From: Chloroherpetonaceae bacterium
Lineage (GTDB): Bacteria; Bacteroidota; Chlorobiia; Chlorobiales; Thermochlorobacteraceae
NCBI GenBank assembly: GCA_025056565.1
Contig: JANWWA010000008.1
Location: 62,001 to 126,000 of the forward strand
Length of the DNA: 64,000 nt
Direction of reading: 5' to 3'
Shown: positions 1 to 64,000 of the stretch, one piece after another
Layout of the letters: each line of letters starts with the position of its first letter
Numbering within the stretch: position 1 is the first letter of the stretch
Notes under the pieces: model-generated
Told to the model about the DNA's origin: nothing
The model's input: the letters and a program-made list of their open reading frames with translations, nothing else
The model's database searches: none
Made by a program: the position numbers and the translations under genes

Positions 1-591
1 CTGCTGCGCGAAATGGAACACTACTTTCAGCGCTCACTCTTAGACAAAACTGCTGCCATCGGTCTCTACACCGCAATTATGACCGACACCGCCTCGTTTA
101 GACTGCCGAAGACAACCGCGCGCATTCATCGAATTACGGCGGAATTGCTGGAAGCAGGCGTCGCCCCGATGGAAATTTATGACCACATTTACAACACACT
201 AACCATTGGCACGCTGCAGCTCATTAGCCAAAGTATTGCAAACCTGCATTTGGCGGAAGATGGTGCAGTAGCCTACCTTTTCGTTACGCAAGCAACCCTG
301 CAAGAGACAGGAGTCGGACTGTCTGACACAGAGCGATTGCTGGAGTATCTCTTGGGATTGCCCGACACAAAAATTGCCGTAATGTTTATTGAGATGCCAG
401 ACGGAAACACAAAAATTAGCTTTCGCTCCCGAGGCGAGCTACCTGTCAACCAAATTGCCAAAAGCTACGGCGGTGGCGGGCACAAAAATGCTGCAGGGTG
501 CACAGCCCCATTTCCACTGAGGCAGACGATTCAGAAAGTCCTTGCACAATGTGCCAACCTACTTCACACTGCGAACCACACTGGCACATAG
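1..591 (+). CDS. nrnA: DHH/DHHA1-family phosphoesterase (NrnA-like), 3' part
   Basis: This is the C-terminal part of a DHH/DHHA1 phosphoesterase. The frame is open from base 1, so the N-terminal DHH motifs lie outside the window. The visible part holds an LYTAIMTDTASFR segment, which in NrnA-type enzymes carries a metal-binding Asp, and near the end the DHHA1 glycine-rich motif GGGGHKNAAG that binds the nucleotide substrate. In this family the enzyme degrades short oligoribonucleotides (nanoRNA) and often dephosphorylates 3'-phosphoadenosine 5'-phosphate in the cytoplasm. The last 28 bases overlap the convergent HupE/UreJ-like gene. The family is secure; the exact substrate is inferred. Confidence 0.85.
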   Translation: MLREMEHYFQRSLLDKTAAIGLYTAIMTDTASFRLPKTTARIHRITAELLEAGVAPMEIYDHIYNTLTIGTLQLISQSIANLHLAEDGAVAYLFVTQATLQETGVGLSDTERLLEYLLGLPDTKIAVMFIEMPDGNTKISFRSRGELPVNQIAKSYGGGGHKNAAGCTAPFPLRQTIQKVLAQCANLLHTANHTGT

Positions 592-1190
592 CTCAGAAAG
601 GAAAAGAGCGGCTCAGCACGCTCAAAGACCAGCGTTAGAGCAATGCCTGAAATAATGCCCGAAAGTGCCAAGTTCCACTCTCGGCGAGAAACATTGAGCG
701 TGTCCACGACCAAAAACGACACCGTGAGCGCAACAGCGACAATAAAAAGTTGCCCAACTTCCAAGCCGATATTGAAGGCAAGAAGCGGCACAAAGAGACT
801 TTCCTCAGCGCCGAGTATCTGACGCAGGAAGTTCGAAAAGCCAAGCCCATGAATCAGCCCAAAAAACGCCGCACCGCTGTATCGCCACCACAGACGTGAG
901 GTTATCACTTCCTCACGCGAAGAAAGCATATTCAGCGTGCAGGTGAAGACAATCGTAACAGGAATGAGAAACTCGATAAGCTCACTGGGTACCTCAAGAA
1001 GCCGTAAGGTCGCCAAAGCCAGCGTCAGGCTGTGCCCTAATGTGAAGGCGGTTACGAGCCACACAAGCTGTTTCCACGCTTGCAAGGGATAGATAGCGGT
1101 AAGCGCCGTCACAAACAAAATGTGGTCATAGCCCTTGAGGTCGGAGATGTGCTCAAAGCCCAAGCGAAGAAAGGTAAAGAAGGTTGTCAT
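564..1190 (-). CDS. HupE/UreJ-like integral membrane protein
   Basis: A 208-residue, very hydrophobic protein with about six predicted membrane segments. It carries the pattern of the HupE/UreJ_2 family: GYDHILF near residue 20, FTLGHSLTLA near 50, GLIHGLGF in the middle and FNIGLEVGQL after it, with conserved His, Asp and Glu inside membrane segments. HupE-type proteins are thought to move nickel or other metal ions across the inner membrane, often for hydrogenase or urease. No such enzyme is encoded here, so the substrate is unknown. The start is ATG at 1190. The next gene upstream is divergent, and the 3' end overlaps the phosphoesterase gene by 28 bases. Confidence 0.75.
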   Translation of the reverse strand: MTTFFTFLRLGFEHISDLKGYDHILFVTALTAIYPLQAWKQLVWLVTAFTLGHSLTLALATLRLLEVPSELIEFLIPVTIVFTCTLNMLSSREEVITSRLWWRYSGAAFFGLIHGLGFSNFLRQILGAEESLFVPLLAFNIGLEVGQLFIVAVALTVSFLVVDTLNVSRREWNLALSGIISGIALTLVFERAEPLFSFLSYVPVWFAV

Positions 1191-1244
1191 AGCTTTCAGA
1201 TGCGTTGAACGGTGTTTTCAAAAAAGATAACAAACGCAAAGACG

Positions 1245-1613
1245 ATGATAAGCGACGTCCTAAAAGAGCTGCTGGTCGTATTTGCGATCAGCGCAGCGGT
1301 GGCAGTGGGCAGTGTGCTCCTAACAGTGGGCTACCCAGGAATGTGGCTGACCGAGTTTTATCTCACTCTTTTCAACCGCAAGATACCAAGTGAGCTGGGA
1401 TTAGGAGGATTGTTCATCGCATTAGTGATGAGCTTTCTCTATCCCTTTGGGATATTCTGGGGCTACTTAGTGGGGTTCCGACTTGTGCCATGGCTGCTAA
1501 GGCTGCCCGATGCAGCAAAATGGGGCGTTGGCATAGGGGCATTTGTGCTCTGGACGCTTGGCGTGTTTGAGCTATGCTACCGATGGGCGCTGTGGCAAGC
1601 TAAAAAGCTGTGA
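1245..1613 (+). CDS. small hypothetical membrane protein
   Basis: A 122-residue protein counted from the ATG at 1245. The frame is open further upstream to a GTG at 1212, which would give 133 residues; neither start has a good ribosome binding site. Three hydrophobic stretches are visible: near the N-terminus, around the middle (a glycine-rich FIALVMSFLYPFGIFWGYL-type segment) and at the C-terminus. I do not recognise a family. It is divergent from the HupE/UreJ-like gene and is followed by the tRNA-Leu pair. Confidence 0.55.
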   Translation: MISDVLKELLVVFAISAAVAVGSVLLTVGYPGMWLTEFYLTLFNRKIPSELGLGGLFIALVMSFLYPFGIFWGYLVGFRLVPWLLRLPDAAKWGVGIGAFVLWTLGVFELCYRWALWQAKKL

Positions 1614-1639
1614 GACGGTTTCAAATTTGAAATTTTGGC

Positions 1640-1668
1640 TTGCAGATTTTTGCAGTGCCGTGTATATT
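1640..1668 (+). promoter_or_regulatory. probable promoter of the tRNA-Leu pair
   Basis: A TTGCAG hexamer at 1640-1645 and a TATATT hexamer at 1663-1668 are separated by 17 bases. A start site near 1675 would lie about 18 bases before the mature 5' end of the first tRNA. The spacing and sequences fit a housekeeping sigma factor promoter. Confidence 0.5.
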
Positions 1669-1692
1669 GGCAATCCTTTGCAAGATATGCTT

Positions 1693-1774
1693 GCGAGAGT
1701 GGCGGAACTGGCAGACGCGCTGGTCTTAGAAGCCAGTGCCGCAAGGCGTGTGGGTTCAAGTCCCTCCTCTCGCA
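1693..1774 (+). tRNA. tRNA-Leu (anticodon TAG)
   Basis: The seven-base acceptor arms GCGAGAG (1693-1699) and CTCTCGC (1767-1773) pair perfectly. The anticodon stem CTGGT/GCCAG type arm encloses a loop with TAG. A long variable arm and a GGTTCAAGTCC T-loop follow, as expected for a class II tRNA-Leu. The discriminator is A at 1774. The CCA end is not encoded. Confidence 0.93.
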
Positions 1775-1788
1775 CCGCACAGTGCAAT

Positions 1789-1875
1789 GCCGAAGTGGCG
1801 GAATTGGCAGACGCACCAGACTCAAAATCTGGCGAAGCTTAAAACTTCGTGCGAGTTCGAGTCTCGCCTTCGGCA
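1789..1875 (+). tRNA. tRNA-Leu (anticodon CAA)
   Basis: The acceptor arms GCCGAAG (1789-1795) and CTTCGGC (1868-1874) pair fully. The anticodon stem CCAGA/TCTGG encloses loop CTCAAAA, giving anticodon CAA. A long variable arm (GCGAAGCTTAAAACTTCGTGC region) and a GAGTTCGAGTC T-loop are present. CCA is not encoded. It lies 14 bases after the tRNA-Leu(TAG) gene and is probably co-transcribed with it. Confidence 0.93.
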
Positions 1876-1928
1876 CAAAGTCCCCGTCAAGGCCTGCGTA
1901 GGTAGAACTTCTCACAGTGCCTTCCTCG

Positions 1929-1958
1929 TTGAAAAATACGCGCGCATTTGTGTAGATT
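1929..1958 (+). promoter_or_regulatory. possible promoter for odhA
   Basis: TTGAAA at 1929-1934 and TAGATT at 1953-1958 have an 18-base spacer. They sit about 50 bases before the start of the 2-oxoglutarate dehydrogenase gene. The TAGATTG string recurs upstream of other genes in this window. Confidence 0.35.
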
Positions 1959-2005
1959 GGCGCATTTCAAAGCAGTGAAAAATTCTTTCTTCGGTCAAAC
2001 TGACT

Positions 2006-5000
2006 ATGACAGCTTCAGAAATTTCTGACTCGCTACACCAGCGACTTGTGGACATTTTCGGCACAAATACGCCCTTTGTGCAAGAGCTGTATGCGCAATA
2101 CTTGGAAAAGCCTGAATCGCTGAGCGAAAACTGGCGTGTGTTTTTCCGTGCGCTAGAAACTGGCTCGCTAAATCTAAGCGCACTCGAAACTGCGCCACCC
2201 AGCAATAGCAGCCACTCTGAAAATGGTGCACACACTGCAGTAGCAAATGGTGTAGGGACATCGCCGAGTCCCAGTGCGGCGCCAATAGGTGCGACCCATA
2301 GCTCCAGTGCATCGCTAGTGCCGCTGGCACCGAGCTACGCTTCACTGGATAAGTTAGACCTAGACCCAGAAGACCGCCTAAGACCACTGTCTGGTTCGGC
2401 AGCGCTGATTGCCCAAAATATGGAGCGCTCGCTGGGCGTGCCGACCGCTACATCAGTTCGCACTGTGCCTGTCAAAGCACTTGAAGAAAATCGCTTGATT
2501 TTGAACCAACACTTGCAGCTCATTGGTCGTGGCAAAGCAGCATTTACGCACTTCATCGCTTGGGCCATCATTCAGGCGTTAAAGAGGTATCCAGCGATGA
2601 ATGCGAAATATGTGCTGGTGGGTGGGCGGCCCTATCGCATTGAGCGCAAACACATTCACTTTGGCTTAGCAGTTGACATAGTGCGCAAGGATGGCACACG
2701 CTCACTGGTGGTGCCCAACATCAAGTATGCAGAGCAGCTGAATTTTGAGCAGTTCTTCAATGCCTACAATGCGCTGATTGAGCGAGCACGCAAAAACGCG
2801 CTCGAGCCAGATGATTTTCAAGGCACTACAGCCTCACTGACCAATCCGGGCACAATTGGCACAGCTATGAGCGTGCCGCGCCTGATGCAGGGACAAAGTG
2901 TGATTGTAGCCGCAGGCGCAATTGACTACCCAGCAGAGTTTCAAGGCATGTCGCCGCAGACGCTCTCTCAACTGGGTGTCAGCAAGGTGATGACGCTCAC
3001 CAGCACATATGACCATCGCATTATTCAAGGAGCAGAGTCGGGCGAATTTCTGGCTTACATTCATAAGCTCCTCTTAGGCGAAGAGGGTTTCTATGATGAG
3101 ATTTTCCATGCCCTCAATGTTCCGCATCGACCATTTAGGCACACAGTTGATAAATCGCACCTTAGTTTCACAGGGGGTCTGAGCACCGAAGATGCGGTGC
3201 GCAAGCAGGCGCGCGTGATGCAACTCATCAACTCCTATCGCGTGCGTGGTCACCTAATTGCCAACATCAACCCGCTTGAATACAAGCCACATTATCACCC
3301 CGAACTTGAGCCTGACTTCTACGACCTCTCAATTTGGGATTTAGACCGAGAGTTCATCACGACCAACTTTGGCGACAAGCCCGTGATGACTTTGCGCGAA
3401 ATTCTGGAAAAAGTCCGCAAAGCCTACTGCGAGAAAATCGGCGTCGAGTATATGAACATTCAATCGCTGGAACAGAAACGCTGGATTCAGCGACACATTG
3501 AAAACCGCTCGGAGCAATTGCAATTTTCTCGCGAGGACAAAATTGCCATCTACAAAAATTTGGTGCGTGCTGAGGGCTTTGAGCGATACCTGCACCTCAA
3601 ATACTTAGGGCACAAGCGCTTCTCAATTGAGGGCGGCGAGTCGGCGATTGCAATTACCGATTTCATCATTCGTGAGGCAGCGGTGTATGGCGTCAAAGAA
3701 GTGGTGATTGGAATGGCGCACCGCGGTCGACTCAATGTGCTCACCAATATCGTCGGCAAGCCATTCGAGACACTGTTTGTCGAGTTTGAGGGTAAGCCCC
3801 TGCCGATGAAAGCTGATTACCTGACACAAGGCTCAGGCGATGTGAAGTATCACTTGGGTGCAACGGGGGTGCGCATTGGTCGTAATGGCAAAGAAATTAA
3901 AGTCTCCGTAGCATCAAACCCGAGCCATCTGGAAGCAGTAAATCCCGTCGTGGAGGGAATTGTGCGCGCCAAGCAAGACCGAATGGGCGACCAAAAACGC
4001 AATGCGATTATCCCATTCCTCATTCACGGCGATGCAGCCTTTGCAGGGCAAGGCGTGGTAACCGAGACGCTTAATCTCTCACAACTTGAAGGCTACGCCA
4101 CAGGCGGCACGATTCACCTCATCATCAATAACCAAATCGGCTTTACCACCACACCGAATGAAGCCCGCTCAACACTCTATGCGACGGATGTAGCAAAAAT
4201 GGTGCAAGCGCCGATTTTCCATGTCAATGGCGACGACCCAGAAGCCTGCCTCATTGTGGCAAAACTGGCGCTCGACTATCGAATGACCTTCAACAGTGAT
4301 GTGGTAATTGATATGCTCTGCTACCGCCGACATGGACACAACGAAGGTGATGACCCGGGCTACACGCAGCCTGTGATGTATCGCAAAATCCGCAATCACC
4401 CATCGGTGCGAGAACTCTATGAGCAGCAGCTCATTCGAGAAGGCGTGCTGACGCCCGAGGAAGCAAAAGAGATGATGGAAGAGTTTAAGCGTGAGTTAGA
4501 TGCAGCGTCAGAATATGCAAAGGCTATCTCACAGGAGCGTAACACAAAGCCCGAAGCAAAAGCAGATTTACCGCTGGCAGTTGACCCGCGCGAAATTGTG
4601 GCGCGCTATCGAGGCAGGTCGCCAAACACGGGAACAACGCTGGAAAGTCTGCAGACCGTAGTGCGGGCTATGCTCACGCTGCCGAAGGGCTTCAACCTGA
4701 ATAAGAAGCTCGAGCAGCAATTTGCGCGCCGTGCGGAACTGCTGGGCGAAAACGCACTCGAAGCTCCAATTGACTGGGCCTTTGCAGAGGCGCTTGCTTT
4801 TGGCACGCTTCTGCTGGAAGGCTATCCAGTTCGCCTAAGCGGACAGGATAGCACGCGTGGCACCTTCAGCCAGCGCCATCTAAGCGTCTTTGATATGGAA
4901 ACGGGAGAGGAATACACGCCCTTAAAGCACATTTCACCGACGCAAGCACCATTCTATGTGAACGATAGCTTACTTTCCGAATTTGCGGCAATGGGCTTTG

Positions 5001-5791
5001 AGTTTGGTTACAGTGTAGCGGACCCGCTCACACTCACCATCTGGGAAGCGCAGTTTGGTGATTTTGCCAACGGCGCTCAGATTATCATTGACCAATTTAT
5101 TTCTAGCACAGAGTCCAAATGGGGGCAGCCTTCAGGTTTAGTGTTGCTTTTGCCACACGGCTATGAGGGACAGGGACCAGAGCACTCTTCCGCACGCTTA
5201 GAGCGTTTCCTACAACTTTGCGCTGAGGTCAATATGCAAGTTGTAAACTGCACGACGCCTGCACAGTATTTTCACCTGCTGCGCCGCCAAGTGTATGCAG
5301 GAAATATCAAGCCGCTGGTGGTGATGACGCCAAAAAGTCTTCTACGCCACCCGTTGGTGATTTCCAAAGCCTCAGAACTGCTTGAGGGCAAGTTTCGCAA
5401 TGTGCTCGATGAAATTGACCCGATTGAGGCACCACGTCGCCTGATTTTCTGCACAGGCAAAATCTACTACGAACTGTTGCAGGAGCGGCGTCGCCGTGAA
5501 CAGCGTGATATTGCCATCGTGCGCATTGAGCAGCTTTATCCCTTCCCAGAAAAGCGACTCAGCTACCTAATTGAAAAGTATGCGGCAGTTCAAGATGTGG
5601 TCTGGGTGCAAGAAGAGCCTAAGAATATGGGAGCTTGGTCATTCATTGCCCCACTCCTAAGTGAATTGCTTCAGCCTCATCAAAAATTGCGTTATGTGGG
5701 ACGACCAGCGTCAGCTAGTCCTGCAACAGGCTACATCAAGCAACACGAGCAAGAGCAGGCAGCGATTGTGCATCAAGCACTCGCTGAATGA
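2006..5791 (+). CDS. odhA: multifunctional 2-oxoglutarate dehydrogenase (E2-E1 fusion, OdhA/KGD type)
   Basis: A 1261-residue enzyme with three parts. Residues 10-50 are the short E1 N-terminal segment. A Ser/Ala/Pro-rich linker runs to about 125. An E2 succinyltransferase catalytic domain follows (about 130-370), with the active-site run TYDHRIIQGAESG around His337. The rest, from about 385, is a full thiamine-diphosphate E1, with GDAAFAGQG near Asp676 and NNQIGFTTTP after it. There is no lipoyl domain, so acyl transfer must use a lipoylated E2 encoded elsewhere. This is the architecture of actinobacterial OdhA/KGD, including the Gln in place of the usual Asp in the E2 motif. It converts 2-oxoglutarate to succinyl-CoA in an oxidative TCA cycle. 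It stands alone, after the tRNA-Leu pair. Confidence 0.95.
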   Translation: MTASEISDSLHQRLVDIFGTNTPFVQELYAQYLEKPESLSENWRVFFRALETGSLNLSALETAPPSNSSHSENGAHTAVANGVGTSPSPSAAPIGATHSSSASLVPLAPSYASLDKLDLDPEDRLRPLSGSAALIAQNMERSLGVPTATSVRTVPVKALEENRLILNQHLQLIGRGKAAFTHFIAWAIIQALKRYPAMNAKYVLVGGRPYRIERKHIHFGLAVDIVRKDGTRSLVVPNIKYAEQLNFEQFFNAYNALIERARKNALEPDDFQGTTASLTNPGTIGTAMSVPRLMQGQSVIVAAGAIDYPAEFQGMSPQTLSQLGVSKVMTLTSTYDHRIIQGAESGEFLAYIHKLLLGEEGFYDEIFHALNVPHRPFRHTVDKSHLSFTGGLSTEDAVRKQARVMQLINSYRVRGHLIANINPLEYKPHYHPELEPDFYDLSIWDLDREFITTNFGDKPVMTLREILEKVRKAYCEKIGVEYMNIQSLEQKRWIQRHIENRSEQLQFSREDKIAIYKNLVRAEGFERYLHLKYLGHKRFSIEGGESAIAITDFIIREAAVYGVKEVVIGMAHRGRLNVLTNIVGKPFETLFVEFEGKPLPMKADYLTQGSGDVKYHLGATGVRIGRNGKEIKVSVASNPSHLEAVNPVVEGIVRAKQDRMGDQKRNAIIPFLIHGDAAFAGQGVVTETLNLSQLEGYATGGTIHLIINNQIGFTTTPNEARSTLYATDVAKMVQAPIFHVNGDDPEACLIVAKLALDYRMTFNSDVVIDMLCYRRHGHNEGDDPGYTQPVMYRKIRNHPSVRELYEQQLIREGVLTPEEAKEMMEEFKRELDAASEYAKAISQERNTKPEAKADLPLAVDPREIVARYRGRSPNTGTTLESLQTVVRAMLTLPKGFNLNKKLEQQFARRAELLGENALEAPIDWAFAEALAFGTLLLEGYPVRLSGQDSTRGTFSQRHLSVFDMETGEEYTPLKHISPTQAPFYVNDSLLSEFAAMGFEFGYSVADPLTLTIWEAQFGDFANGAQIIIDQFISSTESKWGQPSGLVLLLPHGYEGQGPEHSSARLERFLQLCAEVNMQVVNCTTPAQYFHLLRRQVYAGNIKPLVVMTPKSLLRHPLVISKASELLEGKFRNVLDEIDPIEAPRRLIFCTGKIYYELLQERRRREQRDIAIVRIEQLYPFPEKRLSYLIEKYAAVQDVVWVQEEPKNMGAWSFIAPLLSELLQPHQKLRYVGRPASASPATGYIKQHEQEQAAIVHQALAE

Positions 5792-5816
5792 CGTGATAGG
5801 TGTGCTAATTGCAAAT

Positions 5817-5848
5817 GATTTAGGGCAGGGAAAAACCTGCCCTAAATC
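5817..5848. terminator. perfect 13-bp hairpin between convergent genes
   Basis: GATTTAGGGCAGG (5817-5829) and CCTGCCCTAAATC (5836-5848) pair perfectly around a six-base loop. It lies 25 bases past odhA and just before the 3' end of the convergent tatA gene. There is no T-run right after it on either strand, so a bidirectional terminator is likely by position rather than by a textbook signature. Confidence 0.5.
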
Positions 5849-5876
5849 TGCGTTGGTCGCAAGCAGAGCAGAGCGC

Positions 5877-6143
5877 TTACTTCTTTGTTGTGTTGAGAAG
5901 CTCAGCAAGCTTTGCCTTTTCTTCGTCGCTCATCTGGCTGATTTTTTCAACCAGTGCTTTATCAGAATCCTTGATAGGCTCTGCGACCTTGCTAATTTCT
6001 TCCTCGAGCCCAGCTTGAGCTCGCTTGAACTCGTGAATGCCGCGACCTAGCCCTCTTGCTAATTCGGGCAATTTCTTTGCGCCGAAGAAAATGAGCACAA
6101 TAAGCAAGATGAGCAAGAGTTCCTGTCCGCCTAATCCAAACAT
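5877..6143 (-). CDS. tatA: Sec-independent protein translocase subunit TatA/TatE
   Basis: An 88-residue protein from the ATG at 6143; the open frame extends upstream but the family start is [10 protein letters not shown]. It has one N-terminal membrane helix, the [14 protein letters not shown] hinge and amphipathic helix diagnostic of TatA, and a charged C-terminal tail. TatA forms the pore of the twin-arginine pathway that exports folded proteins. The Rieske protein at 19.2 kb carries a twin-arginine signal and is a likely client. No tatC is seen in the window. Confidence 0.93.
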
Positions 6144-6294
6144 ATCGTTATGGTCTAAGTTGATAAATGTGTTCCAACTTACACAAATGTCTGGGTTTTT
6201 CAATGCCTTGCAAGTTACAAGAAAGGGGCATAGAGCAGTGCAGCACTATACCTACAAAGCAGACAGGCTGATGCCTGCCCAGTATGCAAAAACT

Positions 6295-6912
6295 TCACTT
6301 ACCGCGGTTCTTATACTCAATGCGCACGGCAGTATGTGGTACGGCTTCGAGACGCTCTTTTGGAATCGGTAAGCCTGAGACCGCACAGATGCCATATGTG
6401 CCATTCTTGATGCGCTCTAAGGCTTTATCAATGTAGCTGAGGTAGCGTTCATCGCGAGCAATAAACATAAAGTGCTGCTCCCTGTCCATGGTCTCGGTGC
6501 CATGGTCTGCCATGTGCATAGAGTAGCTGGAATTACTTTCCTCATTGTTGCTGTCTTCGCTGTAAGCGTTGCGCATAATTTCAAGGTCGCGTAGCACCTC
6601 AGCACGTTTTTGAAGCAAGATTTGCTCAAAGTGCTTGAGTTCTTCAGGTGTAAGGTAAGTTTTCGTAAGCCGTTGCTCAGGTGGTGGGGGAGCCGTTGCA
6701 GAACTGGTGGTTGCAGCAACAGGTGTCGCACTTTTCGGTTCTTCAGCTTGAGGTGCTGTGGATTTGGGTGAAGTAGGTTTGGTCGCAGCTTTTTTGGCAG
6801 CAGACTTTGCGCCACTTCCAGAGAGCTTTGAAGACTTTGCTGCGGCACGGGTCTTTGGCGAAGAGCTGCTGGTTTTCTTTGCAGCCTTTTTTTTCGCTTT
6901 CTTTGTTGCCAT
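6295..6912 (-). CDS. DksA/TraR-family protein with basic N-terminal tail and degenerate zinc finger
   Basis: A 205-residue protein from the ATG at 6912. Residues 1-75 are rich in Lys, Ala, Ser and Pro (KKAKKKAAKK at the start), like a histone-H1-type tail. Residues 85-205 are DksA/TraR-like: an LTPEELKHFEQILLQKRAEV coiled-coil start, then GTYGICAVSGLPIPKERLEAVP. Classical members have four zinc-binding Cys here; only one remains, and the second CxxC is missing. Such proteins usually bind RNA polymerase in the secondary channel. The start is 37 bases after ileS, and ileS-dksA/traR adjacency is common in Bacteroidota and relatives. Binding of DNA by the tail is an inference. Confidence 0.85.
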   Translation of the reverse strand: MATKKAKKKAAKKTSSSSPKTRAAAKSSKLSGSGAKSAAKKAATKPTSPKSTAPQAEEPKSATPVAATTSSATAPPPPEQRLTKTYLTPEELKHFEQILLQKRAEVLRDLEIMRNAYSEDSNNEESNSSYSMHMADHGTETMDREQHFMFIARDERYLSYIDKALERIKNGTYGICAVSGLPIPKERLEAVPHTAVRIEYKNRGK

Positions 6913-6949
6913 AACTACTCCAAAGTTGAGGTTAATAAAACTGAGAGCA

Positions 6950-9900
6950 TTAGAGTTTTTCCAACTCAATTCGGCATCGTTCGCCATTGATATCCTCTTC
7001 TGCGCGCTCACCTCCATTGAGCGTCCAATCAATGCGTGTAGCCAGTGTTTCGTTCTGGATATAGTCGCGGTTGTGCTCAATGGCGTGGCGCAGCGCTTCT
7101 GGAGCATCAATGCGTAAGATAATTCTATCTGTGATGTCCAAGCCGCGCTCTTTGCGCAGTGCTTGCACGCGGCTGACAAGCTCTCGCGCCAAACCTTCCC
7201 AAATTAATTCTTGCGTGAGCTCGGTGTCCAGTGCGACCGTCAGTTTCAGCGTCTCGTCGCTGGCAACCAACCAGCCTTCCAAATCCTCCGTGAGAATTTC
7301 GACATCCTCTTTGACAATTGAAACCGTGCGACCGTTCAGCTCAAGCTCCAAGCTGCCACTTCTTTCCAGCTTGGTAATTTCCTGCGCTGAGAGCATTCGA
7401 ATGCGGTTCGCCACAGCATTAACCTCTTTGCCAAACTTTTTGCCCAAAGTTCTAAAGTTTGGCTTTGCTTTTTTGCTCACGATGCCAGATTCATCATCAA
7501 CGAACTCAATAGACTTGATATTCACCTCTTCCAGAATAATGTCTTTGACGGTTTCAATTTCACGCCGTGTCTCTTTATCCAACACAGGCAAAAGCATTCG
7601 ACGCAAGGGCTGACGCACTTTGAGTTCAGCTTTCTTGCGCAACGACAAGGCAAGCGAGCAAATCGCTTGTGCTTTCTTCATTCTGGCTTCCAGTGCCTTA
7701 TCAATTGCCTCTGGTTCAATCTCAGGAAAGTATGATAAGTGCACAGACTCGTAAGGCTCTTTGCCTGTTACAGTATTAAGGTTGCGGTAAATCTCTTCGG
7801 CGATAAATGGGCAGAAGGGCGAAACCAATTTTGCCACTGTGATGAGACACTCGTAGAGCGTCTGGTAAGCTGCAAGTTTGTCCAGACCCATTTCGCCTTT
7901 CCAGAATCGGCGTCGTGAGCGGCGAATATACCAGTTTGAGAGTTGATTGACCGTGAAATCCTCAATAAGGCGTGTTGCCGTTGTAGGGTCATAGTTAGCT
8001 AAGGCATCGTCGACACCTTGAATGAGCGTATTGAGGACGGAAAGAATCCACCGGTCAAGTTCTGTGCGCTCTCGCACGGGTAAGCGAGCCTCCTTATACT
8101 CGAACCCATCAACATTAGCGTAGAGCGCAAAGAACTTGTAGCTTTCAATGAAGCTGCGGAAAAATTTGCGCTGCTCTTCCAAAATTTCTTCTTCATCAAA
8201 AGCCTTAGGCAACCACACTGGACTTGAATTAACCAAATACCAGCGCAAAGAATCCGCCCCATAACGGTTCATGATTACGAAGGGGTCAACCACATTGCCT
8301 TTGGATTTGGACATCTTCTGCTTGTTTTTGTCCAGAATGTGTCCATTGACGATAAGGTTTTTGAAGGCAGGCTTGTCAAAAATCAGCGTGGCAATAGCGT
8401 GCAGGGTGTAAAACCACCCGCGTGTTTGGTCAACCGCTTCGCAGATATAGTCAGCAGGAAAACCGCGCTCGAAGGCTTCTTGATTCTCAAAGGGGTAATG
8501 CCACTGTGCAAAAGGCATCGCGCCAGAGTCGAACCAGACATCAATCAGTTCAGGAGTGCGCGTAAATTTTTTGCCATTGCGAATAAAATAGATTTGGTCA
8601 ACAAAGGGCTTATGAAGGTCTAATTCAACCAAACCTTGCGCAAGGGCATCGCCCAGCTTGTAGGGTTTGCCGTCAATGTCAATAAATCCTTCTTTGAGTT
8701 CGGCAATCGAGCCAATGCAGAAAAGGTTACCAGAGGTGTGGTCGTCGCCGATTTTGAAATCTTCGGAGACCCAAATTGGTAGGGGCGTACCCCAGAAACG
8801 CTCGCGTGAAAGTGCCCAGTCTTTGTTTTCCTCAAGCCAGTTGCCAAAGCGACCTGTGCCAATTTCAGGCGGTTGCCAATTGATGGTGCGATTGAGCTCT
8901 ACCATTCGCTGCGCCACAGCTGTGGTGCGGATATACCATGACTCGCGTGCATAATACATCACAGGCACATCGTAGCGCCACGAGAAAGGATAGCTGTGTG
9001 TAATAGTTTCCTTGCGAAAAAGCCTGCCAGCCGCTTTCAGCTCTGCAATGATTTCAGCATCCGCATCTTTGAAAAACTTGCCTGCGTAGCGTGGCACTTC
9101 ATCGGTAAAGTGTCCGTTACGCGCAATCGGCTGATACATCGGCAGCCCGTATTTCTTGGAAATCTCATAGTCATCGGCGCCAAAAGCAGGTGCGCAGTGC
9201 ACAATGCCTGTGCCGTCTGCCGTGGAGACAAAATCGCCTAAGGTAACAAAGAAAGCCTTTTCTTTGACCTTAAGGTGCGGCAAGATTTGCTCATACTCAG
9301 CAAATTCTAAAACGCGCCCTCTAAATGCCTCGAGAATCTCAATCGGGTTTTCTGGGCTAGGCTCACCTAAAACGCTCAGGCGAGCTTTGGCAAGCACGTA
9401 GATTTCGTTGCCGACGCGCACACGCACATACTCCACCTCAGGATGAACGGCTAAGCAGACATTAGAAATAAGTGTCCAAGGCGTTGTTGTCCACGCAAGG
9501 AAATACTCATTGTCGCAGCCTTTGCGCTTGAACTTGACGTAGATGCTGGGGTCTTTGACTTCCTTGTAGCCCAGTGCCAGTTCATGCGAGCTAAGCACCG
9601 TTTCAGATTTGGGGTCTTGCGGCACAATTTTGTAGTCTTTGTAAATCAAACCCTTGTCAAAAATCTGCTTTAGACCCCACCAGACTGATTCGATGTAGGC
9701 ATTGTCGCAGGTGATATAAGGATTTTCAAGGTCGCACCAATAACCCATTTGGTCAGTGAGGCGACCCCAGCCCTCCTTATTATCCTGAATGTGGAAATAG
9801 ACAAGATTTCTTGCTTCACGGTTAAACTCAGCAATGCCGTAGGCTTCGACAGCGGCTTTGTTTTTGAGTCCTAACTTTTTTTCAACAGAAATTTCCACTG

Positions 9901-10177
9901 GCAAACCGTGTGTATCCCAGCCTGCTTTGCGTGGCACACAGTAGCCTTTGAGTGTTTTATATCGGCAGATAAGGTCCTTCGTTGTACGGCTCAATACGTG
10001 ATGCACACCGGGCTTTCCATTGACCGTTGGCGGTCCCTCATAGAATGTAAACTGCGGTGCGTGCTGGCGAGAGGTAACACTTTTTTCAAAGATGCGGTTG
10101 GCTTTCCAGAAACTGAGAATCTCAGCTTCCAGTGCACTGTATGTAATGTCAGGAGGGAGTTCTTTGAACTTTCGCAT
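6950..10177 (-). CDS. ileS: isoleucyl-tRNA synthetase, IleS2 type with GVHH signature
   Basis: A 1075-residue class I synthetase that charges tRNA-Ile. The start is the ATG at 10177 ([10 protein letters not shown]); upstream in-frame codons precede the conserved N-terminus. The first signature aligns as GVHH at residues 57-60, where most relatives have HIGH; the sequence around it (GPPTVNGKP before, [13 protein letters not shown] after) fixes the alignment. The second signature is KMSKS, followed by GNVVDP. The length, and the C-terminal domain without an obvious zinc site, fit the eukaryote-like IleS2 class. IleS2 enzymes are known for resistance to mupirocin. The gene heads a minus-strand run with the DksA-like gene. 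Confidence 0.95.
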
Positions 10178-10581
10178 GCCCGTCTGTTTGCCGCTCGTTG
10201 AACTTTCCGATGCCCTTGCGCAACCCTGCGCATTTGAAATTTGCAAATATAGATTGTTCAGCGAAAAAACAAAAGTGCGGCGTAAGAGTAGCAAAAACGG
10301 CAAAAGCGTCTATGAGCAATCTGCTCTTAGATTCTGTGCTCCACTCTTGGAAAAGGAGAGCTGTACGATTCGGCGAGCGGGCATAAAGGATAAGCCACAT
10401 AAGCTGCATAGTTTGCTAAGTGCATATCAGGCGCAGTTTGCCTATCTTGATGGCTGAAAAGGAAGCGCTCAGAGATGCGGTGCTTATCTGCAAAGTGTGT
10501 GATGAGTGTCGCAGTGCAGAAAGAAGAGTAAATGTATAAACGCTTGCAAGCTGCCAAAACCTAATAATGGAGGAGACAAAT
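10178..10581. other. 404-base region without a gene
   Basis: This lies between the divergent ileS and methyltransferase genes. It holds the element CATTTGAAATTTGC at 10231-10244, a variant of a sequence that recurs in other intergenic regions here. Several short open frames are present, but none has a ribosome binding site together with protein-like composition. I see no hairpin with a T-run. Confidence 0.5.
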
Positions 10582-11406
10582 ATGCCAAGCACTTCTCCTG
10601 CTGCAGAATACACGGCGATGTCATTTAAGGACATTGCAACAAGCTACAACAAAATCAATGCAATTCCAGAAAAAGCGGCGTTGCAGATTGGAAAAGTGAT
10701 TGCCCACCTTGCGGGCAAACATAGCAAGCTACTGGATGTTGGTGCGGGAGCTGGTCGCATCACAATTCCAATTGCTATAGCGGGCTGTGAAGTAACCGCA
10801 CTGGATTGTGAGCCGAAAATGCTGGAAGAATTGGAGCGCCAAGTAAGGGAATTTTCACTCCACATTACCACAGTGGTCGGAGATGCAGCCAAGCTGCCGT
10901 TTGCCGACAATACATTTGATGCCGTTTTTACCAGCAACGTGTTGCATCTTGTTCCCCAGTGGGAAAAAGCACTGGACGAGGCGATTCGTGTAATGAAGTT
11001 CGGAGGCGTCTTCATTCAAGGGCGAGACTGGGTATCGCCTGATTCAGCCTTTGCACGCCTGCGCAATAAGCTGCGTGAAATTGTGGCAACGCTGAACCCA
11101 AATCTTAAACCGACAGCTGCTGCAGGACCTGCGCTATTTGAAGCACTCTCAGCGCGGGGCGGCAAAAATGAGCCAGAAATCATTGCCGCTCGCTGGACAC
11201 AGACCATAAGCCCTGCAAAACTGCTAATGCAGATGGAAAATCGCGCATTCAATGAAACATGGCAATTAGAAGAAGGCTTGCTGCGTGAGGCAATGGGACG
11301 CATTCGGACTTGGGCAAGGGAACAGTGGCACAATCTTGAACGTGAAGAGGAAACGGAGTTTCGTTTCTTGCTTTATCTGACGCGTGGTTTGCGGCGCCAA
11401 AAGTGA
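10582..11406 (+). CDS. class I SAM-dependent methyltransferase
   Basis: A 274-residue protein. The ATG at 10582 is preferred over the one at 10567, because GGAGGAG at 10569-10575 is correctly spaced for the second. Motif I is LLDVGAGAGRI near residue 50, followed by an acidic LDCEPKML strand (motif II) and FDAVFTSNVLHLVPQWEKAL (motif post-II/III). This is the standard Rossmann-fold methyltransferase of the Methyltransf_11 kind, acting on small molecules or unknown substrates. The C-terminal 100 residues are helical and not diagnostic. It appears to be a single gene. Confidence 0.85.
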   Translation: MPSTSPAAEYTAMSFKDIATSYNKINAIPEKAALQIGKVIAHLAGKHSKLLDVGAGAGRITIPIAIAGCEVTALDCEPKMLEELERQVREFSLHITTVVGDAAKLPFADNTFDAVFTSNVLHLVPQWEKALDEAIRVMKFGGVFIQGRDWVSPDSAFARLRNKLREIVATLNPNLKPTAAAGPALFEALSARGGKNEPEIIAARWTQTISPAKLLMQMENRAFNETWQLEEGLLREAMGRIRTWAREQWHNLEREEETEFRFLLYLTRGLRRQK

Positions 11407-11576
11407 GCAACGGGAAGTATATGGACAGTTGGGCGAACTGTGCTTTGCTGAAACGCGGATTTAGAGACTGCGCAGAGGAAGTGCCAACGCCCCAGCGGTT
11501 TTTGCTCAGTGCGGATTAAAGGTAAAAGGCAGCTGTGAAAGAAGTTGTATCTTTGCCTGCCAGAATGAGCTGAAAT

Positions 11577-12824
11577 ATGCCAAACTTATCGCTTCCAATT
11601 GAGCAAGTTGATGTCGCAATTGTAGGCGCTGGGCCAGCAGGGGCAAGTGCGGCGATTGGGCTTCGGCAAACCGCGCTAAAAGTAGCCGTAATTGAGAAAG
11701 CTAAATTTCCTCGCGATAAAGTCTGTGGTGATGCCCTAAGCGGCAAAGTGCCTGAGGCACTGAAAATGCTCTCGCCAGACTTGCTCGAGAAGTTTGAGCG
11801 CTTTCCTGAAAAGGTCTATACCACTGGTGTTAAAATTGTCTCGCCGAGTGACGACAGCTTGGAAATTGTCTTTAAGCCAAAACGGCATTTTTCAGGTACA
11901 ACCATTGGCTATGTAAGCCGCCGAATTGATTTTGACAACTTTCTGGTAGAGCAATTTCGGAAAGCCCCAAACATTGCGCTCTATGAAAATACGCCTGTGA
12001 AGGCAGTTAGGAAAGAGACGGAATGGATTGAGCTGCAGACGCCACAAAAAATTTTTCGCGCCAAAATCGCTATTGCGGCTGATGGAGCTCAGTCGCTCTT
12101 AGCAAAGCAGCTGGCAGGATTTGAAGTAGATGCACGCCACTATTCGGCAGCAGTGCGCGTCTATGTCAAAGGTGTGGCAGATAGCCGCCCCGAAAATTAT
12201 GTGGAGTTTTACCTGTTGCGAGATATTGTGCCCGGTTACCTGTGGATTTTCCCGCTACCAAATGGGCTGGCAAATGTGGGGCTTGGAATGCTCGCTTCAG
12301 CTGTGCAAAGGCAGCGCATCAATCTGCGAGAGAAGTTGCTGGAGCTTTTGCACTCGCACCCTCGCCTCAAAGAACGCTTCAAAAAAGCAGAGATGCTAAG
12401 CGACATAAGAGGATTTGGTTTGCCACTTGGCTCAAAACGATGGAACATCTCAGGCGAACGATTTTTGCTCGCAGGCGATGCCGCATCGCTCATTGACCCG
12501 CTCACAGGCGAAGGAATTGGAGAAGCAATGCTCTCAGGGGCATTTGCTGCTCAACACGTGCAGAAGTGCTTTGAAGCACAAAATTTCTCTGCGGCGTTTA
12601 ACAAGCAGTATGATGCAGCTGTGTATCGCCGATTAGGTCCGTCATTCCGATTACATCACATTCTGCAAAAAGTCGCTGCAACGCCATTCCTGATTAACCT
12701 AATTGTGCGGAAAGTTGGGCGCAGCGAAGCCCTCAAAGATGCGGTAGCGCGAATGGTGGAGGATTTCGAAGCAAGAAAAAAGTTAAGCCAACCGAGCTTC
12801 TACCTACGCCTGCTATTTGAGTAG
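11577..12824 (+). CDS. geranylgeranyl-reductase-family FAD-dependent oxidoreductase
   Basis: A 415-residue flavoprotein. The N-terminal FAD-binding fold is VDVAIVGAGPAGASAA (about residues 9-25), followed by the family motif PRDKVCGDALSGK. Near residue 300 is the second FAD motif RFLLAGDAASLIDPLTGEGI. The family includes BchP/ChlP, which reduce the geranylgeranyl tail of (bacterio)chlorophyll, and enzymes that saturate the isoprenoid tails of menaquinone or archaeal lipids. Sequence alone does not decide which applies. It ends 12 bases before ccmB, so the two are probably co-transcribed. Confidence 0.85.
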   Translation: MPNLSLPIEQVDVAIVGAGPAGASAAIGLRQTALKVAVIEKAKFPRDKVCGDALSGKVPEALKMLSPDLLEKFERFPEKVYTTGVKIVSPSDDSLEIVFKPKRHFSGTTIGYVSRRIDFDNFLVEQFRKAPNIALYENTPVKAVRKETEWIELQTPQKIFRAKIAIAADGAQSLLAKQLAGFEVDARHYSAAVRVYVKGVADSRPENYVEFYLLRDIVPGYLWIFPLPNGLANVGLGMLASAVQRQRINLREKLLELLHSHPRLKERFKKAEMLSDIRGFGLPLGSKRWNISGERFLLAGDAASLIDPLTGEGIGEAMLSGAFAAQHVQKCFEAQNFSAAFNKQYDAAVYRRLGPSFRLHHILQKVAATPFLINLIVRKVGRSEALKDAVARMVEDFEARKKLSQPSFYLRLLFE

Positions 12825-12836
12825 CTACTTAGAACA

Positions 12837-13511
12837 ATGAAAGCAGTTTTCCTTGCTGCGCTGGCTGTATTCTACAAGGACTTCTTGCTGGAAGTGCGGA
12901 CGCGCTACGGTATCAATACCATCTTGCTCTTTGTCTTGATTTCAGTATCGCTGCTCACATTTTCCTTAGCGGGTGAAACCCTGCAAAAGGAACTGCTGGC
13001 CGCACTGCTCTGGAACACCATCTTTTTTACGGCGATGGTGGCGTTGCAGCGAGGCTTTGTCAGCGAAGTGGAACGCGGCACAGCCCTGTTTCTTGCGCTT
13101 TCGGCAACGCCGGCTGCAATTTTCTTAGGCAAAATGCTCTACAACTTGATTTTAGCCATGCTGGTCAATGTGCTCATCGCTGTGCTATACGTTGCGACAT
13201 TGAACTTAGAGATTGTCAATTGGGCAATTTTTTTACTTGCCTTGCTTTTGGGAAGTATTGGGGCTGCCACCTCGCTCACGCTGATCGGGGTAATAGTGGC
13301 GAACACCACAGCCAGAGGAGGGCTATTTGCGGTCCTCTCTTTTCCAATTCTTCTGCCACTGCTGCTTTTGGTAGTGCGTGCGACAAAAATTGCAACAATG
13401 GACGACGCGCCCTTTGCTCGCGCTGAGACCGAAATGCAACTCTTAGCCGCCTACTCACTTCTTACCTTTACCCTCTCGCTGGTGCTGTTTGATTACATCT
13501 GGGAAGTTTGA
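12837..13511 (+). CDS. ccmB: heme exporter protein CcmB
   Basis: A 224-residue inner-membrane protein with about six helices. The N-terminus, with a KDFLLEVRTRYGINTILLF segment, and the EVERGTALFLALSATPAAIFLGKMLYN loop are typical of CcmB. CcmB is the permease of the CcmABC(D) system that delivers heme to CcmE for cytochrome c maturation. The other ccm genes are not in this window. It sits 12 bases after the oxidoreductase gene. Confidence 0.9.
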   Translation: MKAVFLAALAVFYKDFLLEVRTRYGINTILLFVLISVSLLTFSLAGETLQKELLAALLWNTIFFTAMVALQRGFVSEVERGTALFLALSATPAAIFLGKMLYNLILAMLVNVLIAVLYVATLNLEIVNWAIFLLALLLGSIGAATSLTLIGVIVANTTARGGLFAVLSFPILLPLLLLVVRATKIATMDDAPFARAETEMQLLAAYSLLTFTLSLVLFDYIWEV

Positions 13512-13638
13512 ACGGCAGTAGATTGCTCTGCCAGTGTCACGCTTCGGCGTATTGATAAAGTGAGAAGACAAGGTGAAAGAACACTTCAAGCCAAGAAAGC
13601 CGACACAATTTGCATCACAAAGTTTCTCTGAGAGGGCT

Positions 13639-13854
13639 ATGCAAAAGTATGTGATTCTCATTGAGCGCACAAAGGAAGGCTATCTGGCTTTCTCACCTGA
13701 TTTAGAGGGGTGCACAGCGCTGGGCGAGACACCCGAAGAAGCCAAGCGCAATATGCATCACGCCATTCAGGCACATCTATACTGGCTAGCAAAAGATGGC
13801 TTGCCGATTCCAAAGCCACGCTACAAATCCAGTTACGTAAAAGTGCCAGTGTGA
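13639..13854 (+). CDS. HicB-like antitoxin-family protein, solitary
   Basis: A 71-residue protein from the ATG at 13639, with GAGAGGG just upstream; the open frame begins earlier but this start matches the family. The sequence YVILIERTKEGYLAFSPDLE, then GCTALGETPEEAKRNMHHAI, is the compact HicB/UPF0150 fold. There is no C-terminal DNA-binding domain and no HicA toxin next to it, so it may not be a toxin-antitoxin component. The next gene is convergent. Confidence 0.75.
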   Translation: MQKYVILIERTKEGYLAFSPDLEGCTALGETPEEAKRNMHHAIQAHLYWLAKDGLPIPKPRYKSSYVKVPV

Positions 13855-13902
13855 AAAGAGGAGAGGTACTCTCCGTGTCTTCTGACTAAGACTACAGGTA
13901 AA

Positions 13903-13955
13903 GTCAAGCAAGCACAAAGCAGGCAAAGATTCACCGCTTGACTGCGTCTTTTTTT
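13903..13955 (+). terminator. possible terminator of the HicB-like gene
   Basis: GTCAAGC (13903-13909) can pair with GCTTGAC (13936-13942), and seven T residues follow at 13949-13955. The loop is long (26 bases), so this is a weak prediction. A smaller hairpin, GGAGAG/CTCTCC, lies at 13860-13874. Confidence 0.3.
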
Positions 13956-16096
13956 CAACTTTCACTGACTGGCTCGCTAACTGTGGCAGGCGAAGAGACA
14001 GGCTCTTCTTTGACTTTTCGGCTAATTGGCTTAATGCGCAAAAGGCTTTCTTCATCGACTTCATCAATTAGCTCAGGGCTCATATACATTTCTGCATACT
14101 TGCGATAGACGCCTGACTTGACAAAGAGGTCAAATAAGTCAGGGTCAAGGTGATTCTCCGCCTTCATTTTGCCCATAATCTCCATTGCTTCACTGAGTTT
14201 TTTGCCGCGTTTATAGGGTCGGTCGACAGCAGTGAGTGCTTCAAAGACATCCGCGATGGCCATAATGCGTGCTGGAATAGACATTTGCTCGCGCGTCAGA
14301 CCTCTGGGGTAGCCAGTGCCATCCATTTTCTCGTGATGCCCGCCCGCATATTCAGGCACGCGCATAAGGTTACGCGGGAAGGGCAATTTTTCTAGCATCT
14401 CAATCGTAATGACAATATGGTCGTTAATGATTTTGCGCTCCTCTGCAGTCAGTGTGCCGCGCCGAATGCTGAGGTTATAGATTTCGTCATCGTCAAGTAG
14501 TCGACGCTCTTCACCGTTGAGCACCAGTTTGCGATGACCGATGCGTTTGATGCGTTCAATGCTTTCATCGTCCAGATACTCGCCGCCGATATTGACCTTT
14601 TCAAGGAAGGCTTCCTCTTCACTAAGCTCGCGAAGTTTTCTTTGGTATTCTTCCTCTAACTCTTCTTTTGACCGACCGTTAGGGTGTTGCAAGGCTTTCA
14701 GATACTCTATTTGCAAGTCACGGCGCAAAACTTCGAAGCGAGTTTTGACGGTGTGAATGCGGTCGTAGATTTTCTCCAGCTTTGTGGCTTTGTCCATAAT
14801 GTTTACGGGCGTAACAATTTTGCCACAATCGTGTAGCCACGCTGCGATGTGGAGTTCATACCACTGCTCATCAGTGAGATTAAAGTCCTTGAACGGCTCT
14901 TCTTGCGATTCACAGGCTGCCTTGGCGAGCATTTCAGTAAGCACAGGCACGCGGTTGCAATGTCCGCCTGTGTAAGGCGACTTGCGGTCAATTGCTTCAG
15001 CAATCAGACGAATGAAGGCTTCCAGCAGATTGCGATGTGCTTCAAAAAGGATTTGATTTTCCAGCGCAATGGCCGCTTGCGATGCCAAAGAGTAGATGAA
15101 ATCTTCATCGTTCTTATCGAAGGGAATGACATACTTTGCAGTTGCAGCTTCGTCGGAGAGGATGACATTCGGATCGCTCTTTTTATTGAGCAATTGAATT
15201 GCGCCGATGGTCTCCTTGTTGCGGTTGAGCATCGGCACAGTAAGCATTGATTTGGTGCGATAGCCGCTGGCCATATCAAAGCCGCGATTGAAGCTGTATG
15301 TAGCATCGGGCGGGATTTCATACACATCGGGGATATTAAGCGGCACACCGGAGAGCGTAGCAGCGCCCACGATGCTGTTGCGGCTAATTGGCATTGTGAA
15401 TTCCTTAAACGGAACTTGCTTGGAGAAATTCTTAGTGTGGCGGAAGCGAAGTTGTTTGTTAGCAAAGTAGTTTGCAGGGTCGGCAGGCACACCTGGCTTA
15501 TCTTCAACTACATAGACACTGCCGGCATCTGCTCCCGTGATTTCCATACAGATGGAAAGAATCATCTCAAGCAACTTGGTTACATCGCGCTCGCTGGAAA
15601 GTGCCATGCCAATGTCATTGAGCTTATGCAGTTCATTACGCTGCTCGGTCAGCTCGTGGCGCAGTAGATCGAAACGCTCTTGGTTTTGGAAAAACATCTG
15701 CACGCGGCGCAAGAGAATCGCAAATTCGTTAGCACTAATCGGCGTCTCCAAAATGTCGATGATAGATTTATCCAGCAGTTCAGTGGGATCGGGAAAGTCA
15801 GCCAGCTCCTCAGGTGCAGCAATGATAGCGATGGCAAATCGGCGTTTGGCGTGTTGAGCAAGTGTGCGCCGGATTCGATGCGCCGTGCTGACATCGGCTA
15901 AAAAAAGAATATCAGCGGTTGGCAAAATGTTAGGGTGCTCAATAATAGCGCGGCTATGTGCAGGCGAGTGATAATCATAGACGTGATGCATTCGCTTCAA
16001 GCCTGTTTGCAGGGCAGAAGTCTCTAAGCCCACATGGTCATAGAGCTGAATTTTCCCAGCATAACGAATGCGCTCAGGTAGTGTGTTTTTGCTCAT
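13955..16096 (-). CDS. HD-GYP signalling protein with degenerate receiver and GAF domains
   Basis: A 713-residue protein from the ATG at 16096. Residues 60-135 look like a response-regulator receiver without the usual acidic phosphorylation site. Residues 135-165 are a coiled coil. A GAF domain covers about 165-350 (ITGADAGSVYVVED, GAIQLLNK). The HD-GYP domain follows, with LHDCGK at His422-Asp423 and HHEKMDGTGYPRG further on, both intact. HD-GYP proteins hydrolyse cyclic di-GMP. An insert of about 80 charged residues separates the HD and GYP parts. It is divergent from the PLP-enzyme gene and probably senses a small ligand through GAF. Confidence 0.88.
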   Translation of the reverse strand: MSKNTLPERIRYAGKIQLYDHVGLETSALQTGLKRMHHVYDYHSPAHSRAIIEHPNILPTADILFLADVSTAHRIRRTLAQHAKRRFAIAIIAAPEELADFPDPTELLDKSIIDILETPISANEFAILLRRVQMFFQNQERFDLLRHELTEQRNELHKLNDIGMALSSERDVTKLLEMILSICMEITGADAGSVYVVEDKPGVPADPANYFANKQLRFRHTKNFSKQVPFKEFTMPISRNSIVGAATLSGVPLNIPDVYEIPPDATYSFNRGFDMASGYRTKSMLTVPMLNRNKETIGAIQLLNKKSDPNVILSDEAATAKYVIPFDKNDEDFIYSLASQAAIALENQILFEAHRNLLEAFIRLIAEAIDRKSPYTGGHCNRVPVLTEMLAKAACESQEEPFKDFNLTDEQWYELHIAAWLHDCGKIVTPVNIMDKATKLEKIYDRIHTVKTRFEVLRRDLQIEYLKALQHPNGRSKEELEEEYQRKLRELSEEEAFLEKVNIGGEYLDDESIERIKRIGHRKLVLNGEERRLLDDDEIYNLSIRRGTLTAEERKIINDHIVITIEMLEKLPFPRNLMRVPEYAGGHHEKMDGTGYPRGLTREQMSIPARIMAIADVFEALTAVDRPYKRGKKLSEAMEIMGKMKAENHLDPDLFDLFVKSGVYRKYAEMYMSPELIDEVDEESLLRIKPISRKVKEEPVSSPATVSEPVSES

Positions 16097-16274
16097 AGCC
16101 CAAAAGTGATGCGTTAAGTTTGCACTGAGAATATCACAAAAACTTTGCTCTAATCCAATGCGGCTGCATCGGCAAAAGGCAGAGAGCAAAAGCAGAGGGA
16201 GAGGGCACCTCAAGGACTTTGAAAATCGCCTTTGAACGTGTTAATTGCAGCACCCAGAGGATGCTGAGGCACAG

Positions 16275-17471
16275 ATGAACTTGACAAACGACGCAACGTG
16301 CCGCAAAAACCAACTTTTTTGGCGCACTGAATCGTATCGCTCAATTTTTCCGCATTTACACCATCAGCTTTACTTGAACCATGCGGCGGTAAGCCCGCTG
16401 TCGCTGCGGGTGCGGCAAGCGATAGAAGCGTATTTGGCAGAGTGTAGTGAGTTTGATGTGGAAAACTACTGGACGCGTCTATTGCCCACGTTGGAATCAG
16501 CTCGCCAGCGCGTCGCTGCGTTCATTCATGCTGAGCCGCGCAATGTCGCATTCGTGCCGAATACCAGTTACGGACTTAACATCTTGGCACAAGGACTGCG
16601 CTGGAAGTCTGGCGACCGCATTTTGCTCTACGACAAAGACTTTCCCTCTAACGTCTATCCTTTCCTCAATCTCAGAAAACACGGAGTTGAAATTGACTTT
16701 GTCTCAGCGCGAGATGGTCAAATTTTGCTGGAAGATATTGCGGCTAAGCTCACACCACGCACGCGTCTGGTCTCAATGAGTTATGTGCAGTTCCTAACGG
16801 GCTACCGATTGGATTTAGCCGAGCTGGCGGAGCTTTGCCATCAGAAAGGTGCACTGGTGTCAATTGATGCGATTCAAGCGCTGGGCGCAATGCCTATTGA
16901 TTTTCTTGGCTCAGGCATTGACTTTCTGGCGGCTGGGGCTCACAAGTGGGCCATGTCGCCAATGGGCATTGGAATTATGGTCATGACCGATGCGCTGATG
17001 GCAGACTTGCAAACGCCATTTGTGGGCTGGCTAAGCGTAAAAGATGGGTGGAATTTTTTTAACTACGAACAGGAACTGCTGGACGATGCGCGCCGCTATG
17101 AACTTGGCACGCAAAACTGGATGGGGCTTGTGGGTTTGAATGAAGCCTTTGCCATTTTTCACGAGCTGGGTGCCGAGACGATTGCCGAGAAACTGCTCAC
17201 GCTATCGGAGTATCTCTGTGAGCGGCTCTACGAAGAAGGATTTGAGCCTGCCTTCAGCGCAGCTCGCAAACACTACTCAGGCATTGTCTCAATTCAAGGC
17301 TTAGACAATCCAAGCGAAATTCAGAAGCGACTACTTTCAGCACAAATTGAAGTTTCCACGCGCGAAGGGCTTCTAAGAATTTCGCCCCATTTTTACAACT
17401 CCATTGAAGACCTTGAACAATTTCTTGCGGCGCTGAAAAAATTTGCTCAACCCAGACTCAAACCAGTATGA
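16275..17471 (+). CDS. PLP-dependent enzyme, aminotransferase class V family
   Basis: A 398-residue protein from the ATG at 16275; a TTG further up is also in frame. The N-terminal LYLNHAAVSPLS, the SYVQFLTGYRLDL segment and the AGAHKWAMSPMGIGIM run with the likely pyridoxal-phosphate lysine place it in the class V aminotransferase/cysteine desulfurase superfamily. Its closest types are the isopenicillin-epimerase-like and kynureninase-like members, so the reaction is not known. Its last four bases (ATGA) overlap the trpD start, which implies translational coupling with tryptophan biosynthesis and may hint at a link to that pathway. Confidence 0.8.
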   Translation: MNLTNDATCRKNQLFWRTESYRSIFPHLHHQLYLNHAAVSPLSLRVRQAIEAYLAECSEFDVENYWTRLLPTLESARQRVAAFIHAEPRNVAFVPNTSYGLNILAQGLRWKSGDRILLYDKDFPSNVYPFLNLRKHGVEIDFVSARDGQILLEDIAAKLTPRTRLVSMSYVQFLTGYRLDLAELAELCHQKGALVSIDAIQALGAMPIDFLGSGIDFLAAGAHKWAMSPMGIGIMVMTDALMADLQTPFVGWLSVKDGWNFFNYEQELLDDARRYELGTQNWMGLVGLNEAFAIFHELGAETIAEKLLTLSEYLCERLYEEGFEPAFSAARKHYSGIVSIQGLDNPSEIQKRLLSAQIEVSTREGLLRISPHFYNSIEDLEQFLAALKKFAQPRLKPV

Positions 17472-18517
17472 CACCTCGAGAAGCGGTTATTACGCTGCTT
17501 TCTGGTTCAGACCTTTCGGCTAGCGATATGCGAAGCGTCGTAAATGCCGTAATGCAAGGTGATGTGCCAGATGCCGTGATTGCAGCGCTCTTGGTTTTGC
17601 TACGCCAGAAGGGTGAAACAATTGAGGAAATCTACGGCGCCGTGCAAGCCGTGATGGAAAATGTCGACCGAGTTGAACTCGATCCGCAAGCCATTGATAC
17701 GGCTGGCACAGGTGGTGATGCAGCAGGTACATTTAACATCTCTACAATGGCAGCGATTGTAGCGTGCAGTGCGGGGGCAAAAGTAGCTAAGCACGGTAAT
17801 CGTTCAGTCTCAAGCAAATGTGGCAGCGCCGATGTGCTGGAGACCATCGGGCTGAAAATTGAGCTGCCCAAAGAAAAGACGATTGAACTCTTTCATAAAA
17901 CGGGATTTGCATTTCTTTATGCGCCGCTTTACCACAAAGCAATGAAACGCGTGGCAAGCGTGCGCCGAGATTTGGGGGTTCGCACGATTTTCAATATGCT
18001 GGGACCGCTGGTTAATCCAGCAGGGATTTTGCGTCAAGTAATAGGCGTCTATGACCGTGAGCTAACGGCGATGTTTGCACAAGTGCTGCGTCAACAAGGG
18101 GCAGAGCATTGTATGGTGGTGCACGGCGGCACCAAAGAAGGCTTAGCACTTGATGAGCCGAGCGTTTGCGGACCGACATTCGTCTCGGAACTTAAAAATG
18201 GCACGATTTCTAACTACACCGTGCACCCTGAGGATTTTGGCTTTAAGCGTCGCTCACTTGAGGAATTGCAAGGCGGCACGGTGCAAGAAAACGCACAGCT
18301 CATCTGGCAAATTCTCGATGGCACAGCCTCAGAAGCGAAGCGTGATGCGGTGATTTATGCGGGTGGCTTTGCGATTTATGTGAGCGGCGTAGTTGACTCG
18401 CTGGAGCGCGGCATTGCACAAGCGCGTTTTGAGCTTGAGAGCGGTCGTGCTAAACAAACGCTGGAACGTATCTTGGCGGCGCATCGTGAAGTGGCAAGTG
18501 CTCTGTCGCCCGCTTGA
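17468..18517 (+). CDS. trpD: anthranilate phosphoribosyltransferase
   Basis: A 349-residue enzyme of usual length that joins anthranilate to phosphoribosyl pyrophosphate, the second step of tryptophan synthesis. The motif DTAGTGGDAAGTFNIST (phosphate loop), KHGNRSVSSKCGSADVLE and the later VRRDLGVRTIFNMLGPLVNP are diagnostic. It overlaps the PLP-enzyme gene by four bases. trpF lies separately at 25 kb on the other strand, so the trp genes are scattered. Confidence 0.96.
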   Translation: MTPREAVITLLSGSDLSASDMRSVVNAVMQGDVPDAVIAALLVLLRQKGETIEEIYGAVQAVMENVDRVELDPQAIDTAGTGGDAAGTFNISTMAAIVACSAGAKVAKHGNRSVSSKCGSADVLETIGLKIELPKEKTIELFHKTGFAFLYAPLYHKAMKRVASVRRDLGVRTIFNMLGPLVNPAGILRQVIGVYDRELTAMFAQVLRQQGAEHCMVVHGGTKEGLALDEPSVCGPTFVSELKNGTISNYTVHPEDFGFKRRSLEELQGGTVQENAQLIWQILDGTASEAKRDAVIYAGGFAIYVSGVVDSLERGIAQARFELESGRAKQTLERILAAHREVASALSPA

Positions 18518-18531
18518 AGGAGGGGTGTTAA

Positions 18532-18690
18532 ATGCTACGCAAGGTAAGCACGAATGTTGCCGCTGGCAAAGAAGGGATACCACACGATGCAGGCACAAAA
18601 CATCGTAACTTGGCACACTCTAAAAGTTTGACTCATCGCGCCAGCGGCTCAGTTTCCAGACCGCAGCAGTATCACGGCGCACTAGCGTAA
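18532..18690 (+). CDS. candidate small ORF after trpD (52 codons)
   Basis: AAGGAGGGGT at 18517-18526 is a near-ideal ribosome binding site, five bases before the ATG at 18532. The predicted 52-residue product is basic and Ser/His-rich with no recognised domain, and its second half overlaps the convergent lipoprotein gene. It could be a real trpD-coupled microprotein, or the site could be fortuitous. Confidence 0.25.
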   Translation: MLRKVSTNVAAGKEGIPHDAGTKHRNLAHSKSLTHRASGSVSRPQQYHGALA

Positions 18691-19156
18691 AATTGGCATT
18701 GCCCGTGATTTCGAAAACTTCACTTGCACGAAACCCTACGCGCAAGCGAAAACTGCGCACCACTTGTGTTTGCACAGCGCTGCCTTCCTGAAAGACAATC
18801 GTGTTCCAGCGCAAGTCTAAAATCTCGGTGCTGCGAAAAAGTCCCAGTGTAGTAACCAATTCAACTTCACGCGGCCAGACCACATCGATACCGTTGTCAA
18901 AATCACGATAGACAAATGTGAAGCGCTCATCAAGCAGTTGGCTGTAGAGCGCGGTATCTTTGGTAAGGTAAGCGAACTCGAAGTTGCGGAAAAAGCCATC
19001 AAGGGTGCGCTGGTCGCCTAACCCGATACCACTGCGGTTTTCGGTGTCTAAGCGCGGCGCAAAAGGATTCAAGGTGCAACCCAAGAGCCAGAGCATGGTG
19101 TAGCCGCTTAGTGCAAAGAATGCAACCAAACGCTGGGCTTGGGTGTCTCTATGCAT
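18620..19156 (-). CDS. hypothetical lipoprotein, NTF2/SnoaL-like
   Basis: A 178-residue protein with a hydrophobic N-terminus ending in a lipobox (LLGC, Cys at about 27), so it is probably anchored in a membrane. The mature part has alternating helices and strands with FRNFEFAYLTKDTALYSQLL, then DERFTFVYRD, and ends with WKLSRWRDES. This is the usual look of an NTF2-like fold, a guess from pattern. No function can be named. It is convergent with trpD and divergent from the Rieske gene. Confidence 0.65.
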   Translation of the reverse strand: MHRDTQAQRLVAFFALSGYTMLWLLGCTLNPFAPRLDTENRSGIGLGDQRTLDGFFRNFEFAYLTKDTALYSQLLDERFTFVYRDFDNGIDVVWPREVELVTTLGLFRSTEILDLRWNTIVFQEGSAVQTQVVRSFRLRVGFRASEVFEITGNANFTLVRRDTAAVWKLSRWRDESNF

Positions 19157-19245
19157 AGCACGCAGTGGTTGTAGTCCTTGCAGCAGAAACGTCCTGCAAG
19201 GCGTTTTTGGTTTTTTCGCTCAGAGTAAGCTAAACAAGCCTATCT

Positions 19246-19776
19246 ATGTCTCAAAATCATCACGCTATGTATCACTTGGCAGATGAACCCAAGGCAAGTA
19301 GCATAGGTGCAGTGTCGCGCCGAGCGTTTCTTGAAATGGTAGCGGCGAGCGGCTCAATGCTGGCGTGCGGCACTGTGCTATCATCGCTCTTGGCTGCTTG
19401 CAGCAGTGGTTCAGGGGGCAGCGCAACCGATGCGCCACTCACGGGGGCACGTGAGCAGCTAAACATAGCAAATGTGCCACAACTGCAAACGGTTGGTGGT
19501 TTTTTGCGCCGAGTCTTTCAAGGTAGAAACAATAATCGTGAAGTCTTGATTGTTCGGGTTGCTCAGAATGAGTTTCGTGCAGCCTCTGTGGTCTGCACGC
19601 ATGCTGGCTGCAATGTGGAAAACCCACAGGGCAGCGTGGTAACGTGTCTTTGCCATGGCTCGCGCTTCAGCATAGCAGCAAATAACTTTGGAGCCGTGCT
19701 GAACGGTCCAGCCACATCGCCCCTGCAAACCTTTCCAACTTCATTTGACGGCACAACGCTCACCATCACATTCTGA
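19246..19776 (+). CDS. Tat-exported Rieske [2Fe-2S] lipoprotein
   Basis: A 176-residue protein. Residues 24-50 are a twin-arginine signal (SRRAFLEM, Arg25-Arg26), and a lipobox LLAAC gives Cys52 as a possible lipid anchor. Box 1 is CTHAGC (Cys117, His119, Cys122) and box 2 is CLCHGSRF (Cys134, Cys136, His137): the two Cys and two His cluster ligands plus the disulfide pair of high-potential Rieske proteins. It should sit on the outer face of the inner membrane and pass electrons in a quinol or b-type cytochrome system. It heads a run with the b561-like and YceI genes, six bases before the first. Confidence 0.92.
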   Translation: MSQNHHAMYHLADEPKASSIGAVSRRAFLEMVAASGSMLACGTVLSSLLAACSSGSGGSATDAPLTGAREQLNIANVPQLQTVGGFLRRVFQGRNNNREVLIVRVAQNEFRAASVVCTHAGCNVENPQGSVVTCLCHGSRFSIAANNFGAVLNGPATSPLQTFPTSFDGTTLTITF

Positions 19777-19782
19777 CCTCCA

Positions 19783-20517
19783 ATGTGTCGGTTGGTAGTC
19801 TGGCTGATGGGCTTGTGTGTGCTGCATACGGAGCTGCGGGCACAATTTCGCTGCGACTGGGTGCAAAGTTGGATAGCTGAGCCTAAGAAGAATGACGAAG
19901 AGCACTCGCTGCAAAGCGCAGAAGTGGCTGCTGTGTTGCAAGTAATGGATTCTATGCAAGTAGTGCGTAAGCCGAAACTTCTGCCTGAAAATATGAGCAT
20001 GTTTGAATCGGTCTTTTGGGGAGAGTCAGGGCTGTTTCGTGGCATCTCACCGCTAACGCCTGAGGCGAGACGCCGAGAGCTGGACTTTCGCCGCGCGATG
20101 CTCTCGACCCATCAACTTTTAGGCTTTGCGACACTGGGGCTGATGACTGCGTCGGTCGTGTTTGGGCAGGTTTTGCTAAACGACTATGAAGCGCTGCGAT
20201 TCGATGAGGCGGCGCGCAATCGGCAAGTGCATCGCACCCTTTCAATCATCACGTTTGGCACATATATGACCACAGCAGCAATGTCAACTTTTGCGCCGCC
20301 GCCACTGATTCGCCGAGACGAGTGGAATACAGTTACGACGCATAAGCTCCTTGCCGTGGTTCATCTTGCGGGAATGATTGCGCAACCGATTCTGGCCATT
20401 TCAGCCGCAAATTCTCGGGATTTTGAGCAGATTCGCGCGCTGCGTCGTGCCCATCAAATCGTGGGCTATGTTACGCTTGCTGCGCTTGCGACTGCTATGG
20501 TTGTGATGACCTTCTAA
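19783..20517 (+). CDS. membrane protein with cytochrome b561-like histidine pattern
   Basis: A 244-residue protein with a signal-like N-terminus, a soluble segment to about residue 105, and four predicted helices after that. His110, His150, His187, His194 and His224 fall at or inside the helix ends (STHQLLGF, QVHRTLSI, THKLLAVVHLAG, RAHQIVGY). This spacing resembles diheme b561-type proteins, but I cannot name the family with certainty. Neighbouring YceI and Rieske genes support an electron-transfer role: in E. coli a b561 homologue is encoded next to yceI. It starts six bases after the Rieske stop. Confidence 0.6.
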   Translation: MCRLVVWLMGLCVLHTELRAQFRCDWVQSWIAEPKKNDEEHSLQSAEVAAVLQVMDSMQVVRKPKLLPENMSMFESVFWGESGLFRGISPLTPEARRRELDFRRAMLSTHQLLGFATLGLMTASVVFGQVLLNDYEALRFDEAARNRQVHRTLSIITFGTYMTTAAMSTFAPPPLIRRDEWNTVTTHKLLAVVHLAGMIAQPILAISAANSRDFEQIRALRRAHQIVGYVTLAALATAMVVMTF

Positions 20518-20543
20518 AACCCTAACTCAAACTTCAACCAACT

Positions 20544-21092
20544 ATGGCTTCAAACGCACTCTTTGTCTTGATAATGACATTTTCACTGTCGGAAGCGGTG
20601 CGCACACTGCCTAAGCTTAGTGCGCTGAAAGGCGAATCGAAACTGAGCTATGAGCTGGTGCACCCGCTGCATAAAGTCGTAGCGACCACAAAGAACTTTC
20701 TCTGCGAGATTGAACTCTTGGAGGAGACTCAGGAGATTCAGTCCGTAGAGTTTCGCGCCGAAGTGACAAGCTTTGATAGTGGCAACTCTAACCGTGATGC
20801 CCATGCGCTGGAAGTAGTGGAAGCGCTGCTCTATCCAGAAGTCGTATTCCAAAGCGAGCGAATCGAAAATCAGCAAGACAAGCTGCGCGTCAGTGGGAAG
20901 CTAACCTTTCATGGCGTTACGCAGCCAATTAACTTTACGGCAAGAAAGAGAATCGTCGGCTCAAAGCTGGTGGTAGAGGGCGAGACAGAAATTAGCCTGA
21001 CGGCATTTAAGGTTGAGCGACCAGCACTCTTTTTTGTGAAAGTGGAAGATGCTCTGAAAATCTCTTTTGAGATTGCATTTGCATTGACCTAA
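20544..21092 (+). CDS. YceI-family lipocalin-like protein
   Basis: A 182-residue protein with a short hydrophobic N-terminus that may be a signal sequence. It has the YceI pattern: SYELVHPLHKVVATTKNF near the start, an SNRDAHALEVVEALLYPEVVFQS loop in the middle, and KLTFHGVTQPINFT toward the end. YceI proteins are periplasmic barrels that bind isoprenoid molecules such as polyprenols or quinones. It follows the b561-like gene by 26 bases, and the co-location suggests they work together with the Rieske protein. Confidence 0.85.
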   Translation: MASNALFVLIMTFSLSEAVRTLPKLSALKGESKLSYELVHPLHKVVATTKNFLCEIELLEETQEIQSVEFRAEVTSFDSGNSNRDAHALEVVEALLYPEVVFQSERIENQQDKLRVSGKLTFHGVTQPINFTARKRIVGSKLVVEGETEISLTAFKVERPALFFVKVEDALKISFEIAFALT

Positions 21093-21100
21093 GCGGAGGT

Positions 21101-22042
21101 ATGATGCGAAAAACGCTGCTGGTAGGTTTGTGGCTGCTTTGCGTCCAGCTGCTGTATGCACAGCAGCCTGAATTGCAGTGCGAAGTAACGCTCAATGTGG
21201 AGCGTTTGCAGTCAGAGGCACGCGTGCGACTGGCAAACTTTGCACAAACCGTGCGTAACTATATGAACAACTACCGATGGACAAACTCTACTGAGTTTGA
21301 GACCGATGAAGACCGCATCAAGTGCCAGATTCAGTTTGTATTTATGGACGCAAACTTAGGCGCTTCGCCGCCAGTCTATTCGGCGCAGGTCTTCATTGGT
21401 GTAACGCGCCCAATTTACCGCGCCTCCATGACGGCATCTACGCTGCGTATGCTCGATGGTGCGCTGGAGTTTGCCTACAATGAACAGCAAGGCGTGCTGT
21501 TGCACAATGAACTGGTGCATAATCCGCTGGCGAGTTTTCTGGACTTTTATGCAAATGTCATTATAGGCTACGACTTTGACACGTATCGCAAACTGGGGGG
21601 CACGCCATACTTTGAAAAGGCCTTGCGCATCAAGCGATTGGCGCAGGAGCAAAGTCCCTTCCCGCGAGGCTGGCAATTTGGCGACAATGGCGGCAACAAC
21701 CGCGCAGCAATGATTGATGAAATCCTTGATGCACGCTTTCTCAAAATGCGTGAGGTGCTTTACGACTATCACTACAACGGTCTTGATGAATTCTACCGTG
21801 ACCCAAACGCTGCGCGTGAGACCATCTTGAATTGCATCAAGACAATTGCTGAAGTTGATGCGCGCTTTCCGAGAAGTCTCTTTGTGCGCCGTTTCTTTGA
21901 ATCAAAAGCAATTGAAATTACCGAAGTGTTTAGAAGTGCGCCGCAAAAAATGCGCGAAGAGCTGCTGGAAATTCTGCGTAAAGTAGACCCCTCTCGCCTG
22001 CAGCAAACATATGAACCAAACCTTGCTGGCAATCGCCCCTAA
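21101..22042 (+). CDS. PorD-like (DUF4835) protein
   Basis: A 313-residue exported protein: the N-terminus is a signal peptide ending in YAQQ. The mature part starts QPELQCEVTLNVERLQ and has NTVELVHNPLASFLDFYANVIIGYDFDTYRKLGG-type blocks (VHNPLASFLDFYANVIIGYD around residues 145-165) and ends in helices. This is the DUF4835 family, annotated in Bacteroidota as PorD of the type IX secretion system. GCGGAGGT ends right at the ATG at 21101, so initiation may really be at the next ATG, 21104. It starts eight bases after yceI and is convergent with the permease gene. Confidence 0.8.
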   Translation: MMRKTLLVGLWLLCVQLLYAQQPELQCEVTLNVERLQSEARVRLANFAQTVRNYMNNYRWTNSTEFETDEDRIKCQIQFVFMDANLGASPPVYSAQVFIGVTRPIYRASMTASTLRMLDGALEFAYNEQQGVLLHNELVHNPLASFLDFYANVIIGYDFDTYRKLGGTPYFEKALRIKRLAQEQSPFPRGWQFGDNGGNNRAAMIDEILDARFLKMREVLYDYHYNGLDEFYRDPNAARETILNCIKTIAEVDARFPRSLFVRRFFESKAIEITEVFRSAPQKMREELLEILRKVDPSRLQQTYEPNLAGNRP

Positions 22043-22043
22043 G

Positions 22044-23552
22044 CTATGAATTGGTTGAAGCTGATGCAGGGCTGGTAACAGGCTCACTGGCTGATTCTGG
22101 CAATTGACTATTCTTCAGGCCGTAGAAGAAGTAAATCCCAAGCCCAATCACTAGCCAGACGATTAGGCGTAGCCAAGTGTCGCCGGGCAGTGAAAACATC
22201 ATTGCAAGGCAAGTAAGAATGCCAAAAATTGGAACAAGTGGCACAAGGGGAGTCTTAAATGCGCGCGGTGCATCAGGCTGCGTTTTACGCATGACCATCA
22301 CGCCAATGCAAACCAGCACAAAGGCAAAGAGCGTGCCGATGCTCGTCATCTCGCCTACAACTTGCACAGGCACAAACGCTGCAAAAAGGCTCACAAACAC
22401 CATAAAGAGCAAATTGGACTTATACGGCGTGCGGAACTTTGGGTGCAGTTCCGAGAAAATTTTCGGCAAAAGCCGATCTTTTGACATTGAGAAAAAGACG
22501 CGTGATTGTCCAAGCAGCATCACCAAAATGACCGATGAATAGCCAGCAAGAATGGCGATAATGATAGCCTGACCGAGCCAGCTATACGGCGTTTTGGCAA
22601 TTGCGATAGCAACAGGTGCGGCACTGCCTTTGAACTCAGTGTAATGCGCTATGCCCGTCATCACATGTGAAAAAAGCACATAGAGAACTGTGCAGATAAA
22701 GAGTGAGCCCAAAATACCAATAGGCATATCGCGCTGTGGGTTTTTAGCTTCTTGAGCCGCTGTAGAAACCGCATCAAAACCGATGAACGCAAAGAAGACG
22801 ACCGCTGCGCCTCTGAAAATGCCACTGATGCCAAAATGTCCAAATTCACCTGTGGTATTCTCGGGAATGTAAGGCGTGTGATTAGCAGGATTAATGTAAG
22901 CCCAGCCCAGCCCAATAAAAATGAGCACGACGGAGACTTTCAAAATCACAATAAGGGCATTAACAAAGGCGGACTCTTTTGTGCCTTTGACAAGCAGAAG
23001 TGAGAGCACAACGACGATAAACACTGCGGGCAAGTTCAAGATGCCAGAGACTACAGTGCCATCGGCTTGCTTAGCCGTTTCCCACGGGGAGCAAGTCAGC
23101 TCAGCAGGCAAGTAGATGTTGTAGGTGGCTAAGAGCTTTACCAAGTATTGCGACCAGCTAATAGAGACAGTGGCAGCGCCAACAGCATATTCAAGCACCA
23201 GATCCCAGCCGATAATCCAAGCGATAAATTGTCCCATTGTGGCGTAGGAGTAGGTATAGGCACTGCCTGCAACAGGAATCATAGAGGCAAACTCGGCGTA
23301 GCAAAGCCCTGCAAAAGCGCAGCCGATAGCACCAACCACAAATGAAAGTGTAACCGCAGGTCCCGCGTTGTTGGCAGCAGCAAGACCCGTGAGGGAGAAA
23401 AGCCCTGCGCCAATAATTGCACCGATACCAAGTGCCACAAGATTGGTTGCGCCGAGTGTGCGCTTCAGCGTAAGCACTTCACTGTCGCCGCCCAATCCAG
23501 CATCTTTCAGCAGTTGCGGAATGGATTTGGTTGTAAAAAGTGGATTTGCCAC
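22044..23552 (-). CDS. APC-superfamily cationic amino acid permease
   Basis: A 502-residue inner-membrane protein with about twelve to fourteen helices. It starts at GTG (23552), with AAAGGAGC at a good distance upstream. The LGATNLVALGIGAIIGAGLFSL segment, GCAFAGLCYAEFAS and FFAFIGFDAVSTAAQEAKNPQRDMPIGI are typical of the CAT branch (YfnA-like) of amino acid permeases. It probably takes up amino acids with protons. It is the last gene of the minus-strand group with aspartate aminotransferase and trpF, but with a 167-base gap. The substrate is not decided by sequence. Confidence 0.9.
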   Translation of the reverse strand: MANPLFTTKSIPQLLKDAGLGGDSEVLTLKRTLGATNLVALGIGAIIGAGLFSLTGLAAANNAGPAVTLSFVVGAIGCAFAGLCYAEFASMIPVAGSAYTYSYATMGQFIAWIIGWDLVLEYAVGAATVSISWSQYLVKLLATYNIYLPAELTCSPWETAKQADGTVVSGILNLPAVFIVVVLSLLLVKGTKESAFVNALIVILKVSVVLIFIGLGWAYINPANHTPYIPENTTGEFGHFGISGIFRGAAVVFFAFIGFDAVSTAAQEAKNPQRDMPIGILGSLFICTVLYVLFSHVMTGIAHYTEFKGSAAPVAIAIAKTPYSWLGQAIIIAILAGYSSVILVMLLGQSRVFFSMSKDRLLPKIFSELHPKFRTPYKSNLLFMVFVSLFAAFVPVQVVGEMTSIGTLFAFVLVCIGVMVMRKTQPDAPRAFKTPLVPLVPIFGILTCLAMMFSLPGDTWLRLIVWLVIGLGIYFFYGLKNSQLPESASEPVTSPASASTNS

Positions 23553-23719
23553 GGTGTTGCTCCTTTGGTTTCGTTGTCGAGATACACTTGCTAATGCTTG
23601 CCGAGCAAGCTAGCTCAGAGTTGCGTCAATTATAGTGAAAAGCGTAGGCTGTGCAAAAAGAGGCAGTGCATGTGTGTAGATGGATGTCAGCAACTTTTCA
23701 CAAACTGCCCAGAGAAAAC

Positions 23720-24940
23720 TTACCTTTGAAATGCCTGCTTGATGCGTTGAGCAGCTTTTTGCAGCTCGGTCATAGAGGCAGCATAGGAGAGCCGCAGATA
23801 GCCCGGCGCACCAAACGCGTCGCCCGGCACGGTTGCAACCAAATGCTGCTCCAAAAGAAACTCTGCAACATCTACTGATGAATGAAGCGTGATGCCAGCG
23901 AAGGTTTTACCCAGCAAGCCCTCAACCGATGGGAAAAGGTAAAACGCCCCTTCAGGTAAGCTAAGGCGAATGCCATCAATCTGTGAAAGTTCGCGGTAGA
24001 GGAAATCACGGCGCTTTCTGAACTCGTCACGCATTCGAGCTACAACAGTCTGGTCGCCTGTTAGCGCCGCCACTGCGGCTTTCTGCGAAATGGAGGAGGT
24101 GTGCGAACTCATCTGAGATTGAAGTTTCGCTACAGCGTCAATAATCCACTTAGGCGCAGCCACATAGCCAACGCGCCAGCCTGTCATAGAGTGCGACTTT
24201 GAGAGCGCGTTGCTCACAATGACTCTCTCTCGCATTGTGTCAAGGCGCGCAGGCGAGAAGTGTTCAATTTCGCCGTAAGTGAGCCGCTCATACATCTCAT
24301 CGGAAAGCACAAAAATATCGCGTCCCTCAATGACTTGCATAAGCGCTCGAATGTCCGCTTCGGAATACATGGCACCAGTTGGATTAGAGGGCGTGTTGAG
24401 AATAAGCATTTTGGTGCGAGGGGTAAGGGCGGCGTCAAGTTGCGCAGGCGTGAGCTTGAAGCCTTGTTCCAATGTGGTCGGCACGATAACAGGCACGCCG
24501 TCTGCAATTTTGACCATCTCAGGAAAACTCACCCAATAAGGGGCTGGAATAATGACTTCATCACCGCTATCAATCAGTGCCAAAATCGTGTTCATAATCG
24601 CTTGCTTGCCGCCTACGCTCACGCAGATTTCGTCAGGAGAATAGCGGAGCGCATTGTCACGCCAAAGCTTTTCTGCAATTGCACGTCGCAGTTCAGGGAT
24701 TCCAACGACGCTGGTGTAGCGTGTAAAGCCAGCTTGAATCGCTTCTACTGCGGCTCGGCAAACAAAGTCAGGCGTAGGGAAGTCAGGCTCACCAGCCGAT
24801 AGACTCACGACGTCTTTGCCTTCGGCTTTCAGCTTCATTGCGCGCGTCGTGATTTGCAGCGTCGCCGATTCTTGCACGCGCTTTGTGCGCCGAGAAAGAA
24901 ATCGGTCGGTGTCCAGTGTCAGAAGTGTATCAGCGTGCAT
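23720..24940 (-). CDS. aspartate aminotransferase (class I)
   Basis: A 406-residue PLP enzyme. The ATG at 24940 is chosen; an in-frame ATG at 24991 would add 17 residues. The motifs are [36 protein letters not shown], the [11 protein letters not shown] turn and [19 protein letters not shown] with the PLP lysine in SNALSKSHS. This is the Iγ type of aspartate aminotransferase common in thermophiles and Bacteroidota. It starts 56 bases after trpF on the same strand. Confidence 0.92.
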
Positions 24941-24996
24941 TGGACTGTTTGTAAGTTGTTTGTAGTTGTTGAGCAACAAATGCTTGCGCACAGAAC

Positions 24997-25665
24997 TTAT
25001 CTCTGCGCCGACTGCGTTTCAAGCCTCTGAAATGCCGCCTTGGCGTTCTCTACAAAGGCTCGAACCTTCTCAGGGTCTTTCTTGCCAGCTTCTTTCTCAA
25101 CACCGCTGGCCACATCGACGCCGAAAGGGCGGACAGCCTCAATGGTCTCTGCCACATTCGAAGGTGTAAGACCACCAGCCAGCACAACATAGCCAAATTC
25201 TGAAATTTCCTTAACGAGCCCTTTGGCTTTTTCCCTATCAATGCAGCGACCTGTGCCGCCATGAAGTTTGGCATCGTAGGTGTCCAAAAGCACGGTGGTG
25301 GTCTTTGAACGCTTGAGAAAATTATACGCCACACAAGCGTTGAACGACTCATTCACGCGAAAAGCCCGCATAACAGGGATGCGGAAACGCCGCACCACAC
25401 CAGAAGTAAACACATCACCCGAAAGTTGCGCTAGCGTGAGTTTCAAAGAGCGGCATGTCTCATCAATTTCATCAGGTGAGCCATCAACAAACACACCCAC
25501 TTTTTCCACAAAAACAGGAAGACTCTGGATGATGCGTTTTGCCTCACGCACAGAGATGCGTCTTGGACTTCTTGGGTAGAAAACAAAGCCCAACGCATCA
25601 GCGCCAGCCGCAAGGGCAATTTCTGCATCTTCCAAGCTGGTGATGCCACAGATTTTTACTTTCAT
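24997..25665 (-). CDS. trpF: phosphoribosylanthranilate isomerase
   Basis: A 222-residue TIM-barrel enzyme of usual length, from the ATG at 25665. [20 protein letters not shown] and [12 protein letters not shown] are the classic N-terminal motifs with the catalytic Cys; the HGGTG loop and [19 protein letters not shown] bind phosphate at the C-terminus. It isomerises phosphoribosylanthranilate in tryptophan synthesis. It is divergent from an ABC ATPase of the type seen in tryptophan/tyrosine uptake systems, a possible functional link. Confidence 0.95.
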
Positions 25666-25811
25666 TCGAGCTTGCTGCTGATAGATGCTCAATGTGCGAC
25701 CAAAGTAGGCTGCAGGAAAAATACACTTTTTTGAAGGAATCCGTGCGCAAAGGCGACGCATTTACAGCGTTCAACGTCAGAATTGCGTAGGTTTGTTGAC
25801 AGGCAAAAGAG

Positions 25812-25818
25812 TATATTG
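25812..25818 (+). promoter_or_regulatory. possible -10 element TATATTG upstream of the ABC ATPase gene
   Basis: TATATTG lies 34 bases before the start codon at 25852. A TTGACA string is found ten bases further upstream, too close for a standard pair, so only the -10 part is proposed. It matches similar strings at 1663, 30705 and elsewhere. Confidence 0.3.
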
Positions 25819-25851
25819 CAGGCTCTGATCAACACAAAGGAGAAGGCAGCG

Positions 25852-26625
25852 ATGATACGAGTCGAGAACCTCACCAAAGTCTTTGGGCGTGGTACGCTCA
25901 ATGAGGTCTATGCGCTAGACCGAGTGAATCTCACTATTGAAGAAGGCGACTTTGCCGTTGTAATTGGCGTCAATGGCAGCGGCAAATCCACGTTGCTTAA
26001 TGCGATTGCAGGCAGTTTCATCTGCGATTCGGGCAGAATCTTGATTGACAATGTCGATGTAACCAAAGATCCAGACTATAAGCGTGCCAAGTATATCGCA
26101 CGAGTGTTTCAGAATCCCTATATGGGCACAGCCCCAAATATGACGGTGGCGGAAAATATGCAGATGGCATCGCTGCGAGGTGAAAGAAAAGGGCTAAGCA
26201 TTGGGCTAACCAAAAAACGGCGTGAATACCTGCGAGAAAAATTGGCGGAACTGCAAATGGGGCTAGAGAACCGAATGGATACGCCCATTGGACTGCTCTC
26301 GGGCGGACAGCGCCAAGCCATAACGCTTCTGATGGCAGCGATGCGGCGACCAAAAATTCTTCTACTGGACGAACACACTGCAGCCTTGGACCCAATTTCA
26401 GGTGAGCAGGTGCTTTTTATTACGCAGCAACTAATTGAGCACTACAAACTGACTGCACTAATGGTTACACACTCTATGAATCATGCCGTGCGCTTCGGTA
26501 ATCGAGTGATTATGATGAACTTAGGCGATGTAGCCTGTGACATTCGTGGTGAGGAAAAACGGGCGCTCACCGAAGAAGCACTCTTGAAACGATTTAGTGA
26601 GCGGCATATTCACTACATCTATTGA
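25852..26625 (+). CDS. ABC transporter ATPase, COG1101 type, without partners
   Basis: A 257-residue ATPase from the ATG at 25852, preceded by AAAGGAGAAGG. Walker A is GVNGSGKST, the signature is LLSGGQRQA, and Walker B is ILLLDEHTAALD. The NEVYALDRVNLTIEEGDFAVVIG and YKRAKYIARVFQNPYMGTAPNMT stretches match the ATPases that work with TrpX-like binding proteins and BMP-type permeases, systems linked to tryptophan or tyrosine uptake. No permease or binding protein is next to it; the following gene is a photolyase that starts one base after this stop. The substrate is therefore inferred. Confidence 0.85.
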   Translation: MIRVENLTKVFGRGTLNEVYALDRVNLTIEEGDFAVVIGVNGSGKSTLLNAIAGSFICDSGRILIDNVDVTKDPDYKRAKYIARVFQNPYMGTAPNMTVAENMQMASLRGERKGLSIGLTKKRREYLREKLAELQMGLENRMDTPIGLLSGGQRQAITLLMAAMRRPKILLLDEHTAALDPISGEQVLFITQQLIEHYKLTALMVTHSMNHAVRFGNRVIMMNLGDVACDIRGEEKRALTEEALLKRFSERHIHYIY

Positions 26626-26626
26626 A

Positions 26627-28063
26627 ATGAACCGTATCATTGTGTGGCATCGCCGTGATTTAAGAATTTCAGATAATACAGCGCTGCATGCTGCGCTGAA
26701 AGTGGCGGACGAAGTTATCCCGCTCTTTATTCTTGCCGATGACATCCTAAAGGAGAGAGACGATTTTTCGCCCGCTTGCGTGAAATTTATGCTGCAGTCG
26801 CTTGCAGAATTGGCAGTGTCATACCAAAAAATCGGTGGGCAATTCATTCTGCGAAAAGGGCGATTTTTGGAGGTGTTGCGAGAGGTCGTAAAAGAAAGTG
26901 AAGCCAGAGCAATTTACTTCAATGAAGACTATGAGCCCGCAGCAAAAGAGCGAGATAGAAAAGTAAGAGAAGAGTTTTCTAAATTAGGCTTGGAGGTCAG
27001 AGCATTCAAAGACCAAGTTTGCTTTGCACCAAGCGAGATATTAACTGCGCAAGGGAAACCATACACCATCTACACCCCTTACAAGAAAAATTGGCTTTCT
27101 CAAGCAGAAAAAATAGCTGAGCCTGTCAATGCGCCAGTTCGCATTAAATCGCCCAATCTCCCAAGTATTCCTGTGCCAACAGTAGAGGAATTAGGGTTAA
27201 AAGAAAGTGTAACACTGCTGACACAAGGTGGAGAAAGGAGCGGTGAGGAGACACTAAAAAAATTCTTAGAGAAAAAGATTTTGCGCTACAAAGTAGATAG
27301 AGACTTTCCTAGCGCGGAGGGAACAAGTTTGCTTTCTGCACACTTACGATTTGGCACAGTTTCAGTTCGCAAAGTCTATTTCGCCGCAAGAGCAAAAGAA
27401 GAAAATGCAAATTCATCGGAAAAAGCAGGTATAGATACATTCATTGCTGAGTTGATTTGGCGAGATTTTTATTTTCAGATTCTTGACCATTTCCCCTTCG
27501 TAGAAAAAGAAAGTTTTAAGCCAGAGACGCGAAAAATTAAGTGGGAAAATCGAGAAGATTTCTTCTTAGCATGGAAGGAGGGGAGAACAGGCTACCCAAT
27601 TGTCGATGCAGCAATGCGCCAGCTCAATCAAACAGGTTGGATGCACAATCGCCTCAGAATGATTGTTGCGAGTTTCCTAACAAAAGATTTGCTCATTGAT
27701 TGGCGATGGGGCGAGAAGTATTTTATGCAACGCTTGGTAGATGGCGATATGGCTGCCAACAACGGTGGCTGGCAATGGTCGGCTTCGACAGGCACCGATG
27801 CACAGCCCTATTTTAGGATTTTTAATCCTATTTCACAATCCAAAAAGTTTGACCCGAAAGGTGAGTTTATTAAAAAGTATGTGCCAGAACTCTCAAAAGT
27901 GCCAGAAAAATACATTCACAATCCCGCCGAATTTTTGCAGTCATCTCCGCTATTGCAATCAGAATTCGGTGTAAGGCTCGGCGTAGACTACCCACTTCCA
28001 ATCGTGGAGCATACCAAGCAGCGTGAAAAAGCCTTAAAAATGTTTAGGGAAGCAAGCGCATAG
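26627..28063 (+). CDS. phrB: deoxyribodipyrimidine photolyase (class I)
   Basis: A 478-residue FAD enzyme that repairs UV-induced cyclobutane pyrimidine dimers with light. The start IIVWHRRDLRISDNTALH, the middle IWRDFYFQILDHFP, and the FAD-binding GYPIVDAAMRQLNQTGWMHNRLRM and DGDMAANNGGWQWSASTGTDAQPYFRIFNP segments are all intact. The start codon is one base past the ABC ATPase stop, so the pair may be one transcript. Base composition from here to about 30.7 kb is visibly richer in A and T than in the neighbours. Confidence 0.95.
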   Translation: MNRIIVWHRRDLRISDNTALHAALKVADEVIPLFILADDILKERDDFSPACVKFMLQSLAELAVSYQKIGGQFILRKGRFLEVLREVVKESEARAIYFNEDYEPAAKERDRKVREEFSKLGLEVRAFKDQVCFAPSEILTAQGKPYTIYTPYKKNWLSQAEKIAEPVNAPVRIKSPNLPSIPVPTVEELGLKESVTLLTQGGERSGEETLKKFLEKKILRYKVDRDFPSAEGTSLLSAHLRFGTVSVRKVYFAARAKEENANSSEKAGIDTFIAELIWRDFYFQILDHFPFVEKESFKPETRKIKWENREDFFLAWKEGRTGYPIVDAAMRQLNQTGWMHNRLRMIVASFLTKDLLIDWRWGEKYFMQRLVDGDMAANNGGWQWSASTGTDAQPYFRIFNPISQSKKFDPKGEFIKKYVPELSKVPEKYIHNPAEFLQSSPLLQSEFGVRLGVDYPLPIVEHTKQREKALKMFREASA

Positions 28064-28073
28064 CTTGGCGCAT

Positions 28074-29834
28074 CTAAACTCTTTTCAAAATCATACCTGA
28101 GTAACCTGAAAGAGACAGTGAAAGTGAGGAAGAAGTTTTAGAAACGATAAAGGTTTTCCCGCTTAGTTCATCTCTCCAGACACCAGCAGGCAGTAACAAC
28201 TTCTCAGATTGAGTAGTTTGCAAGGGATTAATAATGACCACAACAAGCTCATCTTCATACTTTCGCTCATAGCAGACAAGGTTTGCCTTCAGGTATATGG
28301 GCCTGAATGTGCCATAGCGAATTGCTTTACTTTGCCTGCGAATGGAGATGAGTTTTTTGTGAAACTCAAAAAGCGATTGGTCAAATTCAACAGTGTAAGA
28401 GATGTCTGGTCGGTAAAGATGAGTTTCATTTTCATATCGAAGGTCTGGCCAGAGCATCGGTTTGCGGTCGTCAGGGTCATCAGCACCCCACATTCCAGCT
28501 TCTGTGCCGTAGTAAAGCATCGGTGAGCCAAGATAGGTCATCTGAAAAACTGTAATCGCTTTCTGAAGTGCGCGTTCCGTTTCATTAGGCTTACGCGGGT
28601 CGTATTCAGGGTGATAACGCAAGGAAGACTGTCGGTCATAGTCTCGGTTCGGATTGACAATCATTGAAGCAAGGCGATCTGTATCATGGCTCTCGAGAAG
28701 ATTGAGAAGTCCGTAGTTGGCTTCTTGGGGATATGCAGCAAGCAGGGCTTCCAGTTTCTTAAGAAAGTCTCGACTGCTTGGAATGCTTCGCTTGATAAAG
28801 AATTGGAATGTCAGAATCGCAAGTTGATAATTGGTGACGGCATCGAATTCATCGCCTTGGAGCCATTCGCGTGCATTTTTCCAAATTTCGCCAACTAAAT
28901 ATGCATTAGGATTGAGTGATTTTGCATATTGTCGCCACATTTTCCAAAATTGATGAGGTACATCATCGGCAGCATCAAGTCGCCAGCCGTCAATACCCTT
29001 TTCTACTTTACCGTCGGGCAGCATCCAGCGCTTCGTAATCGCAAAAAGGTATGCACAAACTTCAGGGTGCAGACCAGAAAGCGAATCGCGTGCAAAAATA
29101 GGTAAGGACTTTGAGCCGTGCCAGCCAGCGTAATCGAACTTTGTGCCTTTGGTGGAATCGTCCCAACTTATAATGTGATACCAGTCTTTATATCGTGATT
29201 TTTCTTGATGCCGCAAAACATCTTGAAATGCCCAAAAAGTGCGCCCAGTATGATTGAACACACCATCGAGAATAATGCGAATACCGCGTCGGTGTGCTTC
29301 CTCAACAAGTTTAAGAAAAAGTCGGTCAGCACTTGTCCATTGCCAAGTATTAGGGTCAGCGGGATTTTCTTTGGAGATAATTTCAAGGTCGCCAGCAGGG
29401 TCTGGACCAAAGTTAATATCAATGTGATGCAAAAGTGTGGCATCGTATTTATGAAGCGACGGCGCTTCGAAAAGGGGGTTGAAGTAAATTACTTCTATAC
29501 CTAAGTCAGCAAGGTAATCCAACTTATCCAAAACACCTTGCAAATCCCCACCGTAGCGACGACGAAATACATTATCATAGAAATTCGGAGAGTGAGCTTT
29601 TTCCTCAGAAGTAAGCGCATACCAATTGCTTGTCCAAGAGTGAGCCTTCCCCGTTGGTGCAGATTTATCAAAAGTAGGGTCATTATGCGGATCTCCGTTA
29701 CGGAATCGTTCAGGGAAAATTTGATAAAAAACGGCACCCCTTGCCCAGTTTGGTGCAAAAGAAGAAGTTGGCTTCATCTGTGCAAGCAAGATGTGGCTGA
29801 AAAAAAAGCTAAGGATTAAAGGAGCGTAGCGCAT
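28074..29834 (-). CDS. secreted alpha-amylase-family glycoside hydrolase (GH13)
   Basis: A 586-residue enzyme with an N-terminal signal peptide (about residues 1-18, ending LLAQ). The GH13 barrel is clear: YQIFPERFRNGDP at the start, GIRIILDGVFNHTGR (region I), GWRLDAADDVP with the nucleophile Asp (II), LVGEIWKN with the acid/base Glu (III) and LLESHDTDRL (IV). The C-terminal beta domain is short. It resembles neopullulanase and cyclomaltodextrinase types that cut alpha-1,4 glucans, likely in the periplasm. It starts 14 bases after an ABC-2 permease gene on the same strand. A/T content is high like phrB. Confidence 0.9.
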   Translation of the reverse strand: MRYAPLILSFFFSHILLAQMKPTSSFAPNWARGAVFYQIFPERFRNGDPHNDPTFDKSAPTGKAHSWTSNWYALTSEEKAHSPNFYDNVFRRRYGGDLQGVLDKLDYLADLGIEVIYFNPLFEAPSLHKYDATLLHHIDINFGPDPAGDLEIISKENPADPNTWQWTSADRLFLKLVEEAHRRGIRIILDGVFNHTGRTFWAFQDVLRHQEKSRYKDWYHIISWDDSTKGTKFDYAGWHGSKSLPIFARDSLSGLHPEVCAYLFAITKRWMLPDGKVEKGIDGWRLDAADDVPHQFWKMWRQYAKSLNPNAYLVGEIWKNAREWLQGDEFDAVTNYQLAILTFQFFIKRSIPSSRDFLKKLEALLAAYPQEANYGLLNLLESHDTDRLASMIVNPNRDYDRQSSLRYHPEYDPRKPNETERALQKAITVFQMTYLGSPMLYYGTEAGMWGADDPDDRKPMLWPDLRYENETHLYRPDISYTVEFDQSLFEFHKKLISIRRQSKAIRYGTFRPIYLKANLVCYERKYEDELVVVIINPLQTTQSEKLLLPAGVWRDELSGKTFIVSKTSSSLSLSLSGYSGMILKRV

Positions 29835-29848
29835 TGAGACTGGGAATC

Positions 29849-30673
29849 TTAACTTGATGCACTTTCGTAGCGGCGAAGTGCAAAGTAAAAAAACTTGACG
29901 GTGAAAAGTAGTGAAAATGTGCTAATAAAAAAGCAAGTAAGAAAAGTGTTGATGTCGAACCCACGCAAAATCATCGTAGAAGGGATTGAAGAAATGACAA
30001 TCATTGGAAGAAGATAGAGCAAAAAGAATCGCACAAGGCCTTTGTAGATAGCTTCTGGGCGCATAGCCAGCTGGTAGAGGTGGTGAAAGCCCCACTGTAA
30101 GCCAGTCGAGGCATTCACAAAGATAAACCCAAGTGCAGCAAAGAAAACTTGAATGGAATACATTACAACTAAACCAGAGATGACCAAGACGACGTATCCG
30201 AGAATGTCTAGAAACGTGGGCGTAAAGTCCAAATTAAGGAATGCAATCGCAAGCAAGCCCAAAGCAAAGACGAGGTCTAAGAGAGAGCCAAATGAGACAA
30301 AGCGCATCGTAGAGTAGATAAGCGGTGAAACAGGCTTAGAGAGAATGAGATCAAAATCACCCTTTCGAATGAAGTCACTGATTTGCCAAATTCCAGAAGC
30401 AAAGAAGGTCATATCAATTGCATCAATTACGAAGGTAGTAGCCATAAAGAAGAAGACATCGCTGCGCGTATAACCAGCAATTGTGCTGGTATTGAAGTAA
30501 ATGACTTCAAAAAAGCCTAAATTCACCGCATACCAAATGATGTCCATCACAAACACCAGAAAGAAGTTCCCGCGATACTGAACATCGCGCGTGAGGCAAT
30601 TCTTGATGAATGCCCACTCTAATCGGAGAAAGCGACGGATACCGTAAATGAGTGACTGCAAACGGTTAAACAC
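29849..30673 (-). CDS. ABC-2 family transporter permease (COG3694 type)
   Basis: A 274-residue protein with about six helices. The N-terminus is basic (RFLRLEWAFIKNCLTRDVQYRGNF region) and the FIRKGDFDLILSKPVSPL stretch is typical of the COG3694 group, which pairs with a second permease and an ATPase in exporters of unknown substrate. The partner genes are not adjacent: the downstream gene is the GH13 enzyme. A carbohydrate or polymer exporter is possible by context only. Its start codon is the ATG at 30673. Confidence 0.8.
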   Translation of the reverse strand: MFNRLQSLIYGIRRFLRLEWAFIKNCLTRDVQYRGNFFLVFVMDIIWYAVNLGFFEVIYFNTSTIAGYTRSDVFFFMATTFVIDAIDMTFFASGIWQISDFIRKGDFDLILSKPVSPLIYSTMRFVSFGSLLDLVFALGLLAIAFLNLDFTPTFLDILGYVVLVISGLVVMYSIQVFFAALGFIFVNASTGLQWGFHHLYQLAMRPEAIYKGLVRFFLLYLLPMIVISSIPSTMILRGFDINTFLTCFFISTFSLLFTVKFFYFALRRYESASS

Positions 30674-30684
30674 GCGTCAAAAAT

Positions 30685-30710
30685 GCAAATTTGAAAAAAT
30701 TTACTATATT
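30685..30710 (+). promoter_or_regulatory. possible promoter for the coiled-coil lipoprotein gene
   Basis: GCAAATTTGAAA at 30685-30696 is followed eight bases later by TATATT at 30705-30710. The same GCAAATTTGAAA sequence is part of the promoter at 44.17 kb. The lipoprotein ATG is 114 bases downstream. Confidence 0.35.
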
Positions 30711-30823
30711 GTACGGCTACAAAATATAAGCATAGCAAATATAGCGCAAAACTGGCATGAAATCAACCTAAGCCACTGACAGAGTATCCTAATCCTTAAC
30801 AAACGCTAAAAAATTTCAGGAAT

Positions 30824-31705
30824 ATGCGGACAAATGTGAAGCTCACTATCGTAGCATTTTGGCTGCTTGGCACCTTAGCGGTGGGCTGCAGCAATAAAGA
30901 ACTGGAAGAAAAAGTAATGCGCTTAGAAAAAGAGAAAGCACAAGCACAGGCTGACTTAGACGAAAAGCAGCGCCAGATTGATGACATCTTGGCGGCAATG
31001 AGCGAAATTCAAGAAAGCCTGAATGCTGTGCAGGAAAAGCAGGGTGTGGTAACGAAGGTAGCCAGCGACATTGAAACTCGCCAAAGAGAAAACACGCAAG
31101 CTGTAAAGACGCAAATTCTCAATAGCATCCAGGATATTGACCAAGTAATGGCAGAAAACCGCAAGAGAATGGAAGCTCTGCAGCAAAAAGTCAAAGGCTA
31201 TCAAGGTAAAATCACCAACTTGGAGCGTATGGTGAAGTCCTTGCAAGAGACGATTGCGCAGAAAGACAAGGAAATTGCGATGCTCAAGGAAGAAGTGGCA
31301 AGGCTAAACATTCAAGTGGCCACGCTAACAAGCTCCGTGCAAGAGAAAGAAAGCATCATTCAAGAGCAGGAAAAGGCCCTGAAAACAGCTTACTACATTG
31401 TGGATACAGAAAATAACCTGCGAGACAAAGGCATTCTAGAATACAAAGGCGGTATCATTGGAATAGGAAGCACAATTACGACCACTCAGGATTTTGATGC
31501 GTCCAAGTTCAAGCAGATTAACATCAATGATGTGAAGGAAATCCCGATTCCAAGAAATGTCTACCAGATTAGGATTTTGACGACACACAGTTCAAGCTCA
31601 TATGAGCTATCGCCCGTTACAGACAAAGAAGCAGTCTTGAAAATCAAGGACCCACAAGAGTTTTGGAAAAAGTCTAAGTTTCTTGTGGTGATGATGTGGA
31701 ATTAA
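30824..31705 (+). CDS. coiled-coil lipoprotein
   Basis: A 293-residue protein. The N-terminal signal ends with lipobox LAVGC (Cys at about 22). Residues 25-190 are an almost unbroken charged heptad-like coiled coil (KELEEKVMRLEKEKAQAQAD and on). The C-terminal 100 residues are globular, with a glycine-rich GGIIGIGSTITTT turn and no known domain. It should form an elongated periplasmic or surface structure. Its last four bases overlap the convergent JAMM gene. No specific function can be given. Confidence 0.75.
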   Translation: MRTNVKLTIVAFWLLGTLAVGCSNKELEEKVMRLEKEKAQAQADLDEKQRQIDDILAAMSEIQESLNAVQEKQGVVTKVASDIETRQRENTQAVKTQILNSIQDIDQVMAENRKRMEALQQKVKGYQGKITNLERMVKSLQETIAQKDKEIAMLKEEVARLNIQVATLTSSVQEKESIIQEQEKALKTAYYIVDTENNLRDKGILEYKGGIIGIGSTITTTQDFDASKFKQININDVKEIPIPRNVYQIRILTTHSSSSYELSPVTDKEAVLKIKDPQEFWKKSKFLVVMMWN

Positions 31706-32163
31706 GCTGTAGACGCAGTTGGGCAAGTGTCCGAGAGGCGAATTATCTCCTCACTAAATGAATCACGAGTAGGAGAGAGTTTCCAGCACCGCACTTCTGG
31801 CTGCCGAGTGGCTGTAACGCTGACAATTGGATACCACCAGTTCGTGAAGGGAAAATGCAGACGGTCGAATTCAGAAGGAATAGCAGGGGCGTTGGGGTGA
31901 GAGTGGTAGAAACCCCAAACACCCAAGCCTTTCTTCAATGCAAGACGCTCCGCCTTCACATAGTCCAGCGGGTCTATTTCAATGCGATTGTGCCGAGCCT
32001 CGAGCCGCACATTAGGGAGAGGAAGTATTTCAGTGACAACTAAGGTGATGTTGCGAGCATCTTCAAGCAAGTAGCCAAGCAACAAGCCACCGCACTCTTC
32101 TGGGAAAGTGTCTACTGCGTGCTGTTGCATAGCTTCAAGCGTTGTGCGAGAAAGCTGAAGCAT
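31702..32163 (-). CDS. JAMM/MPN-domain metalloprotease-like protein
   Basis: A 153-residue protein from the ATG at 32163. It is a stand-alone JAB1/MPN domain: an early Glu in FPEECGGLLLG, then the metal motif HSHPNAPAIPSEFD (His-x-His, Ser, Asp). Bacterial members cleave peptides or isopeptide-like tails, for example from sulfur-carrier or ubiquitin-like proteins, or act on cysteine precursors. No MoaD/ThiS-type or E1-type gene is next to it. The gene upstream on the same strand is an unknown 123-residue protein ending 19 bases before. Confidence 0.8.
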   Translation of the reverse strand: MLQLSRTTLEAMQQHAVDTFPEECGGLLLGYLLEDARNITLVVTEILPLPNVRLEARHNRIEIDPLDYVKAERLALKKGLGVWGFYHSHPNAPAIPSEFDRLHFPFTNWWYPIVSVTATRQPEVRCWKLSPTRDSFSEEIIRLSDTCPTASTA

Positions 32164-32182
32164 GTGGCGAAACGGAAAAGTT

Positions 32183-32554
32183 CTAACTTGCAACGGCTGA
32201 AGGAAGCGGTGACGCTGCAACTCGACCAATAAAGATAAGCTTGCTATCTTCGTAAATACCCTGTGGGGTGGGTGCAAGACCAGATGGAATCAGATAAAGG
32301 TTGCCCCGATTCGACTGACCACGAAAGAGTCGCTGCATCGCAAACTCGGATTCAAGATGAAGCAAGAGGCGGTCGCTACGCACACCTGTTAAATTCACAG
32401 GCGAGTCGAGACAAATGACCAAAGACTTCTCGACATAACCTGTTACTTTCTTTTCAAGCTCAGCGACAGTAAGAATCGTGCCTGTAACTTCGTCAGTGGC
32501 CGGTTGGTCGAACTGAAAGCCAACTGGCGAGGTAACCTTGAGCGAGAGTTTCAT
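32183..32554 (-). CDS. hypothetical protein upstream of the JAMM gene
   Basis: A 123-residue protein from the ATG at 32554 (MKLSLKVTSPVGF); an earlier in-frame start at 32596 is possible. It looks like mixed beta and helix, with LLLHLESEFAMQRLF in the middle and a hydrophobic strand LIFIGRV near the end. I recognise no domain. It does not end in Gly-Gly. The 19-base gap to the JAMM gene suggests an operon and possibly a functional pair. Confidence 0.55.
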   Translation of the reverse strand: MKLSLKVTSPVGFQFDQPATDEVTGTILTVAELEKKVTGYVEKSLVICLDSPVNLTGVRSDRLLLHLESEFAMQRLFRGQSNRGNLYLIPSGLAPTPQGIYEDSKLIFIGRVAASPLPSAVAS

Positions 32555-32724
32555 AGCAGCCGAACTTTGATTGAAAAACAGAATCATAGCTTTCAAGCGT
32601 TAAGTTACTCAGTCTTCTTACAACCTCCCAAGCCACTACTGCTTGAACGAAATTTGGACAAAAAGAATTCAGCGGAGCTGTGCGCACTCGCACAGCCTGC
32701 GCACGCTATCACACTACCAAAAGC

Positions 32725-33600
32725 ATGGAAAAAATGCCAAGATTTAAGCTGGAAATTGAATATGAGGGCACGCGTTACAGTGGCTGGCAAGTGCAGAAGC
32801 ACGCAAGAACTGTGCAAGGCGAGTTAATAGAGGCAGTAAAGCGAGTGTTGCCAGAGCAAGAGATAGATTTGCAAGGTGCAGGACGCACCGACGCAGGCGT
32901 GCACGCTTTGCGACAGGTGGCACACTTAGACTGTGAAACGCGCATTCCGCCCGACATTTTGCGGCTCAAGCTCAACGATGAACTGCCAGCCGATATTCAC
33001 ATTCTGTCGCTGCAGCCAGTGCCAAAGAGTTTTCACGCACGGCATAGCGCTATTGCGCGCAGTTACATCTACCAAATTTCAAGGCGGCGCACCGCGTTCG
33101 GCAAACGCTTTGTGTGGTGGATAAAAGACGAGCTGAGTCTCGAAGCAATGCAACAGGCGGCTGCACTCTTTTCAGGAATGAAAAACTTCGAGTCTTTCAC
33201 GGCTGAGCGCGATGAGGACAAATCAACGCTGGTGCTGATGCACCCGATTGAAGTCAAGGCGTGCGGCGACCTAATCTTGCTGCGCTTTTTTGGCTCACAC
33301 TTTCTCTGGAAAATGGTGCGTCAGAGCGTGGGAGTGATTGCGGAGGTGGGGCGCGGCAAGCTGAGCCTAAGCGAAGTGAGAGAATTTTTTGAGAAGAAAT
33401 CAGACCGACCTGCCCAACTAACTGCACCACCGTCTGGCTTATTCTTTGAGGGCGCGTATTACCGCAAAACGGAGCGCCCTGGACCGCTCAAGCCAGCACT
33501 GACACTTGCCTTCGAAACAAAGGGCGAAGAAACCAAAATACCGTTGCAGGGCGAAACGCAACACACTGAGGTGGAAAGCCTGCGCAAAACCGAAAAGTGA
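32725..33600 (+). CDS. truA: tRNA pseudouridine synthase A
   Basis: A 291-residue enzyme that makes pseudouridine at positions 38-40 of tRNA anticodon arms. The GAGRTDAGVHALRQVAH motif carries the catalytic Asp. LEIEYEGTRYSGWQ at the start and FLWKMVRQSVGVIAEVGRG near residue 215 are family marks. The C-terminus extends about 40 residues beyond the usual end, with a charged tail. The ATG at 32725 is used; another at 32734 fits equally well. Confidence 0.93.
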   Translation: MEKMPRFKLEIEYEGTRYSGWQVQKHARTVQGELIEAVKRVLPEQEIDLQGAGRTDAGVHALRQVAHLDCETRIPPDILRLKLNDELPADIHILSLQPVPKSFHARHSAIARSYIYQISRRRTAFGKRFVWWIKDELSLEAMQQAAALFSGMKNFESFTAERDEDKSTLVLMHPIEVKACGDLILLRFFGSHFLWKMVRQSVGVIAEVGRGKLSLSEVREFFEKKSDRPAQLTAPPSGLFFEGAYYRKTERPGPLKPALTLAFETKGEETKIPLQGETQHTEVESLRKTEK

Positions 33601-33631
33601 GAGTAGAGGACAAAACAGTGCAATGCGCAAG

Positions 33632-34408
33632 CTATGCCAGCGTCTCAAACTCGACCGTAACAGGGTAGTGGTCGGAGCTTTTTTCATCGCTATGGATGGT
33701 GGCGCACTTTGCCCGTGAGGCTAGTTTCGGTGAGGCATACACGCAATCAATACGCCAGCCGATATTTCGTTCACGAGCACCTTTCCAATACGGAAACCAT
33801 GTGTAAAGCCCAGCTTGATTAGGATAAAAGTCACGGAAAACATCACGAAGGCCAGCAGCAAGCAAACGGTTAAGGGCTTGGCGTTCATCAGGGCGGAAAC
33901 CGGTAGCATTCTCACTTTGCTGCGAAGGGTGAAGGTCAATTTCTTCTCGTGCAACGTTGATGTCGCCTGCAATAATTACTTCTTTGTGGGTCTGCAAAGT
34001 TTGTCTGACAAAGGTTTCCAGTGCTTCAAAAAAGCGCAGTTTGAGAGCGTAGTGTTCAGGTTTTTCGCCTCTGGGAAAGTAAGTGCCTAAGAGCAAGGTG
34101 TTACCCAACTGCAGTTGCAGGAGCCGATTTTCGACATCAAACTCAGGGATTGCAAACTGCGGCTCACCATACTGCTCAATCACAGAGTGATGCACCAAAG
34201 CGCCGACACCACTGTAGCCAGCTCGCACTGTGGAGTCGTTCCAGTAGGCTTGGTAATGCGGGAGTGAGGTGAGGGTAGCGGGGATTTGGCTACGCGTGGC
34301 TTTCAGCTCTTGAAGCACAAGCACATCGGGCTGATGGGTTTGAATCCATGCAAGAAGAGCTTTCTCACGAGCGCGAATGCCGTTGATGTTCCAAGTGGCT
34401 AAGCGCAT
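33632..34408 (-). CDS. xth: exodeoxyribonuclease III
   Basis: A 258-residue AP endonuclease/3' exonuclease. It has MRLATWNINGIRAREKALLAW at the N-terminus, the VLQELKA metal Glu, GDINVAREEIDLHP, and the C-terminal SSDHYPVTVEF His. It repairs abasic sites in DNA. It starts three bases after the J-domain gene on the same strand. It is convergent with truA, 31 bases away. Confidence 0.95.
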   Translation of the reverse strand: MRLATWNINGIRAREKALLAWIQTHQPDVLVLQELKATRSQIPATLTSLPHYQAYWNDSTVRAGYSGVGALVHHSVIEQYGEPQFAIPEFDVENRLLQLQLGNTLLLGTYFPRGEKPEHYALKLRFFEALETFVRQTLQTHKEVIIAGDINVAREEIDLHPSQQSENATGFRPDERQALNRLLAAGLRDVFRDFYPNQAGLYTWFPYWKGARERNIGWRIDCVYASPKLASRAKCATIHSDEKSSDHYPVTVEFETLA

Positions 34409-34411
34409 TGG

Positions 34412-35215
34412 TTAGGCAGTAAGGATTGGCAAAGTCAAGGCAGCAATGGCAGAACCCAAGAGCACAATTACGAGCTTAAGCGCCATCCGATTACGCACTT
34501 TGCGAAGATGTCTGAAAATCAGCTCTCGCTCCTGCATCGCAGCATCGTAGTTTGTTACGACCACAGTCTTGCAAATAATCGGTGAGTAAATCCAGCGCCC
34601 TTTGGAAGAAGGGCGCCGTGCTTGCATTTCCACCAGAGCCACATTGCTGCGGTAGGCAATTGGATAAATGCGCTGACGGGAAAACTCTGTCCAATCCATA
34701 TTGTAATGAAATTTGAAGCGCACCTCGCAATCGGGGTTATTGTCCAAAAAGTGATTGACATTGAAAATGACGCGTTGCAAGCGTGGATTGACACGCGTAG
34801 AGAAAGAGAGCCACTTGAATTCATATAGATTGCTCGGCGGCACAGCTTTTGCGGCAGCTGCTTTTTCATTGATGGGGAAGCCATAGCCAGCCATCAGGTC
34901 TTCAACCGTAACCTGACGCTGCTTGACGCGAGCACGTGTCGAGAGCTTTTCAAAGCGCTTGGGGAAACGAGCAGCAAACTCGGCATCATATTCCGCTTTG
35001 CGCACAGGGTCTAAGAGCACGCGCTTGGCTTCCAAGATAAGCTTGGTGCGCTCATGTGCCTGAGCTTGCATATAAGCATCTGCATTCTGAAATCGGTCGG
35101 GGTGCCACTGCTTGATTTGTGCCATATACGCCGCTTGAATCAGCTCGGGCGGGTCGTAAGGGCGCACACGCAAGACTTCGTAATAGTTCTTGAACGCACC
35201 GTGTGAGGCTGGCAT
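34412..35215 (-). CDS. membrane-anchored J-domain protein
   Basis: A 267-residue protein. Residues 10-75 are a J domain with the HPD tripeptide (KQWHPDRF) that activates Hsp70. There is no glycine-rich or zinc-finger region. Residues 125-220 form a strand-rich domain of unknown type, and the last 25 residues are a hydrophobic helix (LVIVLLGSAIAALTLPIL), so the protein is likely anchored at the membrane by its C-terminus. It stands three bases upstream of xth and is probably co-transcribed. Confidence 0.82.
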   Translation of the reverse strand: MPASHGAFKNYYEVLRVRPYDPPELIQAAYMAQIKQWHPDRFQNADAYMQAQAHERTKLILEAKRVLLDPVRKAEYDAEFAARFPKRFEKLSTRARVKQRQVTVEDLMAGYGFPINEKAAAAKAVPPSNLYEFKWLSFSTRVNPRLQRVIFNVNHFLDNNPDCEVRFKFHYNMDWTEFSRQRIYPIAYRSNVALVEMQARRPSSKGRWIYSPIICKTVVVTNYDAAMQERELIFRHLRKVRNRMALKLVIVLLGSAIAALTLPILTA

Positions 35216-35381
35216 AAGGTTGTTCGGATACTACTTCTGAACTACAACGGCAACTGTGCTAGAAAAAGCACAAAAGTTTTCGTCAAAGCAAAGATAGACT
35301 TTTGCAGAAGGCAAAGCAACACAAGTTGCACTGCCCTTTGCGATGAGCAGTGCATCCAATTAAGGCAGAGCTGCCGTCACA

Positions 35382-36071
35382 TCAAGCAGTTGGTGACGCA
35401 GAAGAGACAGGCGTGCTATGGCTTGTCCACTCTAAGGCTTCGGCAATGGTTGGGAACTGTGCGATGAAAATCTCGCGAATGGCATTGGCAATATCACGAT
35501 GCTCCTTTTGCGTAGCAGGATCGCAGCGCACTTGCAAGTAGTGAATCCAGCTACGCACCGAGCCTTTCATATAAAGCCTCGTAACCGTGTTCAGAGGCAA
35601 GAGCACGCGTGCAGATTCTTTCGCGATACCTTTAGCTAAGGCTTCTTCATAGCGCTGAAAGGCTAGCGAAGCCACTTCACGCTGCGCGGCACGAAACCAC
35701 GCTTTGGTGTCTTCATCAAAATCATCGAGCGAGTTTTGGCGGTTCTTTTCATCTTGCCGCCGTGCCTCATAGACTTCATAATCCAGCGCTTTGGCATAAC
35801 GCTGACTAAACTCTTGAAACGAAAAGCTGCGATGGCGCAGAATTTGCGGTGAAATGGCGCGCGTAGTCGTAATCTCTACGGTCATATCCACCATTTCAAA
35901 GATGCTCCAGTGTTTTTGGCGAATGCAGAAACGCAAGAGCTTAGCGTAGTCAGGGTTTTCTTGATGAGGGCTTGAGACACGAGCACAGTAAGCGATTAAG
36001 CCTTCGGGCGTGGTGTCTTTGCCATCAATTTTGATAAGTGGTGAAGTAATTGAAATAAGGCGAACATTCAT
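35382..36071 (-). CDS. thyX: flavin-dependent thymidylate synthase
   Basis: A 229-residue enzyme that makes dTMP from dUMP with FAD and methylene-tetrahydrofolate. The diagnostic RHRX7S motif is [11 protein letters not shown] (residues 79-89). The [20 protein letters not shown] and [25 protein letters not shown] segments also match the family. No thyA is in the window. It starts 21 bases after the patatin gene on the same strand. Confidence 0.95.
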
Positions 36072-36092
36072 TTTTTCAAAGCAAGACAGATT

Positions 36093-38828
36093 TTAGAATT
36101 CATAACCCAGTGCAAAGTAAAAAACAGGTGGTGCAGTTTGAATGAAAGTGGTGCGTTCAAATTCACCGAGCCGAAAACTAATTGCCGTTGCAAGGCGCGC
36201 TAGCCCGATTGGCGTTTTAAGCGAGATTTCTGCGCCGATACCGTGCAAAAAGTCGCGTAGCTTAACATCGCTGGCAAATTGCCAGATGTTGCCAATGTTG
36301 TAGTGCAGGCTGAAAAAGGTAGGCACGACAAGCTGAATCGGGAGGGGCACTTGTGCTTCAAGACCCGCAGCAATCAGTTGCCGACCACGAAGTTCATCAA
36401 GTCGCAAACCGTAGAATGTAGCGCTAAACTGTGAGCCGATGCCGCCCAAGCTAAATTGTTGAATAAACGGTGTAGTGTTGTCGGCAAAGCCAGCACTGAG
36501 TCGCAAGCGTCCAACCAGTGTGCCCCCTAACCATGAGGCGTTTTCCTCGTGAGAAAAGAAGATTTTTGAAAAGCTAATGTCGCTGCCTAAAAATGAGGGG
36601 CTAAAGTCGTAGTAGATGTTGGTATAAGCGCCTTCAGTAGCGCCCAGTGCAGCGTTGCGCGTGTCGACCGTGAAGCGAGTGCGCAGTGTCGTAATCCAAG
36701 CTGCTTCCTGCGCAGGGGAAAGCGAGAGCGGCACCAGCTCATTACGGGCACGAATACACTCCACAATTGCACTACCGTCGCGATAAAGTTGCCAGCCTAC
36801 AGCGGCGGAAATACCCCAGATGCGCTGGGCATACTCACCAGTAATCTGTCGTTCAGGCTGCACAAGCGGAGCAGCAAATTGCGTCTGAAAGCCGAACACG
36901 TTACGCTGTTCGTAAAATGCGCGCGCAAAAAGCGTAACATAACTTTGCCACAAGCGATGCACGCGAAACTCTGCCTGAGTCAAAAAGCTCCGCTGACCAA
37001 GCATTGCCCAGCCGCCTAACTCGGTAGCTGCGCCTAAGAAATTTTCATTGCGAAAGTCCAAAAAGAGCTGACCTGTGTAAATGTCGTCGAAGCGCACGCC
37101 AACGCGTAGCAACTCAAAGAATCGTTCATCTAACTTAACTTGCAACCGCGCTGCAGTGTGCTGACTAGAATCTGACCACTGCTCCGTCCACATTGAGACG
37201 CGATTAAAAATCCCCGTGTTGTACAAGCCAGAGATGGAAGCGCGCACATCTTGCGTGCGCAAGGGCTCATTGAGCCTTACCTTCATTTCGCGCTCAATGA
37301 CAAAGCGCTGCGCCCAGCCTCGGCTCTGCCAGATTGAAACATCAATGAGTTTCCCAGTATCTACCTCAATGTGTAAAGTGTCGTTCAAAATAGCGACGCG
37401 CCGAAGGCGTGCCAGTGCGTAACCTTTTTCACGGTAGAGCCGCAGCACACGTTCCAAAAGCAGCATTCCATCGCGATTTGTATAGGGGCGGCCGCATACA
37501 GAATCAAACAGGGCTTGAGCGGGGCGAAGCATCTCTTGCTGTGCGCCGTGAAGCACAACTGCAGTAAAGCGTGGCGTGGGACAAAGGTGAAACGTAACAA
37601 TTTTGCTAACAGTGTCCACTTCAGCAAATACGCGCGTAAAGTAGTCTGTCTCCAAGAACTCAGCCAGTGCAGCTTTGACGCCAGTTGCCACTTCAGCGAT
37701 GCGAGTGATGCGCTCGGCATATGGCGCACAAGGCTCTATGCCAACGATACGCTTCTCATAGCCACAAATGTCAAAATCGTTTTTTGGAGTTAACTTGATG
37801 TCTGCCTTGATGCGGTCAGCTTGCACGAGTGCGGCTTCATAACCAGCATAGAGCAATTCTTCAACGCGCTCAAAGTTGGTGGCACTGCGCCCGTTGAGAT
37901 GCGGTTCAATAACTCGATGTGCCAGTTGCAATTGCTTCCGATTGGGCTCTTGCATCATAATGCCAATAACTTGGTCAGCAGCTTGCCAAGGTAAGTCGAG
38001 GTCTTGTGAGCTTTCGTAAAGTGGGCTAGTGCTCTTGACAGCGAGTTTGTAGTCTACGCCAAGCGAGTCCAAGACATCGACAGGAATGTTGCTAAGCAAG
38101 CCACCATCTGCAAGCTGAAGAGAGCCTTGCTCAATAGGAGCAAAAAGCAACGGCACAGCGGAGCTGGCGCGCATGGCTTCAGAAAGCGAACCTTGACGCA
38201 AGATGACGCGCCGACCCGACACCAAATCAGTGGCAATTGCACAGAAAGGAATTGGCAGTGTCAGAAAGTCGCTGTGCTCTGGTTTATAGATGCTCTGAAG
38301 CGTGAGCAGGTCTAATGTTTCTGTAAGTTTCTGCGCAGCGGAAAGCGATTTAGGAATAATGAGCCGAAGCCCGCTAAACTGAAGCGTAAGAGCTGCTTTG
38401 TCGCGCACGTGCTTTTGCTCCAAGAAAAGGTTGCGTCGCTCTTCACTTTCACTGAGTGCCGTCAGTTCTGACCAGTTAAGCTGCTGCGAAAGCGACCACA
38501 GGTCATTTGCCGAATAACCACTGGCGTAAAGCCCCCCTACAATAGCGCCCATACTGGTGCCTGCAATAGCGTCAATCGGAATCCCTTTTTCTTCAAAAGC
38601 TTTAAGCACCCCGATGTGAGACAAGCCGCGTGCACCGCCACCCGAGAGGGCTAAACCGACTTTCTTCCGCAAAGGCTGTTGATACGGTGCAATCGCATAG
38701 CGGCGAGGTTGAAACGAAAGGGTGTCGGGATAAATCCGAATAGATTGAGCCAAAGCGTGAGCGCAACTGAAACTGAGCACAAGGAGCGCCCAAAAGGCGG
38801 GCAGCATAATCCGTAGGTGCTGCATCAT
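36093..38828 (-). CDS. patatin phospholipase fused to POTRA and outer-membrane barrel
   Basis: A 911-residue exported protein. After a signal peptide (about residues 1-28) comes a patatin domain: oxyanion loop GGGARG (63-68), nucleophile Ser92 in GTSMG, and catalytic Asp241 in LADGG. A POTRA-like segment follows (about 430-530), then a BamA/Surface-antigen-type barrel to the end, which finishes in aromatic strand residues (FALGYEF). This is the layout of PlpD-type, type Vd proteins, a lipase carried by its own translocator. It starts three bases after the MFS gene and is followed by thyX, an apparent operon. Confidence 0.9.
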   Translation of the reverse strand: MMQHLRIMLPAFWALLVLSFSCAHALAQSIRIYPDTLSFQPRRYAIAPYQQPLRKKVGLALSGGGARGLSHIGVLKAFEEKGIPIDAIAGTSMGAIVGGLYASGYSANDLWSLSQQLNWSELTALSESEERRNLFLEQKHVRDKAALTLQFSGLRLIIPKSLSAAQKLTETLDLLTLQSIYKPEHSDFLTLPIPFCAIATDLVSGRRVILRQGSLSEAMRASSAVPLLFAPIEQGSLQLADGGLLSNIPVDVLDSLGVDYKLAVKSTSPLYESSQDLDLPWQAADQVIGIMMQEPNRKQLQLAHRVIEPHLNGRSATNFERVEELLYAGYEAALVQADRIKADIKLTPKNDFDICGYEKRIVGIEPCAPYAERITRIAEVATGVKAALAEFLETDYFTRVFAEVDTVSKIVTFHLCPTPRFTAVVLHGAQQEMLRPAQALFDSVCGRPYTNRDGMLLLERVLRLYREKGYALARLRRVAILNDTLHIEVDTGKLIDVSIWQSRGWAQRFVIEREMKVRLNEPLRTQDVRASISGLYNTGIFNRVSMWTEQWSDSSQHTAARLQVKLDERFFELLRVGVRFDDIYTGQLFLDFRNENFLGAATELGGWAMLGQRSFLTQAEFRVHRLWQSYVTLFARAFYEQRNVFGFQTQFAAPLVQPERQITGEYAQRIWGISAAVGWQLYRDGSAIVECIRARNELVPLSLSPAQEAAWITTLRTRFTVDTRNAALGATEGAYTNIYYDFSPSFLGSDISFSKIFFSHEENASWLGGTLVGRLRLSAGFADNTTPFIQQFSLGGIGSQFSATFYGLRLDELRGRQLIAAGLEAQVPLPIQLVVPTFFSLHYNIGNIWQFASDVKLRDFLHGIGAEISLKTPIGLARLATAISFRLGEFERTTFIQTAPPVFYFALGYEF

Positions 38829-38831
38829 GGA

Positions 38832-40100
38832 TCACGCTGAGGTTTGACCTAAGTTAAGCGCGCGAATAGGCATGGCAACAAAGTGCCAAGCGGCAATGCC
38901 CGTAAGACCTGCAAAGATACCAATCCCCAAGAATGCTTCACGAATGCCAATCGTTTCGCAGAGCCAGCCCGTTGCGGCAGATGAAAGTGCCGTCATACCT
39001 GCTACCGCAACATTGAGGAAGCTAAACACCTTGCCCAAGTCTTCGCTGGGCGCAAGCCGCTGAATAAGCACGCTACGTGGCACAATAATGAAGATGATAA
39101 ATGCAGAATGAATGGCAGCATAGAGGCAAAGTTCCTCAACAGAGCGACAAAAGTAATACGGACAGTAGGTAAAGCCGTCCATTATCAAGCCAAAAGCCCA
39201 GATTTTTTCATAGCCAATGGCGCGCGCACGTGAGGCAAAAATGTTCATCAAGAATCCAACCAGCAGCATCATTACGGCAAAGATAAACTCAATGAGCGCA
39301 AAGACTTCAAGCCCTCTGCCTAACTCCTTCTTTATCAAGGCAGGTGTGGCAATCACTGCAGCGCCCATCAAGAAAAGATTATTGAGCGACGTAATGATAA
39401 GAATACCGCGCAAGGGCACATTGCGCTGAATGCGCTGAAGACTCGCCTTCGTATCCGTCAAGATTTGCAGCAAGGAAAATGGGCTGGATGCTCTATGTGC
39501 AGGAAGTGCAATCGCCCAAATGAAAAAGTATGAGGCGAAAAATGTGAGCGCAGTAATACCTAACAGGTAGGCAGGCATCACGACTTGTGCCAACACGCCA
39601 ACCGCCAGCGGTGCAAGAAGAAATGCAATTTGCTCTGATGTTTGCACCAGTGAGTTGGCTTTTAGCAGCGCAACTTCTCGCTCATAAGGAGACCCTGTAA
39701 CCAGTTCTGGAATTGCAGCATTGCGTGCAGGCACGAAAAATGCACTGAACGCTGAAATTGCAAACGCCACCGCCGCTAGCCACCACGCTGAAAGCAAGTT
39801 GAGAAAGAAAAGCATCGGCACAAGCAAAACGAGCACGCCCCGTGCAAGGTCTGCAATAAGCATCACAGCACGGCGAGAAGTGCGGTCAATGTAGGCACCC
39901 GCAAATAGCCCAAATAGCAGAATCGGCAGGTAACTAAACATCTGCACCAAACCCGTAATCGCACTGCTACCTGTAAGCTCTAACGCTAAGAAAGGCAATG
40001 CCAACATAAAAAGCGACTCGCCAAACTTGGCAATGATTTGCCCGACCCACAAAAGTCCTAAGTTGCGGTTGAGGAAAAGTGCCTTCAGCAGCGCGTTCAT
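38832..40100 (-). CDS. MFS transporter (MFS_3/enterobactin-exporter-like)
   Basis: A 422-residue, twelve-helix major facilitator. GLLWVGQIIAKFGESLFMLALPFLALELTG at the start, LFGLFAGAYIDRTSRRAVMLIADLARG in loop 2-3 with the Asp-Arg pair, and FVPARNAAIPELV are typical of the MFS_3 group. The substrate is unknown; drugs or siderophores are usual for this group. It is the first gene of the run MFS-patatin-thyX. Confidence 0.87.
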   Translation of the reverse strand: MNALLKALFLNRNLGLLWVGQIIAKFGESLFMLALPFLALELTGSSAITGLVQMFSYLPILLFGLFAGAYIDRTSRRAVMLIADLARGVLVLLVPMLFFLNLLSAWWLAAVAFAISAFSAFFVPARNAAIPELVTGSPYEREVALLKANSLVQTSEQIAFLLAPLAVGVLAQVVMPAYLLGITALTFFASYFFIWAIALPAHRASSPFSLLQILTDTKASLQRIQRNVPLRGILIITSLNNLFLMGAAVIATPALIKKELGRGLEVFALIEFIFAVMMLLVGFLMNIFASRARAIGYEKIWAFGLIMDGFTYCPYYFCRSVEELCLYAAIHSAFIIFIIVPRSVLIQRLAPSEDLGKVFSFLNVAVAGMTALSSAATGWLCETIGIREAFLGIGIFAGLTGIAAWHFVAMPIRALNLGQTSA

Positions 40101-40194
40101 ACTAAAAAAGAAGCAGGTTTGTCATGTCTATCCGCAGGAATAGTGTGGCTGGCCAGAGAAAGCTAACTTAATAGATTTTGCCTTGAAAGCCACG

Positions 40195-41871
<1,677 letters not shown>

Positions 41872-41917
41872 TTAAAGTTAGACAATTTGCAGTGAATTGG
41901 GCTAAAATGTGCCGTAA

Positions 41918-42436
41918 ATGAACACCAAAGAAGTGAGACAAACAATAGTCTGCGGCGAAACAAAGTCGGGTGTCGCACTGGGACGAGCGAAGTTACTGGT
42001 AACGGGGTGTGTAATAGGGTTGCTGGGCTTGGCTGCAGCAGCGCCTTACTTAGCGGCGCAGGGTTTCCCAGAGTGTTACAGCGTATTCCATAGCGTCTGC
42101 CACCAAATTGGGGAACGATGTTTCTACATTGGTGAAAAACCGATGGCGCTCTGCGTGCGATGCACTGGCATCTATGCAGGTATTGCCGTGGGAGCGTGGC
42201 TGTATGCACCGCACAAAAAGCAGCGTCGCCGCTGGCTTCTGGGACTGCTTGCAGCCTGCGCCGTATTAGGCATAGATGTCAGCGCAGAGGCAATGGGTCT
42301 CTACCACAATTTCAAAGCATGGCGATTCATAACAGGACTTTTCTTCGGCGCAGCACTCTCGCCATTCCTAACCAGTGCACTCGCCGAGCAGCTTTGCCGA
42401 AGCAAAAGCCATGAGGCGTCCTACAATGGCAGTTAG
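41918..42436 (+). CDS. DUF2085 membrane protein
   Basis: A 172-residue protein with three to four hydrophobic helices. The family motif is present as HSVCHQIGERCFYIG, then MALCVRCTGIYAGIAVG: conserved His, Cys and Arg that could bind a metal or cofactor. The function of DUF2085 proteins is not known. It is divergent from pgi, 73 bases away. Confidence 0.8.
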   Translation: MNTKEVRQTIVCGETKSGVALGRAKLLVTGCVIGLLGLAAAAPYLAAQGFPECYSVFHSVCHQIGERCFYIGEKPMALCVRCTGIYAGIAVGAWLYAPHKKQRRRWLLGLLAACAVLGIDVSAEAMGLYHNFKAWRFITGLFFGAALSPFLTSALAEQLCRSKSHEASYNGS

Positions 42437-42598
42437 TGCTTACTTCAACTTCTCGGATTGTGTCACCTTTTGGCAAAGAGAGAAGAAGTTGTAAGGAGCT
42501 GAGGCGATGGTATCTCGGAGCGCATAGCTGCTTTTTCTTCTGGGGCTAAATGCATAACTTTTAACTTTTCAAACTTTAAACAAAGAGCAAAACGAAAG

Positions 42599-44146
42599 AT
42601 GAAGGTAAGTGTCTCCAAAGTCGATATCCGCACGCAAGCCTTAGATGCAGCGGGCTTCTTAGTCGCAAAAACAAATCGTCAGGAAGAACTGAGCCGACTT
42701 GCAGAGACCTTAGGGCTAAATGCATCGGGGCTCAATGGCGATTTCAAAGCAAACGAAGAAGAAGTGTTGATGTTCTATCCCAGAACGCAGGGAATCGAGG
42801 CAACGCGCGTCTGTTTGCTAGGACTAGGTGACCTTACATCGCTTGAAGCCATTCGCAAAGCTGCAGCAGCCTTTGCAACCAAAGCAAAAGACTTTCAGCT
42901 GGCAAAGGTCGGCATTGACCTCTCTAATGTCGAGATGCTCGCCAAAGCATTAGGCGAAACGCCGGACTATGTGGCACAAGCCGTGGTAGAAGGCTTTGAA
43001 TTTGGGCGATATGAGTACACCGCACTAAAGACGGAGAAAATAAAGGAACTGAAGCAGGGCAAAGCCTTCAAGCCTGAAAAGAAAGTGGAGCTAAAAGAAC
43101 TGATTCTCTTTACAACCGAACAAAGCTTCGCAGCGGTGAAGGAAGGAGCAGAAGTAGGTTATGTAATTGCCACATCGCAATCGGCAGTGCGAGACCTGAT
43201 TAATGCGCCAAGTAATTATATGACCGCAACAGACCTTGCGAATGCCGCAAAAGCCTCTGGGAAAAAGTATGGTTACAAGGTGACAGTATTCGGCAAGGAG
43301 AAGTTGAAGCAATTAGGATTTGGTGGGTTGCTGGGGGTCAATAAAGGGAGCAGTGAACCGCCCACCTTTTCGATTCTCGAATACAAACCCTCAGGCAAGG
43401 TTCGCGGCAGAGTGGCGGTGATTGGCAAAGGGGTCACGTTTGATACAGGCGGTATCTCGCTCAAGCCCGCAGAAAATATGGGCGATATGAAAGCTGATAT
43501 GTCCGGTGCAGCAGATGTCATTGGTATTGTTGAGATTGCCGCGCGCTTAAAGCTGCCGCTGCATGTGATTGGGGCCATTCCAGCAACCGACAATAAGCCT
43601 AGCGGCACAGCACAAAACCCAGGTGATGTGCTCACTACATACTCAGGCATCACGGTTGAGGTCGATAACACGGATGCCGAAGGTCGTTTGATTTTGGCAG
43701 ATGCCCTAACCTACATCAAAGAGCAGTATGAGCCAGATGCAATCATTGACCTTGCCACGCTAACGGGGGCTTGCGTGGTAGCACTCGGTAACCCGGTGGC
43801 GGGGCTATTCTGCAACAACGATGAACTAGCCGATAAGCTCTTCAAAGCAGGCTTGCGCTCAGGTGAAAAGGTCTGGCGAATGCCACTCTGGGACGATTAC
43901 GACAAGCAAATTAAGTCAGATGTAGCAGATGTGAAGAATGTGGGCGGTCGGGCAGCAGGTGCAATCACCGCAGCAAAATTTCTTGAGAAATTCATCGGCG
44001 ACCACCGTGCATGGGCGCACATTGACATTGCAGGACCTGCATTTCCCTCGATGGGTGGTAAGCAGAGCAAAGGCAGCTCTGGCTTTGGCGTCAGACTGAT
44101 TACAGAGGTGCTCCGAAGCTGGAATGGACAGGCACAAAAAAATTGA
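42599..44146 (+). CDS. pepA: leucyl aminopeptidase (M17)
   Basis: A 515-residue cytosolic metallo-exopeptidase that removes N-terminal residues. The metal and catalytic motifs are GKGVTFDTGGISLKP, MKADMSGAADV and the diagnostic NTDAEGRL, all intact. The N-terminal non-catalytic domain is present, so the length is normal. Its stop lies in an A/T-rich tract, followed by the structured RNA candidate. Confidence 0.96.
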   Translation: MKVSVSKVDIRTQALDAAGFLVAKTNRQEELSRLAETLGLNASGLNGDFKANEEEVLMFYPRTQGIEATRVCLLGLGDLTSLEAIRKAAAAFATKAKDFQLAKVGIDLSNVEMLAKALGETPDYVAQAVVEGFEFGRYEYTALKTEKIKELKQGKAFKPEKKVELKELILFTTEQSFAAVKEGAEVGYVIATSQSAVRDLINAPSNYMTATDLANAAKASGKKYGYKVTVFGKEKLKQLGFGGLLGVNKGSSEPPTFSILEYKPSGKVRGRVAVIGKGVTFDTGGISLKPAENMGDMKADMSGAADVIGIVEIAARLKLPLHVIGAIPATDNKPSGTAQNPGDVLTTYSGITVEVDNTDAEGRLILADALTYIKEQYEPDAIIDLATLTGACVVALGNPVAGLFCNNDELADKLFKAGLRSGEKVWRMPLWDDYDKQIKSDVADVKNVGGRAAGAITAAKFLEKFIGDHRAWAHIDIAGPAFPSMGGKQSKGSSGFGVRLITEVLRSWNGQAQKN

Positions 44147-44166
44147 AAAAAATTTTGTTGGTGGAC

Positions 44167-44195
44167 TTGCAAATTTGAAATGCACGGTGTATACT
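44167..44195 (+). promoter_or_regulatory. strong predicted promoter of the structured RNA
   Basis: TTGCAA (44167-44172) and TATACT (44190-44195) are separated by exactly 17 bases. Transcription would begin near 44201, directly before the structured segment. Confidence 0.55.
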
Positions 44196-44199
44196 TGCA

Positions 44200-44275
44200 T
44201 CCACAAGTGGCAAGCAGGTCGCGCCCGCGGCCTGTGGCATACGGTGTGGGGGACGTATGCCAGCCACGTTTTTTT
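44200..44275 (+). ncRNA. candidate structured small RNA (three-way junction with intrinsic terminator)
   Basis: The transcript from 44200 can fold into three stems. The closing stem is GTGGC (44207-44211) with GCCAC (44263-44267). Hairpin 1 is CAGGTCGC (44215-44222) with GCGGCCTG (44227-44234), with one G-T pair and a GCCC loop. Hairpin 2 is TGGCATACG (44235-44243) with CGTATGCCA (44254-44262), a perfect nine pairs. The two hairpins and the closing stem are contiguous except for AAG. Loop 1 (CCC) could kiss the G-run of loop 2 (44248-44252). Seven T residues follow at 44269-44275. A promoter precedes it, so it may be a free small RNA or a leader of the DCC-family gene. I match it to no known family. 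Confidence 0.55.
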
Positions 44276-44370
44276 ATTTTAAATGCTCCAAAAAACCCGC
44301 GGTCGCAAGACGCCCTTGCACACGCTGCGCACGCTGTTGGAAGCTCGTGAAAAGATTCAAAGGCTAAGCG

Positions 44371-44778
44371 ATGCTACAGAAACCAATTCTCATTTACGAT
44401 GGCATTTGCAACTTGTGCATTCGCCTGATTCGATTCTTAGAGCCAATGAATCAATCAAGTGAAGGTGGACGAGTGATGTTTGTGCCATTTCAGAAAGCAG
44501 AAGAGTGGATAGCAAGATTTAATTTGTCGCCAAGCGCCTTGCAGGCTACCCTACATTTCATTGACCGAGACGGCAAGGTGTATGTGAGAGGTAAAGCTAT
44601 TGAAAAACTGAGCGAGTATTTCCCGCTGCTCAGAATAGGTGGCGCATTTTTTTCGACTGAACTGGGAGAAGCACTCTACAAAGTAGTGGCGCAAAATCGC
44701 TATGAAGTCTTTGGATGCGCAGATGAATGCTATGTGGCTCAAAACCCAGAGAAGCCACCAGCACGCGGAGTAGAGTAA
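44371..44778 (+). CDS. thiol-disulfide oxidoreductase DCC-family protein (DUF393)
   Basis: A 135-residue protein with the family N-terminus ILIYDGICNLCIRLIRFL, in which CNLC is the CxxC active pair in a DGxCxLC context. RVMFVPFQ and HFIDRDGKVYVRGKAI follow as usual. Members are thought to act in redox reactions, but the reaction is unproven. The start has only a weak ribosome binding site. It lies 95 bases downstream of the terminator of the structured RNA and 44 bases before sbcD. Confidence 0.83.
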   Translation: MLQKPILIYDGICNLCIRLIRFLEPMNQSSEGGRVMFVPFQKAEEWIARFNLSPSALQATLHFIDRDGKVYVRGKAIEKLSEYFPLLRIGGAFFSTELGEALYKVVAQNRYEVFGCADECYVAQNPEKPPARGVE

Positions 44779-44822
44779 CTTTACCATCAATGAAAAGCCT
44801 TTCAAGCAAAAGCGGAAAACGA

Positions 44823-46049
44823 ATGAAGGTTTTGCATACGGCGGATATTCACATTGGCTACGACACGCACGGACGATTAGATGCGAAAACAGGATTGAAC
44901 TCGCGCTGGCTGGATGTCAAGCGAAGTTTTGAGTTTATGGTCGAGAAAGCCATAGAAGAAGACATTGACCTGTTTCTCTTCTGCGGTGACGCATATCGCG
45001 ATGCAATGCCAACACCTACGGAGCAGAGAATTTTCACTGCAGCCGTGCGTCCTCTACTGGAGCGCCAAATCCCAGTGGTGTGCATTGTCGGCAATCATGA
45101 CCACCCTGTTTCATTCGGCAGAGCCAATGCGCTGCAAGTTTTCCCTGACCTGAATGGGCTAATCTACTTATTTGATAAGCCGAGAGCTCAAGATTTTGAG
45201 ACTAAATCTGGTAAGGTGCGAATAGTTGGCTTGCCGTGGGCTTCAAAAAGTGCGCTAGCAGGTCTGAAACAACATGCACACAAAACTGACGAAGAGCTGC
45301 GCGCAGAAATGCATGAGATTTACATTGAGTTCATTGAAGCGCAAGCAGAAGAAGCAAAAGAGCTGCCCTATCCAGTGATTTTGGCAGGGCATCTCCATGT
45401 CGATGTAGCAGCGCTGAGTGAAGGCTCGGAGCGCATTCAGTTTGGTAGAGACCCAATGTTCGGCGTAGCGTCGCTGGCAAAGCGGGCGTTCAGCTATGTG
45501 GCGCTGGGGCACATTCACAAGCATCAAGATTTGAACCCGGGCGCAGTGGAGCGTGGCGAACCGCCAGTCGTCTATTCAGGCAGCATTGAGCGCATCAGCT
45601 TCTCAGAGGCAAATGACCCAAAGGGCTTTGTGATTGTGGAGTTCGATGACCAGAAGCGCGCTCATTATCGCTTTGTAGAGACGCCAGCGCGGCGTTTTCT
45701 GGATATTGCGATAGATGTCAGAGCGGAAGAGACGCCGATGCAAAAGGTAAAGAAGGAGCTGGAAAAATACTGTGCCAGTGAGTCAATCGTACGGGTTCGC
45801 ATTGCTTGCAAGCCAGCGCAGCAGCGAGAAATTGACTTTAAGGCAATCAAAGATCAGCTCAGTAGTGCATTCAACATTTTGCCGATTCAACTCATCGTAG
45901 ATGAAGAAAGGGCGACCGCACAGCCAGTGATTAACAAAGCAATGTCAATGAGAGAAGCACTAGTGCGTTACATTGATGTAAAGCGGCATGACCTTGTGCA
46001 AAAGAAAGAAAAGCTACTTGCAAAGTTTGATGAGTTGGCGGCAAGCTGA
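44823..46049 (+). CDS. sbcD: exonuclease SbcD/Mre11-type phosphoesterase
   Basis: A 409-residue protein from the ATG at 44823 (an in-frame ATG at 44790 is less likely). It has all calcineurin-like metal motifs: HTADIHIGY, FCGDAYRD, GNHDHP, ILAGHLHVD and LGHIHKH. In the known system SbcD works with the SMC-like SbcC on DNA hairpins and double-strand breaks. No sbcC is adjacent, unlike in many genomes. The C-terminus is a capping domain with a helical end. Confidence 0.87.
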   Translation: MKVLHTADIHIGYDTHGRLDAKTGLNSRWLDVKRSFEFMVEKAIEEDIDLFLFCGDAYRDAMPTPTEQRIFTAAVRPLLERQIPVVCIVGNHDHPVSFGRANALQVFPDLNGLIYLFDKPRAQDFETKSGKVRIVGLPWASKSALAGLKQHAHKTDEELRAEMHEIYIEFIEAQAEEAKELPYPVILAGHLHVDVAALSEGSERIQFGRDPMFGVASLAKRAFSYVALGHIHKHQDLNPGAVERGEPPVVYSGSIERISFSEANDPKGFVIVEFDDQKRAHYRFVETPARRFLDIAIDVRAEETPMQKVKKELEKYCASESIVRVRIACKPAQQREIDFKAIKDQLSSAFNILPIQLIVDEERATAQPVINKAMSMREALVRYIDVKRHDLVQKKEKLLAKFDELAAS

Positions 46050-46069
46050 GAAGCGTAGCGTGGCAACAG

Positions 46070-46888
46070 TTACTTGATAAGGTGATTAGGCACGCCCAGT
46101 GGATAGAGCTTTTGAATTTCGGCTTGGATTCTCTGAATTCGGTTTTCAGGGTTCGGGTGAGTGCTGAAAAATTCAGGCGGACGTGCGCCACCAGTCGCTT
46201 GGTCTAAAATTTTCATCACTTCAATCATGGCGCGTGGGTCGTAGCCTGCTTCGGACATAAAACGTACGCCAAGAGCGTCAGATTCCAACTCTTCGTCACG
46301 ACTGTAGCTCATTCCAACTAGTTCGCCGATGACAGCTGCTATCTGTGTAGCTGAAGCATCACCAGTGGCAACCGCCACAGCGCCTGTGAGACCTTGTGTA
46401 AGCTTATTTTTCGCAAGTCGCTGTGAGCTATGGCGAGCTACCACGTGCCCAATCTCATGTCCAAGCACACCTGCTAATTGCCCTTCAGTTTGCAGACGGT
46501 TGTAAAGCCCAGTGGTGATGAAGACTTGTCCGCCGGGCAGGGCAAACGCATTGACCGTCTTGGGGTCGTTAAGGAGATGAAACTCAAACTTCCACGCCGT
46601 TGCTCCTGCAGCGCTCTTTTGCACAATGCGATGTCCAACCTTGTCAATCAAGTCCTGCAAAGCTTTATCGGGGTGCAAGCCGCCATATTGGCGAATCATC
46701 TGTGGCGTGGCTTTTAAGCCCAATGCAATTTCCTGACCGGGCGTTAGGTCAACAAACTGGGTTTTGCCTGTGATAGGATTTCGCTCGCATGTGGAAAAGT
46801 ATGAGACCAGCGAAATAACCACAATTACAAGCGCAATGATGAGGCGCAGCGACCAAAAAGATTGTTCATCACGATAGAAACCCCACAT
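46070..46888 (-). CDS. M48-family zinc metallopeptidase
   Basis: A 272-residue protein with one N-terminal membrane segment (about 15-32) and a Cys right after it, possibly a lipoprotein-like anchor. The zinc motif is HEIGH (144-148) and the third ligand is in the DEELESDALG helix. FALPGGQVFITTGLY precedes the motif as in BepA/LoiP-type M48 peptidases, which police outer-membrane protein quality in the periplasm. It is convergent with sbcD. Confidence 0.88.
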   Translation of the reverse strand: MWGFYRDEQSFWSLRLIIALVIVVISLVSYFSTCERNPITGKTQFVDLTPGQEIALGLKATPQMIRQYGGLHPDKALQDLIDKVGHRIVQKSAAGATAWKFEFHLLNDPKTVNAFALPGGQVFITTGLYNRLQTEGQLAGVLGHEIGHVVARHSSQRLAKNKLTQGLTGAVAVATGDASATQIAAVIGELVGMSYSRDEELESDALGVRFMSEAGYDPRAMIEVMKILDQATGGARPPEFFSTHPNPENRIQRIQAEIQKLYPLGVPNHLIK

Positions 46889-47062
46889 TGTTGATTTACC
46901 TGTCTTTGCGCATCCTTACGTCAAAAAAGGCTTGAAAGTTTCAAAGGAGAGGGACTGAACACCAATAGAGAAAAAAGAAATGCCATCTTTCTGCAGCACT
47001 GTATCACGCTTGAAAGTGCTTTTTTGCGTAGATTCGAAAGTTTCATTCAGAACCCTACAAAT

Positions 47063-48154
47063 ATGGCTTTTTCGTTTCAAACGGAGCACATCTTCTTAGA
47101 GTGCATCAAGCCGGCGGTACGACAAATGTCGGCTTATACGGTCGAGGGCGGTCAGTATGCTGGCATCAAACTCAATCAGAATGAAAATCCGTTTGATTTG
47201 CCTGAGTGGCTCAAGCGTGAGATTCTCGAGCGCTTTTTGCAGGAGCCATGGAACCGCTACCCGAGCACCTTCGCAGACGAAGCGGTGGCTCAATATGCGA
47301 ATTTTATTGGCGTGCCTAAGGAGTGCGTGATGATGGGTAATGGCTCTAATGAGCTGATTTACACAATTTTCTTAGCCATCTTGCGCCGCACAGCATCGGT
47401 GTTGATTCCAGCGCCATCGTTTTCACTCTACGATAAGGTTGCCGCACTCTTGGAAGCGGAGATTTTGCACGTGGCAATGACGCCATCGCTGGAGTTTGAT
47501 ACAGAGCAAATTCTCGAGGAAGCAGAACGCAGTGCACCAGCGCTCATTGTGCTTTCAACAGCGAACAACCCGACCAGCAGGGCAATGAAATTTGAAGATA
47601 TTGCTCGAATTGCATCAGAGACGCGCGCGCTGGTTTTGGTCGATGAAGCCTACGCAGAGTTTTCACGCGAACGCTCGGCGCTGGAACTGCTGGAAACTCA
47701 CCCGAATGTGATTGTGTTACGCACACTTTCCAAAGCATTCTCATTGGCAGGGTTGCGCATTGGTTTTGCAATTAGTAACCCAGCCCTAATGGCAGAGTTG
47801 CGAAAGCCTAAAATTCCGTTTGCGTCTTCAAGACTGGCTGAAATTGCCGTGATAAAAATCTTAGAGCACTACTCACTGGTTCAAGCCAGTGTGAAGCAGA
47901 TTTTGTCGGAGCGAGCGCGGCTACTATGCGCGCTACGCGAGATACCACGCCTACGAGCACTGGAGAGCGATACGAATTTTATCATCATTCAAGTCGAGCA
48001 GCCTAAGCAACTCTTTGAAGCCTTGCGTGCCAAAGGGATTCTGGTGCGCGATGTCTCCAAGTATCCGCTAATGGAAAAGTGCTTACGTATCAGCGTAGGC
48101 ACGCCAGAAGAAAATGACCACTTGCTAAGTGAGCTGAGGCAGCTTTGTGCATGA
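47063..48154 (+). CDS. hisC: histidinol-phosphate aminotransferase
   Basis: A 363-residue PLP enzyme from the ATG at 47063; a TTG at 47024 would add 13 residues. KLNQNENPFDLP near the start, MMGNGSNELI, the STANNPTSRAM turn, DEAYAEFS and LSKAFSLAGLRIGF with the PLP lysine are diagnostic. It converts imidazole-acetol phosphate to histidinol phosphate. No other his gene is next to it. A TAGATT string lies at 47029-47034, just upstream. Confidence 0.92.
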   Translation: MAFSFQTEHIFLECIKPAVRQMSAYTVEGGQYAGIKLNQNENPFDLPEWLKREILERFLQEPWNRYPSTFADEAVAQYANFIGVPKECVMMGNGSNELIYTIFLAILRRTASVLIPAPSFSLYDKVAALLEAEILHVAMTPSLEFDTEQILEEAERSAPALIVLSTANNPTSRAMKFEDIARIASETRALVLVDEAYAEFSRERSALELLETHPNVIVLRTLSKAFSLAGLRIGFAISNPALMAELRKPKIPFASSRLAEIAVIKILEHYSLVQASVKQILSERARLLCALREIPRLRALESDTNFIIIQVEQPKQLFEALRAKGILVRDVSKYPLMEKCLRISVGTPEENDHLLSELRQLCA

Positions 48155-48243
48155 CTTTGAAGTGCTTACGATGCAGCCAAACTAATTGGGAGGGATAAGC
48201 AAGCTATTCGGCAAGTCTGTCTTTGCTCAGAGAGGGCAGCAAG

Positions 48244-48303
48244 ATGACAACGGAACTTGTGATTGCTAAATCAAAACCGCTGCCTGCAATGCTAAGCGCC
48301 TGA
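48244..48303 (+). CDS. candidate leader peptide ORF (19 codons)
   Basis: ATG at 48244 is preceded by GAGAGGG at a good distance, and the TGA at 48301-48303 lies six bases before the methyltransferase start at 48310. It could couple translation of the downstream gene. The 19-residue product is not recognisable. Confidence 0.25.
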   Translation: MTTELVIAKSKPLPAMLSA

Positions 48304-48309
48304 AATGCT

Positions 48310-48864
48310 ATGCCACTTCAGAAACTGGCAGGGGCAGAAATGATGCGCCTCTCACCTGAAGAATTTCGCTTAGCCCCGAAGCACCCGATATACGTGCTAT
48401 TGCAAAACATTCGCTCAATGTGGAATGTCGGCTCAATTTTTCGCACCAGTGATGCGGCGTGCATTGAGGAGTTGATTATCACAGGCTACACTGCAACCCC
48501 ACCGCGCAAAGAAATTGAAAAAACGGCATTGGGCGCAACTGAAACGGTTAAGTGGTCATACTGCCAAAATCCCATAGAAGCAATTGCGATGCTGCGTGCA
48601 AAAGGCGTCAAAATTGCGGCCCTGGAGATTGCGCGTCCCAGTCGACGCTATGATGCAGTGCAGCTCGAGGACTTTCCAATTTGCCTTGTAGTCGGCAATG
48701 AAGTAACTGGTATTGATGATGAAGTGCTGGCAGCCTGCGATTTTGCATTGGAAATTCCGCAGTATGGCACAAAGCATTCGCTCAATGTGGCAGTGGCAGT
48801 GGGTATTGCCGTGTTTGAGTTAGTGCGTGTATGGCGGCAGTACGAAGGGGAAAGTGCGCGATAG
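48310..48864 (+). CDS. TrmH/SpoU-family RNA 2'-O-methyltransferase
   Basis: A 184-residue SPOUT enzyme. Motif 1 is NIRSMWNVGSIFRTSDA, motif 2 is LVVGNEVTGI and motif 3 is IPQYGTKHSLNVAVAVGI: the knotted AdoMet site of this family. Such enzymes methylate a ribose in tRNA or rRNA; this short form without an N-terminal RNA-binding domain does not reveal its target. Its last ten bases overlap the 3' end of the tRNA-Val gene on the other strand. Confidence 0.88.
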   Translation: MPLQKLAGAEMMRLSPEEFRLAPKHPIYVLLQNIRSMWNVGSIFRTSDAACIEELIITGYTATPPRKEIEKTALGATETVKWSYCQNPIEAIAMLRAKGVKIAALEIARPSRRYDAVQLEDFPICLVVGNEVTGIDDEVLAACDFALEIPQYGTKHSLNVAVAVGIAVFELVRVWRQYEGESAR

Positions 48865-48928
48865 TGGATTCGAACCACTGACCTCCACCGTGTCAAGGTG
48901 GCGCTCTAACCAACTGAGCTAACCGCGC
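48855..48928 (-). tRNA. tRNA-Val (anticodon GAC)
   Basis: Read on the minus strand, GCGCGGT (5' acceptor) pairs with ATCGCGC (3' acceptor) with one G-T. The D arm AGCTCAGTTGGTTAGAGC and anticodon arm CCACC-TTGACAC-GGTGG (anticodon GAC) follow, then the T arm with GGTTCGAATCC. CCA is not encoded. The gene overlaps the end of the TrmH-family gene by ten bases. Confidence 0.94.
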
Positions 48929-49054
48929 AGCGGCAAAAAACAAGGAGCGTAAATATACGACCTACGTACCAGATTGCCAATAACTTGTTCGCAACAGCCA
49001 ATCATTTTCTCAGGCTACACAGACTCCGTATTTTTCAGCAAAAGGGAGAAGACG

Positions 49055-49726
49055 ATGGGCGTGGCACTGAGGCTCACTTTTCTGGTGTTTGCTCTCATAC
49101 TTGCTGTAGCAAGCTTGGTGTTAGTGCCTGCAGCGCTCTGCGGCATAATGCAGACATGGCAAGTCTATGCAGCATGTCTCTTCTACTTCCTGTTTTTTCT
49201 GAGCACCATTGCGCGCGTCAGAAAGTACGGCGATTTTTCACCACGTTCACAAGATGCGCAGGTGCAAAGCAAGTGGGGCAAAGTCGCATATCCGATACAG
49301 TTTCTTGGTTTAGGCGGTGCACATTGGTTGGCGGTGTATGATTTTTCACAGCATCTTCGCACTGTGTCGGTCTGGTCAGTGCTGGGTGTGTTGGTGATGC
49401 TGGTAGCACTCGTCGTCAATCGTCTTGCAGCTCGCGAGCTGGGACGCTTCTGGGATCGATTGCTTATCAAAGATGAACACTACCTTGTAACCACAGGGAT
49501 TTACCGCATTGTTCGACATCCAATTTATACCAGTTACATTTTGCTGTTCTGCGGTAATATGGTGCTTTTTGAAAGCCTCTGGGCAATGTTGCTACTAATA
49601 GTTGTCTGCACCATTTGGTTTGGCACACGCATTCGCATTGAAGAGTCGCTGCTGCTGCGCAAGTTTGGCAATGAATACGCCGAGTATATGCGTCAAACAA
49701 AGCGGCTCTTCCCATACCTTTTCTGA
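49055..49726 (+). CDS. isoprenylcysteine carboxylmethyltransferase-family membrane protein
   Basis: A 223-residue protein from the ATG at 49055, after an AAGGGAGAAG site. It has about five helices and the ICMT-family C-terminus: LVTTGIYRIVRHPIYTSYI, then RIRIEESLLLRKFGNEYAEYMRQTKRLFPYLF (about 190-223). Such proteins methylate lipid- or small-molecule substrates at the membrane, or have unknown roles in bacteria. It lies 120 bases before the radical SAM gene, on the same strand. Confidence 0.83.
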   Translation: MGVALRLTFLVFALILAVASLVLVPAALCGIMQTWQVYAACLFYFLFFLSTIARVRKYGDFSPRSQDAQVQSKWGKVAYPIQFLGLGGAHWLAVYDFSQHLRTVSVWSVLGVLVMLVALVVNRLAARELGRFWDRLLIKDEHYLVTTGIYRIVRHPIYTSYILLFCGNMVLFESLWAMLLLIVVCTIWFGTRIRIEESLLLRKFGNEYAEYMRQTKRLFPYLF

Positions 49727-49846
49727 TAGCACACACCTGCAAAGAGTATCGAAGAGCAAAAGACTGAGAGACGTCTTGGGGCAGTCTTGATGTGAGACAA
49801 GATGGGATTATCTTTGTCTTCAGTGAAGAAAAAGGAGAATAACACA

Positions 49847-51355
49847 ATGAAGCGCGTGCTGTTGGTATTTCCACGAGCCGCTAGCGGTGTCGATGGCCCA
49901 AGACCTGTTTTCACATCTCATCCTCCGTCACTATTGCAGCGCTGTAAAGAGACGCTGCTGCAAAATCTGATCAAGCGAGCGCAGTTTGCCGTGCCGAATA
50001 TGGCACTGATGCTCCTGAGCTCAATTGAGGTAGAGGGAGTTGAGCAAAGAATCTGTGATATGCGCTTTGATAAGTTGCCACTGCATGAGCATTGGGATTT
50101 GGTGGGAATTACAGTGCATACAGGAGCAGCAACTGCGGCCTTTGAGGTCGCAAGGCAATTTCGCCAAAGAGGAATGAAGGTGGTATTAGGCGGACCGCAT
50201 GTAACACTTTTTCCAGAGCGCTGCGCCAAAGAAGCCGATGTGATTGTCGTAGGAGAAGCAGACGATATTTGGCAGGAAGTGTTGCAAGACCTGAAACACA
50301 ACTGCTTGAAGAGGCGCTACCAAGCTACAGAGCTTCCTGACCTAAGTGTGCCAAGACCAATTAAGAAAAAGGCACTCAACATCAAGAACTATTTTACCAC
50401 CAATCTTATCCAGACTTCGCGCGGATGTCCGTATCGCTGCGACTTTTGCAATGTCTATGTGATGAATGGGGGCACGGTGCGGCATCGCCCAATTGAACAT
50501 GTGGTCGCCGAAGTAGAGCGATTTTTGAAAGATGACAAGCGTGTTTTCTTTATCGTTGATGACACGGTCAATGCTGATCCGCGCTATGCAAAGGAGCTTT
50601 ACAAGCGGCTGATTCCATACAAAATTCGTTGGGTCGGACAAGCTACCACGCTACTTGGTCAGCAAGAGGAGCTGCTTAAAATCTTTGCTGACTCTGGCTG
50701 CGTTGGACTCTTGATTGGTATTGAAAGTGTAACCGATGCAAGCAATCATCAGCACCGAAAAAAGCAAAACAGTGAGCGGACACTTGCCCGCAACATTAAA
50801 GCGATTCGCTCAGCAGGCATTTGCGTCTACGGCAGCTTTATTTATGGCTTAGATGGCGACACAGTTGAAACCGCACAAGCACTCTACGACTTCATTGAAG
50901 ACACCCACATTGATGTGCCCGGCATTAACCTGTTGCGACCAATTCCAGGCACTGCACTCTTCAAACGTTTGGCAGAAGAAGGCAGACTGCTCTTTGATAA
51001 AGATGACATTGAAGCCTTCCGATACAGCTGGGGGCAAGAAATGCAATGCAAACCAAAGTTAATGTCGGTAGAGACTTTTATTGAAGCCTACACATCACTC
51101 ACAAAACGGCTTTACACTTTTCCAAAAGCTATCAAGAGAGCGATGCATGCGCCGTGCATTCCACACATTATTTTAATGTTTAACCTTTCCTACATCTATA
51201 TGTATGGACTCTCAAGGCGAGATCTTTTTGCACAGCGCGAGAAACTAAGGCAAGGGCTGCACGGTCAAAATTCGCAAGCGCAAAGTGGGGAGCGCAAACC
51301 AGCTGAACTGGACATAGCGGCTTTGTCCTCTGAAACTGAGAAAAGTATCCTCTAA
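49847..51355 (+). CDS. B12-binding-domain radical SAM protein
   Basis: A 502-residue protein from the ATG at 49847 with a good AAAGGAG site. The N-terminal 150 residues are a cobalamin-binding-like Rossmann domain (VGITVHTGA, VLGGPHVTLFPE), without a clear DxHxxG motif. The radical SAM cluster motif is GCPYRCDFC near residue 200, followed by the barrel (FFIVDDTVNADP, IGIESVT). The C-terminal part resembles DUF4070-type ends (LLRPIPGTALFKRL). Relatives include BchE, BchQ/BchR and HpnP/HpnR, which act on tetrapyrroles or hopanoids; the substrate cannot be told from sequence. Confidence 0.85.
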   Translation: MKRVLLVFPRAASGVDGPRPVFTSHPPSLLQRCKETLLQNLIKRAQFAVPNMALMLLSSIEVEGVEQRICDMRFDKLPLHEHWDLVGITVHTGAATAAFEVARQFRQRGMKVVLGGPHVTLFPERCAKEADVIVVGEADDIWQEVLQDLKHNCLKRRYQATELPDLSVPRPIKKKALNIKNYFTTNLIQTSRGCPYRCDFCNVYVMNGGTVRHRPIEHVVAEVERFLKDDKRVFFIVDDTVNADPRYAKELYKRLIPYKIRWVGQATTLLGQQEELLKIFADSGCVGLLIGIESVTDASNHQHRKKQNSERTLARNIKAIRSAGICVYGSFIYGLDGDTVETAQALYDFIEDTHIDVPGINLLRPIPGTALFKRLAEEGRLLFDKDDIEAFRYSWGQEMQCKPKLMSVETFIEAYTSLTKRLYTFPKAIKRAMHAPCIPHIILMFNLSYIYMYGLSRRDLFAQREKLRQGLHGQNSQAQSGERKPAELDIAALSSETEKSIL

Positions 51356-51359
51356 GAGG

Positions 51360-51445
51360 AGTGTGTAGGGCACACTAAAAGTTCAAGAATTTTCCCTGCG
51401 TAAAAGAGGAAAATGATTCATGGCTTGTCAAACGAGTTTGACAAG
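51360..51445. repeat. three successive inverted repeats upstream of the WD40 gene
   Basis: Repeat 1 is AGTGTG/CACACT (51360-51365 with 51371-51376). Repeat 2 is ATTTTCC/GGAAAAT (51389-51395 with 51408-51414). Repeat 3 is CTTGTCAAAC/GTTTGACAAG, a perfect ten-base pair of arms with a two-base spacer (51424-51445). None has a T-run after it. The third has the form of an operator for a dimeric regulator. Confidence 0.5.
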
Positions 51446-51562
51446 TAAAGAACCTTCACCATCACGCCAATTCCCAAGCAAGTATCAGTTAGTTTTTTCT
51501 GGCGAAAAGCGTTAGATTAAGCGCAGTGTGGGTTCCAAAAACGCAAAGGCAGACGAAGACGT

Positions 51563-53866
51563 ATGGCGAGCTTCCACCTGACACAGGCAAGCGAAGGACT
51601 TGCAACAGCTTACCAGCGTTACTTGAAAATTTTTCCAAACGACATTCAACTGGCGTTGCAGATGGTGGGAGAGGAGTGCGACAAGCACATTCGCCGCCTG
51701 AATCAACAAGCCCAGACTGCAATTGATAATGTTGAAGGCAATCGTGCACGAGAAATTTATCAAGTGATGCAGACGGTAACAGGGTCGTTTTTGACAGGGC
51801 TGGGAGTGTATGCTGCAACAGTGAGTTACCTGCTCAAAAACGACACGGAAGAATTGTCTGAACTAGGACCTTGCTTGGACTGGCGACTGTCGCTCCCAAT
51901 TGACCAGTGGCGAATCAAGAAAGTCTTAGCTGATGACTTAGGGTTGCTGCTGCGAGTGTCATTAGAAGAAGCAGGTTGGGCGAAAAAATTGGAAAAAGCG
52001 CTCTCGCTCTATCAAGGTGCAGCGAAAGACGAGGACTTTGCCAAAGCTCTCACGGGGCTGAACGAGCTTCTGGACTCGGGTGAAGCACCGCATAGCGATT
52101 ACCTTATTTTGCATCGCATCGGTCTAATGCATCTCTATGTGCCCTCGCTGCTAGATTTGGCAAAAGCTGAAGCCTACCTCATCAAATCGGCAGAGTGCGT
52201 AATGGAAGAAAGCGACCCGCAGGCAAAGCGGCTGATTAGTGCGCTAGCCGATTATGGTGCAAAAGGAATGACCGAAGAGTTGGCTTTCCTGATGAAGCGT
52301 GTGGCGGCTGAGTCCTATTTTCAGGCGGGAATTGCCTGCTTAGCACAGGGCGAGTTTTATGATGCAGCCGATATCTTTTCAAAGAGCCGAGAGCTGTATC
52401 CGCTGCCTGAGGCAGGATATTTGCAAGCAAAGTCAATGATGCTTGCGGGAAGAGACCAAGAAGCAGCAATCATCTTAGAGCAGGTGATTCGCCAGCAACG
52501 TATCTATGCGTTCAAAGCTGCAATTGACCTTGACATTTTCCAAAAGCCTGCGACGCAAACGGCACTCAGAAAGGTGCGCGATGAGGCATTCCGAGAAACC
52601 GCTGTGCATATTCAAAAGTGCCGAGCAGAAATGGTGCCAAATAGCCAAGCTGCCCCAATCCTTGGCGAAATTGAGCAGCGAATTAAACAGCGCACTTACT
52701 ATGCAGTGCTAAGTGGGATAGATGACTTGCATCGCCCAAGAAAGTGGAAAGTAATGCCAACAATCTTCGAGCTCAAGCGAATGATTGTTGGACATACGCT
52801 GCGCGTCAATGCACTTGCCTTCAGTGCCGACAGCACAATGCTGGCGTCTGCAAGCTGGAAAGTTATTATCTCTAATGCTGCCACAGCCGAAGAAATCCAG
52901 AGTCTATCTGGGCATTCAATGAAAGAATTTGTCAATCACGTGGCGTTCAGTCCAGATGGCAGCAAGTTGGCAACCGCCAGCAGCGATATGACCTCTAAAA
53001 TTTTTGACGTTAAAACTGGCAAAGAGCTCTATGCCTTAGAAGGACACAAGCAGAGTGTCAATCGCGTGGCATTTAGTCCCGATGGCACAAAGCTCGCCAC
53101 GGCAAGCAGCGATAAAACCATTATCGTTTGGGACGTCAGAACAGGTGAAAAGCTAAAAGTGCTCAAGGGGCACGAGCAGAGCGTAACGTTTGTTGGCTTC
53201 AGCCCTGATGGTGAATTTCTGGTTTCTTCTGGAGTAGATGCCGTCATCCATTACTGGGATACACAGAATTGGAAAAAGGTCAAGACACTTAAAGGGCACA
53301 CGCACAATGTAACTTGTGCGGCGTTTTCTGCCGATAGCAAGCTGATGGCAACATCAAGTTGGGATAAAACGGTCAAGCTCTGGCGTTTCAAGGAGGGAAC
53401 GGAAATCAAAACGCTCACTGGCCACGCAAATGGTGTCGATAGCGTTGCGTTTAACTTTGATGACAAAAATTTAGCTACGACAAGCTACAATCGTGTAAGC
53501 AAGATCTGCGAAATCAAGCTTTGGGATGTAGACTCTGGGCAAGAAATACAGTCACTCGTAGGGCAGTTCTATGCTGTAGCGTTTAGTCCTGATGGGAGTA
53601 CGATGGCAGTAGCAAGTGGTGACAAGACGGTTAAGCTACTGAGCTCACCAGAATTGACAGTCGATGAATTTATCGCGCTAGAGCGAGAAGCGCGCCGAGA
53701 AATTGAGCAAGCACGCAAAGCAGCGCAGTCACAGCCCACACCGAATGGTCAAGGAAAATCACCGTACCCTGAAGAGCGCCGCTCAGGTCGCGAGCGCAGA
53801 AAGGTCTCGTTCTGGTTAGGAGAAGGTGACCGGCGAAGTGGTCAAGACCGTCGAGTGAATTCTTAA
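51563..53866 (+). CDS. helical-repeat/WD40 beta-propeller protein
   Basis: A 767-residue protein without a signal peptide. The first 400 residues are helical, with TPR-like pairs in the middle (AGIACLAQGEFYDAADIFSKS). From about residue 410 there are seven WD40 blades (GH...FSPDG...W/F-D) in a row, such as LEGHKQSVNRVAFSPDGTKL, enough for a closed propeller. The last 40 residues are basic, with RRSGRERR and DRRSGQDRR. It is a scaffold for protein complexes; partners are not known. It starts about 120 bases after the strong palindrome. Confidence 0.85.
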   Translation: MASFHLTQASEGLATAYQRYLKIFPNDIQLALQMVGEECDKHIRRLNQQAQTAIDNVEGNRAREIYQVMQTVTGSFLTGLGVYAATVSYLLKNDTEELSELGPCLDWRLSLPIDQWRIKKVLADDLGLLLRVSLEEAGWAKKLEKALSLYQGAAKDEDFAKALTGLNELLDSGEAPHSDYLILHRIGLMHLYVPSLLDLAKAEAYLIKSAECVMEESDPQAKRLISALADYGAKGMTEELAFLMKRVAAESYFQAGIACLAQGEFYDAADIFSKSRELYPLPEAGYLQAKSMMLAGRDQEAAIILEQVIRQQRIYAFKAAIDLDIFQKPATQTALRKVRDEAFRETAVHIQKCRAEMVPNSQAAPILGEIEQRIKQRTYYAVLSGIDDLHRPRKWKVMPTIFELKRMIVGHTLRVNALAFSADSTMLASASWKVIISNAATAEEIQSLSGHSMKEFVNHVAFSPDGSKLATASSDMTSKIFDVKTGKELYALEGHKQSVNRVAFSPDGTKLATASSDKTIIVWDVRTGEKLKVLKGHEQSVTFVGFSPDGEFLVSSGVDAVIHYWDTQNWKKVKTLKGHTHNVTCAAFSADSKLMATSSWDKTVKLWRFKEGTEIKTLTGHANGVDSVAFNFDDKNLATTSYNRVSKICEIKLWDVDSGQEIQSLVGQFYAVAFSPDGSTMAVASGDKTVKLLSSPELTVDEFIALEREARREIEQARKAAQSQPTPNGQGKSPYPEERRSGRERRKVSFWLGEGDRRSGQDRRVNS

Positions 53867-53944
53867 CTGAGCGGAAGCGTTGTATTAACGCTTGAAGTTT
53901 ATTACCTTGCAGTGAGTTTTTCAGTAAATTGAAAAAGGAGTAGT

Positions 53945-54649
53945 ATGAACGCCACACTTCACACACCGGCCGATGAGCCAATGGCTCACCACGCTTCACA
54001 TCACGCACACCCGCCATATCTAGCGCATCATTTCGCAGAGCCTGAGCAGCAGCTTGAAGCTGCTAAGATGGGAATGTGGGTTTTCCTAATGACGGAAATC
54101 CTGCTCTTCGGTGGCGTCTTCTGTGCATATGTGATTTACCGTGGGCTAAATGCTGAAATGTTCCATAGTGCGCACAAGCTGCTGAGCATTCCGCTGGGCG
54201 CAACAAATACCTTCATCTTGATGGCAAGCACGATTGCAATGACCTTTGCAATTCACGCAATGCAGCTTGGCAAGCGTCAGCAAGCGGTGTGGCTCCTCGT
54301 CTTTACACTGCTTTGCGCTGCGGTCTTCTTGGGCATCAAGTATGTGGAGTATTCGCACAAGTTTCATCTGGGACTTTTGCCCGGTGTCTATTATAGCTAC
54401 GATGGCTCTGAGGGCGAAATCGTGGGCAAAAATCCACACATCTTTTTCGGCATTTACTTTGCCATGACAGGCATTCACGCCTTGCACGTGATTGCGGGAA
54501 TGCTGGCAATTACATGGGTACTGGTGCGCACGCTGCAAGGGGAGTTCTCTGCCGAATACTACACGCCACTTGAAATGACAGGATTATACTGGCACTTGGT
54601 CGATATCATCTGGATCTTCGTCTTCACCTTACTGTATCTGGTTGGGTGA
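53945..54649 (+). CDS. ctaE: cytochrome c oxidase subunit III
   Basis: A 234-residue inner-membrane protein with about five helices plus a His-rich N-terminus (residues 15-35). MGMWVFLMTEILLFGGVFCAYVIYR, the KYVEYSHKFH loop, GIYFAMTGIHALHVIAGM and LYWHLVDIIWIFVFTLLYL are the family marks. AAAAGGAG precedes the start. It belongs to the heme-copper oxidase complex. Subunit IV and ctaA follow, but subunits I and II are not upstream: the WD40 gene is there. Confidence 0.93.
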   Translation: MNATLHTPADEPMAHHASHHAHPPYLAHHFAEPEQQLEAAKMGMWVFLMTEILLFGGVFCAYVIYRGLNAEMFHSAHKLLSIPLGATNTFILMASTIAMTFAIHAMQLGKRQQAVWLLVFTLLCAAVFLGIKYVEYSHKFHLGLLPGVYYSYDGSEGEIVGKNPHIFFGIYFAMTGIHALHVIAGMLAITWVLVRTLQGEFSAEYYTPLEMTGLYWHLVDIIWIFVFTLLYLVG

Positions 54650-54679
54650 GTCTCTAAATCAAAAAGTAGGAGTATCAAA

Positions 54680-55081
54680 ATGAGCGTGCAAGCAAAATCG
54701 TCGCATCCTATCGTGCCCGCAAAAACCTACTTTATTGTTAGCGTTGTCTTAGTGCTACTGACCGTAGTAGCGATTGTGGTCTCGCAGCTAAACTGGGGCG
54801 GGTTTGGCACAGCCATCGTTATTGGTGCAGCCGTAATGAATGCCGCACTGGTAGCCGGGTTTTTTATGCATCTGCGTTATGACAATAAGTTCTTTGCGGG
54901 CATATTCATCGTTTCTCTAATTGCGCTAGGTTTCCTGCTGGCTTTTATCTTGATTGACACCAACAGCCGACAAGGAATGTATGACTACACTATGCAGGAA
55001 ATTAAGCGTGGGGCGAATCTCAAAGAAGTAAAACAGCGCAATGAAGCTCGAGACAAGCCAGCATCACCAGCTAAGAAATGA
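54680..55081 (+). CDS. cytochrome c oxidase subunit IV family protein
   Basis: A 133-residue protein with three predicted helices. The YFIVSVVLVLLTVVAIVVSQL helix, the LVAGFFMHLRYDNKFFAGIF motif and a long charged tail fit the small CyoD/CtaF-type subunit of heme-copper oxidases. TAGGAG is upstream. Its end overlaps the ctaA start by 41 bases. Confidence 0.87.
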   Translation: MSVQAKSSHPIVPAKTYFIVSVVLVLLTVVAIVVSQLNWGGFGTAIVIGAAVMNAALVAGFFMHLRYDNKFFAGIFIVSLIALGFLLAFILIDTNSRQGMYDYTMQEIKRGANLKEVKQRNEARDKPASPAKK

Positions 55082-56054
55082 GGAACAGAGACGCATTAGA
55101 ACGCTGTATCGCTTTGCGCTGGCTGCAACTGTAGCGACATACCTGCTCATTTTTGCGGGTGGCTTGGTGCGCGTCTCTGGTGCTGGAATGGGCTGCCCAG
55201 ACTGGCCGAAGTGCTATGGAATGTGGATTCCACCGACTGACGCCAGTCAACTTAAGCCCCCATATGACCCCGCAGCCTTTAACGCTACGCTGACTTGGAT
55301 TGAGTATATCAATCGCCTGATGGGGGTCTTAGTGGGGCTGATGATTGTTGCTACGCTGGGCTACGCAGTCTGGCGATTTTGGCGTGTGCCGCGCTTTGTA
55401 GTGCCAGCACTGGTTGCAACAGGACTGGTTGCCGTGCAAGGCTGGCTGGGGAAAATCGTGGTGAAGACCGACCTCAATCCGTTTGTGGTTACGCTGCATC
55501 TTTCACTTGCGCTCGTAATTGTTTGCACACTAATCTACCTAACTGTGCAAACCTACTCCGCTATGCAGAAAGAGCAAAGTGAAAGCCAAAGAACTGAGAC
55601 GCTCTCCGCGGCAGGTCTATGGCTCTTTGCAATGCTGCAGCTAATGCTGGGCACGCAAGTGCGTGAAAAGCTCGAGTGGCTCTCGCGAAACTTTCCGCTT
55701 TTTACCGAAGCGGAATGGCTAGAACAAGTTGGTTGGATCGGCAAGGTGCATGGTGCAACTGGATTGTTGCTAACGCTGCTGACGTGGTGGGTAGGCTATA
55801 AGCTGCTCTCCGAAAACAAAACATTTACCAGCTTGGCACAGCGATGCCTGCTTACAATGATGGCGCTTTCACTGGCGGAAGTAGTGGTCGGGCTGTCGCT
55901 GGTTTGGATTGGCATTCCAGCGGTGATGCAAGTCTTTCACCAGTGGATAGCAAGCCTCTACGTCGGTGCTGCATTTACCCTAACCACTTGGTTTTACCTC
56001 ACTGAGGGGAAAGCGATTGAACTCTCTGTCCAGAGAAAAGAGGCAGTAGCCTAG
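55041..56054 (+). CDS. ctaA: heme A synthase (CtaA/COX15)
   Basis: A 337-residue, eight-helix protein that oxidises heme O to heme A for aa3-type oxidases. LLIFAGGLVRVSGAGMGCPDWPKCYG is the typical first helix and loop, and EYINRLMG, TLHLSLAL, KVHGATG and VFHQWIASLYVGA hold the heme-binding histidines. The ATG at 55041 lies inside the subunit IV gene (41-base overlap); no good later start is apparent, so translation is probably coupled. Confidence 0.92.
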   Translation: MKLETSQHHQLRNEEQRRIRTLYRFALAATVATYLLIFAGGLVRVSGAGMGCPDWPKCYGMWIPPTDASQLKPPYDPAAFNATLTWIEYINRLMGVLVGLMIVATLGYAVWRFWRVPRFVVPALVATGLVAVQGWLGKIVVKTDLNPFVVTLHLSLALVIVCTLIYLTVQTYSAMQKEQSESQRTETLSAAGLWLFAMLQLMLGTQVREKLEWLSRNFPLFTEAEWLEQVGWIGKVHGATGLLLTLLTWWVGYKLLSENKTFTSLAQRCLLTMMALSLAEVVVGLSLVWIGIPAVMQVFHQWIASLYVGAAFTLTTWFYLTEGKAIELSVQRKEAVA

Positions 56055-56172
56055 CAGCACTCAAGCACGCAAACAGCAGATTGCAACGGAAAACACTTCA
56101 GAGAGCTATTCGCAGCAGCCCGTTTCTGCCGCTGACAAATACAGCGAAGTGCTATTCTTGGGTTTTGCTCCT

Positions 56173-56193
56173 AATTCTGACACATTCAGAATT
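56173..56193. repeat. inverted repeat between ctaA and the sugar transferase gene
   Basis: AATTCTGA (56173-56180) and TCAGAATT (56186-56193) are perfect arms around CACAT. It lies 118 bases after ctaA. There is no T-run, so it may be an operator, or a weak terminator of the oxidase cluster. The remaining 266-base gap shows nothing else. Confidence 0.35.
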
Positions 56194-56320
56194 GTTCTCC
56201 AAAAGGAAAGGGGAGTGTGTAGTCTGTGGCAAGCGTTGAATTAGTCTGGTGTGAAACCGCCGTGAGCCAGTTGGCTACTGAGGGCAGTAAAGTGATTAGA
56301 AGTGTAGCCTACCTAAGCAG

Positions 56321-57739
56321 CTACCGTCCACGACCAGCAAAAATCACGTAAATCGTTGCCAATAAGATTTTGAAATCCATCATCAGGCTCATATTCTCAA
56401 TGTAGAAGAGGTCATACTTCATTCGCTCGAGCATTTCTTCAATGCTGGAAGCGTAGCCAAATTTTACCTGTCCCCAACTCGTTACACCCGGGCGGACGCG
56501 ATGCAGGCGCGCATAATGCGGTGCAATAGCTTTAAGCTGCTCAACGAAGTATGGACGCTCAGGGCGAGGTCCGACAACGGACATATCGCCAATAAGCACA
56601 TTCCAAAACTGCGGCAGTTCATCGAGCCGATACTTGCGGAGGAACTTGCCAAACGGTGTGATGCGCGCATCGTCTTTTTGCGTCAGCAAAGGCACGCCAT
56701 TTTCTGCATCTTTGTGCATTGAGCGAAACTTGTAGATTGTAAAGTGCCGTCCGTGTCGCCCAACACGCGTCTGCGTGTAAATCGGCGAGGCTTTGGTGTC
56801 AATCCAGACAATCAGAGCAAGAAGGAGCAGCACAGGGGAAAACAGAATAAGCACAGCAAGCGAGAAGCAAATGTCAAAGAGGCGTTTCACATTTTCTGCA
56901 AAGGGGGAAAGCAGAGGTGGAGAAAGCTCAATGAGCGGCGTGCCATAAATCTGCGTGGTGCGCGCTGCGCCAGAAAGAATGTCATACATATCAGGCAAAA
57001 TCTTAATGCCCACATTTTTGCCTTCGCAGCAGCCGATAATACGCAAGAGCTCTTCGTGCCGAGATGATTGTGCTGCAATAATCACTTCCGAGACGTGGTG
57101 CTTAGCAAAGATTGTCTCAAGGTCGTCTAATTCACCGAGTGTGTGCAGTGAAGCTAAAACAGGAGCACTTTTGCACTCTTTGATGAAGCCTACAATGTCC
57201 AACCCTAATGCAGGATGTGCTGCAATATCTGCAGCAAGTGATGCAGCACGAGACCCTGTGCCGATAATCACTGCACGGCGACGACCAATGCCCGAGTGCA
57301 CAAGCAGCCGACGCTGATAGCTGCGCTGCACCAGCCGACCCACTGGCACTGTAGCACATAGCGCAGCCCAATACAGCGCAGCTCCAAAACGAGAAGAACG
57401 GGAAGGGGCATTGGCAAGTTCAGGCGGCTCACTAACATCATCGGCAAAAATCAAGATGAAAAGCAGAAGGGTGCCGAAAGAAAGTGCCTTGATCACTGTA
57501 ACCGCTTCTTCATAGCGTGAGCTAAAGCGCCAGTCACGGTATAGCCCAAAAAGCCAGAAGATAAGTAGCCAATAGACGACAATTGTCAGCATTGGGAGAA
57601 AAATCATTGGCGCTTGCTCCGTGAAAGCCGCAAAAGGGACAGACTGGCGAAAAAAGTAGTAGAGGAAAAAAGCAACATTGAAAGCAACGAAATCCAGTAG
57701 CAGCGTCAGCAGGCGTTGGGTGGTTTCGGGTTTGAGCAT
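56321..57739 (-). CDS. exopolysaccharide polyprenyl glycosylphosphotransferase (WcaJ-like)
   Basis: A 472-residue protein. Four or five N-terminal helices (1-120) are followed by a Rossmann-like CoA-binding domain (RRAVIIGTGSRAASLAADI), one more helix, and the C-terminal sugar transferase domain with YKFRSMHKDAENG, RKYRLDELPQFWNVLIGDMS and VGPRPERPYF. It moves a sugar-1-phosphate to undecaprenyl phosphate to start exopolysaccharide or O-antigen synthesis. It lies in a minus-strand group with a Wzi-like outer-membrane protein. Confidence 0.93.
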   Translation of the reverse strand: MLKPETTQRLLTLLLDFVAFNVAFFLYYFFRQSVPFAAFTEQAPMIFLPMLTIVVYWLLIFWLFGLYRDWRFSSRYEEAVTVIKALSFGTLLLFILIFADDVSEPPELANAPSRSSRFGAALYWAALCATVPVGRLVQRSYQRRLLVHSGIGRRRAVIIGTGSRAASLAADIAAHPALGLDIVGFIKECKSAPVLASLHTLGELDDLETIFAKHHVSEVIIAAQSSRHEELLRIIGCCEGKNVGIKILPDMYDILSGAARTTQIYGTPLIELSPPLLSPFAENVKRLFDICFSLAVLILFSPVLLLLALIVWIDTKASPIYTQTRVGRHGRHFTIYKFRSMHKDAENGVPLLTQKDDARITPFGKFLRKYRLDELPQFWNVLIGDMSVVGPRPERPYFVEQLKAIAPHYARLHRVRPGVTSWGQVKFGYASSIEEMLERMKYDLFYIENMSLMMDFKILLATIYVIFAGRGR

Positions 57740-57858
57740 ACTTCTTAGAGCAAAAACGTCCTTTTGCTTTCCTCTGAATTAGACGCCGAAGAAATCGTTG
57801 CGTTTAGTCCAAATAGTTAGTGCGAGCTTAGGTCAGCGCAAAGATACAGAATGCACCG

Positions 57859-59580
57859 TTAATACTCTGCCGTAAAGCGCACAAAGCCAAAGCTGAACGG
57901 GCGCCAGAGATTTTGCGATACATTCTGCTCGACTTGATAGTGATAGCGCAGTTCAATGACATAATTTTTGAGCGGTTCGTAGCGCAAAGAAGCAGTAAAA
58001 ATTAGGTCGTTGAATCGAGTCCCGTCAAGAAAGGGAGCGGCACGCCGCAAGGGAATGTCAGGGGTATTGGTTAAATCTACATCACCGCCCACATTTTTCA
58101 CCAAGCGACCTTCAGCATCAAACACATTTTCACCTCGCCGAATAGAGCGGAATTCCAGATTGAGGCGCAAGTTTTCCATTGCGTTGTAAGAAAGCCGCAG
58201 ATAAAGTTCATCCGCATTTGGGCCAATCGGGTTGCCCACAATCAGACCATTTGCAGTGAAGGCATTGCGCGGGTTAATGTGCGAGTAAAAAAATGGGCGA
58301 ATGTAGGTGTATTCAGCAACAAACGACAAGTTTTGAATCCAAAATGCTTCATACCAGAACGCTCCGATTTGGAAGGCATACTTGTCCGTGACAAGTTCAT
58401 TCGGCGAAAAGAATTGAAGCGACAATGCTTCGTCCATGACGAAAGTGCCTTGCAGCTCAAAATTTTTGAAAAAGTGCGTTTGCATATCCACAAAGATGAG
58501 CGAATTGTCACGGTCTTGCAGCACATCTTGCTCCAGGAACTTGTAAAAAATGATAGGGTTGAGATAAGCCACTTCTAAGCCACGACCCGAGTAGACCATC
58601 ACGTCGCCAAATGTGGCAGAGAACCAATTTGGCACGCTAACTTTGAGCTTGTGCAGCGCAAAGAACTTGGTGTATCGTTCATCTCGGTTGAAGCTAAAAT
58701 TGCCAACTGTCGAGGCGTGCACCATTGCATAGTGAAAAATGCCGTAGTTTGCATTGATTTTGAGAAAGTCCAGCACAGGTCCATTGCCAGAAACCATCAA
58801 GCGGTTGCCGTAGCCAAAGCCGTAACGAATCGGCTCGCGTCCAATCTGAAAAGAGATATTGAGGTCTGCAGTAGGCTCGGTGTAGAAGCGCACATAGCCT
58901 TCGCTAAGGGTGTAGTTAGGGAACTCTTCAGGTTGAATGTTGCCCTCAATGAGTTTGAAGTTGGTGCGCAGGTCAGGACGAGCGGCTAGCACAAGGTCAC
59001 GGCTGCCGGGGTTCATTCCTTGTGTAAAAGAAAGCATTGTGCCAAGTTGCCCAAAAAGTGTAACGCGAAAGCGAAAGGCCGCATCATAGACAAAAGCAGA
59101 GACATTTGGGCGAGGCTCAAGGCGCAAGACATTATGTCCGCCAAGCAGCAGTTCTACAAAGATGCGAGTGCTATCGCGCTTGTAGTAGAAAAAATTTTTC
59201 TCCTTATCGGAGAAGATTTCAGCAGCGCGCTCGCTGAACGGTCGGTCGTATTGAATCAAGTTTGAAAAAGTCTCTGTATTCTGGAACGACTCATCAAATG
59301 TGATTTGAAAGCGGCGCAAAAGTCGCCGTTCTGTTTCACTTAGCTCATTTTCTTTTGCCGCAATTTCACGCAAAAGCTGAATGACCTCTAAGCGCGAAAG
59401 GGGAAGGTTATCGTCGTGAAAAAAAGAAGTGATTTTTTTGACGCGCATTTCCTTGAGATACTCATAGATGTCAACAGCATGAAAGGTAGCATTGAGCGGA
59501 ATGTTATCCTGCTGTGCCCAAAGTAAAGTTGGTAGTGCTAGGGAAAAAAGCCAGAGTAGAAGGCAGAGCAGGTAGCGCAT
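57859..59580 (-). CDS. outer-membrane protein of the capsule assembly Wzi type
   Basis: A 573-residue protein from the ATG at 59580 with a signal peptide (MRYLLCLLLWLFSL then LLWAQ). The body is made of alternating short strands with many aromatic residues and ends in FVRFTAEY, typical of an outer-membrane barrel. IGREPIRYGFGYGNRLMVSG and GRGLEVAYLNPIIFYKF recall Wzi-family barrels that hold capsule polysaccharide on the cell surface. The match to the family is from pattern, so the function is probable rather than sure. It is 119 bases upstream of the sugar transferase gene. Confidence 0.7.
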   Translation of the reverse strand: MRYLLCLLLWLFSLALPTLLWAQQDNIPLNATFHAVDIYEYLKEMRVKKITSFFHDDNLPLSRLEVIQLLREIAAKENELSETERRLLRRFQITFDESFQNTETFSNLIQYDRPFSERAAEIFSDKEKNFFYYKRDSTRIFVELLLGGHNVLRLEPRPNVSAFVYDAAFRFRVTLFGQLGTMLSFTQGMNPGSRDLVLAARPDLRTNFKLIEGNIQPEEFPNYTLSEGYVRFYTEPTADLNISFQIGREPIRYGFGYGNRLMVSGNGPVLDFLKINANYGIFHYAMVHASTVGNFSFNRDERYTKFFALHKLKVSVPNWFSATFGDVMVYSGRGLEVAYLNPIIFYKFLEQDVLQDRDNSLIFVDMQTHFFKNFELQGTFVMDEALSLQFFSPNELVTDKYAFQIGAFWYEAFWIQNLSFVAEYTYIRPFFYSHINPRNAFTANGLIVGNPIGPNADELYLRLSYNAMENLRLNLEFRSIRRGENVFDAEGRLVKNVGGDVDLTNTPDIPLRRAAPFLDGTRFNDLIFTASLRYEPLKNYVIELRYHYQVEQNVSQNLWRPFSFGFVRFTAEY

Positions 59581-59636
59581 TCGGAAAAAAGTAGACGGGC
59601 GCACAGTCAGTCTGCCAAAGTGGGTCGGACAAACGG

Positions 59637-60635
59637 TTATCTGTAAATCTCTACCACAGGCTCGCCCTTTTCGTTGATATAGCCACGATACATTCCTTCG
59701 CTATTGAAGGGCATAGCGATATTGCCATGTTTGTCGAGAATAATCATACCGCCATCGCCACCGAGCTGACCAATTTTTTCAATCACCAGTTTGCCAGCTT
59801 CAGAGACCGACAAGCCTTTGTAGGCGATCAGTGCCGAGACATCAAAAGCTGCAACAGTGCGAATGAAGTATTCGCCCCAACCTGTGGTGGAGACGGCGCA
59901 AGTTGCATTGTTTGCGTAGGTGCCTGCACCGATGATAGGTGAGTCACCCACGCGCCCATATCGCTTGTTCATCATGCCGCCTGTAGAAGTGCCAGCCGCA
60001 AGGTTGCCGTATCTATCCAGAGCGACCGCACCCACCGTGCCTTTCTTGTCGGACTGTTTGCTGCCTTCTTGCTTGGAACGCTCACGTTCTTTGGCGCGCT
60101 CGAGTCCTTTGAGGCGCTCAGGCGTGATAAAGTAGCTCTCAGGCACTAGCTCAAAGCCCTGAGAGGTCGCAAAGCGTTCTGCTCCGTCGCCAACCATCAA
60201 GACATGCGGCGATTTTTCCATTACGGCACGTGCCAGTGAAATGGGGTTTTTAATGCGGTGCACGGCTGCAACCGCACCGGCAGCAAGTGTTTTACCATCC
60301 ATAATTGAAGCATCAAGCTCAGCTTTTCCGTCAGCGTTAAGCACCGCACCTTTGCCTGCATTGAAAAGCGGTGAATCTTCTAAAATTTTGATAGCGGCTT
60401 CAACGGCATCAAGGCTTGTGCCACCGTCTTGCAAAATCTTGTAGCCAGCACGCAACGCCTCAGTGAGTTTCTCACGATAGGCTTGCTCTCTTTCTGGCGA
60501 CATATCTTGCTTGCGAATGACGCCTGCACCGCCGTGAATCGCAAAGGCAATTTTTGATTGAGATGGTTGAGCTTGCAAGTTCAGTAGAGTGCCGCTGAGA
60601 AGCACAATAGTGAAGAAGAAAAATTCAATGCGCAT
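59637..60635 (-). CDS. isoaspartyl peptidase/L-asparaginase (Ntn hydrolase), exported
   Basis: A 332-residue protein with a signal peptide (to about residue 22, LNLQAQ). FAIHGGAGVI is the family start and GTVGAVALDRYGNLAAGTSTGG carries the nucleophile Thr200, which becomes the new N-terminus after autocleavage. A lysine/glutamate-rich linker (residues 180-198) precedes the cut. It splits isoaspartyl dipeptides and asparagine, probably in the periplasm. The start overlaps the preceding gene by 55 bases. Confidence 0.93.
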   Translation of the reverse strand: MRIEFFFFTIVLLSGTLLNLQAQPSQSKIAFAIHGGAGVIRKQDMSPEREQAYREKLTEALRAGYKILQDGGTSLDAVEAAIKILEDSPLFNAGKGAVLNADGKAELDASIMDGKTLAAGAVAAVHRIKNPISLARAVMEKSPHVLMVGDGAERFATSQGFELVPESYFITPERLKGLERAKERERSKQEGSKQSDKKGTVGAVALDRYGNLAAGTSTGGMMNKRYGRVGDSPIIGAGTYANNATCAVSTTGWGEYFIRTVAAFDVSALIAYKGLSVSEAGKLVIEKIGQLGGDGGMIILDKHGNIAMPFNSEGMYRGYINEKGEPVVEIYR

Positions 60636-61057
60636 ATAGAAAAAAGTGGTTTTAGAAGATGCAACTTTTGGAGCGAGCGAAAAAGCTCGCTGAGTAAAAA
60701 CTTATTGAACCATAAAAATAAAAATCCTGCATACAACAAAAAGAGTAGCAACAGTGCAACAACCACGATAGCATACTTGCGACCGAAGACACTCGAACTG
60801 GCTTCAATCAGTTTCTCAACAATTCTGTGCGACCACCGACTCAGAAATTCAAAAGCAGGGTAGAAAAGCACAACCACAATAACCATGCCCAGTGCCGTCA
60901 GTAGATAGGGATTGACGGTTTTATCAAGGCGCGTAACGAATGCATTGATAGAGGTGTTCACGAACTCTACACAGAGCAAAACAAGAACAACTATCATTGC
61001 ACGGAAGCGCTGCCGTGTGCGAGCGGCTTTCTGCTGCGGTGTGTCTGAAACTGGCAT
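60581..61057 (-). CDS. hypothetical membrane protein
   Basis: A 158-residue protein with two to three hydrophobic helices (about 20-40, 50-70 and 92-115) and a basic N-terminus. The C-terminal 30 residues overlap the asparaginase signal peptide in another frame. I do not recognise a family. It could be real, given its strong membrane pattern and its position upstream of the asparaginase gene. Confidence 0.6.
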   Translation of the reverse strand: MPVSDTPQQKAARTRQRFRAMIVVLVLLCVEFVNTSINAFVTRLDKTVNPYLLTALGMVIVVVLFYPAFEFLSRWSHRIVEKLIEASSSVFGRKYAIVVVALLLLFLLYAGFLFLWFNKFLLSELFRSLQKLHLLKPLFSICALNFSSSLLCFSAALY

Positions 61058-61308
61058 CGCAAGTAAAAAATGCAGGTTGGTTCGAGCAGGGCAAATTTAT
61101 GCCGGCTTAGAACATTGAAGTGGCGCTCATGCATTCGATGCATGCCAAGTCAAATTTGCAAGCCGCATTACGAAATCTGAGAATAGGGACGAGAGCTAAC
61201 CGCACCCACGATTCTTGTTGTCTTCCAAGCGGCACGGTTCGAGCAAGATTGCTTCAAATCTGTGGAATTATCGTAGATTGTAACTCTTGCGAAAAATGTC
61301 GGCAGTAT

Positions 61309-64000
61309 ATGGAAGAGAAAATCTACACGCATCTCCTCGAAAAGCTCAGAGCAACTTATCAAAAAATCCAAGTGCGAGATGCCTTAGGGGGCTTAGCGAA
61401 GTTTGTGCTGGCTACGTTAGGCGCAATGCTGGCAGTTGCGGCTGTAGAGTCTGTAGCGAAGTTAGACAGCATAGGACGCTTGCTGCTTCTGGTACTGCTG
61501 ATTGGAACAAGTGTAGCCAGTCTGCTTTACTTTGTGGTGCTACCGCTCCTTCAGCGCACGTTTAGCCCTGACGAAATAGCAAAGTTAGTAGGTGAATTTT
61601 TCCCAAACTTGCAGGACAGGCTCATTAATGTGCTGCAAGTGTATCGAGACGCACGGTCAAACCCATTTGCGGTAGCTGCTTTAGCAAAAGTGGGAAAGGA
61701 CACCGAGCCGATGGATTTTCGAGCAGCGGTGTCATTTGAGAAAATAAAACCTGTGGGAAGTGCAGCAGTGGTTGGTGCAGTGGCAACGGCGCTGGTCTTT
61801 TCACTTTCCCCGCTTGGCTTAAACCGTGCCCTTGTGCGCATCATTCGGTTTAGTGAAGACTTCACCCCACCGCCACCCTTTCAGATTCTTTCTCTCTCCA
61901 GAGATGTGGAAGTCGCAAAGGGGAGCGATGCCGAAGTGCGCTTCAAGGTCGTGCCAAACCCAGAAGCGGAAACCGTGCTGGAAGTGCGGCGACTTACACT
62001 GAGGCTCTATGACCTCAGCGGCTTTGAGTTGCAAGACATCAAACTTCTGCAAGATAGTGCAGGTGAATTTTCCTATCGGTTGCGAAACCAGCGACAAGAC
62101 CTCCTGTACTTTGCCGAAAGCGATGTGGCAGGGAAAACAATCAGAAGCGACCGCCACTATGTCTATGTGCTGGATAAGCCACGCATTGAGCGCTTTCAGC
62201 TCTCACTGATGCCACCGGCGTACAGTCAGCTTAGCCCACAGGTGCTTGAGCCAAATTTTGGCGATGCAGCCAGCCTAAAAGGCTCAAAGGTAACTGTGCG
62301 CCTGAAGGCATCAAAGCCGATAAAGTCGGCGATGCTGGTAAGTGATACAGTTCAACTGGCAATGCAAGTCAGCGGCGATTCTGCGACCGTTACTTTTACA
62401 CTGAAAGATGACCTGACCTATCGGCTTGAAGTAAGAGACCAAACTGAAATGCGCTCTGAGCCAAGTGCCACATATCAACTGCGTGCTATTCCTGATGAAT
62501 TCCCAACCATTCGCCTCTTACAGCCTGAGACGCGCGAGACCAAGTTGCCTGAATCGCTTGTTCAGCCACTGACGCTCGAGCTCAAAGATGACTTTGGCTT
62601 TAGCCGACTGGCTATCAAGTTTAGAGTAAGCAAATCCGAGATTGCAGAGCCAGAAGAGACATTTCGCGAAATACTGATTCCACTCACTGGTGAAGGCACG
62701 CAAATTGACCGCGTAGTGAATTTTACTTGGAACTTGAGCAAAGCAGGCATTGTGGCAGGCGATGAAGTGGAGTTTTACGCCGAAGTGCACGACAACGACG
62801 CTGTTTCAGGATACAAAGCTGCCCGCACGGACTTTTATCGACTGCGTTTGCCTTCACTTGAGGAAGTGTTTGCAGAAGTCGAGCGTGCAGAGTCTAATGC
62901 AATCACCGCACTGGAAAAGAAAATAGAGGACGCAAAGTCAATTCAGGAGCAGCTCGAGAAAGTGCAAAACGAATTGCGTCAGAAAAGTCGCTCAAATTGG
63001 CAAGACCGTAAGGCGCTGGAATCGGCACTCAAAAAACAAGAGGAACTTCAAAAAAGTGCTGCAGCGCTCTCAGAAGAATTGCAAAAGATGATTGTGGAAA
63101 TGCAAGAGCGGAGCCTTGTGTCTGAAGAAACGCTGCAAAAATATCAGGAAGTGCAGCGGCTTTTGGAAGAGATTAATGCACCTGAACTGAAAGACGCATT
63201 GCGCCAGCTTCGAGATGCCTTATCGCAAGTCAGCGAGCAAGAGCTGCGCAAAGCCTTAGAAAAAATGACCTTCAACGAGGAACAGATTCAGAAGAGCTTA
63301 GAGCGCACCAAAGAACTTTTGCAGCGCATTCAAGTCGAACGCAAGATTGATGAGCTAACCAAACGCATCAGCGAGATGCTGCAGAAGCAAGAGGAAATTC
63401 GCGCTGAGACAATGCAACGCTCGCCAAAAGAGCAAGAAAAGCTGAAAGAACTGCAAAAGCAGCAAGAGAGCCTTAAAAAAGACCTTGAGGAACTTCAAAA
63501 CGCGCAAAAGGAACTGGAAGAAAAGATGAAAGCCTTCCCGAAGCAAGAGCAATTGCCAATGGAAGAGCTTGAGAAACTCAAAAGTCAAGCAGAGCAAGAT
63601 GCACTGGAAAAAGATTTAGAAGAAGCGGAGCAAAAACTGGGCGAGCGCAATCCTGATGCGGCCGCAGAGAAACAAAAGTCAGCACTGCAAAAGATGCGTC
63701 AGCGTCAGAAGCAGCTTTCGGAAATGAAGCAAGAACTGACACGAATGCGCCGTCAAGAGCTAATTGACGCAATGCAGAATGCGGCGCGTGCTGCACTCGA
63801 ACTCTCTAAAGCACAAGAGGAGCTGAAAAACGAAACGGAACAGATTCGTGGGCAGGTCTCAATGGAAGAATCACGCGAGATAGCACAAACTCAGCAGCAG
63901 ATTCTGGAATCTTTGCACCAACTGCAAGAAAGTGTCTCAAAAATCGGCAAAAAGTCGTCCAAAATTCGCTCAGAGTTATCGAGACAATTGGCAGAAGCAG
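61309..64000 (+). CDS. large coiled-coil membrane protein, DUF4175-like, 5' part
   Basis: At least 897 residues are in the window, and the frame is still open at the end. Three predicted membrane segments lie at about 30-85 and 150-170. A strand-rich region follows (about 190-500), and from about residue 515 to the edge the chain is an extreme, charged coiled coil rich in Glu, Lys and Gln. The LQPETRETKLPESL then LELKDDFGFSRLAIKFRVS stretch and overall layout match DUF4175 proteins of Bacteroidota and Proteobacteria. These are thought to act at the envelope; the role is not established. A TAGATTG string lies at 61274-61280 upstream. Confidence 0.75.
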   Translation, partial: MEEKIYTHLLEKLRATYQKIQVRDALGGLAKFVLATLGAMLAVAAVESVAKLDSIGRLLLLVLLIGTSVASLLYFVVLPLLQRTFSPDEIAKLVGEFFPNLQDRLINVLQVYRDARSNPFAVAALAKVGKDTEPMDFRAAVSFEKIKPVGSAAVVGAVATALVFSLSPLGLNRALVRIIRFSEDFTPPPPFQILSLSRDVEVAKGSDAEVRFKVVPNPEAETVLEVRRLTLRLYDLSGFELQDIKLLQDSAGEFSYRLRNQRQDLLYFAESDVAGKTIRSDRHYVYVLDKPRIERFQLSLMPPAYSQLSPQVLEPNFGDAASLKGSKVTVRLKASKPIKSAMLVSDTVQLAMQVSGDSATVTFTLKDDLTYRLEVRDQTEMRSEPSATYQLRAIPDEFPTIRLLQPETRETKLPESLVQPLTLELKDDFGFSRLAIKFRVSKSEIAEPEETFREILIPLTGEGTQIDRVVNFTWNLSKAGIVAGDEVEFYAEVHDNDAVSGYKAARTDFYRLRLPSLEEVFAEVERAESNAITALEKKIEDAKSIQEQLEKVQNELRQKSRSNWQDRKALESALKKQEELQKSAAALSEELQKMIVEMQERSLVSEETLQKYQEVQRLLEEINAPELKDALRQLRDALSQVSEQELRKALEKMTFNEEQIQKSLERTKELLQRIQVERKIDELTKRISEMLQKQEEIRAETMQRSPKEQEKLKELQKQQESLKKDLEELQNAQKELEEKMKAFPKQEQLPMEELEKLKSQAEQDALEKDLEEAEQKLGERNPDAAAEKQKSALQKMRQRQKQLSEMKQELTRMRRQELIDAMQNAARAALELSKAQEELKNETEQIRGQVSMEESREIAQTQQQILESLHQLQESVSKIGKKSSKIRSELSRQLAEA

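Follow-up and report, generated by a model that had tools for sequence, protein, structure and literature searches.

A diverged Chlorobi-1 relative in the Thermochlorobacter branch of the Chlorobiales: a candidate small regulatory RNA with an invariant UGGGGG loop

Introduction

Chlorobi-1 (RF01696) entered the literature in 2010 among structured RNAs to which no function was assigned (PMC2864571), and the table of Weinberg et al. that covers it gives "Y" for RNA, "n" for cis-regulatory and "n" for switch, with the columns as printed (PMC2864571). A literature search, which had most subscription journals outside its reach, turned up no paper on the function of Chlorobi-1.

Several better characterized RNAs offer points of comparison. 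The Qrr1-5 sRNAs of Vibrio are Hfq-dependent and are produced from several sRNA genes under the control of sigma-54 and an enhancer-binding protein. Chlorobi-1 of the Chlorobiaceae likewise has multiple small RNA genes with predicted sigma-54 and enhancer-binding-protein control, but its sequence is unrelated to that of the Qrr RNAs, Hfq was not found in the genomes searched, and the copy described here lacks a sigma-54 promoter. CsrB and RsmZ are protein-titrating RNAs, and CsrA is the best known GGA-binding protein. They resemble Chlorobi-1 in displaying a G-rich loop motif on hairpins and in their repeated modules; however, their motif is ANGGA rather than UGGGGG, and CsrA is absent from the seven genomes of the order that were tested. 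RepG of Helicobacter and the 6C RNA of actinobacteria have C-rich loops that pair with G-runs. Chlorobi-1 can be likened to them by loop type, since each has a homopolymeric loop as the presumed contact site, although the loop of Chlorobi-1 is G-rich.

Results

The element lies on the forward strand of the window, i.e., the whole 64-kb stretch of DNA that was analysed, between pepA, which encodes an M17 aminopeptidase (42599-44146, forward strand), and a gene for a DCC1-like thiol-disulfide oxidoreductase (44371-44778, forward strand). The promoter (44167-44195) consists of a -35 box TTGCAA (44167-44172) and a -10 box TATACT (44190-44195), separated by the 17-base spacer that an earlier, sequence-only reading of this DNA had described. 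Read as TATACTTG, the -10 region is also compatible with the Bacteroidota-type -10 TAnnTTTG. Transcription would start about 7 nt past the -10 box, at approximately 44202, and the positions of the promoter and a downstream T-tract predict a transcript of about 74 nt (44202-44275). A 5-bp closing stem, P1 (GUGGC/GCCAC; 5' strand GTGGC at 44207-44211, 3' strand GCCAC at 44263-44267), closes a three-way junction. Within it are hairpin A (GCAGGTCGC-GCCC-GCGGCCTGT, 44214-44235), with 9 bp and a GCCC tetraloop at 44223-44226, and hairpin B (GGCATACG-GTGTGGGGGA-CGTATGCC, 44236-44261), with 8 bp and a 10-nt loop that contains TGGGGG at 44247-44252. The earlier description of an eight-pair and a nine-pair hairpin stands, except that the perfect one is the eight-pair hairpin B and two of the nine pairs in hairpin A are G-U. 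The junction with its five-pair closing stem was reproduced as both the minimum-energy and the centroid structure. Positions 44207-44267 fold at -34.9 kcal/mol (z -3.06; 2 of 200 shuffles equally good) and positions 44199-44275 at -36.3 kcal/mol (z -2.79). Behind the fold, the seven T residues noted earlier are present at 44269-44275 and, together with P1, form an intrinsic-terminator-like end; the window RNA has no separate terminator hairpin, whereas most other family copies have one.

Genome G002, of the same genus and with a PepA that is 81% identical, carries a 61-nt element at the orthologous site that differs at a single position (60 of 61 nt identical), while its flanks are essentially unalignable with those of the window except for the promoter boxes, which argues that the element is not a chance occurrence. 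The G002 promoter (TTGCGT-17-TATCTTTG) has the same TTGCxx-N17-TAnnnTTG layout as that of the window. Boxes are present at this site in G000, G002 and, as far as its contig end, G001, whose contig stops shortly past a similar promoter; pepA is the upstream neighbour in G002 and G001 as well. The DCC gene was not found in the G002 sequence read downstream of the RNA, indicating that the RNA is not a leader of that gene. Sequence and comparison thus support the original proposal that a structured RNA stands here on its own, with a dedicated promoter and terminator. In four more distant members of the family, the site after pepA lacks the motif and the copies lie elsewhere. From this comparison of loci, the copy at the pepA site is an additional one acquired at the level of the genus and has no link to the DCC gene. 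When the element was used as the query of a DNA search, the window's own genome proved to hold a second copy, at the nurA locus, and relatives within the genus and beyond have CGCCCG ... GGTGTGGGGGAC in common. The conserved nurA/redoxin-like gene locus holds Chlorobi-1 copies in families f1 and f2 (L058 5126-5179; L107 5390-5591; L108 4905-5092) and is probably the older site of such copies. In the Chlorobiaceae, an array (L059) is situated between mdh and a gene of the peptidyl-arginine-deiminase family.

The sequence-only reading had matched the RNA to no known family and had named Chlorobi-1 as the first candidate for a covariance search against Rfam. At the gathering score, Rfam returned only tRNAs over the window. 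When an E-value threshold was applied to 301 nt, RF01696 matched the element at 25.7 bits (E 3.5e-5), below its gathering score of 50 bits. To avoid circularity, we built a second model (R2) from Chlorobiaceae copies only, leaving out the window's family; its single match in the 64-kb window was at 44212-44266 (38.9 bits, E 1.4e-8), and it recovers most copies of families f1-f3. The suggestion of Chlorobi-1 was therefore well placed, and the claim that no known RNA matches can no longer be upheld. In addition, a copy in G009 (family f2) passes the Rfam cut-off at 52.9 bits and lies at the nurA locus, as does the second copy of the window genome. Given the R2 match, the Rfam score below the cut-off and the G009 copy above it at the shared nurA locus, the window RNA is, as judged from sequence, homologous to Chlorobi-1 yet outside the Rfam definition of the family.

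The window RNA is predicted to be free-standing, like Chlorobi-1, and occurs in the same bacterial order. It has two directly adjacent hairpins (9 and 8 bp without a linker, in line with about 8 and 10 bp in the family), a CGCC-type loop A and UGGGGG in the loop of hairpin B; its loops, GCCC and GTGTGGGGGAC, agree with the family's CGCC(A/C)G and UGGGGG-(A)C. In contrast, the stem sequences are different, loop B lacks the closing U-A pair and the score falls short of the gathering threshold. The closing stem P1 is present, the separate terminator hairpin is absent and a housekeeping promoter takes the place of sigma-54. Chlorobi-1 has a conserved 3' tail in which AAAA-GCGGC precedes a terminator of its own; in the window RNA the T-tract follows directly after P1.

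A further covariance model, R1, was run on 98 genomes of the order and detected one to five copies in each of 49, covering all nine genera searched; in a sample of 394 genomes from the phylum it gave no match in genera outside these nine. An R1 match is lacking in about half of the Chlorobiales genomes, although many of these are nearly complete, reflecting either patchy loss or copies that have diverged beyond the reach of R1. DNA-pattern scans were made of genome and viral collections, and 80 loci were read per collection; among these the RNA model fits just one, in Ca. Thermochlorobacter aerophilum OS, and the other matches, among those listed, are chance.

Compensatory changes had been proposed as support for the three stems. 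Hairpins A and B covary strongly: double-sided changes occur at 15 of 18 pairs in the seed alignment A1 (20 distinct sequences), which was not fitted to the structure, and at 17 of 18 pairs, with 93% of cells paired, in alignment A2 (105 copies, 97 distinct sequences), which was. P1, taken as at least five Watson-Crick pairs with near-constant linkers, is a feature of the window's family and two others. It was found in 16 of 21 copies from f1-f3, compared with 2.1% in shuffles, and in 8 of 80 copies from the Chlorobiaceae (f4). The f1-f3 stems comprise eight different sequence pairs with covariation at every position, and the five copies without P1 are nurA-locus copies that have a separate terminator hairpin. 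P1 is not part of Rfam's Chlorobi-1 model.

The sole constant part of the family is the UGGGGG of hairpin B, identical in 105 of 105 copies, although this invariance was partly favoured by the model that collected them; loop A, the stems and the flanks vary. Most copies have GCC(A/C/T) as loop A, but many copies of genus g9 have GCAA or GAAA there, with loop B unchanged. The size of loop B varies between about 6 and 10 nt, and either A or T precedes its closing C. On this pattern, UGGGGG is the presumed functional site.

The promoters fall into distinct classes. Chlorobiaceae copies are preceded, at an almost fixed distance, by a near-perfect sigma-54 promoter, TGGCACG-N4-TTGCA, a type associated with stress or nutrient responses. 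A motif score of at least 12 of 15 was reached by 48 of 55 copies in g7, 8 of 25 in g9 and none of 21 in f1-f3, against 1.4% of background windows; the -24/-12 motif TGGCAC-N5-TTGC scores 8.5 of 15 in the window, which is ordinary background. Most f1 promoters are instead TTGCAA/TTGACA-N16/17-TAnnTTTG-like; the window's TTGCxx-N17-TAnnnTTG layout is seen in most f1 and in several f2 and f3 copies. Loss of rpoN as the cause of this change is ruled out by its presence in 93 of 98 genomes, the window's own included. Since rpoN and several enhancer-binding proteins occur throughout, also in the window's genome, the promoter of the window's family represents rewiring rather than loss of sigma-54. 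At 100-250 nt upstream of the core, TGAGACA/TGTCTCA occurs at 27 sites in g7 and 15 in g9, compared with a background of 0.018 per 50 nt, the motif having been discovered in the same sequences in which it was counted; f1-f3 have zero sites. Its position matches that expected for an enhancer, and it is called enhancer-like here. At the g7 loci L010-L038 and L059, copies are often tandem, mostly each with a sigma-54 promoter about 28 nt upstream of the core. Some separate Chlorobiaceae subclasses have no clear sigma-54 promoter (L093, L095 and L101; L044, L046, L048, L050 and L096; stem GCATGCGT; loop CCGTGGGGGAAC).

Possible partners were also sought. Hfq was detected in none of seven genomes of the order, including the window's own, while control genomes were positive, and CsrA was likewise found in none of seven. 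For loop B, exact 9-nt complements were looked for, as TCCCCCACA in four f1 genomes and as TCCCCCATT in six of Chlorobium type; they have few non-self sites, with no clear excess over a reversed control and no common 5' target among the sites examined. As no conserved 9-nt complements emerged, pairing would need about 6 nt, or else the partner would be a protein.

Discussion

Building on the structure, homology, promoter classes and invariant loop established by sequence comparison, we infer that the RNA is expressed, acts in trans and has RNA as its partner. In the Thermochlorobacter branch, a housekeeping-type promoter would drive an RNA of about 74 nt whose 3' end lies at the T-tract following P1. 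Two rigid, adjoining hairpins would present UGGGGG unpaired in the 3' part of loop B, and this short G-rich seed could make loop contacts with C-rich sites of partner RNAs without Hfq. Hairpin A and P1 may serve as the scaffold and, in the window RNA, also as the transcription terminator. In the Chlorobiaceae the same RNA would come from gene copies, often tandem, under sigma-54 and an enhancer-binding protein, a mode of control that would make it a conditional regulator there, while in the window's family it seems wired to the housekeeping sigma factor. Taken as a whole, the proposal of a free-standing, Hfq-independent regulatory sRNA of about 74 nt that acts in trans through UGGGGG on C-rich RNA sites has, in our judgement, an even chance of being correct.

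The most serious competitor is that the same RNA offers UGGGGG as a docking site for an RNA-binding protein, which it would titrate or guide in the manner of CsrB/RsmZ or 6S RNA with some other protein. An invariant loop upon a rigid scaffold would suit such a role, as would several gene copies per genome and the predicted two-module transcript of G005 (L054), and the failure to find conserved 9-nt complements or Hfq points in the same direction. On the other hand, CsrA is absent, and the variable loop size, together with the A or T before the closing C, would be tolerated more easily by a seed than by a protein pocket. We consider protein docking possible, if doubtful, and prefer contact of UGGGGG with short C-rich sites, which is about equally likely to prove right or wrong.

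The remaining explanations are far weaker. One is a ligand-binding or self-contained tertiary fold held together by the CCC/GGG loop-loop contact that the sequence-only reading had raised as a possibility. Such a contact can be drawn on paper: outside one genus, most copies have a CC in loop A that could pair with a GG in loop B. The contact is not conserved, however, as the GCAA and GAAA loops of g9 face an unaltered loop B, and the RNA has no tie to a downstream gene; this reading is very unlikely. A mere terminator or 3'-UTR element of pepA without a function of its own would explain the start 60 nt past the pepA stop and the T-tract at the end, but is at least as hard to sustain when the RNA has its own promoter boxes, which G002 and G001 keep, when homologues lie elsewhere, at nurA and in the mdh region, and when the G002 element is nearly identical between dissimilar flanks. 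Least probable of all is a degenerate CRISPR repeat or crRNA-like RNA: some Chlorobium-type copies have a hairpin A similar to a CRISPR repeat found in the order, and the inspected weak Rfam Chlorobi-1 matches L055 (G048), L057 (G065) and L109 (G027) are CRISPR arrays with the repeat hairpin CCCCACGCCCGTGGGG or a close variant and not family members, but only a single hairpin, and only in some g7 copies, shows this likeness, the stem of hairpin A in the window RNA differs, and it is hairpin B that stays constant across the family.

Chlorobi-1 and its Thermochlorobacter relatives might together constitute a regulatory RNA system that spans the order, works without Hfq and centres on the invariant UGGGGG loop. 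It would be multi-copy, sigma-54/enhancer-controlled and Qrr-like in the Chlorobiaceae, and rewired to a housekeeping promoter and compacted in the Thermochlorobacter line, with the closing stem as terminator. We put this combined proposal forward tentatively, with somewhat less than even confidence. The Chlorobi-1 family itself was known. Its description (PMC2864571) is extended here by a diverged branch, a closing stem, sigma-54 promoters accompanied by an enhancer-like motif and a single invariant site. An incomplete literature search found no paper on the branch, the stem, the sigma-54 promoters or the site. These features are the first handles on Chlorobi-1 that we have found: six nucleotides that can be targeted by mutation, a type of promoter and an enhancer-like motif that hint at how the RNA is controlled in the Chlorobiaceae, a closing stem that Rfam does not model and a group of members not recovered by Rfam.

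Genera g3 and g4 show a further arrangement, in which two Chlorobi-1 modules lie 65-96 nt apart (L054 2026-2146; L090 5300-5451; L091 4875-5023; L053 1886-2036), apparently forming one transcript with two three-way junctions.
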